Source of the DNA: an uncultured Flammeovirgaceae bacterium
GTDB lineage: Bacteria > Bacteroidota > Bacteroidia > Cytophagales > Cyclobacteriaceae
DNA: 64,000 nucleotides
Reading direction: 5' to 3'
Assembly (NCBI GenBank): GCA_913045135.1
Contig: CAJWQD010000002.1
Coordinates: 19,864-83,863 of the forward strand
Part shown: piece after piece, positions 1-64,000 of the stretch
Layout: every line of letters starts with the position of its first letter
Numbering within the stretch: the stretch's first letter is position 1
Notes under the pieces: model-generated
What the model was told of the DNA's origin: nothing
Databases searched by the model: none
The model's input: the letters and a program-made list of their open reading frames with translations, nothing else
Made by a program: the position numbers and the translations under genes

Positions 1-1083
1 ATTGAAAATTCAGCAACTGGAGCTGGAACTAATATTATTGCGGGTTTATCGACAGGAATGATGTCTACATTTGCACCAATTTTATTATTTGCTGCAGCCA
101 TATGGGGTACTTACACGTTAGCTGGATTTTATGGAGTGGGAATCGCAGCCTCAGCCATGATGGCAACAACAGCCATGCAATTGGCGATAGACGCTTTTGG
201 GCCTATTGCAGATAATGCAGGGGGCATTGCAGAGATGAGTCAACTTCCCAAAGAGGTGAGAGAGCGTACAGATGTTTTAGATTCGGTTGGAAATACGACA
301 GCTGCTATTGGAAAGGGCTTTGCAATTGCCTCGGCAGCACTCACAGCGCTTGCACTATTTGCGGCTTATGTAACCTTCACGGGTATTGACGGCATCAATA
401 TTTTTAAAGCAGACGTACTTGCGGCACTCTTTGTAGGTGCAATGATACCCGTAGTATTTTCAGCAATGGCTATGAGATCAGTAGGTCGCGCTGCTATGGA
501 GATGGTGATGGAAGTAAGACGTCAATTCAAAGAAATTCCTGGAATTATGGAAGGTACCGGAATTCCAGAGTATGGTAGATGTGTTGATATTTCTACTAAA
601 GCGGCTATTAAAGAAATGATGCTTCCTGGTGCTTTAACTATTGTCAGTCCTATTATTATAGGATTTTTTATGGGACCTGAGGCATTAGGGTCTTATATGG
701 CTGGTGTAACGGTATCAGGTGTATTATGGGCTATTTTTCAGAATAATGCAGGGGGAGCATGGGACAACGCAAAAAAATCATTTGAGGCAGGTGTAATGAT
801 CAATGGTGAGATGTCTTATAAAGGATCTGAAGCACATAAAGCGGCCGTTACGGGAGACACCGTTGGCGATCCATTCAAAGATACATCGGGACCTTCAATG
901 AATATTTTAATAAAACTAACCTGTTTGATCGGTTTGGTTATTGCGCCAATTTTGGGTGAAATGTATGGTAACGTTCATCAGACATTTAATCATGAGGATG
1001 TAGACGTAATGGTTATAATAAATACTGAAGAGGAAAAAAGAAGTTCTGTTGCAGCTAAAGATGTTGAACTAAAGGTACAATAA
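1..1083 (+). CDS. hppA: Membrane-bound (proton/sodium) pyrophosphatase, C-terminal part; 5' end outside window
   Basis: Open frame 1 from base 1; motifs [26 protein letters not shown] and [14 protein letters not shown] are typical of the H+/Na+-PPase family. Confidence 0.95.
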
Positions 1084-1497
1084 TAATTTATAATACTTAT
1101 GTTGAAATAGAGCACTATTTCATTATTAGGCGCATAAAATGTTGATTTATAGAAATCTTGAGTAACTGAATATTTAATTAAAGTTTTAATTAGTTTACTT
1201 CTTTTGAAAGAGTTATGCATTTATAAATAATTTCATAATCTTTGTAGAGCAAAAGCCTTAGAACATTTTTATTGGAAGAAATCAAAATAAAGACTGTATG
1301 CATACGCAGTTTCATCCCATAGTTTTTATTTTTATCACTTTGAATGTGTCAATCAAACCTCGATGCGATAACTCTTGCCAAAAATCAAATCATGATCTTT
1401 TTAATTAGAAAATCTATATTAATATGATTTATATAGTTTTAAAGGGTTACCCATTCTACATCTTTTGTATCTATTGCAGATCAAGATTACACATGTC

Positions 1498-2037
1498 ATG
1501 ACAGAGCAACAAATACTTGATCATATTTCTCGAGGAGATGAATCCGCTCTAGATTATTTGTACAAAAAATATTATCCCATGATGACCAAAATGGTTCTTA
1601 AAAATAATGGTACGGTCGAGGAAGCAAATGATGTCTATCAAGATGCTTTAATCGTTTTTTGGCAAAAAGCCATTAGTGGAAATCTTAAAATTACGGCTAA
1701 AATAAGTACCTATTTATATAGTATTTGTAAAAATTGTTGGCTGAAAGAATTAAATCGTAAAAAGCGATTGAGCTATACAGAACATGAGGTATCAATGGCT
1801 GAACCAAATCATGAGGATATAATGTCAAAAGTGGTTCAGGATGCGATGGAGGTATTGGGTGACCCTTGTAAAAGTGTTCTGATCTATTATTACTTCAATC
1901 AGATGTCGATGTCAGAGATAGCAGATCGTATGAATTATTCTAATGCCAATACTGTCAAAGCAAAAAAATATAAATGTAAAAAGCGCTTGGATGTGCTTAT
2001 TAAGAAAAATTACAGTCAAGAGGATTTTTTTAGTTAA
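1498..2037 (+). CDS. RNA polymerase sigma-70 family (ECF-type) sigma factor
   Basis: About 180 aa; region 2-like DVYQDALIVFWQK and region 4-like YYYFNQMSMSEIADRMNYSNANTVKAKKYKCKKRL; ATG at 1498 inside longer ORF 1465-2037. Confidence 0.85.
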   Translation: MTEQQILDHISRGDESALDYLYKKYYPMMTKMVLKNNGTVEEANDVYQDALIVFWQKAISGNLKITAKISTYLYSICKNCWLKELNRKKRLSYTEHEVSMAEPNHEDIMSKVVQDAMEVLGDPCKSVLIYYYFNQMSMSEIADRMNYSNANTVKAKKYKCKKRLDVLIKKNYSQEDFFS

Positions 2038-2967
2038 ATGAAAATCAGGGATCAAGAAGAGGCAATAGCAAAATATTTAACTCAGCAAATGACTAAGGCT
2101 GAAAAGAGTGATTTTGAGGAAAAGATCCAGGAGAGTCCTCGTTTAGCTCAAAAACTCAAGTTTGAAAAACAGATTGTTGAGGGAATAAAAAGTTACCAAA
2201 AAGGGATTTTAAAATCTCGCTTAAATCAATTACGCTTAGGATCAAGTATTGTAGAAAAGATTTCTACCACCACAAAAGTCATATTATCTACCATGACTGT
2301 ATTAATTTTTGGCGGCTATTGTTATTATTTATTAAATTCAAATGAAAAGTTGTTCATTGAAAATCAAGAAACGAATGGAATTACTGATGTAATTAAAGAG
2401 ACTCAAAATTCAAATATTTCTCAGAGGATAGATACAGTAAAAGAGGGTTCTATTGATAAAAAAGAATATGAAAGAGCTACATCAATGACAAAAGGGATAG
2501 AAAATACGACTGAGAATAACCTGGATAAAATTTCTAAAAAACAGATAAATAAAAAATTAGAATTAGATAAAGAAATTCTCGAAACTGAGATAGAGGTGGA
2601 GCTTCCAGAAATTGACGGATCTGAAATTTTCTTTAATGAATCATTAGAGCCTACCCAAAAATTTTCTGACGATTTGTTGTCGAACCAAGTTAGAATCGAT
2701 CGCAATTCTGACTTGATTGTAGAAATCGAAAGGAAAAAGTCTAAAAAATTAAAATATATATACTCGGGTGAAAAATTAATTTTAATTGGAGATTTTTCTT
2801 CCTCACCTTATCAAATTATTGAAGACAACACAAAGGCTAAAAAGAGACTCTATTTGTACTTTGAGCAAAAGTATTATATTCTAACGTTAACTTCTGAGAA
2901 GAAAGTCTTGATGCCTGTGAAAGATATAAGATTATTAGATTATTTGGTTGATTTAAGAAACAAATAA
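2038..2967 (+). CDS. Hypothetical membrane protein, candidate anti-sigma factor
   Basis: Start codon directly abuts the sigma factor stop; N-terminal helical region, then a single TM (VILSTMTVLIFGGYCYYLL), then a low-complexity acidic/basic region. Confidence 0.6.
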   Translation: MKIRDQEEAIAKYLTQQMTKAEKSDFEEKIQESPRLAQKLKFEKQIVEGIKSYQKGILKSRLNQLRLGSSIVEKISTTTKVILSTMTVLIFGGYCYYLLNSNEKLFIENQETNGITDVIKETQNSNISQRIDTVKEGSIDKKEYERATSMTKGIENTTENNLDKISKKQINKKLELDKEILETEIEVELPEIDGSEIFFNESLEPTQKFSDDLLSNQVRIDRNSDLIVEIERKKSKKLKYIYSGEKLILIGDFSSSPYQIIEDNTKAKKRLYLYFEQKYYILTLTSEKKVLMPVKDIRLLDYLVDLRNK

Positions 2968-3012
2968 TAAGTTCAGACTATTTTTTCGTTATTTTGTATC
3001 TTGCGCATCACA

Positions 3013-3903
3013 ATGAAAGAACCTAAAAGGCAGAAAAGAAAATTAGGAAGTTTCCCTTTTCTCAGTGTAATATTCAGTATTACCTTGTCACTTGTGGTCA
3101 TGGGAATTTTTGGTGTTTCATTTATCTACCTTAAAACCCTTACTTCTATCGTTCGATCAAACGTCGAAATTCAGGTCTATCTAGATAAATCTATTAGTGA
3201 TCATGATGTGAAAAGATTGGAGAAAATTATGACCACCAGATCTTATATTCGATCAGAAGATTCGATAGAAGTTATAAAATTTATTAGTAAAGAAATGGCC
3301 GCTGCAATATTTTTAGAAGATACTGGAGAAGACTTCACTAAATTTCTTGGAGATAATCCACTGAGAGATGCTTTTTCGATAAAAATCGCAAATCAATATC
3401 AATCAGTTGATAGTTTAAAGTCAATAGAGAAAGATTTAAGAAGGTTATCAGGAGTTTATGAAGTGGTTTTTCAGGAATATTTAGTAACCAGCATCAATAA
3501 AAATTTACGGAAAATTGGAATATTTTTTTTGGGAATGACCTTAATACTACTAGTTGCGGTTGTTGTTTTGATTAACAATACTATAAGAATAGCCCTCTTC
3601 TCTCAGAGGTTTTTAATCAGGAGTATGCAATTAGTGGGTGCGACTAAACGATTTATAAGGTGGCCGTTCTTGAAAAGATCTTTAATATATGGCCTGATAT
3701 CTGGTGTTTTGGCATCAGGAATCATTTTTGGTCTTATTCAATTTGTACAGCATCAAATTGAGGATTTAAATAAACTTTACGCAGAAGAACCCTTTTTTAT
3801 ATTATTTGCGCTTTTGATATTTTTGGGTGTTTTAATATCCTATTTTAGTACTCTATCCTCTATTAGACGCTATTTGAAAATTTCACTAGATGAACTTTAT
3901 TAA
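3013..3903 (+). CDS. ftsX: Cell division protein FtsX (ABC permease-like)
   Basis: Four-TM FtsX layout, VQVYLDKSISDHDV-type extracellular domain, C-terminal LVGATKRFIRWPFLKRSLIYGLISG. Confidence 0.9.
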   Translation: MKEPKRQKRKLGSFPFLSVIFSITLSLVVMGIFGVSFIYLKTLTSIVRSNVEIQVYLDKSISDHDVKRLEKIMTTRSYIRSEDSIEVIKFISKEMAAAIFLEDTGEDFTKFLGDNPLRDAFSIKIANQYQSVDSLKSIEKDLRRLSGVYEVVFQEYLVTSINKNLRKIGIFFLGMTLILLVAVVVLINNTIRIALFSQRFLIRSMQLVGATKRFIRWPFLKRSLIYGLISGVLASGIIFGLIQFVQHQIEDLNKLYAEEPFFILFALLIFLGVLISYFSTLSSIRRYLKISLDELY

Positions 3904-4132
3904 ACAGAAAGAAATGTCAATTCAAACTAAATTTGCTTTTAAAAAAATAAATTATCTTATTATGATTTTAGGGATTGCTGTGATCCTTTTTGGCTTTGTA
4001 ATCATGTCCTTAGACCAAGAGACTTATGGATTTGGATTCTTAGGCTTAACTTTAGGTCCAATAATAGTTTTTTTAGGATTTATGATTCAATTCGTTGCCA
4101 TTTTGTATAAATCAAAAAAAGCAACAAATTAA
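3890..4132 (+). CDS. DUF3098 family small membrane protein
   Basis: 80 aa, two TMs, next to ftsX as common in Bacteroidota; start could be 3890 or 3914. Confidence 0.75.
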   Translation: MNFIKQKEMSIQTKFAFKKINYLIMILGIAVILFGFVIMSLDQETYGFGFLGLTLGPIIVFLGFMIQFVAILYKSKKATN

Positions 4133-4140
4133 AGCTATAA

Positions 4141-4938
4141 ATGACTTGGATTGATGCGCTTATTTTGGGGATTATTCAAGGTCTCACAGAATTTCTACCC
4201 ATCAGTAGCAGTGGGCATTTAGAAATAGGTGTGGTTTTATTAGGAATCAATTCAACAAATAATCTTTTGTTCACCCTAGTGGTCCACTTGGCAACTTGCC
4301 TGAGTACCATTTTTGTTTTTCACAAAGAAATCTTTTCGTTAATTGAGGGATTATTGAAATTTAAATGGAATGATTCGACACAATTTATCTTGAAGATAAT
4401 CATTTCAATGATTCCTGTGGGTGTTATAGGACTTCTTTTTGAAACTAAAATTGAGACTTTATTCGAAGGTAACTTATTTCTAGTTGGGGGTATGTTAATT
4501 CTAACTTCTATATTGCTATTTTTACCACGCTATATCACTCAGGCTTCGGGTGAAGTTACATTTGGAAAATCTTTGGTTATTGGTTTGGCACAAGCGATAG
4601 CCATTTTACCGGGAATATCACGATCTGGTTCCACTATTGTGATGGCACTAATATTAGGGGTAAGTAGGGAAAAAGCAGCAAAATTTTCTTTTTTAATGGT
4701 ACTTTTGCCAATTATTGGAGCGAGTCTACTTAAAATTAAAAGACATATTGATTTTCCGGACTCAGAACGCGAAATAAATACTTTGGTCTTATTTCTAGGA
4801 TTTATAGCTGCTTTTATTTCTGGATACTTGGCTTGCCGATGGATGGTGAAAATTGTTAAAAAAGGAAAGCTGACATATTTTGCTATTTATTGCCTCTTTT
4901 TAGGCTTGACCGCTATTTCTTTTAGTTGTTTTCTATGA
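4141..4938 (+). CDS. uppP: Undecaprenyl-diphosphatase
   Basis: Motifs GIIQGLTEFLPISSSGHLEI and LPGISRSGSTI. Confidence 0.95.
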   Translation: MTWIDALILGIIQGLTEFLPISSSGHLEIGVVLLGINSTNNLLFTLVVHLATCLSTIFVFHKEIFSLIEGLLKFKWNDSTQFILKIIISMIPVGVIGLLFETKIETLFEGNLFLVGGMLILTSILLFLPRYITQASGEVTFGKSLVIGLAQAIAILPGISRSGSTIVMALILGVSREKAAKFSFLMVLLPIIGASLLKIKRHIDFPDSEREINTLVLFLGFIAAFISGYLACRWMVKIVKKGKLTYFAIYCLFLGLTAISFSCFL

Positions 4939-5615
4939 GCATGACAGGGGAAGGAAGTTTATTACTGATAAATAAACCTAAAAATTGGACTTCATTTGAT
5001 GTGGTCAATAAGTTAAAACACTTACTCAAAATAAAGAAAATAGGTCATGCGGGTACCTTGGACCCTTTGGCAAAGGGCTTGTTGCTCATTGGGATTGGTA
5101 AGTACACCAAAAAACTCGAAAGTCTTCAAGGATTAGATAAGACCTATGAAGGTATCATCGAAATAGGCAAAACGACGCCCTCATTCGATTTAGAAACACC
5201 TTTTGACTCTGCCTCGGACTACAGGAATATAAAACCTCAAGAAATAGTGTTAGCAGTTGAGACTTTAACTGGAGAATTAGACCAAATTCCACCCGTTTTC
5301 TCTGCCATTAAAGTTAATGGGCAGCGGGCTTATAAAAGTGCTCGAAAAAACGAGAAGATTTTGCTTAAATCAAGAAAGATTAAAATATACAAATTTGAGA
5401 TTATCCAGTTAATTTTACCTGAAATTCATTTTAGAGTCGTGTGTTCAAAGGGTACTTATATAAGAAGTCTCGCGAAAGATTTAGGTGAGAAATTGGGGGT
5501 AGGAGGATATTTAAAGGAATTAATAAGAACACAAGTTGGGGAATATAAATTGGAAAACGCCCTTCTGCTTGGCCAATTAATTGATCAAATTAACTATTAT
5601 AATGAAAGTAATTGA
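4935..5615 (+). CDS. truB: tRNA pseudouridine(55) synthase TruB
   Basis: GHAGTLDPLAKGLL catalytic motif; ATGA overlap with uppP. Confidence 0.95.
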   Translation: MSMTGEGSLLLINKPKNWTSFDVVNKLKHLLKIKKIGHAGTLDPLAKGLLLIGIGKYTKKLESLQGLDKTYEGIIEIGKTTPSFDLETPFDSASDYRNIKPQEIVLAVETLTGELDQIPPVFSAIKVNGQRAYKSARKNEKILLKSRKIKIYKFEIIQLILPEIHFRVVCSKGTYIRSLAKDLGEKLGVGGYLKELIRTQVGEYKLENALLLGQLIDQINYYNESN

Positions 5616-6546
5616 TCATTTTCAAGAATTAGATGATTGTACTTTACCAATTGTAACAAGCGGAACTTTTGATGGGGTCCATTCAGGACATTTCAAAATC
5701 TTAAATGGTTTAGTTAAGCAAGCCCAAGACCGTGGAGGTGAAAGTGTGGTTATTACTTATTGGCCGCATCCTAGATTCGTATTGGGGATGGGGTCGAGTT
5801 CATTGAAATTACTTAGTACGTTTGATGAAAAAGTAAAACTAATGAGCGATATAGGGATTGATTATTTGCTCAAAGTACGTTTTTCAAAAGAGTTTTCCGA
5901 ATTATCACCGGAAAATTTTGTTCAAAAAATATTGATAAAAGGAATTAAAGCTAAAAAATTTATTATTGGTTATGATCACCGCTTTGGTAAAAATCAAACA
6001 GGAGACATTGATTTTTTAAAAAAAAATAAAAAACGTTTTGGCTTAGAGATCGAAGAAATTTCAAGATTGGATATCGATCAAGTAGGGATCAGTTCTACCA
6101 ATATTCGTCAGGCTTTAGCGGCAGGAGAAGTAGATACTGCTCAAGGATATCTCGGTCGTTATTATAGTATATCAGGTATAGTAATCCGAGGAGATCAGAT
6201 CGGTAGAAAATTGGGATTTCCTACTGCAAACCTCTTTATATCTGAATCTTATAAATTAATTCCTTCAGATGGTGTGTATGCCATATTAGTATATTTGGGA
6301 GTTGAGCGCTTCAATGGCATGCTCAATATAGGGTGGCGTCCTACGGTAAAAGGTAAAAAAAAGACTATTGAAGCACATTTGTTTGATTTCAATAAAGATA
6401 TTTATGGAATTCACTTGAGGGTTGAATTGGTTTCGATCATTCGTAAAGAAATTGAATTTAATCATTTAGATGATTTGAAAGCTCAATTGAGGAAAGATAG
6501 CTTGGCAACGAAAAAATTATTAGGTAAGATTAATTACAGCACATGA
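5602..6546 (+). CDS. ribF: Bifunctional riboflavin kinase/FAD synthetase
   Basis: GTFDGVHSGHFKIL nucleotidyltransferase motif; C-terminal GRKLGFPTANL riboflavin kinase motif. Confidence 0.95.
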   Translation: MKVIDHFQELDDCTLPIVTSGTFDGVHSGHFKILNGLVKQAQDRGGESVVITYWPHPRFVLGMGSSSLKLLSTFDEKVKLMSDIGIDYLLKVRFSKEFSELSPENFVQKILIKGIKAKKFIIGYDHRFGKNQTGDIDFLKKNKKRFGLEIEEISRLDIDQVGISSTNIRQALAAGEVDTAQGYLGRYYSISGIVIRGDQIGRKLGFPTANLFISESYKLIPSDGVYAILVYLGVERFNGMLNIGWRPTVKGKKKTIEAHLFDFNKDIYGIHLRVELVSIIRKEIEFNHLDDLKAQLRKDSLATKKLLGKINYST

Positions 6547-6875
6547 AGGAGTCAGAAATAAAGTTTAAGGTATCCCTTGACCATGAGAATATTCCAGAAA
6601 AAATAGAATGGGATGCAGATGAAAAGGAAAAAATAGGTTATTCAGAAACCAAGTCTATAAGTGTTTCATTGTGGGATAGTGAGGAAAAAAACACTTTAAG
6701 AATTGATCTATGGACAAAGGATATGCCTTTAGATGAAATGAAGCGATTTTATATTGATTGTTTGGGTGGCATTGGTCAGACTATATTGAATGCGACTGGG
6801 GATCAATATATGTCAAATGAAATTAATGGACTTTGTGATAAGTTGGTTGCACATGTAAAAAAGGAAATAAAATAA
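6543..6875 (+). CDS. gldC: Gliding motility protein GldC
   Basis: 110 aa, IKFKVSLDHENIPEKIEWDADE typical of GldC; ATGA overlap with ribF. Confidence 0.85.
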   Translation: MKESEIKFKVSLDHENIPEKIEWDADEKEKIGYSETKSISVSLWDSEEKNTLRIDLWTKDMPLDEMKRFYIDCLGGIGQTILNATGDQYMSNEINGLCDKLVAHVKKEIK

Positions 6876-7077
6876 AAAGTTAGGTTTTAGAGAAATTGTG
6901 TGAGATTTTTTTAAATAAAATAATTTGATGTGCATTGTTATGCAACAAATGATGTTGGGCTTTTTGACCTAGATTCATATTATGTTTAGCTTTTTCTTAT
7001 GGTAAATGAAATTCCAAAAAAAGTATTAAGTGGTTAATTCGATTATTTTAAATTACTTACTAATAAAATAAAAAATT

Positions 7078-7085
7078 TAATTTTG
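7078..7085 (+). promoter_or_regulatory. Candidate Bacteroidota -7 promoter element (TAATTTTG) for the TonB receptor gene
   Basis: Matches TAnnTTTG about 100 bp upstream of the likely ATG; no clear -33 TTG at ideal spacing. Confidence 0.35.
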
Positions 7086-7187
7086 CTTCTCTAAAATCTA
7101 AAAAACTTATTGTGTTTAGTTGAATCATTATTCCATTTTAATAAAAAAAATAACTATTATTATCAAAATAATTACAATAGGGGATTT

Positions 7188-10100
7188 ATGAAGTTTGTTA
7201 TTTCAAATATTTTAATACTTTGTGGGCTTTTACTCTGTCCATTGTTGTCTCATGCTCAGAGAAGTATTTCAGGGAATATTATAGATGAAAATAATAAGGG
7301 TATAGCAGATGCAAGTATCATTATTAAGAATTCCGAAATGGGTACTCAATCCAACGCCGATGGTAGTTTTTCCCTGAATTTACCAGAACAATTAAAATCG
7401 ATTATCGTTAGTGCCGAGGGATTTGAAACTCAAGAAATAAACATTGGGGCGAAATCTTTTTTCGATATTAAGTTGATAAAGAATTTTAAACAAAAATCTA
7501 GGACACAGATATCTGGAGTTGTTTTGGATAAAGAGAATAGCGAACCCTTGATTGGAGTTAATATTATAGTCCAGGGAACTGTATTGGGAACCGTTACAGA
7601 TTTAGATGGAACATTTGTTCTAAGTGTGCAAGCAGCGCCTCCAATTTTGTTGGCTGTTTCAAGTATTGGATATAATAGTCAAGAAATCGAAATTAATGAC
7701 TCTAATGTTGGAGATTTAGAAATTATTCTGGAAGAGGCCGTTGAGATTGGTCAAGAGGTAGTGGTTTCTGCTTCTAGAATCGAAGAGCGAATACTTGAAT
7801 CTCCAGTTACTGTAGAGAAAATGAATATTTTAGATATCCAAAATACCTCAGCCGATAATTATTATAAAGCCATTGCCAATTTGAAGGGTATCGATGTAAC
7901 CTCTAGTAGTATTAATTTCCAAGTCTACAATTCACGAGGATTTTCCAACAATGGAAATACGAGATTTGTGCAATTAATTGATGGAATGGACACACAAGCT
8001 CCTGCTTTGAACTTTCCGATAGGAAATTTAAATGGTCCTTCGGAGTTGGATGTTGAATCCATTGAGTTTATTCCGGGACCTTCCTCTGCATTATATGGAC
8101 CTAATGCATTTAATGGAGTGCTGCTCATCAATAGCAAGAATCCTTTTGAATATCAAGGTTTGAGTGCCTTTCAAAAGATAGGAATGAATCATATAAATGA
8201 TACCCAATCTAATTATACTGCCCAACCCATGTACGAGGCATCAATACGTTATGCTAAAGCCTATAACAATAAATTTGCCTTTAAAGTGAATTTTTCTTAC
8301 CAGGTTGCTGAAGATTGGCATGGAAATTCTGATGTGGATAGAAATGCATCTACCAATCCATTTGCTAGTATTGGTGGAGTTAATCCAGGGGCAGATAGGT
8401 TGCATTTTCAAGGTGATGAGGCAGGTGTTAATTTAGCCTTACTTGCTCAAAGTGATGATTTTTTAACTTATGGCCAGCTACCACTTAATAAATTTTCTAA
8501 CAATAAATTTCCTCGAACTTATATTTCAGCAGGAGATCTCCCCAATCATGCGGTAAATATTACCCCTTATCAAGAAATTGATCTTATTGATTATCGTGCT
8601 AAAAACCCTAAATTCAATACAGCAATTCATTATCGATTGAATGACAAGGCTGAACTCAGTTATACATTTAATGGGGGTTGGGGAACAACTATTTATACCG
8701 GTGCTCAACGATATTCACTGAGAAATTTTGGTATTGTACAGCATAAGTTGGAGCTGCAAGGAGATAATTTTCATGTAAGGGCATATGGAACCATTGAAAA
8801 TTCAGGAGATTCTTACATTACGGAGTTCCTGGGTATAAGGATGCATCAAGATGCTATTAACCTCGCAAATAATGATCCCGCCAGGCCAGCGATTTTACCT
8901 GAAGGATTTTTTAATTATTTTGGTGATTATGCAGTGGAATACTTGCGATATCTATCAGTTGATGAGGGACTCAATCCAGGTGATATTCAAAATATTCCGA
9001 GTGCTGAAAGAATGCAAATAGAATATGCCGCCCATAACTATGCTAGAGATCAAATAGATGGAAGATATTTAGCTGATGAGGTAAATGGGGGATTTATCAC
9101 AGAAGGAGCGACGGGAGATCCATATACTTTAGCAGATTTAAAAAGTAGGGTAATGACAGGCGTTATTCCTGAAGGGCCTTTGTTTAATGATAGATCGGCA
9201 ATGTATCAAGCAGATGGTCAGTATGATTTTAAAAATGATATTGATTTTATGGAGCTACAAGTGGGAGCTAATTTCAGAATGTTTGACTTAAACTCTAACG
9301 GTACTATCTTTCCCGATACCGTAGGAAATGAGATTACAATCAAAGAATATGGAATTTATGCACAGAGTGCTAAAAGAGTTTCAAATTGGCTTAAGTTGTC
9401 AGGTTCAGTCAGGTATGATAAAAATGAAAATTTTAAAGGTCAGATCAGTCGTCGAATTTCGGCCGTCTTAAATCCAAACAATAAACACTTTTTCAGGTTT
9501 TCTTATCAAACTGGATTTAGACTACCCACTACACAAAATCAGTATATTAATTTAGATGTTATCAGTACGCGGTTACTGGGTGGATTACCTGAGTTCTACG
9601 ATCAGTACGTCCCAGATCCTCAGAACAATACTTATTATAAACTGCAGTCTGTTTTAGATTATAGGAATGAAATATACTCAGGAGCCGATAGCGCGGATGC
9701 CATTATGGTTTTAGATCGCTATACTGAATTTAATCCAGTTAAACCTGAGCAAACAAAAGCATTTGAGGTGGGTTATAAAAGTGTAATAAATAATAAGTTG
9801 GTAATTGACATTTCTTATTGGTACCAGATCTTTTCTAATTTTATTACAAACATTGGAGTGGTCGATTCTATAAAGTCAGCTACAAACTCAAGATTATTAT
9901 TGGGTTCTTCCGATGATACCTATGGTTTTACTACCAATATGACTAATCCTGTATATACTCAAGGCCTTGCGGCAGAATTAGATTATTCTCTATCCAAGGG
10001 CTATAAATTTGGGATTAATTATACATGGAATTATTTCATGACTGGAGAGGATTATGAGCAAGGAAATACGTTATTTGATTTTAATACTCCCGAGCACAAA

Positions 10101-10388
10101 TTCAATGTTAATTTTGGTAATAGAAATCTTTTTAAAAATTTTGGATTTAATATTACCTACAGATATCAGAATAAGTTTAGGTGGGAGGGCTTTTTCGGTC
10201 AAGGAGATGTGCCTGCATACAACACGCTAGATGCTCAAGTTTCTTATAAACTTCCCACATTGAAGTCAGTTTTAAAACTGGGAGGTTCAAATCTATCTAA
10301 CAAGTATTATGTTCAAAGTTTTGGAGGCCCAAGTATTGGAGCTCTCTATTATTTGTCTATTACTTTTGATGAATTTATGAAAAGATAA
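7188..10388 (+). CDS. TonB-dependent receptor with two N-terminal CarboxypepD_reg-like domains
   Basis: Signal peptide, RSISGNIIDENNKGIADASIIIKN and TQISGVVLDKENSEPLIGVNIIVQGT repeats, plug domain, long beta-barrel; ATG at 7188. Confidence 0.9.
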   Translation: MKFVISNILILCGLLLCPLLSHAQRSISGNIIDENNKGIADASIIIKNSEMGTQSNADGSFSLNLPEQLKSIIVSAEGFETQEINIGAKSFFDIKLIKNFKQKSRTQISGVVLDKENSEPLIGVNIIVQGTVLGTVTDLDGTFVLSVQAAPPILLAVSSIGYNSQEIEINDSNVGDLEIILEEAVEIGQEVVVSASRIEERILESPVTVEKMNILDIQNTSADNYYKAIANLKGIDVTSSSINFQVYNSRGFSNNGNTRFVQLIDGMDTQAPALNFPIGNLNGPSELDVESIEFIPGPSSALYGPNAFNGVLLINSKNPFEYQGLSAFQKIGMNHINDTQSNYTAQPMYEASIRYAKAYNNKFAFKVNFSYQVAEDWHGNSDVDRNASTNPFASIGGVNPGADRLHFQGDEAGVNLALLAQSDDFLTYGQLPLNKFSNNKFPRTYISAGDLPNHAVNITPYQEIDLIDYRAKNPKFNTAIHYRLNDKAELSYTFNGGWGTTIYTGAQRYSLRNFGIVQHKLELQGDNFHVRAYGTIENSGDSYITEFLGIRMHQDAINLANNDPARPAILPEGFFNYFGDYAVEYLRYLSVDEGLNPGDIQNIPSAERMQIEYAAHNYARDQIDGRYLADEVNGGFITEGATGDPYTLADLKSRVMTGVIPEGPLFNDRSAMYQADGQYDFKNDIDFMELQVGANFRMFDLNSNGTIFPDTVGNEITIKEYGIYAQSAKRVSNWLKLSGSVRYDKNENFKGQISRRISAVLNPNNKHFFRFSYQTGFRLPTTQNQYINLDVISTRLLGGLPEFYDQYVPDPQNNTYYKLQSVLDYRNEIYSGADSADAIMVLDRYTEFNPVKPEQTKAFEVGYKSVINNKLVIDISYWYQIFSNFITNIGVVDSIKSATNSRLLLGSSDDTYGFTTNMTNPVYTQGLAAELDYSLSKGYKFGINYTWNYFMTGEDYEQGNTLFDFNTPEHKFNVNFGNRNLFKNFGFNITYRYQNKFRWEGFFGQGDVPAYNTLDAQVSYKLPTLKSVLKLGGSNLSNKYYVQSFGGPSIGALYYLSITFDEFMKR

Positions 10389-10416
10389 TCTTTAGAATGC
10401 ATTTAAATCCTTATTT

Positions 10417-10445
10417 AAACCCTACTAATGGTGGGGTTTTTTATT
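10417..10445 (+). terminator. Intrinsic terminator after TonB receptor
   Basis: AAACCCTAC-TAATG-GTGGGGTTT stem (9 bp, one wobble) followed by a T-run. Confidence 0.8.
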
Positions 10446-10464
10446 GTTTTATAAATTTGTAATT

Positions 10465-11304
10465 ATGACAGAGGATAATCGATACAGATATCTAAAAGAT
10501 ACGAGACAGAAACTCTTTATCATCATATTCGGTACAGATACTCCATTAGGTAGATTGTTTGATGTAGTTCTACTCTATGTAATATTAACTAGTATTTTGC
10601 TTGTCATGTTGGAGAGTGTTCAATCGATAAGCTATAGCTATGGATCATTTTTCTATGTTCTAGAATGGTCCTTTACTACATTCTTCACTATTGAATTTCT
10701 ATTGCGATTGTGGATATCCAGAAGACCTTTAAAATATTTATTAAGTTTTTATGGACTCGTTGATTTTATGGCTGTGATTCCTACTTATTTGACCTTATTT
10801 TATGCGGGAGGATCTTATTTGGTGGTTATTCGAGCAATTAGATTATTGCGGGTTTTTAGGATTCTAAAACTTAGCCGTCAACTCTCGGAATCTAGGGTAC
10901 TGGTCAAAGCTTTGGTCTCAGGAAGATATAAAATTTTGGTATTTCTAGGTGGAGTATTGGCTTTAGTAATCATCATGGGGACATTAATGTATCTTGTAGA
11001 GGGGAGCGAAAATGGATTTGATAGTATACCTAGAAGTATTTACTGGGCTATTGTGACTACTACTACGGTTGGATATGGGGATATATATCCTGTGACCGTT
11101 TTTGGACAAATCTTAGCAGCAGCGTTAATGTTGATGGGTTATGCCATCATAGCAGTTCCTACAGGAATTGTAAGCTCCGAGTTAAGTAAAAACTCTAACA
11201 AAAGAGTTTATAAGAAAAAAGTAAAATGTTCATCTTGTGGTAAAAGAAAACATAGCTTTAAAGCTAATTATTGTTCTCGCTGTGGTACTTTATTAGAATC
11301 TTAA
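10465..11304 (+). CDS. Voltage-gated K+ channel-like protein with C-terminal zinc ribbon
   Basis: S4-like VVIRAIRLLRVFRILKLSRQ; selectivity filter TTTTVGYGDIYP; C-terminal CSSCGKRKHSFKANYCSRCG. Confidence 0.9.
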   Translation: MTEDNRYRYLKDTRQKLFIIIFGTDTPLGRLFDVVLLYVILTSILLVMLESVQSISYSYGSFFYVLEWSFTTFFTIEFLLRLWISRRPLKYLLSFYGLVDFMAVIPTYLTLFYAGGSYLVVIRAIRLLRVFRILKLSRQLSESRVLVKALVSGRYKILVFLGGVLALVIIMGTLMYLVEGSENGFDSIPRSIYWAIVTTTTVGYGDIYPVTVFGQILAAALMLMGYAIIAVPTGIVSSELSKNSNKRVYKKKVKCSSCGKRKHSFKANYCSRCGTLLES

Positions 11305-11509
11305 TTGAATTTTAATTAGCGAAGATTTTTGGGTGGCTAATCAAATATGTTTTTGCCACTTGAATCGTGACCTATTGATGGATCAATTTAAGTGTGTTAT
11401 TAATGTATTATCATGGATAATATTCTGTGAAGATCTTAATTGACTAGAGATATGCTGTAATGGTTTAATTATTAAATAGATTATAGGTTGATATGAAATT
11501 CATTAGAAA

Positions 11510-11548
11510 AAAAGAAAAGGTTAACGAATTTCGTTAACCTTTTCTTTT
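11510..11548. terminator. Bidirectional terminator between convergent genes
   Basis: Perfect 18-bp inverted repeat AAAAGAAAAGGTTAACGA-ATT-TCGTTAACCTTTTCTTTT, A-rich on one flank and T-rich on the other. Confidence 0.85.
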
Positions 11549-11614
11549 AATAATTTAGAAATTAATGTGAATACTTATCGTTCACATCACCGGTATATAG
11601 GGGTTATGTTAGTC

Positions 11615-14119
11615 TTAACCACCATTTCCACCGCCGGTTCCATCACCTGGTCCACCGCCGGTTCCATCACCTGGTCCACCGCCAGTTTGAAGCCCTTGGT
11701 ATTCAAGGACAAACACCCATACACCATCACCATCAGGAGAATAGTCTACCATAAAAGTAGCAAGACCATCTGCTTCTTCTGCGTCATCTCCGATGTAAGT
11801 GTAGGTAACAGATTCAGGAACGTTAGCGGCATCTACCTCAGCCCCGAGTTGTCCATTGTTCGTTACTTTCGCAAGCCCAAAGTAAGCACCTGTTCCATTT
11901 AGGGTGACTGTTTGAGCATCTACATTAATTTCATATGAAAATGGTGCATTTGAGACATCATGGGGTGCAACAGGATCACCACATTGTTCCTCATCTACGC
12001 CTTGCCATGGTTCTAACCACGTTGCCCCGTCATGCAGGATTTCATACATTCCGGTCCAAATCTCTTCTCCATCCTCATTAATACTCATTTCGCCAGGATT
12101 AAAAATATATGTATCATCAAAAAGGCAACCTCTTGTATCAACATCTCCAGCGCTATTAGACCACCAACCAAGATCATTTTCATTAGGGCCTACAGCCAAT
12201 GCCGCTGGTATGGGAGCAATTTGCCAAGCACCCACCATTGGTCCATTTTCATCATCCCATCCACCATGTCCATCGCCAGGTAAATCAGTACCCTCATCGT
12301 CATAATCTTCATCAAGCCACTCATCGTTTTCAAGAACGAAGACCCAGACTCCATCACCATCGGGAGAGTAATCTACCATGAACGTAGCATGGTGATCTTC
12401 CTCATCCACTTCATCTCCTACATAAGTGTAAGTAATAGATTCAGGGACGTCACTGGCATCTAACTCGGCCCCGAGTTGTCCCTCATTGGTAACCTTTGCA
12501 AGTCCAAAATAGGCACCTACTCCGAAGAGTGTAACAGTCTCCTCATCAGCATTTACTTCGTAGGTAAATGGTGCGTTTGATTCATCATGCGGTGCAACGG
12601 GGTCACCACATTGCTCCTCATCTACGCCCTGCCATGGCTCTATCCATGTGGACCCATCAGTGATGATTGTATATTCTCCAGTCCAAATTTCATCGCCGTC
12701 CTCATTTATACTCATTTCGCCCTCATCAAATATATATTCATCGTCAAAAAGGCATCCTCTTGTTTCGATGTCACCAGCACTGTTCGACCACCATCCTAAA
12801 TCACCGAGATTAGGACCTACAGCTAGCGCTCCGGGAATAGGAGCAATGTGCCAAGTTCCCTCCATGGGATTGCCTTCATCTTCATCATCTTCATCATCTA
12901 ATCCCATGGGAGATAAAAATCCTGCAATGACATGGATTACGCCATTTACATTCACTTGAGCATCCGGAATCAAAACTTCAGCATCCCAAAATCCTGCTGA
13001 ATCTTCGCTCATCCCGAGTAGAGCATCAAAATTAGCATCTATGAGTACACCAGTGGCGCCTCCAAATTGGCCTGCAAGCTCAGCTTTATATTTAATGTAT
13101 AGGGGTAGAGGTGTCATTTCGCCATCCTCATCTGGAACTTCAAACATTCCGTTTACAAACACTCCATCATCAAATATGCCACCGGTCAACCATAAAGCAT
13201 CAAGAGTAGGAGAGACATTATCGGTTGCTTCAAGTGCTGCTGTCTCATTGACAACATGGTGTGAAAGAATTCCATACCAATCTTCTCCATCGAAGGCATC
13301 AGCTGAAAGACCAGCTGCTTCAAAAACTTGGTTGGGTACTGCAAATACTGTTGACATTACCTCTGGATCTGAAAGAAAATCTATTAAACTTGGAAGCTCA
13401 TTAACAACAGCAAAAACTTCTGATGCTTGAAGCGCATCACCCATTTCTGAGAACATATCGCTTATTAGTAATGATGCAGCATTGGTACCTAAAATACTTG
13501 CCAATAAACCGCCCGTGGAGGGTGGTATAAGTACTGTCCCAACATCCCAAATAACCCCATTTGAAGCTATAACGGGCTCATCTGCTACCAAGATACCTTT
13601 CGTGTTAGATCCTGTGAGGAGCGTACCATCTTCAGGCGATCCCTCTGAACCATCAGCATCAGGATTGTTTAAATTTACTATGATTGCTTCACCTTGAACG
13701 GTTTCAATACTTCCTCCTGGGGTAATTTCCGTTACGATATAACCAGCACCGTGAAAGGTTAATAATGAGACGATGATGGCTGGACTTACGTCAGAAGCTT
13801 TACTTACTCCCACCGTTGCATACAATGCCGCAAAAGCATCGTTGTCAGGTGCAAATAGAGTAAAAGAGCCTTCATCTGAAAACAGGGAGGAAAGCAAAGT
13901 ACCGTTTTCGTCAATAGGATATGATTCGAGTAGATAAATTAGAGTGTCATAACCTCCGAGATCTTCCAATGTTTCCATAATATTTTCATATTCTGTTTCT
14001 ACCACGTCCAATGGATTATCGACGTCGTCGTCATCACTACAATTGGTGAGAAATGTTAAACTCAAGGCCATCACCAGCATTGTGAAGTACTTGAATGGTG
14101 TTAAAATTTTATTTTTCAT
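11615..14119 (-). CDS. Secreted lipoprotein with two FAS1 (fasciclin-like) domains and two copies of a ~180 aa WWS/CLFDD module
   Basis: Lipobox-like LTFLTNCSDDDD; FTLFAPDNDAFAAL and STVFAVPNQVFEAAGLS FAS1 motifs; duplicated WWSNSAGD..TRGCLFDD..WQGVDEEQCGDPVAPHD. Confidence 0.85.
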   Translation of the reverse strand: MKNKILTPFKYFTMLVMALSLTFLTNCSDDDDVDNPLDVVETEYENIMETLEDLGGYDTLIYLLESYPIDENGTLLSSLFSDEGSFTLFAPDNDAFAALYATVGVSKASDVSPAIIVSLLTFHGAGYIVTEITPGGSIETVQGEAIIVNLNNPDADGSEGSPEDGTLLTGSNTKGILVADEPVIASNGVIWDVGTVLIPPSTGGLLASILGTNAASLLISDMFSEMGDALQASEVFAVVNELPSLIDFLSDPEVMSTVFAVPNQVFEAAGLSADAFDGEDWYGILSHHVVNETAALEATDNVSPTLDALWLTGGIFDDGVFVNGMFEVPDEDGEMTPLPLYIKYKAELAGQFGGATGVLIDANFDALLGMSEDSAGFWDAEVLIPDAQVNVNGVIHVIAGFLSPMGLDDEDDEDEGNPMEGTWHIAPIPGALAVGPNLGDLGWWSNSAGDIETRGCLFDDEYIFDEGEMSINEDGDEIWTGEYTIITDGSTWIEPWQGVDEEQCGDPVAPHDESNAPFTYEVNADEETVTLFGVGAYFGLAKVTNEGQLGAELDASDVPESITYTYVGDEVDEEDHHATFMVDYSPDGDGVWVFVLENDEWLDEDYDDEGTDLPGDGHGGWDDENGPMVGAWQIAPIPAALAVGPNENDLGWWSNSAGDVDTRGCLFDDTYIFNPGEMSINEDGEEIWTGMYEILHDGATWLEPWQGVDEEQCGDPVAPHDVSNAPFSYEINVDAQTVTLNGTGAYFGLAKVTNNGQLGAEVDAANVPESVTYTYIGDDAEEADGLATFMVDYSPDGDGVWVFVLEYQGLQTGGGPGDGTGGGPGDGTGGGNGG
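11628..11685. repeat. 24-bp minisatellite encoding GGGPGDGT repeats at C-terminus of the FAS1 protein
   Basis: Two exact 24-bp units (ccaccgccggttccatcacctggt) at 11628 and 11652 plus a partial third. Confidence 0.9.
11699..12238 (-). repeat. Intragenic duplicated module, distal copy (MVGAWQIAPIP...VWVFVLEY)
   Basis: 540 nt; high identity to the copy at 12326-12865. Confidence 0.9.
12326..12865 (-). repeat. Intragenic duplicated module, proximal copy (MEGTWHIAPIP...VWVFVLEN)
   Basis: 540 nt; same length as the distal copy, offset 627 bp. Confidence 0.9.
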
Positions 14120-15111
14120 AATGATTTTTTATTTGTTTTTCTTCTTTTATTTTATTCTTCTATTTTATATTTTACTTTATTCTTCTTCTTGTTATTTATT
14201 TACTTGTTTAAAAAAATTATGATTTTTGGTTGTATATATTCATTTTCATATAACAAACATTTATACTTCGTTTGACATTAAGGTAACCCCTTATCTAAAT
14301 GAATATTTTATTATCTTTTTTACGTTACTTGTTTACATTACTTGAATAAACCTTGCTCTCTCTTATTGTTTACTGTAAAAATTCTAGTTTCTTAACTACT
14401 CCTTTTCTTTTCTTCCTTTTTCTTACCTATACTTTCTTTCCTGTACAGTTTTCTCGTGGTATTGACCATTTCTGTCTTCTTGACCTTCGTATTTTGCAAC
14501 AGCATTCGCAAAGCAACATGAGCAGAAAGGGATTCGTAGGTTTTATTGATCCTTGTTTTTAGTTTTTAATTATTATCTATTTTACCGTGTACAGAAAATT
14601 CTAACATACAATTTTACATTAATAAATTTAAATATTTCACGGAAATTTAATAAAAAGATGGTTGAAGAGGGAAACCCAAAAAAAAATTATTTTAAATATA
14701 TCCTTAATCAAACAGCTATTATTTGTATAGATCATATTATTTAAGGTTATTTTTTATCAAATTTAAAATAATACCATAAATAATTTGTGTTTTAATCAGT
14801 ATAAGAAATCCAACGATCATTCAATTAAATGGTTTTGTTAAAAAAAATTATCAATTTCAATGTTGGAAAGAGTCAGAATCACTTTTCACATTCATAATAC
14901 GGATGTTCATTTCCACTTCACTTTGTATTTTTAGATATTTAAAAATTGAATACAACTTAATTTTTTTTCTAGCTAGATTAAATTTGAGCTGTTAAAAATT
15001 TTATATACTAATTTGAATTAAAAATTAGGATGTTTATACAAATTCAAACATTTTTGTACCTAGACTTAGCTTTATTGAACATTGATGTGTTAATTTGGCT
15101 AAAACTGTTAA

Positions 15112-15177
15112 ATGTTTGTGCCGATTTTAATTAAAAATTTAATTAGCATACCTACGATTGTAATCATGCAAATCTGA
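15112..15177 (+). CDS. Putative leader peptide of the ilv-leu-thr operon, MFVPILIKNLISIPTIVIMQI*
   Basis: 21-codon ORF with 7 Ile, 2 Leu and 2 Val, ending 69 nt upstream of ilvE and followed by alternative hairpins. Confidence 0.7.
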   Translation: MFVPILIKNLISIPTIVIMQI

Positions 15178-15179
15178 GT

Positions 15180-15232
15180 TGGCTTATTTAATAAATAAAA
15201 AAGAGCCATTCCGAATAAATAAGAATGGCTCT
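15180..15232 (+). promoter_or_regulatory. Putative attenuator: antiterminator hairpin (15180-15208) versus terminator/occluding hairpin (15202-15232)
   Basis: AGAGCCATTC/GAATGGCTCT perfect 10-bp stem; its 5' arm can instead pair with TGGCT at 15180-15184, reinforced by TTATTT/AAATAA. Confidence 0.65.
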
Positions 15233-15245
15233 CTCTATATAAAAA

Positions 15246-16136
15246 ATGTATTTTCAAGAGGATAGTATTGTATTTTTAGATGGTAATTGGATCGAAGTAA
15301 GAAAGGCAAATTTTAGTCTTTTTAGTCAAACTATGCATTATGGTTTTGGTGCCTTCGATGGAATGAGATCTTATAAAAATGCTGAGGGGTGCAATATTTT
15401 CAAAGCAAAAGAACATTTCGAAAGGTTGATTGTCGCCTGCCGTCAATTAACCCTAGAAATACCGTATGGCGTTGATGAGCTTGTGAATGTTGCCTATAAA
15501 TTGCTTAAAAAAAATAAGTTAGTGAATGCCTATGTAAGACCATTAATTTTTATGGACACCAATATGGATCTTACAACAGATAGTAAAGTACATGTTTTTA
15601 TAGCTGCATGGAGGTGGAAAAAATATTTGGGTAATGAACCCTTAAATCTTATGATCTCCGAGCATACTAAAACCGTAGGTTTAGCAAATAAAATAAATGC
15701 CAAAATTACCAGTAATTATACAAATTCTATCTTGGCATCTTCCCAGGCCAAAAAATTAGGTTATAGTGAAGCTTTGATGCTTGATATTAACGGTAATATA
15801 TCAGAAAGTCCAGCGGCTAATCTTTTTTATGAGAAAGATGGTGAACTTTTCACCCCAACTACCGACTATGCTTACGATGGTATCACTCGTAAAACAATTA
15901 TTGAGCTCGCAAAACAATGGAATATAAAGGTTACCGAAAAAGAAATTACGCCAGAAGAAATATATAAGGCTGATTACGCTTTCTTGACAGGCACTGCGAC
16001 AGAGGTATCGACCATAAGTAGTATCAACGGTGAAATTTTTAAGGCCGAGTGGGAGGATTCTAACGCGCACAGTCTTTATATGATGTACCGTCAGCTAGTA
16101 ATGTTTAATGAATACCAGGGACTAACTATTGTCTAA
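15246..16136 (+). CDS. ilvE: Branched-chain amino acid aminotransferase
   Basis: Class IV aminotransferase; [14 protein letters not shown] and [28 protein letters not shown]. Confidence 0.9.
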
Positions 16137-16140
16137 AATC

Positions 16141-17814
16141 ATGTCCACATTGAACAAATACAGTAAAGTGATAACTCAAGACCCAAGCCAGCCAGCTTCT
16201 CAAGCTATGTTGTATGCAGTTGGATTATCTACCTCAGACTTGTCAAAGGGCCAGGTTGGTATTGTTAGTACGGGTTTTGAAGGTAACCCTTGCAATATGC
16301 ATTTGAATATTTTGGCACACCAAGTTAAAAAAGGAGTTTTGGAAGCTGATTTGGTGGGTTTGATCTTTAATACAATTGGAGTGAGTGATGGTATCTCAAA
16401 CGGGACAGAGGGTATGAAATATTCCTTAGTTTCTCGAGACATCATAGCAGACTCAATAGAAACGGTTGTCAACGCGCAGTATTACGATGCTGTTGTCCCA
16501 GTTGTAGGGTGCGATAAGAACATGCCTGCTGCCATTATGGCCTTGGGAAGATTAAATCGACCTGGATTAATGGTTTATGGTGGAAGTATTAAGCCTGGAA
16601 AATGGAAAGGGAAAGATCTTAATATCGTTTCAGCTTTTGAAGCGTATGGTGCCAAATTATCAAATAGCATCTCAGAAGAAGATTATGAAGGTATCATAAA
16701 AAATTCAATTCCGGGTCCAGGAGCATGCGGTGGTATGTACACAGCCAATACCATGTCCTCGGCGATAGAAGCTTTGGGAATGAGTCTACCTTTTTCATCA
16801 TCTAATCCCGCAGAAAGTCTAGACAAAGAGTCAGAAACCTTGAAAGTTGGAGCGGCGATCAAAAATCTAATGATACAGGATATTCTACCCAGGCAAATCA
16901 TGACAAAGCACGCTTTTGAAAACGCAATTGCGACCGTAATGGTATTGGGAGGCTCAACTAACGCAGTGTTGCACCTTATTGCTATGGCTAAATCGGTAGA
17001 TGTACATATTGGTTTAGATGATTTTCAAAGAATATCTGATAACACTCCTTTTATAGCAGACTTAAAACCTTCAGGATCGTATTTGATGGAAGATTTACAT
17101 TATGTCGGAGGAGTTCCTGCAGTATTAAAAGAGATGTTAAAGCTGGGTTATTTGCAAGGAGACTGCTTAACGGTCACAGGGAAAAGTATTGGAGAAAACT
17201 TGGAGGTAGTAAAATCTTTGAGTGAGAAGCAAAAGATAATTGTATCTTTCGATAATCCTATAAAAGCGAATGGGCATTTACAGATTCTATACGGTAACTT
17301 AGCTCCTTCAGGTGCTGTAGCAAAAATTACAGGAAAGGAAGGAGAGATTTTTGAGGGTCCTGCCAGAATTTACGAGGATGAATTTGCTGCTATTAAAGGT
17401 ATCAAAGAGGAGGTGAAGAAAGGGGAAGTTATAGTAATCAGGTACTCTGGCCCAAAAGGTGCTCCAGGTATGCCAGAAATGTTAAAGCCTACCGGTGCTG
17501 TCATGGGTGCCGGACTTGGTAAAGATGTCGCATTGATAACAGATGGAAGATTTTCAGGTGGTTCTCATGGCTTTGTAGTAGGACATATTACCCCAGAGGC
17601 GCAAGAGGGGGGACCTTTGGCTTTTGCGCAAAACGGAGATATCATTAGGATAGACTCCATCAGCAATCAATTGGAATTGAAAATTTCTGATGAGGAGTTG
17701 GAAAAAAGGAAATCAATTTGGGTTCAACCCGATTATAAAGCAAACAAAGGAGTGTTAAAAAAATATATCAATTCGGTTGCTACGGCATCTGAGGGTTGTG
17801 TTACAGATCAATAA
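16141..17814 (+). CDS. ilvD: Dihydroxy-acid dehydratase
   Basis: [49 protein letters not shown]. Confidence 0.95.
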
Positions 17815-17816
17815 TT

Positions 17817-19550
<1,734 letters not shown>

Positions 19551-19551
19551 C

Positions 19552-20136
19552 ATGAGCTTGAAACCTATACAATCTACTTCAACACTTAGAGATTTTACTT
19601 TATCAGTACTTACTGAGGATAAGGCGGGTTTAATCAATCAATTAACTATTATTTTCACAAAACGAAAAATCAATATTAGTAGCCTAAATGTGTCCAATTC
19701 AGAGGTAGCTGGTGTAAGTCGTTTTACAATAGTTACGAGAACCAACAGAAATATGATCGACAAGATTGTTAAACAAATTAGAAAACTGATTGATGTATTG
19801 GGTGCGTTTGTCTATGAAGAAGATCAGATTTTCTATCAAGAAATTGCCCTTTATAAAGTACCTACAAAAGCTTTTATTAATGGGAATTCAGTGGAAGATC
19901 TAGTAAGAAATAGTGGGGCGCGTATTTTAGTTGTCGAAGAGGAATGCATCATAATTGAAAAAACGGGTCATTCAAAAGAAACTCATGATTTATATCAAAA
20001 ACTCGAACCTTTTGGATTGCTTGAATTTATTCGATCAGGCCGTGTAGCAGTATCGAAGTCAACAAGAAAAACTGAAGCCTATATCAAAGGTTTAGAGGCT
20101 TCAAATTCAAATAAGTTAAGTATTAAAGATTTTTAA
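19552..20136 (+). CDS. ilvN: Acetolactate synthase small (regulatory) subunit
   Basis: N-terminal ACT domain (LSVLTEDKAGLINQLTIIFTKRKINISSLNVS); immediately follows ilvB. Confidence 0.9.
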   Translation: MSLKPIQSTSTLRDFTLSVLTEDKAGLINQLTIIFTKRKINISSLNVSNSEVAGVSRFTIVTRTNRNMIDKIVKQIRKLIDVLGAFVYEEDQIFYQEIALYKVPTKAFINGNSVEDLVRNSGARILVVEEECIIIEKTGHSKETHDLYQKLEPFGLLEFIRSGRVAVSKSTRKTEAYIKGLEASNSNKLSIKDF

Positions 20137-20157
20137 TTAGAAATAAAAGTTAGACAA

Positions 20158-21204
20158 ATGGCAAAAATTAATTTTGGTGGTGTAGAAGAAGAAGTGGTGA
20201 CTCGTGAGGAATTTCCATTGGAAAACGCAAGAGAAGTAATGAAGGATGAAGTTATAGCTATAATAGGTTATGGTGTCCAAGGTCCAGGTCAAGCACTCAA
20301 TTTAAGGGATAATGGATTTAATGTTATTGTAGGTCAAAGAAAGGGAAGTAAATCATGGGATAAAGCAGTCGCTGATGGATTTGAACCCGGCGTCTCATTG
20401 TTTGAAATCAAGGAAGCTTGTGATAAAGGAACGGTTATTCAGTATTTGTTATCAGATGCTGGGCAAATAGATCAATGGCCTGAGGTTAAACCTTTTTTAA
20501 CCTCAGGGAAGGCACTTTATTTTTCTCACGGATTCGGCGTTACTTACAAAGATCAAACAGGAATTGATCTTCCGAGTGACATCGATGTTATTTTAGTGGC
20601 CCCAAAGGGCTCAGGTACGTCATTGAGAAGATTATTTGTAGCTGGAAAAGGGTTGAATTCATCTTTTGCAGTCCATCAAGATGCGACGGGTAGGGCGCGA
20701 GAACGGGTGATATCGCTTGGTATAGGTGTAGGATCAGGTTATCTTTTTGAAACTAATTTCAAAAGTGAGGTGTACAGCGATCTGACTGGAGAGCGAGGAA
20801 GTTTGATGGGTGCCATTCAAGGATTATTTGCGGCACAATATGATTTATTGCGTAAAAAGGGACATTCACCCTCTGAAGCATTTAACGAGACTGTGGAGGA
20901 GGCAACACAATCATTGTACCCATTGGTAGCTGAAAATGGAATGGATTGGATGTATGCAAATTGCTCTACCACTGCCCAAAGAGGTGCTTTGGATTGGTGG
21001 AAAAAATTTAGAGATGCTGCAGCACCAGTTTTTGAAGAACTTTATGAAAGTGTAGCTACTGGAAATGAAGCTAAAATTACTATTGAAGCAAATCAGAAAA
21101 TAACTTATAGAGAGGGGCTTGAAAAAGAGCTTAATGAATTAAGGGAATCTGAAATGTGGCGAACAGGTGCTACTGTTAGAAAACTAAGACCAGAGAACAA
21201 ATAA
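20158..21204 (+). CDS. ilvC: Ketol-acid reductoisomerase
   Basis: [64 protein letters not shown]. Confidence 0.95.
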
Positions 21205-21229
21205 TTATTTTTTTTTAACTTCGCTTGCC

Positions 21230-22762
21230 GTGGCCGATCAACTATACATTTTTGATACAACTCTTCGAGATGGTGAACAAGTACCCGGTTGTAAACTAAA
21301 CACTGAAGAAAAAATCATAGTGGCTAAGGCGCTTGAAGAGTTAGGTGTAGATATTATTGAGGCTGGTTTTCCTATTTCTAGTCCTGGCGATTTTAATTCA
21401 GTTCGTGATCTATCTAAGGCTACTTCAAGACCAATTATTTGTGCCTTAACCAGGGCTGTTGAGAAGGATATTGAAGTGGCTGCGGAGGCTTTAAAATATG
21501 CCAAAAGAAAGCGGATTCACACAGGCATAGGTACTTCTTTTTTCCATATTTATCATAAATTGATGTCTACAGAGGGAAAAGTACTTGAACGCGCTATCGA
21601 TGCGGTTAGATATGCCAAAAAATATGTAGAAGATGTTGAATTTTATGCTGAAGACGCGGGACGTAGTGAAAATGAGTATTTAGCAAGAGTGGTAGAAGCG
21701 GTGATCGCTGCGGGAGCTACGGTAATCAATATTCCAGATACTACTGGATATTGCTTACCAGAAATGTATGGTGCGAAAATCAAGTATTTGATGGAGCATG
21801 TGAAAGGAATAGATAAAGCCATTATTTCTACACATTGTCATAATGATTTGGGTATGGCTACTGCCAATTCGATCATGGGCGTGACTAATGGTGCAAGACA
21901 GGTTGAGGTCACGATGAATGGCATTGGAGAGCGTGCAGGTAATACCAGTTTAGAAGAAGTAGTTATGACGTTCAAAAGTCACAAATCGCTCAATATTGAA
22001 ACTAATATTAATACTAAGAATATTTATAAAACTAGTAGGCTCGTTTCTAACTTGATGAATATGCCGGTTCAGCCCAACAAAGCTATAGTAGGTAGAAATG
22101 CTTTTGCCCATTCGTCAGGAATACACCAAGATGGTGTTCTTAAACTCCGTGAAAATTATGAAATAATTGATCCTGTAGAGGTTGGTGTTCAAGAATCGTC
22201 TATACTTTTATCAGCCAGAAGTGGTAGAGCGGCTTTGAGACATCGTCTGAGTATTTTAGGTTATTCCCTTGATGAGGATAAGATAGATGAAATATATGAG
22301 CATTTCCTTAAAATTGCCGATACCCAGAAAGAAATTTCAGATGAAGATCTTGAAAACCTTATGGGTAAAGTTCACGGTAATAAAGAGCATATTAGGCTTG
22401 ATTTCCTAGAGGTTAAGACCGGAAAAGATTTGATACCACATGCCGTGGTAAGGTTAGATATTTTAGGAGAAAAAATGAAAGCGACTGGTACCGGTGTAGG
22501 TGGTATTGATGCAGCTCTGAACGCGATAAGGTCTATAATTAATAAAAATGAGGTGATCGATGAAATTTTGATTCAGGCATTTAGTCGAACGACCCTAGCC
22601 TTAGGAAAAGTTCATGTTCAACTAAAGAATGAAGGAGGAAAAATGTTTCATGGGTTTGCGGCACACCAAGATTTAATAACTGCTTCCATAGAGGCATATT
22701 TGGATGCCGTAAATAAAATGGGACCACTGCAATTTAATATGATTAAAGTAAACGAATTTTAA
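21230..22762 (+). CDS. leuA: 2-isopropylmalate synthase
   Basis: [53 protein letters not shown] start. Confidence 0.95.
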
Positions 22763-22772
22763 GAATGTATCT

Positions 22773-24179
22773 ATGAGTCAACCCACGACACTTTTTGATA
22801 AAATATGGGATAATCATACCGTTAAGGTTATTGAAAATGGACCTACAGTTTTGTATATTGATAGGCATTATATTCATGAGGTAACTAGTCCAGTGGCTTT
22901 TCTAGGTTTAGAAAAACGCGGCTTGAATGTTGTAAATCCTCAAAAAACGACGGCAACTCCCGATCATAATATTCCGACACAAAATCAACATTTGAGTATT
23001 CAAGATGCTTTGTCTAGAAATCAAGTTCTTATGTTGATGAAGAATTGTAAGAATCACAATATTCCCTTGTATGGTTTAAATCATAAATGGCAGGGGATAG
23101 TTCATGTAATTGGTCCTGAACTAGGACTTACCCAGCCCGGGATGACCATTGTTTGTGGCGATAGCCATACTTCGACGCACGGAGCTTTCGGTTGTGTTGC
23201 ATTTGGTATTGGCACGAGTGAGGTTGAAATGGTATTAGCTACTCAATGTATTATGCAGCTTAAGCCGAAGAAGATGAGAATAAAAATTGATGGCGTTTTG
23301 AGTAAGGGAGTAACGGCCAAAGACATTGCGCTTTATATTATATCACAAATATCAACGAGTGGAGGCACGGGACATTTTATAGAATATGCTGGAAGTGCAA
23401 TAGAAGGATTAACCATGGAGGGACGCATGACCTTATGCAATATGAGTATTGAAAGTGGTGCTAGAGGGGGTTTAATTGCTCCTGATCAGACGACTTTCGA
23501 TTACCTGATGAAAAGGGAATTTTGCCCGCAAAATCAAAAATGGTTAGATGCAATAGCTAAATGGGCCATGCTAAAGACCGATGAAGATGCTATTTTTGAT
23601 AAAGAATATTTATTTCATGCTCGGGACATTGAGCCGATGATTACTTTCGGAACTAATCCAGGAATGGGAACGGGAGTTACAGGTCACATTCCTTTGACGG
23701 CGTCTTTGGCAGAGGGTGAAAGGATAACTTATGAAAAATCTCTTCAATACATGGGTTTTAATGAAGGTGATAAGTTACAAGGAAAATCGATTGACTACGT
23801 TTTTGTAGGAAGTTGTACAAATGGAAGGATCGAGGATTTAAGAGAGTTTTCTCATTTTATAAAAGGCAAAAAGAAGGCAGAAAATATTAATGCTTGGATT
23901 GTACCAGGTTCAAAACAAGTAGAAGCTCAAGCCCAAGAGGAGGGTTTATTAGCGATTCTGGAAGCTGCTGGATTTGAATTGAGACAGCCAGGCTGCTCGG
24001 CTTGTTTAGCCATGAATGATGACAAAATTCCCGCCGGAAAATATGCAGTTTCAACCTCGAATAGGAACTTCGAAGGTAGGCAAGGACCTGGAGCACGTAC
24101 CTTACTTGCAAGCCCCCTGGTAGCAGCAGCATGTGCCATTTCAGGAAAAATTACAGATCCAAGAGAATATTTGAATTAA
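22773..24179 (+). CDS. leuC: 3-isopropylmalate dehydratase large subunit
   Basis: Aconitase family; [39 protein letters not shown]. Confidence 0.95.
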
Positions 24180-24191
24180 AAGTTTAAATTG

Positions 24192-24779
24192 ATGCCCATC
24201 GAAAAATTCATCAAAATTCAGTCTTCGGCTGTGCCGTTAGATATAGAAAATATAGATACAGACCAAATTATACCTGCACGTTTTTTGAAGGCGGTAGAGC
24301 GTAAAGGTTTTGGAGATAATTTATTTAGAGATTGGCGTTTTGAAAAGTCCAATAAACCTATCAAGGGTTTCCCATTGAATGATACCAAGTATAAGGGACA
24401 AATTTTGGTTGGAGGAAAAAATTTTGGAAGTGGATCAAGTAGAGAGCACGCGGCCTGGGCACTATATGATTATGGATTTAAGGTAATTGTTTCTAGTTTT
24501 TTTGCCGATATATTCAAAGGAAATGCTTTAAATAACGGTCTGCTTCCAGTTCAGGTAACCTCGGAAGAACTTAATGAAATTTTCGAAGCTATAAATAGGT
24601 TGTCGCAAGCTACTTTTACTGTTGACCTTGTAGAACAAACCTTTACAATAGACGCTTCAAATAAAGTAATTGATTTTGAGATTAATTCTTACAAGAAGGA
24701 ATGCCTTTTAAATGGCTATGATGATATTGACTATTTATTAAGTCTAAAAAAAGAAATAAAAATTTTTGAAGCGACATGA
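24192..24779 (+). CDS. leuD: 3-isopropylmalate dehydratase small subunit
   Basis: [29 protein letters not shown]. Confidence 0.95.
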
Positions 24780-26353
24780 GTGATATGTTAAAGAAAAAAG
24801 TACTCATATTAGATACAACTCTCAGAGATGGTGAACAAACCTCTGGTGTGTCGTTTACGGAAACTGAAAAGTTGAGTTTAGCTAAAATTTTGTTAGAAGA
24901 GGTAAAAGTGGACCGATTAGAAATTACCTCTGCGCGTGTATCTCAGGGGGAAAAAAATGCGGCTCTTCGAATTTTAGATTGGGCCAGGGGTACTGGTCAT
25001 CTTGATAAGATTGAGATTCTAGGGTTTGTTGATCAGTATGCGTCTGTCAAGTGGATTCAAGAAGTAGGGGGTAAGATGATGAATTTGCTCGCTAAAGGGT
25101 CGTTGAAGCATCTAAAGGGACAATTACGCAAAACACCAGAAGAACACATTGAATCATTAATTGACACTATTAATTATGCTAATTCCTTGGGTATTCAAGT
25201 CAATTTATATTTAGAAGATTGGTCAAACGGAATATTAAAATCTCGGGATTACGTATTTCAATTAATGGATGCACTTCAGAGTAAGAACGTTCTGAGATTT
25301 ATGTTGCCAGATACTCTAGGTATTTTACAGCCCTCTCAGACGGCTTTGTATGTGAAGGAGATGACTCAACGTTATCCTAATCTTAAATTTGATTTTCATG
25401 CACACAATGACTATGATTTAAGTGTTGCAAATGTTTTAGAGGCAGTAAAGGTGGGAGCAAGTTGTATCCATGTAACAGTTAATGGTCTGGGAGAGCGTGC
25501 TGGGAATGCCATTTTGAGTAGTTCAATTGCCGCCCTTCGTGATCATCTCAAAATTGAAACAAATGTAGTCGAATCTAATATTTACCGAATCAGTAAATTG
25601 GTTGAAACATTTTCCGGTTTACGAATTCCTGCTAACAAACCTTTAATTGGAGATAATGTTTTTACTCAAACTTGCGGGGTACATGCCGATGGAGACAGCA
25701 AGGATAACTTATATTATAATATTCTTATACCAGAACGCTTTGGAAGATCACGAAGCTATGCGCTAGGTAAAACTTCAGGAAAAGCAAACATTAAAAAAAA
25801 CTTAGCTCAATTAGGCATTGAACTTGATGAGAAAATTATCAAAAAAGTAACTGATAGAGTCATTCAATTAGGAGATAAAAAAGAGCAAATTACCATTGAT
25901 GACTTGCCCTATATAGTAGCAGATGTTTTAGAATTGGCTGAAATTGACCAAAAGGTAAAAATCAAGAATTATAGCTTATCACACGCAAAAGGAATGAAAC
26001 CCGTAGCTTCTGTAGCATTAATGATTGAAGGAAAGCAGTATGAAACGACTTCTGCTGGTGATGGACAATACGATGCCTTTATGAATGCCTTATTAAAAAT
26101 TTATGAGGAAGAGTTGAATAAAACACTTCCTCGATTGATTGATTATAGTGTTTTGATTCCACCTGGAGGGAAGTCGGATGCCTTGTGCGAAACTACAATA
26201 ACTTGGGAAATGAACAGAGAATTTAAAACTAGGGGAGTGGATACCGATCAAACTTTTTCAGCTATAAAGGCGACTGAGAAAATGTTGAATTTACTTGAAA
26301 ATGAGACCATTCTTCATATCACGCAGTTACAATCACAATTTACCTTAGCATAA
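24776..26353 (+). CDS. cimA: LeuA/CimA-family acyltransferase, probable (R)-citramalate synthase
   Basis: [44 protein letters not shown]; second LeuA-type enzyme in the operon, between leuD and leuB; substrate not provable from sequence alone. Confidence 0.7.
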
Positions 26354-26359
26354 GTTCCA

Positions 26360-27430
26360 ATGAATCTAAATATTGCAATACTATCTGGAGACGGAATAGG
26401 GCCAGAAATCATTAACGAAGCATTAAAAATTACGCAAGTAGTTGCTGAAAAATTCAATCATAAGTTAACCTACAAACAAGCACTAACTGGTGCGACCGCC
26501 ATTGAAGCAGTAGGAGATCCATATCCAGAAGAAACTCATGCGATCTGCATGGAATCTGATGCTGTATTATTTGGAGCTATTGGAGATCCAAAATATGATA
26601 ATGATCCAAGCGCTAAAATACGTCCTGAACAAGGATTATTATCAATGCGAAAAAAATTGGGACTTTATGCCAATATTCGGCCTTTAACTACTTTCAAATC
26701 CTTGATTCATAAATCCCCTTTACGAACTGAATTAGTGGATGGAGCTGATTTTGTCTGCATACGTGAGCTTACAGGAGGTATTTATTTTGGTCAACCCCAA
26801 GGTAGATCAGAGGATGGTAATACAGCTTATGATACTTGTGTATATACACGATTTGAAATTGTAAGAATTATTGAATTAGGATTTCAATTTGCAGGTAAAA
26901 GAAGAAAAAAATTAACAGTAGTTGACAAAGCAAATGTATTGGCTACTTCAAGATTATGGCGTCAGATTGCTCAAGAAATTGCACCAAACTATCCAGATGT
27001 CGAAGTTGAATATTTATTAGTAGACAACGCTGCCATGCGAATCATACAATGGCCAAAAGATTTTGATGTAATGGTAACAGAAAATATGTTTGGCGATATT
27101 TTAACTGATGAGGCCAGTGTGATCAGTGGTTCAATGGGTTTGTTACCCTCAGCCTCAGTTGGAGTGCATACCTCAGTATTTGAACCAATTCATGGTTCAT
27201 ACCCCCAAGCAGCAGGAAAAAATATAGCCAATCCAATTGCTACTATTCTCTCATCTGCCATGATGTTTGAATACGCTTTTAAACTTACTAAAGAAGCTGA
27301 CATTATCAAAGAAGCGGTTGATGCATCAATCATTAAAGAATTTGTCACCGTTGATATAGCTCAAGGAGCTCAAGGTCAAACGACTTCTGAGGTGGGAGAT
27401 TGGATTACCTCATATATCAAGAATAAATAA
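26360..27430 (+). CDS. leuB: 3-isopropylmalate dehydrogenase
   Basis: [66 protein letters not shown]. Confidence 0.95.
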
Positions 27431-27432
27431 TT

Positions 27433-29880
27433 ATGATCGTACTTAAGTTTGGAGGCAGCTCTGTTGGGACTGCTGAAAGCATAAAAGCTGTTGGTGATGT
27501 GCTGATTCAAAAATCAGGCATGGATGATTGTTTTGTTGTTATTTCAGCCGTTGGTGGAGTGACCAATAAGTTGGTTGAGATGGCCTACTTTGCTGAAAAA
27601 GGAGTCTCTGATTATGAGACTTCTTTAAATGAAATTGAGGAAATACACTTATCTCTTGTAAAAGCCCTAATCCCTATTCAAATTCAAAGTGGTGTTTTGG
27701 GAGGAATTAAGCTGATAATTAATGAATTGGAGGAAGTTTTAAAAGGGATTTTTGTGCTTAAAGAGAATAGTTCTAAATCTTTTGATTTTGTATGTGGTGT
27801 TGGTGAGCGATTGTCTTCATTAATTATATACAAATATTTAAATGGTTTGAGCCAAGATGTAACCTTAGTAGATCCCACAAAAATCATAATATGTACTAAT
27901 GAATTTGGGACTGGTAATATTTTGATTGAAACATCTAGAGAAAAAGCCCAAAATTATTCTCCAAATTTAAAAAAAATCAATATCTGTCCAGGTTTTATTG
28001 CGGGGACTTTAGACGGAAATTTTACTACTTTAGGTAGAGGAGGCTCTGATTATACTGCTGCATTATTTGCAAACTTTTATAAAGTTTCCGAATTACAAAT
28101 ATGGTCAGATGTAAGTGGCTTGATGACTGCTGACCCTAGATTGGTTGCTCATGCCCGTGCAATTCCTCAATTATCTTATGAGGATGCCTTAGAACTTTCC
28201 CATTTTGGAGCAAAAGTTATTTATCCACCTACAATACAACCAGCTCTTGAAGAAAATATTCCGATAATTATCAAGAACACTTTTAATCCAGAAGATTTGG
28301 GAACGAAAATAACAAAGTCGTGGGAAGACCAGAGCACCATAAAAGGGATTTCATCTATTAATGATATTTCGCTACTCAATTTAAGTGGAAGTGGAATGGT
28401 AGGAATACCCAGTTTTTGTGCCAGGCTTTTCCAAGCACTAGCAGATCGAAATATCAACGTAATAATTATTACTCAAGCCTCTTCAGAACATACTATCTGT
28501 GTGGGCATCAAGTCAAAAGATGAAAAAAATGCTATTGAAGGAATAAATAATGCTTTTGTTCGCGAAATAAGTTCAGGAAAAATTAATCCGATAGATATTG
28601 AGGTCGATTTATCTATTGTCGCACTGGTTGGATCTAATATGAAAAGTCAAGTGGGTATTAGCGGTCAAATGTTCAGTATTTTGGGGAAAAATGGAATCAA
28701 TATAAAGGCGATTGCTCAAGGGTCATCAGAACGTAATATTACCGTAGTTATTCAAAAAAAGTATCTAAAAAAAGCCATAAATGTATTACATGAGTCTTTT
28801 TTTGTAAATGAAATAAAACAAGTTAAATTATTTATTATAGGTTTGGGAAATGTTGGAAAAGCATTTCTCAATCAAATAGCTCTTCAAAAAACCTATTTAT
28901 TTAAAGAGTTTAATTTGGAATTTCAAATAATTGGTGTTGCAAATTCTAGAAAAATGCTTTTCAATGAAGACGGGCTTGATCCACTTGAAGTTATAAATAT
29001 AATAGCCAGTGGAGATGTTTTTGAGCAGTCTGAGTTCATTTATAAGATGAGGCAACTCAATTTAAGAAATAGCATTTTTATTGATATCACAGCCTCAGCA
29101 GTTGTAGCTGAGGCTTATGAAGAGATTTTAAAAGAAACTATTTCAGTTGTTACTCCAAATAAAATTGCCGCAACCCGATCATTTGCCAATTACCAAGCAT
29201 TGAAGAGTACTGCAAATAAATTTAAGTCTTATTTTTTATTTGAAACTAATGTGGGTGCTGGTCTTCCAGTACTCTCTACCTTAAGTGACCTGGTCAAAAG
29301 TGGTGATCGAATCATCAAAATTGAAGCAGTGCTTTCTGGAACATTGAATTTCATTTTTAATAATTACAATGCTCAACGCTCCTTCGTTGAGGTGGTTAAA
29401 CAGGCAAAAAAAGAAGGTTACACTGAGCCAGATCCAAGATTAGATTTATCTGGAGAAGATGTGATGCGTAAAATTTTAATTTTGGCCCGAGAAAGTGGTT
29501 ATCAATTTGATTTAGAAGATGTAGTTGGTAATAACTTTCTTCCTGCAAATTGTCAAAATACTGAAGGAGAGGATGATTTTTATATTAAGCTTGCTGCAAA
29601 TGAGGGTCATTTTGCTAAACTTTATCATCAAGCTACTTCTAACTCATGCAAATTAAGATACGTGGCAACCTTTGAAAATCAAAGATTAACAACAGGACTT
29701 TCTCAGATAGTAGAGACGCATCCTTTTTATCAGTTGGAAGGTAAAGATAATATTGTATTGTTTTATACGGAAAGATATCCTGAACAACCATTGGTTATCA
29801 AAGGTGCCGGTGCTGGTGCTGAGGTAACGGCCTCTGGTATTTTTGCTGATGTCATGCGTGTAACCAATTCTCAAAATTAA
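27433..29880 (+). CDS. thrA: Bifunctional aspartate kinase/homoserine dehydrogenase
   Basis: N-terminal KFGGSSVGTAESI aspartokinase, two ACT regions, C-terminal homoserine dehydrogenase FETNVGAGLPVLSTL..VLSGTLNFIFN. Confidence 0.95.
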   Translation: MIVLKFGGSSVGTAESIKAVGDVLIQKSGMDDCFVVISAVGGVTNKLVEMAYFAEKGVSDYETSLNEIEEIHLSLVKALIPIQIQSGVLGGIKLIINELEEVLKGIFVLKENSSKSFDFVCGVGERLSSLIIYKYLNGLSQDVTLVDPTKIIICTNEFGTGNILIETSREKAQNYSPNLKKINICPGFIAGTLDGNFTTLGRGGSDYTAALFANFYKVSELQIWSDVSGLMTADPRLVAHARAIPQLSYEDALELSHFGAKVIYPPTIQPALEENIPIIIKNTFNPEDLGTKITKSWEDQSTIKGISSINDISLLNLSGSGMVGIPSFCARLFQALADRNINVIIITQASSEHTICVGIKSKDEKNAIEGINNAFVREISSGKINPIDIEVDLSIVALVGSNMKSQVGISGQMFSILGKNGINIKAIAQGSSERNITVVIQKKYLKKAINVLHESFFVNEIKQVKLFIIGLGNVGKAFLNQIALQKTYLFKEFNLEFQIIGVANSRKMLFNEDGLDPLEVINIIASGDVFEQSEFIYKMRQLNLRNSIFIDITASAVVAEAYEEILKETISVVTPNKIAATRSFANYQALKSTANKFKSYFLFETNVGAGLPVLSTLSDLVKSGDRIIKIEAVLSGTLNFIFNNYNAQRSFVEVVKQAKKEGYTEPDPRLDLSGEDVMRKILILARESGYQFDLEDVVGNNFLPANCQNTEGEDDFYIKLAANEGHFAKLYHQATSNSCKLRYVATFENQRLTTGLSQIVETHPFYQLEGKDNIVLFYTERYPEQPLVIKGAGAGAEVTASGIFADVMRVTNSQN

Positions 29881-29881
29881 A

Positions 29882-30811
29882 ATGATTCAGTCAATAAAAG
29901 TTTTTGCACCGGCAACGGTAGCCAATGTCGGCTGCGGATATGACGTTCTTGGTTTTGCTTTGGAGGAATATGGAGATGAATTGACCTTAACTGAGCGAAA
30001 AGACGATCAATTGGTTATTAAGAATATTCAAGGGGTATCAGGACTACCTTTAGATCCTGCCAAAAATGTCGCGTCAGTTACAATTAGTGCAATTCTAGAA
30101 GATTTGAAAATAAGTAAAGGATTTAATATTAAGATTAAAAAGAATATTGCTGCTGGAAGTGGATTAGGTTCCAGCGCATCAAGTGCCGCTGCTGCTGCTT
30201 ATGCCGTCAACAAAATTTTAGGATCACCCAAAAGTCAGAAAGAACTCGTAAAATTTGCAATGGAAGGAGAGAGAATAGCTTCTGCAAAAGCGCATGCTGA
30301 CAACGTAGCTGCTAGTATTTTAGGAGGATTTACAGTAGTGAGGAGTTACGATCCATTGGATGTATTCAATATACCTTATCCTGAAGATTTACGAGTGGTC
30401 ATCATATTTCCACAGGTAGAGATAAAAACAAGTGATGCAAAAAAAATCTTGAAGGAAGAAGTAAAATTATCAGATGCCGTAAAACAATGGGGAAATGTTG
30501 CAGGATTAGTCTCAGGGCTTATACAGCATGATTTTGAAAGAATAGGTAATTCGCTTCAGGATGTAATTATTGAGCCTATAAGGAGTATTCTTATTCCACT
30601 ATATCGAGAAATGAAAACCATCGCGTTGAAGGCTGGTGCCTTGGGCTTCAGTATTTCAGGCTCAGGGCCGAGTATGTTTTGTTTTGTTCAACAAAACGCG
30701 CAGTCATCAATGATTATAGAAAGAGCAAAGGAGTTATATGGGGAAAGTGGAATTAATATAATTTCATTTGTTTCTCGAATAAACAATGTAGGAGCGAAAA
30801 CTTTGGATTAA
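29882..30811 (+). CDS. thrB: Homoserine kinase
   Basis: GHMP kinase; APATVANVGCGYDVLGFAL, AAGSGLGSSASSAAAAA. Confidence 0.95.
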   Translation: MIQSIKVFAPATVANVGCGYDVLGFALEEYGDELTLTERKDDQLVIKNIQGVSGLPLDPAKNVASVTISAILEDLKISKGFNIKIKKNIAAGSGLGSSASSAAAAAYAVNKILGSPKSQKELVKFAMEGERIASAKAHADNVAASILGGFTVVRSYDPLDVFNIPYPEDLRVVIIFPQVEIKTSDAKKILKEEVKLSDAVKQWGNVAGLVSGLIQHDFERIGNSLQDVIIEPIRSILIPLYREMKTIALKAGALGFSISGSGPSMFCFVQQNAQSSMIIERAKELYGESGINIISFVSRINNVGAKTLD

Positions 30812-30812
30812 A

Positions 30813-32105
30813 ATGAAATTTTATTCTACTAATAATAAATCGTATCAGGTTAGTTTTGAGGAGGCTGTTTTTAAAAGTTTACCACCAGATAATGGTCTAT
30901 TTTATCCAACCAGTTTACCTCAGTTAGACCCTTCATGGCTTCAAAATTTAAAAAATATTTCCAAAGTAGAAATAGGTCTTGAAGTTTCATCGCAATTCAT
31001 TGGTGACGAAATACCTTTTTCTAGGTTGCAACAAATTATTGAAGAAACTGTAGATTTCGATATTCCGCTTAGAAATATAAGTGATCAAATAGCTGCTTTA
31101 GAGTTATTTCATGGCCCCACTTGGGCATTTAAAGATGTTGGCGCTCGTTTTTTATCTAGGTGCATGGCTTATTTTATCGAGGGATCAAGTGAAGAAACAA
31201 CCATATTGGTAGCGACCTCTGGTGATACAGGAGGTGCAGTGGCTTCCGGCTTTTTTAATATACCAGGAATTAAAGTTAAAATTTTGTATCCCAAGGGAAA
31301 AGTAAGTAAAGTTCAAAGAAAGCAATTGACTACTTGGGGAGGGAATATTAGTGCTTGTGAAGTAGCTGGGACGTTTGATGATTGTCAAAGTTTGGTAAAA
31401 CAATCTTTTTTAGACAAGGATCTTAATAGAGTTATGAATTTATCTTCTGCTAATTCGATCAATATTGCAAGATTGATTCCGCAGTCATTTTATTATTTCT
31501 ATGCCATTCAGCAATCGGAGTCGGACCATAATGTCATTTGTGTGCCATCTGGTAATTATGGCAACTTAACTGCGGGATTGTGGGCTTGGTCAATGGGCTT
31601 GCCAATTGATAGATTTATTGCAGCCTCTAATGCTAATTCTGTTGTACCAGAGTACTTGGATACTGGGATTTATACACCGAGGCCTTCCATACAAACTTAT
31701 GCAAATGCTATGGATGTAGGAGCACCTAGTAATTTTGTAAGACTGAATGAGCTCTTTGGCAAGGATCATTCCAAAATGAAAAAATATATATCCGGATTTA
31801 GCCTTGGTGATGATGAAATTTTGACCACTATTAGGACTTGCCACAACATGAACAATTATGTTTTAGATCCGCATGGTGCAATTGGATATCAGGCATTGCT
31901 AAAAAATTTAAAACCAAATGAACGGGGTATATTTTTAGAAACTGCCCATCCTGTTAAGTTTTTAGATGTAGTGAATAAGGCTTTACTAGTGTCTGTTAAT
32001 TTTGATGAAAAATTGTTAAGTGTTTTTGACAGAGAAGAAGTATATCAGACCGCAACTGATGATTTTCCATCATTCAAAGAGCAACTGATAAGTAAATCAT
32101 TATGA
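30813..32105 (+). CDS. thrC: Threonine synthase
   Basis: GPTWAFKDVGARFLSR PLP-lysine motif, VATSGDTGGAVASGF, VPSGNYGNLTAGL. Confidence 0.95.
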   Translation: MKFYSTNNKSYQVSFEEAVFKSLPPDNGLFYPTSLPQLDPSWLQNLKNISKVEIGLEVSSQFIGDEIPFSRLQQIIEETVDFDIPLRNISDQIAALELFHGPTWAFKDVGARFLSRCMAYFIEGSSEETTILVATSGDTGGAVASGFFNIPGIKVKILYPKGKVSKVQRKQLTTWGGNISACEVAGTFDDCQSLVKQSFLDKDLNRVMNLSSANSINIARLIPQSFYYFYAIQQSESDHNVICVPSGNYGNLTAGLWAWSMGLPIDRFIAASNANSVVPEYLDTGIYTPRPSIQTYANAMDVGAPSNFVRLNELFGKDHSKMKKYISGFSLGDDEILTTIRTCHNMNNYVLDPHGAIGYQALLKNLKPNERGIFLETAHPVKFLDVVNKALLVSVNFDEKLLSVFDREEVYQTATDDFPSFKEQLISKSL

Positions 32106-32124
32106 AAGAACTGGCATTTGAAAT

Positions 32125-32445
32125 TTAGTTTAGCTTATTCCAAGCTAGAATGCCTCCTTTGAGGTTGTAAATATCTTGAAAGCCTAATTTTTCCATTATT
32201 TGGCATGCTCTGGCACTTCGTATACCACTTCTGCAATAAACAATGTATTTTTTTGATTGATCTAATTTCTTTATTTCTGATTTAAAAGAGGGGTTCAATA
32301 GGTTGATGTGTATTGAGTTCGGAATCATTCCAGAGAGCAGTTCATTCTTATTCCTTACATCTATCACAGCTAGTTCTTTATTTTTAAGGATTTTAAATTC
32401 TGCAGCGGTAATAGTTTTATATTTTTTTTTAAAAAAAGAAAACAT
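32125..32445 (-). CDS. Single-domain rhodanese-like protein
   Basis: IDVRNKNELLSGMIPNSIHI, active-site YCRSGIRSARA, LKGGILAWN. Confidence 0.9.
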   Translation of the reverse strand: MFSFFKKKYKTITAAEFKILKNKELAVIDVRNKNELLSGMIPNSIHINLLNPSFKSEIKKLDQSKKYIVYCRSGIRSARACQIMEKLGFQDIYNLKGGILAWNKLN

Positions 32446-32787
32446 AAGTCTTGTCCAGAAACGAGTGAATTTGCAAGTCCTAAGTTAATCTATTTGAATT
32501 AAATAAACATTATTAAGAAATGTTATTTACTAGGGCTTATATATTAAATTTCTATTTTTAAGTGTTTATGATAAAGTCCCAATCAATTAATTTTTTCACA
32601 AGGATATTTGGGATTCAAAAGATGATAATAGGAATAAGTTCTGTTGGATAGTAATTTTCATTTTTTTAAAAGCCCTAGTCTGTCTACCTTGGCCAACTAA
32701 ATTAGACAACTTATCATAAAACAAAAATATTCCTATAAATCCCTCTTAAAAAGTATTCAGCCTTGGGTATTTTTCCCATCTGCTGGA

Positions 32788-34251
32788 TTGGTAGTGCTTT
32801 TTGTGTCACTTACTTTAGGTTTTAAAGAATCTGTAGGAACATTTTTTGAGTCGATGCAATCCTTTATTTCTATTAATTTTGGCTGGCTTTATGTCTTGGG
32901 AGCAAATATCATTCTTTTTTTCTGTGCATATGTTGGCTTGAGTCGCTACAAAAATATTAGATTGGGAGGAGCCGATTGTAAGCCTGAGTTTAGTACTTGG
33001 GCTTGGTTGAGTATGCTATTCAATGCAGGAATTGGTTTAATATTAATGTTTTATAGTGTTGCTGAACCGATTATCCATTTTTCTAATCCTCCTTATGGTA
33101 CTCCTGAGTCTCTGTCTGCAGCAAAGAATGCACTAAATATTTCTTATTTGCATTGGGGTTTTCATGGATGGGCAATTTATGCACTAATGGGTTTATCGGT
33201 TGCATTTTTTTCTTACAATCAAGGATTACCTTTGGGTATAAGGTGGATATTATATCCTTTATTAGGAGATAAGTTGAAAGGTTCGATGGGTCATTTTATT
33301 GATGTAATGGCAGTAGTGGCTACTGTGTTTGGATTAGCCACAACACTTGGTTTAGGTATTCAGCATATTAATTCTGGAATGCATTATCTTTTTGATTTAG
33401 AAATGACTACTAATGTGCAAGTTATTTTAATCATTATTATCACGTTGGTAGCTACAGCTTCAGTAGTTTCAGGACTTTACAGAGGAATTCAACTTTTAAG
33501 TAAAATAGCAGCAATTATGGCTGTTTTATTGATGTTATTCATGTTAATTTCCGGTCCAACCTTATTTATTCTACGCTCGGCTATAGAAAGTGTGGGATAT
33601 TATCTACAAAATTTAATAGTTTCAGGTAGTTGGATGGAAGCTTATCAAGGAAGTCATTGGATGGATAGCTGGACTTTTTTTTATTGGGGATGGTGGTTTG
33701 CATGGGCACCTTTTGTAGGCCTTTTCTTGGCACGGATATCTAAAGGGCGGACGATAAAGGAATTCATATTAGGTGTAGTTTTAGCTCCAACGGGCCTAAC
33801 AATTATCTGGATTGCTATTTTTGGGAGTACTGCATTATATACTGAAATTTTTGGAGTTGGAGGGATTATCGAATCTGTTAATGCTGATATTTCTACTGCT
33901 TTATTTAAGTTACTGGAGCATTTTCCATTTTCTCATGTCAGTATTCTATTCGTGGTGATTACTGGAATTATTTTTTTCGTCACTTCTTCGGACAGTGGTT
34001 CATTGGTAATAGATTTTATTTCAAGTGGTGGCAGAGAGGATACACCTGTAAAATTTCGTATTTTTTGGGCACTTTTAGAAGGTTCTGCAGCTGCAGTATT
34101 ATTGGTAGGAGGTGGATTGATTGCCTTGCAGACAGGATCTTTGGTGACTGGACTCCCAGTTTGTATACTTATGCTGTTTGCCTGCCATTCTTTGCTCAAA
34201 GGATTGAAAAAGTATCAAAGTGATTTAGAAAGAGAAGTTAAATCTCAGTAG
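32788..34251 (+). CDS. BCCT family (betaine/choline/carnitine) transporter; true N-terminus probably extends upstream
   Basis: FSTWAWLSMLFNAGIGLILMFYSVAEP, HWGFHGWAIYALMG, WTFFYWGWWFAWAPFVGLFLARISKGRTI. Confidence 0.9.
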   Translation: MVVLFVSLTLGFKESVGTFFESMQSFISINFGWLYVLGANIILFFCAYVGLSRYKNIRLGGADCKPEFSTWAWLSMLFNAGIGLILMFYSVAEPIIHFSNPPYGTPESLSAAKNALNISYLHWGFHGWAIYALMGLSVAFFSYNQGLPLGIRWILYPLLGDKLKGSMGHFIDVMAVVATVFGLATTLGLGIQHINSGMHYLFDLEMTTNVQVILIIIITLVATASVVSGLYRGIQLLSKIAAIMAVLLMLFMLISGPTLFILRSAIESVGYYLQNLIVSGSWMEAYQGSHWMDSWTFFYWGWWFAWAPFVGLFLARISKGRTIKEFILGVVLAPTGLTIIWIAIFGSTALYTEIFGVGGIIESVNADISTALFKLLEHFPFSHVSILFVVITGIIFFVTSSDSGSLVIDFISSGGREDTPVKFRIFWALLEGSAAAVLLVGGGLIALQTGSLVTGLPVCILMLFACHSLLKGLKKYQSDLEREVKSQ

Positions 34252-35884
34252 TCGTAGATTTGAAATAGGGAAGTTCAATCGGATTTAAGGGTGTTTTACC
34301 TAAAATAATGTCTGCTGCTTTTTCAGCAACCATTAATACTGGAGCATATATGTTGCCATTTGTCAAATATGGAAAAATGGATGCATCTACTACTCGAAGG
34401 TTTTCAACGCCATGAACCTTTAAGCTGTTGGGATCTGTAACAGAAAGTTTGTCAGTACCCATCCTGCAAGTAGAGCTGGGATGGTAAGCACTTTCACCTT
34501 CTCGAGCAATAAAATCTAGAATTTCTTCATCTGTTTGAACTGTTGGGCCAGGTGACAATTCTTCGCCCATATATGGACTCATGGCTTTGGTTTCAATGAT
34601 TTTTCTTGACAAGCGCAGGGCCTCACACCATTCTTTTCTTTCATTTTCCGTAGAAAGATAGTTAAATAAAATACTTGGATATTCAATTGGATTAGCAGAT
34701 TTTATTTGTATTCGACCCCTAACATCTGTACTCATAGGCCCCACATGTAGTTGAAAACCATGGCCTTCTCTTGGCGCTGTGCCGTCATATCGAACGGCCA
34801 GTGGTAAAAAATGAAATTGGAGATTAGGGTAGGTTACTAAATCATTACTGCGGATAAAACCACCTGCTTCAAAATGATTAGTTGCACCAATTCCCTTTTT
34901 TCTAAAAAGCCAATCAAAGCCAATTTTTGGAGCGAACCATGGATTCAAGGCAGGGTATAGGCTGAGAGGCTTTTTACATGCCCATTGCACATATACTTCT
35001 AAATGATCTTGTAGATTTTCTCCAACTCCTGGAAGATTTTTTACAATCGGTATGCCCAGCTTGTTTAAATGATTTGCATTACCAATTCCTGATAGTTGTA
35101 AGAGCTGGGGTGAATTGATTGTACCTCCACAGCATATGATTTCTTTAGCAAAAACTTTGTTTATTCTTTTACCTTTCATGAATTCGGCACCTACTGCCTT
35201 TTTTCCATTAAATAGAATTCGCAATACCATAGCTTGAGTAATCACCGTTAAATTTTTTCGGTGTTTGATAGGATGTATGTATGCCCGTGCGGCGTTGAGC
35301 CGTCGTGAGTTATAGATGGTTTGATCAAACCGCCCGAAGCCCTCTTGTTGAAAACCATTTACGTCGTCTGTCAAAGGATAACCAGCTTCTTTTACAGATT
35401 TAAAAAAGGCATCAAATAAGGGATTTTTGCACGCTGGGGTTGTAAGTTTTAAGTTACCTTTATCTCCTCTGTAGTCATCACCTCCTATGAGGCGATTTTC
35501 GACTTTTTTGAAATAGGGTAGGCAGTGTGCATAATCCCAATGTTCAAGTCCTTTTTCATCGGCCCATTTTTGGTAGTCCATTGCATTTCCCCGAATCCAA
35601 ATCATTCCATTGATGCAACTAGATCCTCCCAAAACTTTACCTCTCGGTTGTGCAATTTTGCGATCGTACATAAATGGTTCAGGATCGGAGGTATAGCCCC
35701 AATTATAATTTTTACCTGTAAGAAGATAAGTAAGTGCTGCGGGCATATGAATTCGAAAATCCCATTTATAATCTGGCCTTCCTGCTTCCAGGACCAACAC
35801 TGTATTGGAAGAGTCTTTACTTAATCGATTGGCTAATACAGCACCTGCTGAGCCTCCACCGATAACAATGTAATGATAGGACAT
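34238..35884 (-). CDS. betA: GMC-family FAD oxidoreductase, choline dehydrogenase-like
   Basis: YIVIGGGSAGAVLANRL, GKVLGGSSCINGMIWIRGNAMDYQKWA, C-terminal HPSSTCRMG; N-terminal half resembles BetA. Confidence 0.85.
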   Translation of the reverse strand: MSYHYIVIGGGSAGAVLANRLSKDSSNTVLVLEAGRPDYKWDFRIHMPAALTYLLTGKNYNWGYTSDPEPFMYDRKIAQPRGKVLGGSSCINGMIWIRGNAMDYQKWADEKGLEHWDYAHCLPYFKKVENRLIGGDDYRGDKGNLKLTTPACKNPLFDAFFKSVKEAGYPLTDDVNGFQQEGFGRFDQTIYNSRRLNAARAYIHPIKHRKNLTVITQAMVLRILFNGKKAVGAEFMKGKRINKVFAKEIICCGGTINSPQLLQLSGIGNANHLNKLGIPIVKNLPGVGENLQDHLEVYVQWACKKPLSLYPALNPWFAPKIGFDWLFRKKGIGATNHFEAGGFIRSNDLVTYPNLQFHFLPLAVRYDGTAPREGHGFQLHVGPMSTDVRGRIQIKSANPIEYPSILFNYLSTENERKEWCEALRLSRKIIETKAMSPYMGEELSPGPTVQTDEEILDFIAREGESAYHPSSTCRMGTDKLSVTDPNSLKVHGVENLRVVDASIFPYLTNGNIYAPVLMVAEKAADIILGKTPLNPIELPYFKSTTTEI

Positions 35885-36074
35885 AGAATGAGTTCAGTTT
35901 TTTTTAGTCATGTATCTGATCATACCTTTAATTATGCTCATAAAGTTGCAAATGAGCCTATGAGTAGATAGTTTAAGTGTTATGTAGTAAGTGAATGTCA
36001 GCTAATATTATTTGAATTTTATTTTATGATAGTGAATTTAGTATTTCTTTTAAGATTGTTTTTTGAAATTTTCA

Positions 36075-37472
36075 TTAGGAAATTTGGGTTAGCGTTGTAG
36101 GAACTCCGGTTTCTTTGATGCTTCGGATACCCCCTTTAATATCTATCAATTGATGATAACCCCTTGATTTGAGAATGGAATTGAATATCATGGACCGATA
36201 GCCCCCAAGACAGTGGATGTGATATTCAGTTTGTTTGTCCAGTAATTCTAAATGATCATTAATAAAATCTAATGGAATGTTTTGAGCACCGTTTATTTGC
36301 TCAGCTTCGAATTCTACGGGTTTGCGGACGTCTACTATATTAAGAGACCTTTTTGCATATTGCTTTGAGAAGTTTTGTGCTGAAATAGAAGTGATTGTTT
36401 CCACATCTTTACCTACAGCTACCCAAGTTTGAAATCCTCCTTCAAGATAGCCTAACGTATTATCATATCCCACTCTTGATAGTCGGATCACGACCTCTTT
36501 TTCCATCCCTTTGCTGGCAATGAAAACAATGGGCTGATTCAAGTCTTTTATCAAAGCACCTACCCAGGGGGCAAAACTACCTGTGATGCCTACGAAAATT
36601 GCGTTAGGTATATGACCAAGAGCAAAGTCCTCTGGTTCTCGCGTATCCAATACAAGAGCATTTTCATTTTCAATAAATGATTCAAAGTGGTCTATATCTA
36701 ATGCAACCATCCCTTGTTTCAATACCTCATCTATACTTTTAATTCCCGATTTATTTAGTAGTGCATTTTTTGCAAAATATTGAGGAGGAGGAAGAATACC
36801 TTCGGTTACTTCCTTGATAAATTCTGATTTAGTTATATCGGCTCTCAGGGCATAATTTGTCCTCTTTTGATTCCCTAAAAGATCTTGTGTTTCATTGCTC
36901 ATATTCCTTCCGCAGGCAGATCCGGCACCATGTGCAGGATAAATGATAATATCGTCAGATAAAGGCATTATTTTATTTTGAAGACTTTCATACAGCATTC
37001 CTGCTAAATCCTCTTTAGAAAAGGAAGTTTTTAAGGCGAGGTCAGGACGTCCGACATCTCCAATAAACAAAGTATCACCAGTAAACAACGAATGGGCCTT
37101 ACCTTTTTCATCCCTCAGTAAATAGCATGTGCTCTCAAGGGTATGCCCTGGAGTATGTAAAACTTGTAGCGTTATTTCCCCAAGATGAAAGATTTGATGA
37201 TCTCTGGCCATTATAATGTTATAATCGGTATTGGCTCCAGGTCCAAATACAATGTCAGCTCCTGATTTATTTGCGAGATCTTGATGACCCGACAAAAAAT
37301 CTGCATGAAAATGGGTTTCAAAAATGTATTTAATTTTTAATTTTTCCTTTTTGACTTTTGATAAATAAGTTTCAGTTTCTCTCAATGGATCAATAATGGC
37401 TACCTCACCCTCACTTTCTACATAATAGGCGCCTTGTGATAGACATCCAGTATATATTTGTTCAATTTTCAT
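36075..37472 (-). CDS. CstB-like MBL-fold persulfide dioxygenase fused to two rhodanese domains
   Basis: ETHFHADFLSGH, HTPGHTLES, GDTLFIGDVGRPDL; first rhodanese lacks the Cys (VFIASKGMEKEV), second retains it (HCLGGYRS). Confidence 0.88.
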   Translation of the reverse strand: MKIEQIYTGCLSQGAYYVESEGEVAIIDPLRETETYLSKVKKEKLKIKYIFETHFHADFLSGHQDLANKSGADIVFGPGANTDYNIIMARDHQIFHLGEITLQVLHTPGHTLESTCYLLRDEKGKAHSLFTGDTLFIGDVGRPDLALKTSFSKEDLAGMLYESLQNKIMPLSDDIIIYPAHGAGSACGRNMSNETQDLLGNQKRTNYALRADITKSEFIKEVTEGILPPPQYFAKNALLNKSGIKSIDEVLKQGMVALDIDHFESFIENENALVLDTREPEDFALGHIPNAIFVGITGSFAPWVGALIKDLNQPIVFIASKGMEKEVVIRLSRVGYDNTLGYLEGGFQTWVAVGKDVETITSISAQNFSKQYAKRSLNIVDVRKPVEFEAEQINGAQNIPLDFINDHLELLDKQTEYHIHCLGGYRSMIFNSILKSRGYHQLIDIKGGIRSIKETGVPTTLTQIS

Positions 37473-37510
37473 ATCAATGAATTGGTTTAATCATTTTTTT
37501 GTAATATTTA

Positions 37511-39184
37511 TCACTCATCATATTCTTTTTTTAAGAATTTCATTGCCGCGGTTACATTTTTAAAAACATTTTTTTCCAAAGGGCCGTTTATCAATTTTTT
37601 AGCAGTAAAAATTGAGTGTATTGCAGGATGTAATGCGAGCCATAAAATTCTCATATTTTTTTCATATAATTGTGAGATAAGTCGTTTAATTCCTTTCAAA
37701 CCCCGTCCATCGATGTGTTGAATAGCACTCAAGTCTATTAATAACGTTTGTCTCATGGAATTTGAAATTATTATTTTTTGGATTATTTGCCTCTTAATCG
37801 ATTCGATATTAAAAGTAAATATAGGAGTATCAATTTTCAAAATATAAAGGTTTTGATACATGCTACCAATACTGATATTAGTAGGATTGGGCAATACTCC
37901 TTCTGTTTCATTAAAAGACTGGAGGTGAACTTTAGGAAAAATTAATCTGTGGGTTAGAAGAAGGACATATATTACCATCCCAGAAAAAATTCCAGATATC
38001 ATCCCGAAGAATAGGGTAATCAAAAAGGTAAGAATTAACATTAAAAAATCAATGGAATTAGTTTTCCATAATTTATAAGGATAATTAAAATCAATTAAAC
38101 CTTTTAAGGCTACTAAAATGATGGCAGCTAAAACCGTATAAGGGAGTAGCTCAAAAATATCTGTAAAAAAAAGTAAAGTTACTGCGATCAAGCTGGCACT
38201 AATGAATCCTGAGAAAGGAGTTTGAGCACCTGCGGTAAAATTAACTGCAGATCTCCCAAATCCACCCGTCACGGGGAAGCTCATGAAAAAAGAACCCACA
38301 AAATTCGCGCTACCCAGTGCGACTAGTTCTGTATTTGCATTGAGAGTGTAATCCCTTGATTGCGAGCTAATTTTTTGACCTACAGAAAATGATTCGATAA
38401 ACGAAATCACCGCTAAAGTAGATGCTAAAGGGAGCAATAAGCTCATCTTCTCTAGATTCAAATTAGGAATATTAAAGCTCGGTAAGCCCTTGGGTATTTC
38501 TCCAATAAGTTTCAAATTTGAAATATGTAGCTCAAAATAATGTACCAGTGCAATAGAAGAAAGGACGATGATCAAATTGCCAGATATTTTTGGGATCCAT
38601 TTTTTAAAAGCAAAAAGTGAAACAATAGATGTTAAACCTATCAGGGCAGTCAATAAATCAGTTTGTATTATGTTATGGAATACACTTTTCGATAAAACAG
38701 TCAGATTGCCTTTATCTACATGTATTCCGAGTAAAGGTCCCAATTGGTTTAAGCCTATGAGAATAGCTGCTGCCGAGGTAAAACCATTGATGATAGGTTT
38801 TGATAATAGTTGGGTAATAAATCCCATTTTCATAAAACCAAGTAAAGTTTGTATTACACCCACCAGGAGTGATAAAATGATCGCTAATTCGATGTATTCT
38901 CTGGATCCAATAGAAGCTAACAAAACTAAACTGCTCCCAATAAGTAGGGAGTCCATAGCTGTGGGGCCAACGGATAGTCGATTGGAAGATCCAAAGAAGG
39001 CATATATGACTTGTGGGACAATCGAAGCATATAAGCCATAAATAACCGGAAGTCCTGCAATTAAAGCATAAGCCATGCTTTGGGGGATTAACAGAACACC
39101 TACTGTGAGCCCAGCAAAAAAATCTCCTTTTAATTTATTTTTGGAATAACCTCGAACCCAACTTAGTGGTTTTAATATGGCCAT
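37511..39184 (-). CDS. SulP (SLC26) family inorganic anion transporter with STAS domain
   Basis: GDFFAGLTVGVLLIPQSMAYALIAGLPVIYGLYASIVPQVIYAFFGSS; C-terminal STAS DLSAIQHIDGRGLKGI. Confidence 0.92.
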   Translation of the reverse strand: MAILKPLSWVRGYSKNKLKGDFFAGLTVGVLLIPQSMAYALIAGLPVIYGLYASIVPQVIYAFFGSSNRLSVGPTAMDSLLIGSSLVLLASIGSREYIELAIILSLLVGVIQTLLGFMKMGFITQLLSKPIINGFTSAAAILIGLNQLGPLLGIHVDKGNLTVLSKSVFHNIIQTDLLTALIGLTSIVSLFAFKKWIPKISGNLIIVLSSIALVHYFELHISNLKLIGEIPKGLPSFNIPNLNLEKMSLLLPLASTLAVISFIESFSVGQKISSQSRDYTLNANTELVALGSANFVGSFFMSFPVTGGFGRSAVNFTAGAQTPFSGFISASLIAVTLLFFTDIFELLPYTVLAAIILVALKGLIDFNYPYKLWKTNSIDFLMLILTFLITLFFGMISGIFSGMVIYVLLLTHRLIFPKVHLQSFNETEGVLPNPTNISIGSMYQNLYILKIDTPIFTFNIESIKRQIIQKIIISNSMRQTLLIDLSAIQHIDGRGLKGIKRLISQLYEKNMRILWLALHPAIHSIFTAKKLINGPLEKNVFKNVTAAMKFLKKEYDE

Positions 39185-39290
39185 TTATGAGAGAATGAGC
39201 ATGATTAGATAGAATTTTCATGGCTAAGTTAACTATTGTAATGGATAAGAGTCGAAGCGTTAGTTATTTATCTGAATTCCTCTATGATTA

Positions 39291-40079
39291 TCAGAATGTG
39301 ATTCTGTAATCTGAGTACTTGAACTCAGCTCTGAGATGCTTGATCACCCTATCTTTATTGGTACGATATGATTTTCTGATTAATGGTAATTTGATGGGTA
39401 AATTATCTGTGAACTTTAGATTTTCGATCAGGGCGTAAGTGGGAGGATGAAAAACCAATGATCCCAAAAATTCTGCATTATTTTCATCAAAATAATAAAT
39501 CCATTCTTCCTGAGTTGAATGATTGCTATGTTTTCTGGGGTCGTAACTAGCTCTTATGGCTTGAGCCTGCTTACCACTTCGTAAAACTACAGATCCAAGG
39601 GCTGTTAATACTGTACCTTCATCTAGTAGTTTAAAAGGCATACCTAAAACATAGAGTGAGCTCATAACTTTTTTCGTCGGATCTTTTTCTGTTAGCTTAT
39701 CATTTTCAAATTGAAGTGCAGATTTGGTATTATAGGATATATGATGATTAATATCATTTTCTTTCCAGCTAATTTCTGCTGAAAATTGAGGATAAAATTT
39801 GTAGTGATGTTGCTGAATATTGTCTGTTTCTATTCTACCATCAGGAAAATAAAATATTCCATGCTTGGTATACGAAAGATTTTTAATGCGATGCCAAGTG
39901 TCAAAACCACCCGCCCTTTTGACTGTCTTTTTGAGTATATTTTTGGCCTTTAAATCCTTTATTTTTATATATGGATCAATGGTTTTTATTTTATCTACTT
40001 GCTGACAACCCAAATAGAAAATCAAGTTCAGGATTAATATGTATTTAATCAAAAGTAGTTTCTTTTTGGAATGATCCAT
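39291..40079 (-). CDS. Hypothetical lipoprotein
   Basis: Signal with lipobox-like LIFYLGCQQ; no recognised domain. Confidence 0.65.
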   Translation of the reverse strand: MDHSKKKLLLIKYILILNLIFYLGCQQVDKIKTIDPYIKIKDLKAKNILKKTVKRAGGFDTWHRIKNLSYTKHGIFYFPDGRIETDNIQQHHYKFYPQFSAEISWKENDINHHISYNTKSALQFENDKLTEKDPTKKVMSSLYVLGMPFKLLDEGTVLTALGSVVLRSGKQAQAIRASYDPRKHSNHSTQEEWIYYFDENNAEFLGSLVFHPPTYALIENLKFTDNLPIKLPLIRKSYRTNKDRVIKHLRAEFKYSDYRITF

Positions 40080-40091
40080 TATCTCTTCGAC

Positions 40092-41066
40092 TTATTTAAA
40101 AATAATGATTTCTTTTGGATTAAGAGTCATTTGAATAAGGTCTCTAGGTCGATAGGTTTTATGATGATCAAATGCCATCAATTCCAGGTCTGGATTAATA
40201 AAAATTAATAATTTATGATTTTTTCCATTGAATATAACCTCTTTCACGTAACCTTTGATTACTCCTTTGGAAGTGATTTTTACATTTTCAATCCAAATTC
40301 CAGTAGGGAATTGGATATTTAATAACTTATTACTTTGATATTCGCTGAGAAGGTTTATTATACCAAAAAGTCGTGCAATTTGAGGGTTTTTTGGATTTTT
40401 GTAAACCTCACGAGGAGTCCCTTTTTGAGCTATTTTTCCTTTTTGTAATACCCAAATTTCATCAGCAATTTCCATAGCATCTCGAGTATCATGGGTTACC
40501 AAAATTACAGTCGTATCTGTTTTTTTTGCTAATAATTTGGTCTCAATCAATAGACTTTGCTTTGTCAAGGGATCCAGATTACTGAAAGGTTCATCCATCA
40601 AAATAACTTCTGGTTCACTGGCTAACGCTCGTGCAAAAGCAACTCGTTGTTTTTGACCTCCAGATAATTCTCCTGAATGTTGGTGTCTCAGTGTTTCCAA
40701 ATTACAAATTTCGATGAGTCGTTTGATTCTATTTTTTTTATAAAACTCGTCATAACCAAGTAGGGCATAGTTAAGATTCTCTTCGACTGACATGTTGGAC
40801 TTGAGGGCAAAATCTTGAAACACTAATTTGATTTCTTCATGCCCTGCTATCAGTTTATTTTTGGGGTCTTGAAGTTTTTTAGAATTTAAATAAATAGATC
40901 CGGTATCTGAAGGAATTAGTCCAGCGATTATTTTTAATAGGGTTGTTTTTCCTGAACCGCTCATTCCCACTAAAGATATGAGTTCGCCTTTTTTAACAGT
41001 TCCAGAGATGTGGTTGAGGACTTTTTTTTGGCCAAATCCTTTGGTAATATTTTTTATTTGAATCAA
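40092..41066 (-). CDS. ABC transporter ATP-binding protein (PotA/FbpC-like) without adjacent permease
   Basis: Walker A GMSGSGKTT, signature LSGGQKQRVAFARAL, Walker B VILMDEP; C-terminal extension. Confidence 0.9.
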   Translation of the reverse strand: MIQIKNITKGFGQKKVLNHISGTVKKGELISLVGMSGSGKTTLLKIIAGLIPSDTGSIYLNSKKLQDPKNKLIAGHEEIKLVFQDFALKSNMSVEENLNYALLGYDEFYKKNRIKRLIEICNLETLRHQHSGELSGGQKQRVAFARALASEPEVILMDEPFSNLDPLTKQSLLIETKLLAKKTDTTVILVTHDTRDAMEIADEIWVLQKGKIAQKGTPREVYKNPKNPQIARLFGIINLLSEYQSNKLLNIQFPTGIWIENVKITSKGVIKGYVKEVIFNGKNHKLLIFINPDLELMAFDHHKTYRPRDLIQMTLNPKEIIIFK

Positions 41067-41259
41067 TTGATAGTTTAGTTTTTTAGATAATTTATGTTCT
41101 TATTTATCGAAATAATTGTTGAACGGTAACGTATATGATTTACATATTACTAGCGTTTTGAAGTTTGATTTAGCCACTTAATTTACTAGATTAACGATTA
41201 CCCCTCATTCTTTTGTCATTTGACATTAAAAGAACCCGATTCAATGTAGTAGTAAATTT

Positions 41260-42735
41260 TTAAAGGAAAAAAATCACCCCCATTAGACCAAAAAGACCCA
41301 AAACTATGGTGTAAGGAAGTGCCATCCAAATCATTTTAACATAAGATAATCGAATGGCTGGAGCAAGAGCTGAGGTTAATAAAAATAGAAATGCAGCCTG
41401 TCCATTGGGTGTCGCCACGCTAGGTAAGTTGGTTCCAGTATTAATGGCGATGGCCAAAGTTTCAAACTCTTTCCTATTGATCAAACCTAAATCAAAGGCA
41501 GCCTTGACTTCATTGATATAAACTGTAGCTACAAAAACGTTGTCGCTAATCATAGATAAAACACCATTGGCGGTGTAGAACAAAGCAGGTTGTATAGATT
41601 TGTCTTGCTCTAAAACATACTGTATGATAGGTTTAAATAAGTGCAAGTCATGAATCATGCCTACAATTACGAAAAAGACAGCTAATAACGCGGTAAAGGG
41701 TAAAGCCTCTTCAAACGCATGGCCGATGCGGTTTTCATCTGTTATACCTGTAAAAGCAGTTTGCAATACGATGATGGTCAAACCTATCAGTCCTACAGGG
41801 GCAAGATGAAAGGCTAATGCTACAATTAAAAATACTGCAGAAACAGCTTGAATGATAAGTGCGTATCTTTCTTCTTTAGATCTCTTTTTATCCTCATCCA
41901 CTAAAAAACCTTCAATAATAGTTTTGGCCAATTTCGGCAACTTTGCTCCGAAGCCAAACGTTCCGCTTAACTCCAACAATACACAACTTAGAAGGCCTGC
42001 AGTTAAAACTGGTATTGTAATGGGAGCCATTGCATAAAAAAAATCCATAAAATCCCAACCCATTTTGTCACCAATTAATAAATTTTGGGGCTCTCCAACA
42101 ATTGTACAAACTCCTCCTAAAGCTGTACCTACAGCCCCATGCATAACTAAACTTCTCAAAAAGCTCCTAAACTGTTCTAATGTTTCTCCGCTTAATTCTT
42201 CCTGATCTAGAATGCCGCTTTCATTATAATCACTTGGGCTTGAATGAACTTTATGGTACACTTGATAAAATCCAACGAAAACACTAATCAGAACTGCAGT
42301 AACCGTTAGAGCATCTAAAAAAGCACTCAAAAAGGCGGAAATAAAACAAAAAAGAAGTGATAGTACAATTTTGGAGGGTACTTTTATAAAAATTTTTCCA
42401 AAAATGAACATCAATAAAGGTTTCATAAAATAGATTCCAGCAACCATAAATACTAATAAAAGAAGAACTTCTAAGTTTCCCTCAATTTCATGAAATACCG
42501 TCTCTGGGCTGGTCATTTTCATTAGGACCACTTCTAATGCAATTAATCCGCCAGATTGAAGTGGATAGCATTTTAGAGCCATAGCTAAGCTCAATATAAA
42601 TTGACCAATTATTAGCCAGCCAGTAGCTGTAGGTCCAATGGTCATGAGTAAAAATGGGTTTAGTACTAAAAAGGCTAATATCGTTTTTTTATACCATTGC
42701 GGTGAGTTCCCTAAAAATGAATTATATAGCTCCAT
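41260..42735 (-). CDS. nhaB: Na+/H+ antiporter NhaB
   Basis: NFLGxSPxWYK-like N-terminus, [61 protein letters not shown]. Confidence 0.92.
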
Positions 42736-42979
42736 ATAAGAATGTTTTTTTACAGAAATGTATCAAAGATATCAACCTAAAGATGTTTTTTTGTAAACTT
42801 TTGGAGAGCAATATATATAGCTAAAAAAGAAAAAGCAAAATGTAACATCCTCAAATAGTTACTAAAAAAATTTATCAAAAGGTGTTTTTGGAAGATTAAA
42901 GATAAGATTGGGCATCTTCACATGAGTTGTCTTTTATGGATTATGATATACTGTTGTTTTAAACTCAAAAAGAGTAAAT

Positions 42980-44164
42980 TTATACTCGTTCAATGACTAT
43001 TGAACTAGCACCACCGCCGCCATTGCAAATAGCTGCACAACCAATAGTTGCATTTTTTTGTTGTAAAATATTTTGGAGCGTAGTAACAATTCTGGCTCCT
43101 GATGCACCAAGAGGATGACCTAAAGAAACGGCACCACCAAGTACATTTATTATATTAATATCGATATTCAATATTTTATTAAATGCGAGAGGAACAACTG
43201 AAAAAGCCTCATTCACCTCGAAATAGTCTACATCATTTAGAGCTAACTTGGCCAAACTCAAAGCTTTTGGAGCAGCGTGAGTTGGTGCGGTAGTAAACCA
43301 TGCTGGTTCATGCGCAGTGTCTGCAAATGATAAAATTTTTGCCAATGGTTTTAAATCATATTTTTTGATTGCCTCAGCGCTTGCCAAAACCAAAGCTGCA
43401 GCACCATCATTTATTGTTGATGCATTAGCCGCAGTTACGGTTCCTGTTGGTGAAAATGCGGGCAATAATTTAGGTATTTTTTCAAACTTCACATTTTTAT
43501 GCTCTTCATCTTCAATTATGACCAGGGGCTCGCCTTTTCTTTTTGGTACCGAAACACCAACTATTTCACTAGCGAAAACTCCATTTTTAGAATTGATCGA
43601 AGTGTTTTGGTAAGACCGAATAGCATAGGCATCTTGTTCTTCCCGGGTAATACAATACTTCTCTGCCGTTTGATCAGCAAACACGCCCATGGTAATCCCC
43701 TCATATGGGTCTTGCAGGCCATCTTTTTGTAACCCATCAATCAAGGTTTCATTACCATATTTATAACCAAATCGGGCTTTTGGAATGTAATAAGGTATGG
43801 CGGACATATTTTCCATACCCCCTGCAACCAAAAGATCTCCTTGACCGAGCATTATACTTTCGGCTGCAAACATGATTGATTTGGCACCAGATGAACAGAC
43901 TTTATTTACTGTTGTGCTAGGGGCGGTATTCGGGATACCCGCTGCAAGGGCAGCTTGACGTGCTGGTGCTTGTCCCAAATTAGCCGAGCATACATTTCCC
44001 ATAAAAACTTCATCAATATTTTTTGGATCAATTTTTCCTTTTTCTAATGCTCCTTTAATCGCTGCGGCACCTAACTCAATCGCTGATACGTTGGCAAATA
44101 TTCCACCGAAGCTTCCCAAAGGAGTTCGAACTGCAGAAACGATATAAACTTCTTTATTTGACAT
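42980..44164 (-). CDS. Acetyl-CoA C-acetyltransferase (thiolase)
   Basis: VNKVCSSGAKS active Cys; NVLGGAVSLGHPLGASGARI; CNGGGGASS. Confidence 0.95.
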   Translation of the reverse strand: MSNKEVYIVSAVRTPLGSFGGIFANVSAIELGAAAIKGALEKGKIDPKNIDEVFMGNVCSANLGQAPARQAALAAGIPNTAPSTTVNKVCSSGAKSIMFAAESIMLGQGDLLVAGGMENMSAIPYYIPKARFGYKYGNETLIDGLQKDGLQDPYEGITMGVFADQTAEKYCITREEQDAYAIRSYQNTSINSKNGVFASEIVGVSVPKRKGEPLVIIEDEEHKNVKFEKIPKLLPAFSPTGTVTAANASTINDGAAALVLASAEAIKKYDLKPLAKILSFADTAHEPAWFTTAPTHAAPKALSLAKLALNDVDYFEVNEAFSVVPLAFNKILNIDINIINVLGGAVSLGHPLGASGARIVTTLQNILQQKNATIGCAAICNGGGGASSIVIERV

Positions 44165-44490
44165 TTTTTGAAAATATTATTACGCAAAGATAATTCTTCT
44201 TGAAATAAAGAAAGTCAATCAAATATTCATTTTGTATTTAAAAGTTAAGGAAAGCGAGGCAGTTTGAAAAATACAATTAATGCAATTTGCTCCTCATTTT
44301 TCGGGAGACGACAAGTTTTAAGAGAAGACATCCAAATTAAATTATAGCTAATGAATTGAATTGTAACTTTTTTTAGAGCTTAATACTCACGATAGATTTA
44401 GAAAAAAAGATTCGGTAGTTAATATTTATTCTTAAGCAAAGGAAATTGAATTTGGCAAAAAAGAGAGGTCTTATCTACCTTTACGGTTGC

Positions 44491-46377
44491 ATGGTTAGCA
44501 TTGATAATATAAGTTATTACCTCGGTGAACGAATTCTCTACGAGAATGCCTCTTTATTTATACAACCTAAAGATAAAATAGGTCTTATTGGTCTAAATGG
44601 TACTGGTAAGTCTACCTTGCTCAAGGTACTTCATGGGGAGTTAGAATTGACCTCAGGTAATATTTCAAAGGCAAAAAGTACATCCATTGGATTCTTGAAT
44701 CAAGATCTCCTTTCCTACCAAAGTGATGAACCCATTCTTGAAGTGGCTATGCAGGCTTTTCATCAGGCCCTTGATTTGCAAAATCAAATAGATATTGTTC
44801 TCAAGGAAATGGAGCTGAATTATACAGATAAATTGCTCGAAAGACTTTCTTTGTTACAGGAACAGTTTGAAATGGCAGACGGATATACGATTAAGTCTCA
44901 AGCTGAGGAATTATTAGAAGGTGTAGGATTTAAAACAACAGATCTTAATCGCCCACTTAGAGAGTTTTCTGGAGGCTGGAGAATGCGGGTGATGTTGGCT
45001 AAGTTACTTTTAGAGAAACCTTCTCTTTTAATGTTAGATGAGCCAACAAACCACTTAGATTTACCCTCGATACAATGGATTGAGGCTTATCTCCAGAATT
45101 ATGAAGGCGCATATATAATTATATCCCACGATCGTACCTTTCTCAACAGTACGGTCAACAAAATAGTTGAAGTATATTCTAGTAAGCTTAATTTGTATCC
45201 GGGTAATTATGATTACTACCTCGCAGAAAAAGAATTACGCAATGAGATACAGCAAAATGCTTTTGAAAATCAACAGCAAAAAATAAAAGAAGCTGAAAAA
45301 TTCATAGAGCGGTTTAAAGCAAAAGCTACCAAGGCCAAACAGGCGCAGTCTAAGTTGAAGCAATTAGAAAAATTAGATAGAATCGAAGCAGTTGTTGACG
45401 AAAACATGCAGGTCAATTTTAAATTTAATTTTAAAACTAAGTCGGGACGTCATGTAAAGCGATTGAGAAAAATTAGTAAGTCCTATGGAGGTCTAGACAT
45501 TTTAAAAAAGACAACTTTGGATTTACAGCGAGGAGACAAGGTAGCATTGATTGGTGCGAATGGTAAGGGGAAATCAACTGTTTTACGAATCATGGCGGGT
45601 ATTGAAGATCATGAAGGTCAAGTAGAAACAGGACATAATGTATTAATGTCTTTTTATGCCCAACATCAATTGGAGGCTCTCAATATTAACAACGATCTTG
45701 TTGAAGAACTTAAACAAGAAGGAACCGGTAAAAATGAACAAGAGTTACGTGGGGTTTTGGGATGTTTTTTGTTCAGTGGAGATGAAGTATTCAAAAAAAT
45801 AAAAGTCTTATCTGGGGGTGAAAAATCCCGAGTAGCATTGGCAAAATCTTTAATATCTGAGTCTAACCTTTTATTACTAGATGAGCCTACAAATCATTTA
45901 GACATGCTTTCAGTGGGTATTTTGGTACAGGCTTTGCAACAATATATGGGCACATTTTTGGTAGTTTCTCACGATAGACATTTTATTACTAAAGTAGCCA
46001 ATAAAATTTGGTGGATAGAAGATTACCAGCTTAAGGAATATCCTGGTACTTATGAAGAGTATCGATGGTGGATGAGTAAGCGCATATCCTCTACCGAATC
46101 AATGGTCAGAAATCGGGAAAATTCAAAAACTAAAAGCAAAGAAAAACGCATCAAGCACAGATCTCAGACGAACTTAAATAGACAGATAGCCGACATAGAA
46201 GGTCAAATAAAAGAGCGTGAGACATTGATGAAATCTCTAGAAACAAAGATGACTCAACCAGATATCTATCATGATAGGAATAAATTCTCACAAATAACCG
46301 ATCAATTTCAAAAAATAAAGAATGAAGCTGAACGTTTAACCAAAGAATGGGAATTTTTGATCTCATCCAATGAGTAA
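44491..46377 (+). CDS. ABC-F family ATPase
   Basis: Two ATPase domains (GLNGTGKST, GANGKGKST), LSGGEKSRVALAKSL, linker with FKAKATKAKQAQSK; ATG at 44491. Confidence 0.92.
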   Translation: MVSIDNISYYLGERILYENASLFIQPKDKIGLIGLNGTGKSTLLKVLHGELELTSGNISKAKSTSIGFLNQDLLSYQSDEPILEVAMQAFHQALDLQNQIDIVLKEMELNYTDKLLERLSLLQEQFEMADGYTIKSQAEELLEGVGFKTTDLNRPLREFSGGWRMRVMLAKLLLEKPSLLMLDEPTNHLDLPSIQWIEAYLQNYEGAYIIISHDRTFLNSTVNKIVEVYSSKLNLYPGNYDYYLAEKELRNEIQQNAFENQQQKIKEAEKFIERFKAKATKAKQAQSKLKQLEKLDRIEAVVDENMQVNFKFNFKTKSGRHVKRLRKISKSYGGLDILKKTTLDLQRGDKVALIGANGKGKSTVLRIMAGIEDHEGQVETGHNVLMSFYAQHQLEALNINNDLVEELKQEGTGKNEQELRGVLGCFLFSGDEVFKKIKVLSGGEKSRVALAKSLISESNLLLLDEPTNHLDMLSVGILVQALQQYMGTFLVVSHDRHFITKVANKIWWIEDYQLKEYPGTYEEYRWWMSKRISSTESMVRNRENSKTKSKEKRIKHRSQTNLNRQIADIEGQIKERETLMKSLETKMTQPDIYHDRNKFSQITDQFQKIKNEAERLTKEWEFLISSNE

Positions 46378-46382
46378 CTAAA

Positions 46383-46429
46383 ATTGTTTTAATTTCATTG
46401 TTTTCAATTAGTTAATTAAAACAATGAAA
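46383..46429. terminator. Overlapping alternative hairpins downstream of the ABC-F gene
   Basis: ATTGTTTTAATT/AATTAAAACAAT and TTTCATTGTTTT/AAAACAATGAAA, 12 bp each, sharing the 3' arm. Confidence 0.5.
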
Positions 46430-46495
46430 CAAAAATATGGAGAATGAGAAATTTAAAAATAATGGTCCTTGGTAGTTAAAAGATAATTAAATTAG

Positions 46496-46569
46496 TAGCG
46501 AGGAGGGGAGTTGAACCCCTGACCTCCGGGTTATGAATCCGACGCTCTAACCAACTGAGCTACCTCGCC
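46496..46569 (-). tRNA. tRNA-Met (CAT anticodon)
   Basis: Reverse complement GGCGAGGTAGCTCAGTTGGTTAGAGCGTCGGATTCATAACCCGGAGGTCAGGGGTTCAACTCCCCTCCTCGCTA folds as a cloverleaf; CAT could also be Ile2 if lysidinylated. Confidence 0.9.
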
Positions 46570-46671
46570 ATGTTGTTGATACACATTTACAAGGAGCGCA
46601 ATTTAACAACAAATTATTATTAATTATGATTGGGCTAATTTTTTTTATTACCTTGTAAAAAATGTTTTTTT

Positions 46672-47055
46672 ATGAGTAAGAGTAAGTTTATAGGAGAATA
46701 CAGTATCAATGCATCTCGAAAGATGTTATTTCCTTATATTAGTACAGCATCAGGACTCTCACAATGGTTCGCAGATGACGTTAACATTACAGAGGATAAA
46801 GTTTACACCATGCTTTGGGATGGTGAAGTAAATAGGGCGAAGATTGTTTCGATCAAAGTCAATCGATATATCAAATTCGAATTTGAGGGAGAAGATGATA
46901 ACGATTTAAATTTCATCGAAATCCGATTAGAAATGAATGAACTTACTCAAGAGGTTTATATAAAGATTACTGACTATTCTGATGTTGATGATCAAGAGGT
47001 CTCTGATTTGTGGGAGGGTTTGATACATGACTTGAAAGAAATTGTTGGTGGTTGA
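46672..47055 (+). CDS. START-like/SRPBCC (AHSA1-like) domain protein
   Basis: 127 aa; FPYISTASGLSQWFADDVNI..W.GEVNRAKIVSI pattern. Confidence 0.8.
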   Translation: MSKSKFIGEYSINASRKMLFPYISTASGLSQWFADDVNITEDKVYTMLWDGEVNRAKIVSIKVNRYIKFEFEGEDDNDLNFIEIRLEMNELTQEVYIKITDYSDVDDQEVSDLWEGLIHDLKEIVGG

Positions 47056-47102
47056 ACATCACAGAATACTTTGTTACTCATTTGAAGATTAATTCTAAGA
47101 AA

Positions 47103-48758
47103 ATGAGAAGGCTTGATAAACTTATTCTAAAATCTTTTATTGGTCCGTTTTTCTTAACAACCATTGTTGCCACATTCATTCTTTTGGTCCAATACATGCT
47201 TAAATATTTCGACGATTTTGTAGGAAAAAATTTGGGATTTAAAGTTTTTGGAGAATTACTATTTTATTTCAGCATCAATATACTTCCAAATGCTCTCCCT
47301 TTAGGTGTATTAATTTCTTCTCTAATGACATTTGGTAATCTGGGAGAAAACTTTGAGTTATCGGCTATAAAAAGTGCGGGTATATCTCTAACTAGAGCAC
47401 TAAAACCTATATTTTTTTTCATTTTGACTTTAACTATATCATCATTTTTCTTCAATAATTATGTAGTCCCAGCAGCTAACTTGAAGGCTTATAGTTTAAT
47501 CTACGATATTAAACATAAAAAACCTGCACTAGATATTAAAAAAGGAGTTTTCTACAACGGTATTCCTAATTACAGTATTAAAGCAAATGAAAAATTCAGT
47601 GATAATGTTACCCTGAAGGATGTCATGATCTATGATCATACAAGAAAAAATGGAAATAATTTTGTAATTCTAGCTGATTCATCAAGAATGTTCTCAATGT
47701 ACAATGATAAGTTTTTGAAGTTGGAGCTTTTTGATGGACAGTACTTTAACCAGCAAGCCACTAAAAACAATCCGGTAGATCAATTTCAGCGAACTTCTTT
47801 CGATCAAATGTATATGATGTTTAGCCTATCCTCTTTTGATCTTAAAAGGACAAGAGAAGAACTTTTTCAGAATAATAGGCAAATGAAAAATATTAAGGAA
47901 TTGACCTCAGATATAGATTCTCTTGAGGTGGAACAGGAATCAGCAATAACTAGTCTGCATAAACTATCTAAGCAGTACTTATATCACCGTATGGATCGGT
48001 CAAGTTTTCAAAAAAAAAAGCAGGTTAAATCGGATTCATTGCAGTTAAAGAGCTCCATGATAAATAAGAATGGGAAGAAACAGACTCAATTAGAAAAAGC
48101 AAAGGCTTCTATGTTTGATATTAATTTTGCATATTTTTATGGTCTCGGTTTAATAAAAGATAGTACCAGATCGGATTCGTCATGGCGGAGAAATAGACAG
48201 GTTACGGGATCTATTGATCAATTACCAGAGAAGTCAAATGGGATATTGGCTCAGATGGATTTGAAAGATTTGGATTCATTGTTTACAACAAATCGGAAAC
48301 AAAGTTTAGTTCTTGCATCGGCATTGAGAAAAAGTAGAAATTATAAAGTAAATATTTCAAGTATCAAGTCTCAACTGAAACGGTTAAGATATGAATCGGA
48401 GCGTTACAAAATAGCGAAATTTAAGAAATATAGTCAGGCTTTTGCTTGTATGGTTATGTTTTTGATTGGGGCACCACTCGGTGCTATCATAAAAAAGGGA
48501 GGTTTAGGTTTTCCTGTCATTATATCGATTTTTTTTTATATTTTTTATTATGTTACCAGCATACTTAGTGAAAAGTGGGCTGTTGCTGGTTATGTTAATG
48601 GTGCCTATTCTATATGGATGTCAGACTTAATCCTTTTGCCCGTAGGTCTCTTTTTTTTAAGACAAGCAAGGGTAGATGCGCGACTTTTCGATACAGATTA
48701 TTATCTAGTAATGATTGATAAGTTTACTAAAAGGAGATCTAAAAAATTAAAGCATTAA
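47103..48758 (+). CDS. LptF/LptG family LPS export permease
   Basis: MRRLDKLILKSFIGPFFLTTIVATFILLVQYMLKYFDD; C-terminal FLIGAPLGAIIKKGGLGFPV; ATG at 47103. Confidence 0.9.
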   Translation: MRRLDKLILKSFIGPFFLTTIVATFILLVQYMLKYFDDFVGKNLGFKVFGELLFYFSINILPNALPLGVLISSLMTFGNLGENFELSAIKSAGISLTRALKPIFFFILTLTISSFFFNNYVVPAANLKAYSLIYDIKHKKPALDIKKGVFYNGIPNYSIKANEKFSDNVTLKDVMIYDHTRKNGNNFVILADSSRMFSMYNDKFLKLELFDGQYFNQQATKNNPVDQFQRTSFDQMYMMFSLSSFDLKRTREELFQNNRQMKNIKELTSDIDSLEVEQESAITSLHKLSKQYLYHRMDRSSFQKKKQVKSDSLQLKSSMINKNGKKQTQLEKAKASMFDINFAYFYGLGLIKDSTRSDSSWRRNRQVTGSIDQLPEKSNGILAQMDLKDLDSLFTTNRKQSLVLASALRKSRNYKVNISSIKSQLKRLRYESERYKIAKFKKYSQAFACMVMFLIGAPLGAIIKKGGLGFPVIISIFFYIFYYVTSILSEKWAVAGYVNGAYSIWMSDLILLPVGLFFLRQARVDARLFDTDYYLVMIDKFTKRRSKKLKH

Positions 48759-48763
48759 AGAGT

Positions 48764-48794
48764 TTGTATTCAAATTTAGTATTTATTAAATTTG
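48764..48794 (+). promoter_or_regulatory. Bacteroidota-type promoter for rpsO (TTG-N20-TAAATTTG)
   Basis: -33 TTG at 48764 and -7 TAAATTTG at 48787-48794; rpsO ATG at 48840. Confidence 0.6.
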
Positions 48795-48839
48795 CAGCAG
48801 AAAAAATATATTAACAGAGAGTTAATTTCTAAGATAAAG

Positions 48840-49109
48840 ATGTATTTAACAGCAGAAAAAAAACAAGAGTTTTTCAAAACACATGGTAAAGGAAAGCAAG
48901 ACACTGGTACATCAGAGTCTCAAATTGCTTTATTTACCCACCGCATTAATCACTTAACAGATCATCTACAGGTCAATAAAAAGGACCATTCGTCACGATT
49001 AGGATTGTTGAAACTTGTAGGGAAGCGAAGAAAACTTCTTGATTTCCTCTACAAAAACGAAATTGAGAGATATCGTGCCATAATAGCCAAACTCAATTTA
49101 AGAAAGTAA
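48840..49109 (+). CDS. rpsO: 30S ribosomal protein S15
   Basis: FKTHGKGKQDTGTSESQIALFTHRINHLTDHL; ATG at 48840 inside the longer ORF. Confidence 0.95.
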   Translation: MYLTAEKKQEFFKTHGKGKQDTGTSESQIALFTHRINHLTDHLQVNKKDHSSRLGLLKLVGKRRKLLDFLYKNEIERYRAIIAKLNLRK

Positions 49110-49118
49110 TTATCAGTC

Positions 49119-49147
49119 AAGGGAGCTTTTTCGAGGTCCCTTTTTTT
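49119..49147 (+). terminator. Hairpin/terminator between rpsO and pnp
   Basis: AAGGGA...TCCCTT stem followed by a T7 run. Confidence 0.65.
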
Positions 49148-49169
49148 CAAACTTTGATTTAATAAAATT

Positions 49170-51287
49170 ATGCTTCCATTATTTAAGCAAAAAACATTTT
49201 CATTACCCGATGGTACTTCTTTGACTATTGAAACTGGCAAATTAGCTAAACAAGCAGATGGATCGGCTGTCTTAAAAGTGGGTGACATGATGTTACTTGC
49301 GACTGTAGTATCCAAAAGATCTGCTGGAGAAAATGTTGATTTTCTTCCATTATCGGTAGATTATCAAGAGAAATTTGCCGCAGCAGGAAAGATACCAGGA
49401 GGATTTCTAAAAAGAGAAGGCAGACTTTCCGATTATGAAATTCTCATTTGTAGATTAGTTGACAGGGCTTTAAGACCTTTGTTTCCTGATGATTACCATG
49501 CCGACACACAAGTGATGATCAGTCTTATTTCAGCAGATCAAAATATTATGCCTGTAGCTTATGCCGCTTTAGTAGCATCTGCGGCATTGGCAGTTTCAGA
49601 CATTCCATTCAATGGACCCATTTCAGAAGTTATGGTTGCCAAAGTAGACGGGACTTATGTCGTTAACCCTTCTGTAGAGCAAAGCGCAGACGCCAAAATG
49701 GAATTAATTGTTGCAGGATCGGCTGACAACATCATGATGGTTGAAGGTGAGTGTAAAGAGGTACAGGAATCTGAGATGTTAGAAGCTATCAAAATAGCAC
49801 ATGAGACTATAAAAATTCAATGTACCGCTCAATTAGAGTTATCTCAAGAGATAGGAACTTCTGAAAAACGTACCTATGATCATGAAAATCATGATTTAGC
49901 ATTAGCTGATATGATCAAGGCAGCTTGTTATGATGCCTGTTATGCTTTGGCCAAAGAGGGCATTGCTGATAAAGAAATTCGTAAAGAAAAATTTGCGGCT
50001 ATTATTGATACATTTATTGAGGAGTTAGGGGAAGATCATGAATATGACCCTTTTTTAATTAATAAATATTATCACAACGTTCAAAAAGATGCAATCAGAA
50101 ATTGCGTCATGGACTCTAGTATTAGATTAGACGGTAGGCAATTGGATGAAATTCGACCTATTTGGAGTGAAATAGATTATCTACCGGGTGCTCATGGATC
50201 TGCAGTTTTTACTAGGGGTGAAACGCAGTCATTGACCTCTGTTACTTTAGGTTCCAAGGTAGATGAGCAAATGATTGATGGAGCCATGCATTCTGGCTAC
50301 AATAAATTTATCTTACATTATAATTTTCCAGGATTCTCTACCGGAGAAGTAAGGCCTAATAGAGGTCCAGGCAGAAGAGAAGTAGGACATGGAAACTTGG
50401 CTATGAGAGCCTTAAAGCAGGTACTTCCTCCGGAAAGTCCCTATACCATAAGGATTGTTTCAGACATATTAGAGTCTAATGGTTCGTCGTCCATGGCGAC
50501 TGTTTGTGCAGGAACGCTTGCCTTGATGGATGCAGGAATTCAAATATCTAAACCAGTATCAGGAATAGCAATGGGAATGATATCTGAAAAAGATGGTTCC
50601 CGTTATTCCGTGCTCTCAGATATTTTAGGAGATGAAGATCATTTAGGAGATATGGATTTTAAGGTGACAGGAACGCGAGATGGCATCACTGCTTGCCAGA
50701 TGGATATTAAAGTAGATGGCTTATCATACGATATTTTGGAAGAAGCTATGGAGCAAGCCAAGAAAGGAAGGATGCATATACTCGATAGAATTACAGATAC
50801 GATTAAGGTTCCAAGACCTGAAATGAAACCCAATGCACCAAGATTGATTTCCATTTCTATCGAAAGAGATATGATTGGTGCTGTGATTGGACCCGGAGGT
50901 AAGGTAGTTCAAGAAATTCAGCGTGAGACCGGTGCTACCGTCGTTATTGAAGAAACACCCAAGGGAGGGGTAGTTAATATTTTTGCTGTTAATAAGGATG
51001 TTTTAGATAAGGCGGCCAATTGGGTTAAAGGTATCGTTGCCATGCCAGAAGAAGGTGAAGTATATGAGGGAAAAGTTAAATCGATTATGCCTTTTGGTGC
51101 TTTTATCGAATTTATGCCAGGCAAAGATGGTTTACTTCATATTTCCGAAGTGAAGTGGGAGAGATTAGAGAAGATGGATGGTGTTATGGCTGTGGGAGAG
51201 GAAGTAAAAGTAAAGCTTATCGAGATAGACAAAAGGACCGGTAAATATCGATTGTCGAGAAAAGTATTATTGCCTAAGCCCGAATAA
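49170..51287 (+). CDS. pnp: Polyribonucleotide nucleotidyltransferase
   Basis: RNase PH domains, KH domain ([18 protein letters not shown]), S1 domain ([32 protein letters not shown]). Confidence 0.97.
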
Positions 51288-51885
51288 ATAAGAGGTTAAT
51301 TTCCATTAAGTATTAAAGCAAGAATGCGTAATTTATCGACAAATAGTATTTAGGTAGATCTTTTAATATCTACTGTTGTTAAAACTGTCGAAAACCCTGT
51401 CATTTCCTAATTTCTGAATTAGCAATTGTAAATTGTGGATGGTCTGCTGACTTTTGGTAGATATTCTTGTATGCGCCAAGAGATGTAGTAAAGTTCAATT
51501 AATTCATTATAATAACGTTAACGCTTCGTTGTCACTGAATGAGACTAATACTGAAAAGGGTCGTTATATCTTATTTCTGGGTTTGGTTTTATCTTATAAA
51601 ATTGGAAAGCTGAAAACACTATAACTACGTGAGAAAGTTGGGAAATCATTTGGAACAAGCTTTGAAATCTGTAACTTTCATTTGATCATTTTAGAATAAG
51701 CTACCATCACTTTATCTATCATGGATGCGAGAATTAAGGCTTAGATCGAAACTCAGAAGTAAATACAATCAATCTTAAAATTATATTTATAAAATGAATT
51801 GTTTTATTGATCCCATTTTTCAATTTCAGAATTGTAATTTTACGAAATTCATTTAAAAATAAGGGTGTGGGAGTATTACCTATCT

Positions 51886-51893
51886 TATATTTG
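51886..51893 (+). promoter_or_regulatory. Candidate -7 element (TATATTTG) for trxB
   Basis: Matches TAnnTTTG 50 bp upstream of the trxB ATG; no clear -33 TTG. Confidence 0.35.
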
Positions 51894-51943
51894 TATACCA
51901 AATTTGAAGTGCCTGCACTTTATTAATTTTTTACAAGAAATAT

Positions 51944-52918
51944 ATGAAGCAAGACCATATAACAAACGAGCACGTTCAAGTTTTAATTATTGGTTCAGGC
52001 CCTGCAGGATATACTGCTGCTATTTATGCTGCCAGAGCAGGTTTAAAGCCAGTTCTGTATACTGGAGCTGAGCCTGGGGGTCAATTGACTATAACAACCG
52101 ATGTAGAAAATTATCCGGGTTATCCGGAAGGTGTAACCGGTCCTCAGATGATGGTAGAATTCCAAAAACAGGCAGAACGTTTTGATACTGATGTCCGATA
52201 TGGAGTAGTTACGGCTGTCGATTTTTCAGGTTGGCCTCATGAAGTGACCATAGATGGTAATAATAAATTGTCGGCTGATGCGGTCATTATATCTACGGGA
52301 GCTTCTGCGAAATGGCTGGGCTTGGCGGATGAAATAAGACTAAATGGGCAAGGTGTTTCAGCTTGTGCTGTTTGCGATGGCTTTTTTTTTAAGGGACAAG
52401 ATGTTGCTGTGGTTGGTGCAGGGGATACGGCGGCCGAGGAAGCGTCTTATCTTTCTAAGTTGGCTAACAAGGTATATATGATTGTGAGAAGAAATGAGAT
52501 GCGGGCCTCTAAAATAATGCAGCATCGCGTGTATAATGCTAAAAATATTGAAATTCTTTGGAATACTGAAACTGAAAGGTTAATTGGAGAACATCAATTA
52601 GAAAATGTTTCCGTTGTTAATAACATGACTGGAGAAAAAAGAGTTTTAAATGTTACTGGTTTTTTTGTTGCCATCGGACATAAGCCTAATACGAAAATTT
52701 TTGAATCCATTTTAGATCTAGATGATAGTGGCTATATAATTACAATTCCCGGAAGCTCTAAAACAAAAATTCCTGGAATTTTCGCTACAGGTGACGCCCA
52801 AGATAGAATTTACAGACAAGCGGTAACGGCTGCAGGGAGTGGTTGTATGGGTGCTTTAGATGCCGAAAGGTTCCTGGCTCAAAAAGAGATAGAGTTGGCA
52901 GAAGTTTCCCAAAAATGA
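51944..52918 (+). CDS. trxB: Thioredoxin-disulfide reductase
   Basis: IGSGPAGYTAAIYAARA, active site CAVCDGFFF, C-terminal FATGDAQD. Confidence 0.95.
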   Translation: MKQDHITNEHVQVLIIGSGPAGYTAAIYAARAGLKPVLYTGAEPGGQLTITTDVENYPGYPEGVTGPQMMVEFQKQAERFDTDVRYGVVTAVDFSGWPHEVTIDGNNKLSADAVIISTGASAKWLGLADEIRLNGQGVSACAVCDGFFFKGQDVAVVGAGDTAAEEASYLSKLANKVYMIVRRNEMRASKIMQHRVYNAKNIEILWNTETERLIGEHQLENVSVVNNMTGEKRVLNVTGFFVAIGHKPNTKIFESILDLDDSGYIITIPGSSKTKIPGIFATGDAQDRIYRQAVTAAGSGCMGALDAERFLAQKEIELAEVSQK

Positions 52919-52922
52919 AGTA

Positions 52923-53639
52923 ATGAAATTAGATATATTAGCCATATCTGCACATCCTGACGATATTGAACTCTCGTGTAGTGGAACACTTATCGCGCAC
53001 GAGGCCATGGGCTATAAAACAGGTATATTAGACTTGACCGAAGGTGAAATGAGCACGCGGGGGACAACTGAAATAAGACAAAAAGAGTCTGCTGAAGCGT
53101 CTAAAATCATGGGACTATATATGCGTGAAAATTTGGGTTTACCTGATGCTAAATTTGATGTGAGTTTTGAAAATCAATTGCGTGTGATCAAGGTATTACG
53201 TAAGTTCCGACCAGAAATTATATTGGCCAATGCATTTTATGACCGACATCCTGATCATGTGCGTGCGGCGAAACTGATCGAAGAATCAGTCTTTAAATCC
53301 GGTTTGATCAAAATAGAGACTAAGGATAGCAAGGTTAGTCAATCACCATGGAGACCCAAGAGAGTTTATAATTATATTCAAAGTGTATCCTTGGAACCTG
53401 ACTTTATTTGTGATATTTCTGCTCATATGGAACAGAAAATGGCTGCTATTAGAGTTTTCAAATCTCAATTTTTTGATCCAAATAGTAATGAGCCTGATAC
53501 TTACATCTCAAATGCAGAATTTTTGACACTTATAGAAGCGCGTTCGCGTGAGTGGGGTCATCGTGTAGGTGTTTCTTTTGGTGAAGGCTTTGTCAATCGA
53601 CAGTTGTTGGGAGTCAATAATTTATTTAATTTAATTTGA
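52923..53639 (+). CDS. bshB1: Bacillithiol biosynthesis deacetylase BshB1
   Basis: LDILAISAHPDDIELSCSGTL..DLTEGEMSTRGT..NAFYDRHPDHVRA. Confidence 0.92.
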   Translation: MKLDILAISAHPDDIELSCSGTLIAHEAMGYKTGILDLTEGEMSTRGTTEIRQKESAEASKIMGLYMRENLGLPDAKFDVSFENQLRVIKVLRKFRPEIILANAFYDRHPDHVRAAKLIEESVFKSGLIKIETKDSKVSQSPWRPKRVYNYIQSVSLEPDFICDISAHMEQKMAAIRVFKSQFFDPNSNEPDTYISNAEFLTLIEARSREWGHRVGVSFGEGFVNRQLLGVNNLFNLI

Positions 53640-53759
53640 CGCTTTTGGAATCTTGTCATACTTTTTGTTGAAATAAGTATTAATTATTAACCTTTGAAAT
53701 TAAGTTTGATTAGTAATTATCCTCAACCTATTTATTTGATGTTTAGTGCTACAAAGAGA

Positions 53760-54995
53760 TCATTGAGCTGATCGATTTAACACTCGAATTTTGATTAGCT
53801 GATCATGAAGTGTCAAGGTTTTGAACCCTTTTATTTTCCAATAATTCTCATTTAATTTCCACAGACCCATTTCAAGCGGGATATTTGGATAAAAATGATC
53901 TCTCGTGAAATGAATTAATTTCAATACCATGAAATAATCAAACCAATCATAAAATTGATTATAAAATGATGGTAAACTATTAGTATTTTTTAATAGTTTA
54001 GACAGATTTTGATAAAAATTTATAGAACTGAAAAAGCCTTTTATCGCTTCAGGTAGATTGGGTGATTGACCTTGAATTATTTGAGGTAAATAAGTTAAAA
54101 AAATCTTAATATTCTCAAAAATCAAAGGATTGTAGATGGATAATAACTTCTCTTTATCCATCTTATAACCAATAAGTGCTCTTCCTGTACCGAATGGGAC
54201 CCTATCAGAAATTCTAGCAGAGGGATAAACTAAGGCCTCATGGATTTCAGCAAAGCGGGGTTTTCGAACTATTTTATTGAGAAAATAGAAATCCTCCCCA
54301 GCTTTTTTGGTATTCATACCTCCGAACTTACAATAATGATCCGATTTTATTGTGATACAGCTGCCTAACGTTTGATGAACATTAGGATAACCAGAATAGC
54401 GCAATCCATCTGTATAATATCGCAAACCCAATTCGTATTGGATAATTCCGCTCTCTAGATCTAATGGATGTTCGTAAGATACGATACCCGCATTTATATT
54501 TTGATTTTTGTAGGCTTTATAAATAGTAGCTAAATAAGTATCGTTACACCGACAATCTCCATCAAAGCAGATTAGAACACCAGCTCGGTTTAGTTTTTTG
54601 AACCAACGGGCAGCTTCGTCTAATCCAATTTTTCTTGCCAAACCTACACCCGCTTTTTTTTGTGGTAACAGGATATTTTGAACCTGAATATTAATTTTAT
54701 CGGTGTCCTTGATTTCTTTTATTTCATTGTAAGCCTTTTTATTGAGGTTGAAATTATCTAAGGAACTTTGCTCAGGGGCATTTATGACCACAAGAATGAT
54801 TACTTTACAAGGAACTTCTCTTGAAGCCAATAAAGAATGTACAGCAGTACCGAGTTGGGGTTCCTTATATGATGGAATGACCACAACCATTTCCAAGTCT
54901 GATGGAGGATCGAAATTGGGAATTAAGGATGTTTTTCGAGCATAACGTTGGAAATAATAATCTTTTTTCAAGGGGAAAGTCTTGCGATGGACCAT
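53760..54995 (-). CDS. Glycosyltransferase family 2-like protein
   Basis: MVVVIPSYKEPQLGTAVHSLLAS; CFDGDCRCNDTYL DxD-like motif. Confidence 0.8.
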   Translation of the reverse strand: MVHRKTFPLKKDYYFQRYARKTSLIPNFDPPSDLEMVVVIPSYKEPQLGTAVHSLLASREVPCKVIILVVINAPEQSSLDNFNLNKKAYNEIKEIKDTDKINIQVQNILLPQKKAGVGLARKIGLDEAARWFKKLNRAGVLICFDGDCRCNDTYLATIYKAYKNQNINAGIVSYEHPLDLESGIIQYELGLRYYTDGLRYSGYPNVHQTLGSCITIKSDHYCKFGGMNTKKAGEDFYFLNKIVRKPRFAEIHEALVYPSARISDRVPFGTGRALIGYKMDKEKLLSIYNPLIFENIKIFLTYLPQIIQGQSPNLPEAIKGFFSSINFYQNLSKLLKNTNSLPSFYNQFYDWFDYFMVLKLIHFTRDHFYPNIPLEMGLWKLNENYWKIKGFKTLTLHDQLIKIRVLNRSAQ

Positions 54996-55606
54996 TCTGA
55001 TTCAATTTCCTTATAAAGGATTCGATCGTGTAATCTATTTGCTCCACCTTGCCAAAACTCTATATTGTTAGGAACTAATCGATAGCCACCCCAAAAATCA
55101 GGAAAGGGGACTTTTCCTTGAGGGAATTTTTGTTTGAGTTCAGAGAGTCGATCCTCTAAAACCTGTCTTGATTTAATTACACTACTTTGCTTGCTTACCC
55201 ATGCCCCTAGTTGACTACCATAGGGTCTATTAAAAAAATAGGCTTTTGATTCTTCGATGGTAATCCGTTCAACTTTACCAATTAGGATTACCTGTCTTTC
55301 AAGGGCATACCAAGGAAAAAGTAGTGAAGCATTGGGGTTAGTGTCTAAATGTTGTGCCTTTCTCGAAGTATAGTTTGAAAAAAAAACGAAGCCTAAATGA
55401 TTAAAATACTTGAGCAATACCGTGCGTTGCGAAGGTACATTTTCGTTGTCTAAAGTACTTAAAACCATGGCGTTGGGTTCTAAAATAGCTGCCTTCAATG
55501 CTTGATCAAACCATTTTTGAAATTGTAAAATAGGTGATTTCTCTAGGGAATCTATGGTTAGTTGCGCCTGGGTGTATTCTTTTCTTAAATTTGATAAGTC
55601 TTGCAT
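54968..55606 (-). CDS. pdxH: Pyridoxamine 5'-phosphate oxidase
   Basis: NAMVLSTLDNENVPSQRTVLLK, FWGGYRLVPNNIEFWQGGANRLHDR. Confidence 0.95.
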   Translation of the reverse strand: MQDLSNLRKEYTQAQLTIDSLEKSPILQFQKWFDQALKAAILEPNAMVLSTLDNENVPSQRTVLLKYFNHLGFVFFSNYTSRKAQHLDTNPNASLLFPWYALERQVILIGKVERITIEESKAYFFNRPYGSQLGAWVSKQSSVIKSRQVLEDRLSELKQKFPQGKVPFPDFWGGYRLVPNNIEFWQGGANRLHDRILYKEIESEWSIARLSP

Positions 55607-55676
55607 ATTTTGATAAAAGGGTTTTTAATAAGTAGAATAAAATACCTTTCTTTGTCTATTTAAAATGTAAAGTTAA

Positions 55677-56261
55677 TTGAAGTACCGAATAGACCTAAAG
55701 ATATCTAGTAGTAATGATTGGATCAACACTGTAATCGCTAATTTTGATTTGTTTTTAATTGATCATGCCAATTGTGAGCGAAAAGCATCAGCTATGGCTA
55801 TGAGTTTTGTTGCGAAATATGCGAACAGGCAAGAAATTTTAAGTGAACTGATAGATATTGGTATTGAAGAGTTAGAGCATTTTAAAGAGGTATATCAAAT
55901 AATGGAATCGCGGGGTATTATGTTACCAAACGAGATTGGTCAAGATTTTTATATCAACCGATTGATTGAAATATGTAGAAGTGGTCGTGATGAGCGATTT
56001 ATGGATCGATTATTATTGGCCTCTTTGGTAGAAACTAGAGGAGCTGAGCGATTTAAATTGGTATACGAAAATATAAATGAGGTAGATTTAAAATCTTTTT
56101 ACCGAAAACTTTGGGCATCAGAAGCACGTCATGGAGAAGTTTTTGTTCGCATGTGTTTAAACTTTTTTGACGAAAAGAGCGTCTATAAGAGACTCGGTGA
56201 AATGATAGAATTTGAAGGTCAAATTTTAGAATCTTTACCAATTAAGGCAGCTTTGCATTGA
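55677..56261 (+). CDS. MiaE-like tRNA-(ms2io6A)-hydroxylase family diiron protein
   Basis: DHANCERKASAMAMSF, EELEHFKEVYQIM, ASEARHGEVFV metal-ligand motifs; TTG start. Confidence 0.85.
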   Translation: MKYRIDLKISSSNDWINTVIANFDLFLIDHANCERKASAMAMSFVAKYANRQEILSELIDIGIEELEHFKEVYQIMESRGIMLPNEIGQDFYINRLIEICRSGRDERFMDRLLLASLVETRGAERFKLVYENINEVDLKSFYRKLWASEARHGEVFVRMCLNFFDEKSVYKRLGEMIEFEGQILESLPIKAALH

Positions 56262-56265
56262 GAAA

Positions 56266-56844
56266 ATGGATTTTTTTGTTAATGATAATTTGATTGAACC
56301 AGGGCCTGGAGATTTATTAATCTCAGAACCTTACTTACCTGATCCAAACTTTAAGAGAACTGTGGTTTTAATTTGTGAGCATGATGAGAATGGTACTATT
56401 GGATTTATACTCAATCGAAGATCCAAAAGTGTTTTTAGTGACGTAATTATCGAAGCAGCTCATTTTGATGCCCCTTTGTATGTTGGCGGCCCAGTCCAGA
56501 ATGATACTTTACATTTTGTACATAAGGATACGCTCGAAATCGAATCAGGTCAATCTCTGGGTGAACGATTGGTATGGGGTGGAGATTTTAATCGTTTATT
56601 AACTCGCATAGATACCCATCAAATAAATAAAAAGGATTACCGATTTTTTGTAGGTTATTCAGGGTGGTTTCCCGGACAATTAATGGAAGAGCTGAAAACT
56701 AAATCTTGGATTGTTTATCAAAATAAAGACGAAAACCTCATTTTTGATTTTTCATCTAAAGATTTGTGGAAGAAAGTTTTGAGAGATATGGGGGGAAAGT
56801 ATAGTTTAATTTCGAATTATCCTGTCGATCCAAGATTAAATTAA
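56266..56844 (+). CDS. YqgE/AlgH family protein
   Basis: GDLLISEPYLPDPNFKRTVVLICEHDENGTIGFILNR; GGPVQNDTLHFVH. Confidence 0.93.
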   Translation: MDFFVNDNLIEPGPGDLLISEPYLPDPNFKRTVVLICEHDENGTIGFILNRRSKSVFSDVIIEAAHFDAPLYVGGPVQNDTLHFVHKDTLEIESGQSLGERLVWGGDFNRLLTRIDTHQINKKDYRFFVGYSGWFPGQLMEELKTKSWIVYQNKDENLIFDFSSKDLWKKVLRDMGGKYSLISNYPVDPRLN

Positions 56845-56979
56845 TAGTAGATGCTTAAGTTTAAATAAGATTCAGTTTTGTGATTAGATGATATAGATAA
56901 GGAGAAACCATTGCCGGAGGAAAAGTAAAAATCAATTTACGGCGAGATTTCAGCAAAATACTGAATTATCAAGAGTGAT

Positions 56980-59010
56980 ATGAAGGATACTAAAAATAAA
57001 AAAGTGCTTGAAAAGGCTTCAGATATACCTAAAGTTAAAGTGCCTAAAAAAGTAGCTGGTAAGAAAAAAAAGCGTGATCAAGACCAAACGCTAAAATCAT
57101 TACATAAAAAAACTATTTTAAGTTCGGAAGTAACTGTGTCTTCTAATGTGTCGCATAAATTGGTATCTGAGCCAAAAGAAAAGGTAATAATTGAGCCTAC
57201 CAATCAAGTTAAAAATAGTCTATCACTGAAAGCTGAAAAAGGAGATCAGGAAGGGCAAGATAAAGCATCTGCTAAGGATAAGTCTCTTGAAGTGCCCATC
57301 ATTGAGAATTTTACACAATTTTCCAAAAAGGACTTAGTTGAGCACATAGCAGATCTTCAAAAAAATATAAATCTCAAACAAATTTCAAGTACTCTTCGAA
57401 TGTTAAAAGAAAGATTCGAAGAGCTTTTTGAGGAATCAAAAGCTCTTGCCTTGAGTATCTTTTTAAAAGAAGAAGGAGCTGAGGTAGATGATTTTTTTTA
57501 TAAAGGAGATGCGTTAGACGAAAAATTTGAATCGATATACCATGATCTAAATAAAAGGAAAAATGAGTATTATTTCCAAATTCAAAGTGAAAGAAAAGAT
57601 AATTTTAAAAAGAAAAATTTGATTTTAGATCAATTGAGGGATATCAGTAATAATAATTTTGACGTTGATATAAATGTTGTTAAAGCTCTGCAGCAGTCCT
57701 GGCAAGATATTGGCCCAGTTCCAGGGAATCAGCATAAGCTTTTATGGGCCAATTACAATGCATTACTCGATCGATTTTATGATTCTCGAAGTATCTATTT
57801 TGAATTGAAAGATTTAGATCGCAAGAAAAATTTAATGATCAAAACTGAGTTGTGTGAGAAAGCAGAAAGTCTTTCCTTTAAAGATAATTCTAATACTGCT
57901 ATCAAAGAGCTTAATGAATTACATGAACAATATAAGATAATAGGGCCTGTACCTAAAGAGGAACAGGAAAATCTTTGGCAAAGGTTTAAGATGGCTTCGA
58001 ATAAGGTCTATGAAAAAAGGAAGGAGTTCATAAAAAGCTTTAAGTGTGGACTTATTGAAAACTTAAAAAAGAAAAAAGGAATCATTTTAGAAGTTCAGAA
58101 GTATGAAAACTTTGAATCTAAAAAAATCAAAGATTGGAATAATGCTGCGAAGGCATTAATGAATTTTCAAAAAGATTGGGAAGTTATTGGCGAAATACCT
58201 CGTGAGAAATCAAAGGAAATCAATAAGTCTTTTTGGGCGGCATTTAAAATTTTTTTTTCCAAAAAACGTGCCTTTATTCAAAAATTTGAGTCAGAAAAAG
58301 ATGCAAATTTGGTAATAAAAAGAGGTCTTATTGAACAAGCACAGTCTTTAGTTGATTCCGAAGAAAATGTTGCTAAAATTTCCGAAAAACTGAAATTGCT
58401 TCAACAAAATTGGCGTGAGATAGGCCCAGTTCCTAATAAATACAGGAATAAGGTTTATGATCAATTTAAGGAGATATGTGATATTTTTTTTGATAAAAAA
58501 AGGTTAGCATATAAAGATCAAAACGTCGATTTTCAGAAAAATTCAAAGGAGAAGAGAGAATTGATTGAACAATTGAGAGCTTTGCTGAAATCTTCAAAAA
58601 TTGATTTAGATGAAATTTTTGTTTTAGTAAATTCTTACTTAGCTATTGGATTTGTTCCTAAAAATGAAATTAAAGAAATAAGCGATCTTTATGATCGGAC
58701 TATAAAGTCATTGATAAATGCCGATGGTATATCTGAGGAGGAGCGGAATGAAATCAAAGCTCAACTCGAGCTGTCGAAATTAAAAAAAAGACCTCAATCG
58801 CATTTTATATTCAATCAAAAAGAGGGTCAGGTAAAAAGAAAAATTTCATCTTTGGAGAATGATATAAATATATGGAAAACTAATATTGATTTTTTTGCCT
58901 CATCAAAGAATGCTGACAAATTAAAATTAGAATTTAATCAGAAAATTGAATCAGCAGAGAAAGAAGTCAGAGCATTGAAAGATCAATTATTAATTTTGAG
59001 AGAAACTTAA
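56980..59010 (+). CDS. DUF349 repeat protein
   Basis: At least four repeats of W..IGPVP...LW..F...FYxxR. Confidence 0.85.
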   Translation: MKDTKNKKVLEKASDIPKVKVPKKVAGKKKKRDQDQTLKSLHKKTILSSEVTVSSNVSHKLVSEPKEKVIIEPTNQVKNSLSLKAEKGDQEGQDKASAKDKSLEVPIIENFTQFSKKDLVEHIADLQKNINLKQISSTLRMLKERFEELFEESKALALSIFLKEEGAEVDDFFYKGDALDEKFESIYHDLNKRKNEYYFQIQSERKDNFKKKNLILDQLRDISNNNFDVDINVVKALQQSWQDIGPVPGNQHKLLWANYNALLDRFYDSRSIYFELKDLDRKKNLMIKTELCEKAESLSFKDNSNTAIKELNELHEQYKIIGPVPKEEQENLWQRFKMASNKVYEKRKEFIKSFKCGLIENLKKKKGIILEVQKYENFESKKIKDWNNAAKALMNFQKDWEVIGEIPREKSKEINKSFWAAFKIFFSKKRAFIQKFESEKDANLVIKRGLIEQAQSLVDSEENVAKISEKLKLLQQNWREIGPVPNKYRNKVYDQFKEICDIFFDKKRLAYKDQNVDFQKNSKEKRELIEQLRALLKSSKIDLDEIFVLVNSYLAIGFVPKNEIKEISDLYDRTIKSLINADGISEEERNEIKAQLELSKLKKRPQSHFIFNQKEGQVKRKISSLENDINIWKTNIDFFASSKNADKLKLEFNQKIESAEKEVRALKDQLLILRET

Positions 59011-59085
59011 AAAAATTAATCTCAAGTTTGTAATAATAACTAGCTAGATTAAATTTACATTGGTATTTTTATAACATAGATTTAA

Positions 59086-59159
59086 GCCTCCTTAGCTCAG
59101 TTGGCCAGAGCAGCGCACTTGTAATGCGCGGGTCGTTGGTTCGAATCCGACAGGAGGCT
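59086..59159 (+). tRNA. tRNA-Thr (TGT anticodon)
   Basis: GCCTCCT TA GCTC..GAGC A GCGCA CTTGTAA TGCGC..AGGAGGC T cloverleaf. Confidence 0.95.
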
Positions 59160-59160
59160 C

Positions 59161-59192
59161 AAAAAAGTCGTTATAGAATTACCACTTTTTTT
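59161..59192 (+). terminator. Possible terminator after tRNA-Thr
   Basis: AAAAAAGT...ACTTTTTTT stem, A/U-rich. Confidence 0.4.
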
Positions 59193-59432
59193 GTTTAATG
59201 TACAATGAAATCTCCTCATTAAAAACTATTCTAATTTTGACAAGTTGGTTTTTTTCGCTTGAAAGATGCCTTTATTTGACAGTTTAACCTAGCCAACTAA
59301 TAAATGTTATTCTAGCTATTTCGGCTTTGATCTTATTTGGTACATAAGGTTAATGAAATTTTATAAAAGTCATTTTTATTTTCTAATACTAAGAAAAGTT
59401 TATTTGTTATATTTTCATTATTGAAAAGCTTT

Positions 59433-60464
59433 ATGTTTTTAAAGAAAGAGATCCAAAAGATATTTATTGGAATAAAGGTTATTTGTTCAGTGCTTATCTT
59501 ATTGATAATTGTTGTTTTTTCGATTTACTCGGATTTTGTTGATTTTAATTTTATTACTCTACAAACTGAAGAGGTACACGAGATCAGAAACGAATATGAT
59601 GTAGATATTTTGGATGAATCACCTAAAAGTAAATTGGTGAAATATGGTTTTGAACTTTTTCAAAATACACCCAATTACATAGGGCCCAGTATTTCTGATT
59701 CTAACAAAATATTTTCGGGTAACAATTTAGCCTGTAGTAATTGTCATTTATGGGCGGGAACAAAACCCTTTTCAGCCTCCTTGGTAGGAGTAGTAAATCG
59801 CTTCCCTCAATATAGGAGCAGAGAGCATAAATTAGGAACAATTCAAGAAAGGATTAATGGTTGTATGGAGCGGAGCATGAACGGTCGCATGATGGAGGTA
59901 GATAGTTATGAAATGAAAGCATTAGTTCGCTATCTAAAATGGATCGGACGAAATACACCAAAAGATGGGAAAGTATTAGGTCAAGGCTTTATGAAAATCA
60001 ACCTACCCAATAGGGGCGTAAATTTGGAAAATGGTATGGAAGTGTATAAAGCACAATGTGCCCTTTGTCACGGAAGTAAAGGTGAAGGAATCAAGGAAAT
60101 GAAGAATAATTCATATATAAATCCACCGCTTTGGGGTCCTGATTCATATAACAATGGTGCAGGTATGTCCAGAGTGATTACTGCGGCTCAGTTTGTCAAG
60201 GGAAATATGCCTTATGGCGTCACTTATGAATCGCCAATTTTGTCAGATGAAGATGCCTATGATGTTGCGGGATACATCAATCAACAAGAAAGGCCAATTA
60301 AAACCAATTTGGAACTTGATTTTCCTGATTTAACTCGTAAACCTGTTTCTACACCTTACCCACCTTATATTGATGAATTCAGCTTGAAACAGCACCAATT
60401 GGGGCCTTTCCAGCCAATTATCGCTTATTATAAGCTAAAGTTCAATTTGGTCAAGAAGAAGTAG
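59433..60464 (+). CDS. Dihaem c-type cytochrome, TsdA-like (thiosulfate dehydrogenase family)
   Basis: CSNCH and CALCH haem sites; YRSREHKLGTIQERINGCMERSMNG motif with conserved Cys. Confidence 0.85.
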   Translation: MFLKKEIQKIFIGIKVICSVLILLIIVVFSIYSDFVDFNFITLQTEEVHEIRNEYDVDILDESPKSKLVKYGFELFQNTPNYIGPSISDSNKIFSGNNLACSNCHLWAGTKPFSASLVGVVNRFPQYRSREHKLGTIQERINGCMERSMNGRMMEVDSYEMKALVRYLKWIGRNTPKDGKVLGQGFMKINLPNRGVNLENGMEVYKAQCALCHGSKGEGIKEMKNNSYINPPLWGPDSYNNGAGMSRVITAAQFVKGNMPYGVTYESPILSDEDAYDVAGYINQQERPIKTNLELDFPDLTRKPVSTPYPPYIDEFSLKQHQLGPFQPIIAYYKLKFNLVKKK

Positions 60465-60554
60465 AGAAGTCTACATAAATTTAGTTTTTTTTCAATAGAT
60501 TTATAATAAATATTTTTATCAATTCTTGTATAATTTAATTTAAATAATCTACTA

Positions 60555-61235
60555 ATGAAAAATATTAATTCTAAATCAAGGCGTAAGTTTTTTAGTGCTA
60601 TGGCACTTGGTGCTACGGCCACTTCTCTGCCTTTTTTAATTAATCCGGCATATGCGGAATCTGATCAATTGGCCGAGTTAAAGTTTGAACAAGCGGACGA
60701 TTGGTTCAATAATATTAAAGGTAAACACAGAATAGCTTATGACGGATCTACACCTCACGGAGGTTTACCCGTAATTTGGAATTGGGCTTTTTATACCAGT
60801 AACAATGCAACAGGCAGTAAGGATTCAGAAATCACCGCTATGACTGTTTTTAGACACACGGGATTAATGTATGCTTTCAAAGATGAAATTTGGGAAAAAT
60901 ATCAACTTGGGGCAATGGTTGGTATCAATGATTCCTACACTGAAGCACCTTCCTTGAGAAATACTGTCTATGAGCCAAAGGAGAATGATTTTCCTCTTCC
61001 CGGTATTGATGGTGTGAAAAGACTTCAAGAGAGAGGCGCCTTATTTTGTGCTTGTGATTTAGCTACAAAAGTATTTAGCGGTATGGCGGCAAAAAGTATG
61101 AAGTTAGATCCAACGGAAGTATACAATGATTGGGTAAACGGACTACTTCCAGGTGTTCAATTGGTGCCTTCTGGTGTTTGGGCTTTAGGTAGGGCTCAGG
61201 AGAATGGCTGTGGTTACATTTTTGCTGGGGGATAA
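60555..61235 (+). CDS. Tat-exported hypothetical protein, possibly DsrE-fold-like
   Basis: SRRKFFSAMALGATATSLPFL twin-arginine signal; conserved-looking FCACDLA and C-terminal GVWALGRAQENGCGYIFAG. Confidence 0.6.
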   Translation: MKNINSKSRRKFFSAMALGATATSLPFLINPAYAESDQLAELKFEQADDWFNNIKGKHRIAYDGSTPHGGLPVIWNWAFYTSNNATGSKDSEITAMTVFRHTGLMYAFKDEIWEKYQLGAMVGINDSYTEAPSLRNTVYEPKENDFPLPGIDGVKRLQERGALFCACDLATKVFSGMAAKSMKLDPTEVYNDWVNGLLPGVQLVPSGVWALGRAQENGCGYIFAGG

Positions 61236-61547
61236 TTTTTTTAATTTTCACAATTTGAATTGTAGTAAGCAAATTAGTGCAAAGCTCTTACTAGGAAGTA
61301 AAGAACTTTTTAATTCTTGGTAAAATATTTTAACTAAAATAAATGATTAATTTATTTTCAAAATGTTAAGTAGTTTGCGATGGTTGGGTAGATTAAAATT
61401 GATTACTACTAGCTGATCTGTGGTAATTTTTCAATTTTATATAATAATCTTTTTACTTTAATTAAAATAATATATTCTGCAAGTTGTTTTTTTATGATTT
61501 GTGTCATGTAATTAATTAATGTGGAATAAAATTTAATTTTAGTAAGA

Positions 61548-62519
61548 ATGAACAGACGCGATTTTATTAAAAGAAGCACTTTTTTTAGTTCTGCTTATGT
61601 AATACCCAAGTCAGGTAATCTTGGTGATTTTGAAACTTCCAATTCTGATCCTGTAGTAATTTCTACTTGGGACCACGGTTTAAAAGCCAATAAAGCAGCT
61701 TGGGAAATCCTAGCTGCTGGAGGTGATTCAATAGATGCTGTTGAGCAAGGTGTGAGAGTAGTTGAATCAGATCCTAATATAAGGACTGTTGGAATGGGGG
61801 GTTATCCGGATAGAGATGGTACAGTTACGCTTGATGCTTGTATCATGAATTATGAAAGTAACTGCGGCTCAGTAGCATTTTTGACAGATATTGTTAATCC
61901 AATTTCGGTAGCAAGGAAAGTGATGGAGGAAACACCTCACGTAATGTTGGTAGGTCAGGGAGCAAAAAAATTTGCTCTAAAGAAAGGGTTTAAAGAGACA
62001 AATTTACTCACTGATTTATCTAGAGAAGAATGGAATTCTTGGAAAGACTCTTCGAAATATGAATCAATTATTAATATTGAAAATCACGATACAATTGGTT
62101 CACTGGCTTTGTCAGGAGAAGGACGTTTGGCAGGCGCTTGCACCACAAGTGGGAGTGCTTACAAAATGCATGGTCGAGTAGGAGATTCACCAATAATAGG
62201 TGCTGGGTTGTTTTTGGATAATAATGTCGGAGCAGCAGCAGCTACTGGCTTGGGAGAAGTGGTGTTAAAATCTTCAGGAAGTGCAATGGTTGTAGAGGCT
62301 ATGCGAAATGGGGCTACTCCCCAAGATGCTTGTGAAAATGTTATTTTGAGAATTTTAAAAATGAACAAAACAGTAGAAAATCTTCAGGTTGGATTTATTG
62401 CTTTAGATAAACGAGGTAACATAGGTGCTTTTAGTATAAAAAAAGGATTCAATTATGCCCTAAGCAACCAAAAAGAAGGCCACTTACTATTGCCTGCTAA
62501 ATATTCAGAGAAATGTTAA
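61548..62519 (+). CDS. N4-(beta-N-acetylglucosaminyl)-L-asparaginase/isoaspartyl peptidase family (Ntn hydrolase), Tat signal
   Basis: MNRRDFIKRS; NHDTIGSLALSGEGRLAGACTTSG catalytic Thr region; GAGLFLDNNVGAAAATGLGE. Confidence 0.92.
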   Translation: MNRRDFIKRSTFFSSAYVIPKSGNLGDFETSNSDPVVISTWDHGLKANKAAWEILAAGGDSIDAVEQGVRVVESDPNIRTVGMGGYPDRDGTVTLDACIMNYESNCGSVAFLTDIVNPISVARKVMEETPHVMLVGQGAKKFALKKGFKETNLLTDLSREEWNSWKDSSKYESIINIENHDTIGSLALSGEGRLAGACTTSGSAYKMHGRVGDSPIIGAGLFLDNNVGAAAATGLGEVVLKSSGSAMVVEAMRNGATPQDACENVILRILKMNKTVENLQVGFIALDKRGNIGAFSIKKGFNYALSNQKEGHLLLPAKYSEKC

Positions 62520-63092
62520 TTTTTTAATCCTCTTCTGCCGACATTTTTAAGGGTTTTGGCATTTAAATTGGAATTGATAATGATGCCATTTTAATTGACT
62601 AAAAAATATGTGGGTATGGATGGTATCTGGAAGGCCCTCACTAAGATATGATCCATGCACCATATATTGACCTAAGGGATATTAAATTTTTTAATAGTTA
62701 TGCGCCATTTTTCTTCTTCTAGGTCATTACTTATTCAAGTAATATTTAGCTCTGAGCGATTATAATGACCATATAGAGAAATTATGGTATGGTCACGATT
62801 TCTAACAGGGGCTGTACCAGCTAGTCCAAAAATTTACAATGGTGGCATTAATTTTGCTGATTTTTAGCTTTGCCCTTGATCCATTATCACTAATATGATC
62901 AAAATTGGTTACTTCTAAATTCTTTTGGAGTTTAGTGTGCGTTGGAGGCTTAACAGTTAACCAGATGCTATGAGCTATAATAGCTTGATACATTTCAGTT
63001 TTTGTTATAAAATGGTTTCACCACTCTAAAGATCTAAAAAGACATTATATCGCGGTTTTTAGTTTCATTATCGATAATTTTATGAAAAGTTA

Positions 63093-64000
63093 TTAACCCA
63101 ATTTGATATCCTGTTGAATAAAGGGTTGTTTGTATAATCTTTTGCCACTAGCCTTGTAAATGGCATTAGCCAATGCTCCGGAAATTGGAGGGAGTGTAGG
63201 TTCTCCAAGTCCGGTTGGATCAATCCCATTATCGACAAAAAAGACCTCTATTTCCGAAGGTGATTGATGATGTCTTATCATGCTATATGTATCAAAGTTT
63301 TTTTGTATTGGGCTACCTTTATCAAAAGTCAAATTACTGTACATGGCATGCCCAATTCCGTCGATAATACCTCCCTCAGCCTGATTGATAGCACCTTCAG
63401 GGTTGATAACAATACCACAATCGATCGCACACCAAACTTTTTTGATTTTTTGTTTACCGTTTACTTTTTCCATATCAAGGACTTGAGCAACATAAGTATT
63501 GTGACAGTAATAAGCAGAAACACCCCTATAAATGCCGTCTTTTTGTACTTTCCAATTTGATTTATCTCTTACAAGCTTTAATACTCCTGCGTATCTTTTA
63601 GGATCGTAATCATTATCGGTTCCGATTGGATTTTTCATAGCGCGATCAAATAATTCTAATCTAAAATCAATAGGATCCTTGCCTGCAGCTTCTGCAACTT
63701 CATCCAAAAAAGATTGTTCTGCTCCTGCAATAAAGTTGGATCTTGGAGCTCGCCAAGCGCCCGTTGAAATATTTGAATCAACATTTGCGTTTTCAGCTGA
63801 ATAATTTGCCACTGCACCAGCAGGAAAACGGTTTTCAAAGACAGGACTTCCATGAATTCCTACACCTTTTAAAGTAAGACCGATTAAATTATTATTCTCA
63901 TCCAAACCTGCTTTATATTTAACCTTGTATGCAGGTCTGTAAACTCCCTGGGTCATGTCATCTTCCCTTGTATAGATAAGTTTTATGGGATGGCCAATTT
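63093..64000 (-). CDS. Molybdopterin-binding subunit of a xanthine dehydrogenase/aldehyde oxidase-family enzyme; 5' end outside window
   Basis: Open frame continues to the window edge as ..IGHPIKLIYTREDDMTQGVYRPAYK; AIDCGIVINPEGAINQAEGGIIDGIGHAMY; GLGEPTLPPISGALANAIYKASGKR. Confidence 0.9.
   Translation of the reverse strand, partial: IGHPIKLIYTREDDMTQGVYRPAYKVKYKAGLDENNNLIGLTLKGVGIHGSPVFENRFPAGAVANYSAENANVDSNISTGAWRAPRSNFIAGAEQSFLDEVAEAAGKDPIDFRLELFDRAMKNPIGTDNDYDPKRYAGVLKLVRDKSNWKVQKDGIYRGVSAYYCHNTYVAQVLDMEKVNGKQKIKKVWCAIDCGIVINPEGAINQAEGGIIDGIGHAMYSNLTFDKGSPIQKNFDTYSMIRHHQSPSEIEVFFVDNGIDPTGLGEPTLPPISGALANAIYKASGKRLYKQPFIQQDIKLG

Follow-up and report, generated by a model that had tools for sequence, protein, structure and literature searches.

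The control of ilv operons by ribosome-mediated attenuation is a classical mechanism. In the ilvGMEDA and leuABCD systems of E. coli and Salmonella, a leader peptide rich in branched-chain amino acids (BCAA) and mutually exclusive antiterminator and terminator hairpins precede the biosynthetic operon. A comparative survey published in 2010 by Lopatovskaya and colleagues, which PMC4833913 and PMC10272879 cite, may already list Bacteroidota cases, therefore priority for the phylum is not claimed here. The Corynebacterium ilvB-II motif is an attenuator with a BCAA-rich uORF; the ilvB-OMG and Leptospira ilvB motifs have been re-read as uORFs, the ilvB-OMG peptides being rich in BCAA and threonine, and Corynebacterium is among the groups for which ribosome-mediated ilv attenuation has been demonstrated or suggested (PMC10272879). 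Leader-peptide attenuation was also noted upstream of amino-acid operons of Flavobacterium psychrophilum (PMC9723704). A literature search, with most subscription papers outside its reach, found no description of the ilvE leader treated here.

The locus considered here lies in a window of 64,000 nucleotides, that is, the whole stretch of DNA that was analysed. It belongs to the incomplete metagenome-assembled genome of a marine Bacteroidota bacterium; the names given to close relatives are those of Flammeovirgaceae or Cyclobacteriaceae bacteria (such as UBA4465 and UBA976). A 1.1-kb gap, flanked by a divergent minus-strand gene (11615-14119) and by ilvE (15246), holds the leader. Downstream of the leader there is a 13-gene operon (15246-32105) with the order ilvE-D-B-N-C-leuA-C-D-cimA-leuB-thrA-B-C:

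15246 to 16136, plus strand: ilvE, operon gene 1, matching TIGR01122 above its cut-off
16144 to 32105, plus strand: open reading frames of ilvD, ilvB, ilvN, ilvC, leuA, leuC, leuD, a cimA-like gene, leuB, thrA, thrB and thrC

Most of these names come from NCBIfam; leuB, thrB, and thrC were assigned by reading the sequence. The thrA product is a fused aspartokinase/homoserine dehydrogenase. The identical 13-gene order is found in three members of the genus (G007, G004, and G003) and in G073, a member of another genus of the same family. The leader precedes the genes making the amino acids that it would sense (ilv, leu). The operon also contains a second isopropylmalate/citramalate-synthase-like gene (window 24776-26353), which adjoins leuB and thrABC. 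The top match of its product is the Leptospira CimA model, with a score under the cut-off of that model; given this CimA-like gene, isoleucine may be made from pyruvate.

The leader itself is composed of the following elements:

15112 to 15177, plus strand: leader-peptide uORF, with a start at ATG 15112 or GTG 15118 and the stop codon TGA at 15175-15177
15180 to 15184, plus strand: segment 2, TGGCT, the 5' arm of the antiterminator, which pairs with AGCCA at 15204-15208
15202 to 15211, plus strand: segment 3, AGAGCCATTC, common to the antiterminator and the terminator-like hairpin
15223 to 15232, plus strand: segment 4, GAATGGCTCT, the 3' arm of the terminator-like hairpin
15233 to 15245, plus strand: initiation region of ilvE together with a degenerate U-tract, CTCTATATAAAAA

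The putative short uORF, rich in codons for the end products of the operon, translates to MFVPILIKNLISIPTIVIMQI*, in which 11 of the 21 residues are Ile, Leu, or Val. The start that aligns with those of relatives is GTG 15118, giving 19 codons (VPILIKNLISIPTIVIMQI); ATG 15112 lies in the same frame two codons 5' of it. Segments 3 and 4 form a perfect inverted repeat, and the 3:4 hairpin (-14.4 kcal/mol, z -6.6) is more stable than the competing 2:3 fold (-6.5 kcal/mol, z -2.5). Segment 2 pairs better than shuffled sequences do (p 0.023). Dropping positions 15178-15188, which mimics a ribosome at the stop codon, changes the energy of the competing fold from -6.5 to 0 kcal/mol and leaves the hairpin at -14.4 kcal/mol. 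The two pairings are mutually exclusive, and a ribosome on the stop codon would mask segment 2. When 15063-15245 was dinucleotide-shuffled 3000 times, 3.2% of the shuffles had an ORF as rich in BCAA, 0.8% had a perfect 10-bp hairpin, and none had the two combined (0/3000). The evidence for an attenuator is moderate on this single sequence and strong on the comparative data described below. The original prediction had pointed to the Ile/Leu/Val-rich leader ORF, the TGGCT/AGCCA pairing, and the perfect 10-bp hairpin; its ORF coordinates and residue count were exact, and the coordinates of both pairings were correct. Most of its interpretation is supported as well.

We propose, with a probability of about 0.88, that a ribosome-mediated attenuator controls this ilvE-led ilv-leu-thr operon. 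When charged Ile, Val, and Leu tRNAs are ample, the ribosome would reach the stop codon and cover segment 2; segments 3 and 4 would then pair, and the hairpin at 15202-15232 would halt expression of the operon. Under scarcity of Ile or Val, the ribosome would stall at codons around 15157-15165 and leave segment 2 exposed; with segment 4 yet to be synthesized, segment 2 would pair with segment 3, and in that case no hairpin would form and the operon would be expressed. A ribosome covers about 12-15 nt downstream of the A-site codon. A stall at ATT 15157, GTA 15160, or ATC 15163 would leave 15180-15184 free, whereas a stall at the last Ile codon (15172) or at the stop would not, and the former three are the likely control codons. 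The sequences show the conserved coding frame, its BCAA richness, the exclusive pairings that change together across the phylum, and the canonical terminators of relatives; transcription start, stalling, and output are inferred.

The arrangement resembles ilvGMEDA and leuABCD of E. coli and Salmonella in having a BCAA-rich leader and exclusive hairpins before biosynthetic genes, but a sequence relation to them was not found. In the leaders studied here the uORF stop lies within segment 2 or immediately before it, and not all of them show a separate 1:2 pause hairpin. Two further differences from the enterobacterial systems are the degenerate U-tract of the window species and the use of one leader for ilv, leu, and thr genes. 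Like ilvB-II with its terminator, the locus has a BCAA-rich uORF followed by a terminator-like hairpin; however, the ilvB-II, ilvB-OMG, and Leptospira ilvB motifs precede ilvB rather than ilvE, and ilvB-II belongs to another phylum (PMC10272879). The F. psychrophilum case comes from the same phylum with the same proposed mechanism, but the main text of that paper neither gives an ilv case nor aligns leader, antiterminator, and terminator (PMC9723704). Searches for Rfam riboswitch, T-box, and amino-acid leader families gave no gathering-score match in the window region or in 20 relatives. This bears on the possibility that the element acting here is not a ribosome-sensed leader but a T-box or a riboswitch that binds a metabolite, for instance one of the ppGpp-type ilv kind. 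A conserved structured 5' region ahead of an amino-acid operon would suit such an element; the sub-threshold Rfam matches in the window are chance-like, however, and conservation is confined to a coding frame and three short segments, an aptamer-like core being absent, which makes this alternative extremely unlikely.

Conservation of the ribosome-sensed leader was examined in a genus set of 10 genomes, nine of which (the window's included) have an ilvE match, eight of these with an alignable leader. An uninterrupted Ile/Leu/Val-rich frame of 19 codons with a start codon is present in 7/8 aligned leaders, with peptides such as MPFIIKFLVGLLVSVIIHT, MIQISIVLMYILLSVIIHT, and MPFIIINLINLLTPVVIQT*. 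The frames end in V/I-rich codons, and the likely control codons of the window share their leader region with the V-I-I stretch of other members. Differences fall on the three codon positions as 163/121/214, a third-position excess, and the I/L/V count is 9-11 in the leader frame vs. 0-6 in the other two. In G003 (L007/L055), the frame and the BCAA codons are kept, with a 1-base insertion near the start that shifts the frame relative to the conserved ATG; the assembly may be in error here, or else the leader starts in an unusual way. The locus of G006 (L017; 420 nt before ilvE) keeps an inverted repeat further upstream and has no recognisable uORF or hairpin, so the attenuator appears to have been lost or replaced. 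The hairpin pairs form 10/10 in all eight aligned sequences. Nine pairs are invariant and one covaries, the window carrying an A:U to G:C double change at 15203:15231 relative to the genus. The antiterminator arm occurs in two registers, TGGCT (window and G001) and TGGTT four columns further (most others), both complementary to segment 3 in the genus alignment. Since the within-genus covariation is too weak by itself (68/500 shuffles reach the same one-pair level), the argument rests on the phylum-wide comparison.

For that comparison, ilvE loci were sampled from the family and from named Bacteroidota genomes (Fulvivirga, Reichenbachiella, Pedobacter, Flavobacterium, Chryseobacterium, and others). 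In most loci, a hairpin with a long T-tract is preceded by a short uORF, whose peptide contains stretches like IIVVLIIVSVI or SVIIIVIIIP. A unit was counted when the terminator score exceeded 5, the uORF had at least 7 I/L/V in 10 residues, and its stop lay 8-50 nt before the hairpin. At least one unit of a BCAA uORF and a canonical U-tract terminator was found in 51 of 68 ilvE leaders, and in 2 of the 1256 tiles from the same family that served as controls; the four genus loci in the set are not among the 51, their U-tracts being too weak. Eight of the 68 loci (L045, L046, L064, L065, L066, L072, L073, and L089) carry two units in tandem upstream of ilvE, and in these the first and the second peptide differ in composition. 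The region of the uORF stop is complementary to the 5' arm of its own terminator at p ≤ 0.05 in 46/54 loci, pooled p-values being too small and only descriptive here as the loci are related and non-independent; for this test the uORF stop positions of the window, L026, and L030 were set by hand. In most loci, segment 2 falls between about -20 and +12 relative to the uORF stop, a placement in which a ribosome at termination would mask it. The arms are of different types (GCCATTC, GCCAATC, CGCCTTC, CCTTCTC, CCCGCC, and GTCCTGTCTCAC), each matched by its own segment 2. When own and exchanged arms were compared, the own pair turned out to be 4.1 kcal/mol better after centring (permutation sd 0.36), and none of 10,000 permutations matched this value. 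The leader Leu count is higher where the operon has leu genes (p 0.001), and Thr codons show only a trend with thr genes (p 0.07), neither value being corrected for phylogeny.

The original prediction had invoked the ilv/leu attenuation logic of enterobacteria and had proposed a comparison across Bacteroidota for an Ile-rich uORF with matching stem changes. The comparison came out in its favour: the frame is conserved in the genus, BCAA uORFs stand before terminators across the phylum, and the arms change together. The logic is that of classic attenuation, 2:3 vs. 3:4. These data indicate that Bacteroidota widely place BCAA operons under ribosome-sensed leader control. Such control would need a ribosome keeping pace with RNA polymerase, therefore coupling of transcription and translation in Bacteroidota could be tested on a defined element. 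What emerges from the sequences is a putative phylum-wide RNA element absent from Rfam, with natural tandem attenuators and a lineage in which the U-tract is decaying.

This decay is apparent from the terminator scores. The window has -42.7 and the genus ranges from -14.0 to +7.5, compared with +16 to +57 for most of the more distant relatives scored, one of which has -1.9. As the two nearest relatives outside the genus score high (G083 +31, G073 +23), loss of the U-tract is most simply derived. Features of an intrinsic terminator are accordingly strong in relatives and marginal in the genus; the window has a stable hairpin but a poor U-tract. A caveat raised earlier, that the U-tract is poor, was therefore right and can be refined: relatives are strong, the genus is weak, and the window species is weakest. 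The ancestral output was most likely transcription termination. In the genus, where the U-tract is weak, termination may be leaky, the hairpin may occlude the start of ilvE (13 nt beyond it in the window), or both may apply. The unusual feature of the system would be this lineage-specific decay of the terminator with the hairpin kept.

Bacteroidota initiate translation largely without Shine-Dalgarno sequences. The same sensor could have another output, the genus hairpin mainly blocking initiation of ilvE translation rather than ending transcription. Besides the weakened U-tract, this would fit the hairpin-to-ATG distance of 11-16 nt in the genus vs. mostly 18-45 nt in relatives, as well as the compensatory G:C at 15203:15231, which strengthens the stem and at the same time breaks the U-tract. 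However, other genus members retain a U-rich tail (TTTCTTTATTT; in G005 TTTTTTTAT, score +7.5), the hairpins of two relatives whose terminators are good likewise stop 6-7 nt short of the ATG, and a single block at ilvE would not obviously control 12 downstream genes. Such an output is rather unlikely. The fuller proposal, that the genus terminator now acts mainly as a translational BCAA-leader switch opening and closing ilvE initiation, within a phylum-wide class that has no Rfam entry and counts tandem double attenuators among its members, is unlikely.

The plus-strand spacer is A-rich, which explains a good terminator score on the minus strand: in the terminator search within the window, the hairpin (15190-15232) followed by TTTTTTATTTATTAA reaches +23.1. 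One could thus suppose that the hairpin only terminates an antisense transcript and that the uORF is incidental. But the strong U-tract of relatives lies on the plus strand, after the uORF and directly before ilvE, and all genes to the right of the hairpin, from ilvE to thrC, are on the plus strand, so this explanation is very unlikely.

The genus also has a trp attenuator (L149-L155), located about 50-130 nt before trpE, with the leader M.LNKTYWWWL..Q.YNL* (WWW, WRW, or RWW). Its terminator, GCCTGCTGTTCACAGCAGGCTTTTTTTTT, has a canonical T8-T9 tract and scores +33 to +53, therefore the lineage still uses canonical terminators. It shares with the ilvE leader a uORF and a terminator or terminator-like hairpin before the first gene, and differs in its Trp codons and canonical T-tract. 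Judged by its sequence, this trp leader is a textbook trp attenuator and a positive control for attenuation in the lineage; an Rfam match to it was not found (L151). The regions upstream of hisG and pheA in the genus revealed no comparable His- or Phe-rich leader.

Two further elements lie upstream of the ilvE leader:

15008 to 15028, plus strand: inverted repeat CTAATTT-N7-AAATTAG, a candidate operator upstream of the inferred promoter
15049 to 15056, plus strand: CATTTTTG, in a strongly conserved block of the genus alignment

The Bacteroidota -7 box has the consensus TAnnTTTG, from which CATTTTTG differs by one mismatch. The putative promoter is placed here, and the transcript is predicted to start near 15063; a scan for sigma-70-type promoters found none at the leader, as expected for Bacteroidota. 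The repeat is present upstream of ilvE in 9/9 genus genomes with an ilvE locus, including G006, with few further copies per genome, and may possibly serve as an operator for some regulator. Just beyond the end of the minus-strand gene 11615-14119, a strong bidirectional terminator, GGTTAACGAATTTCGTTAACC, is found at window positions 11514-11539, with T-tracts on both strands.
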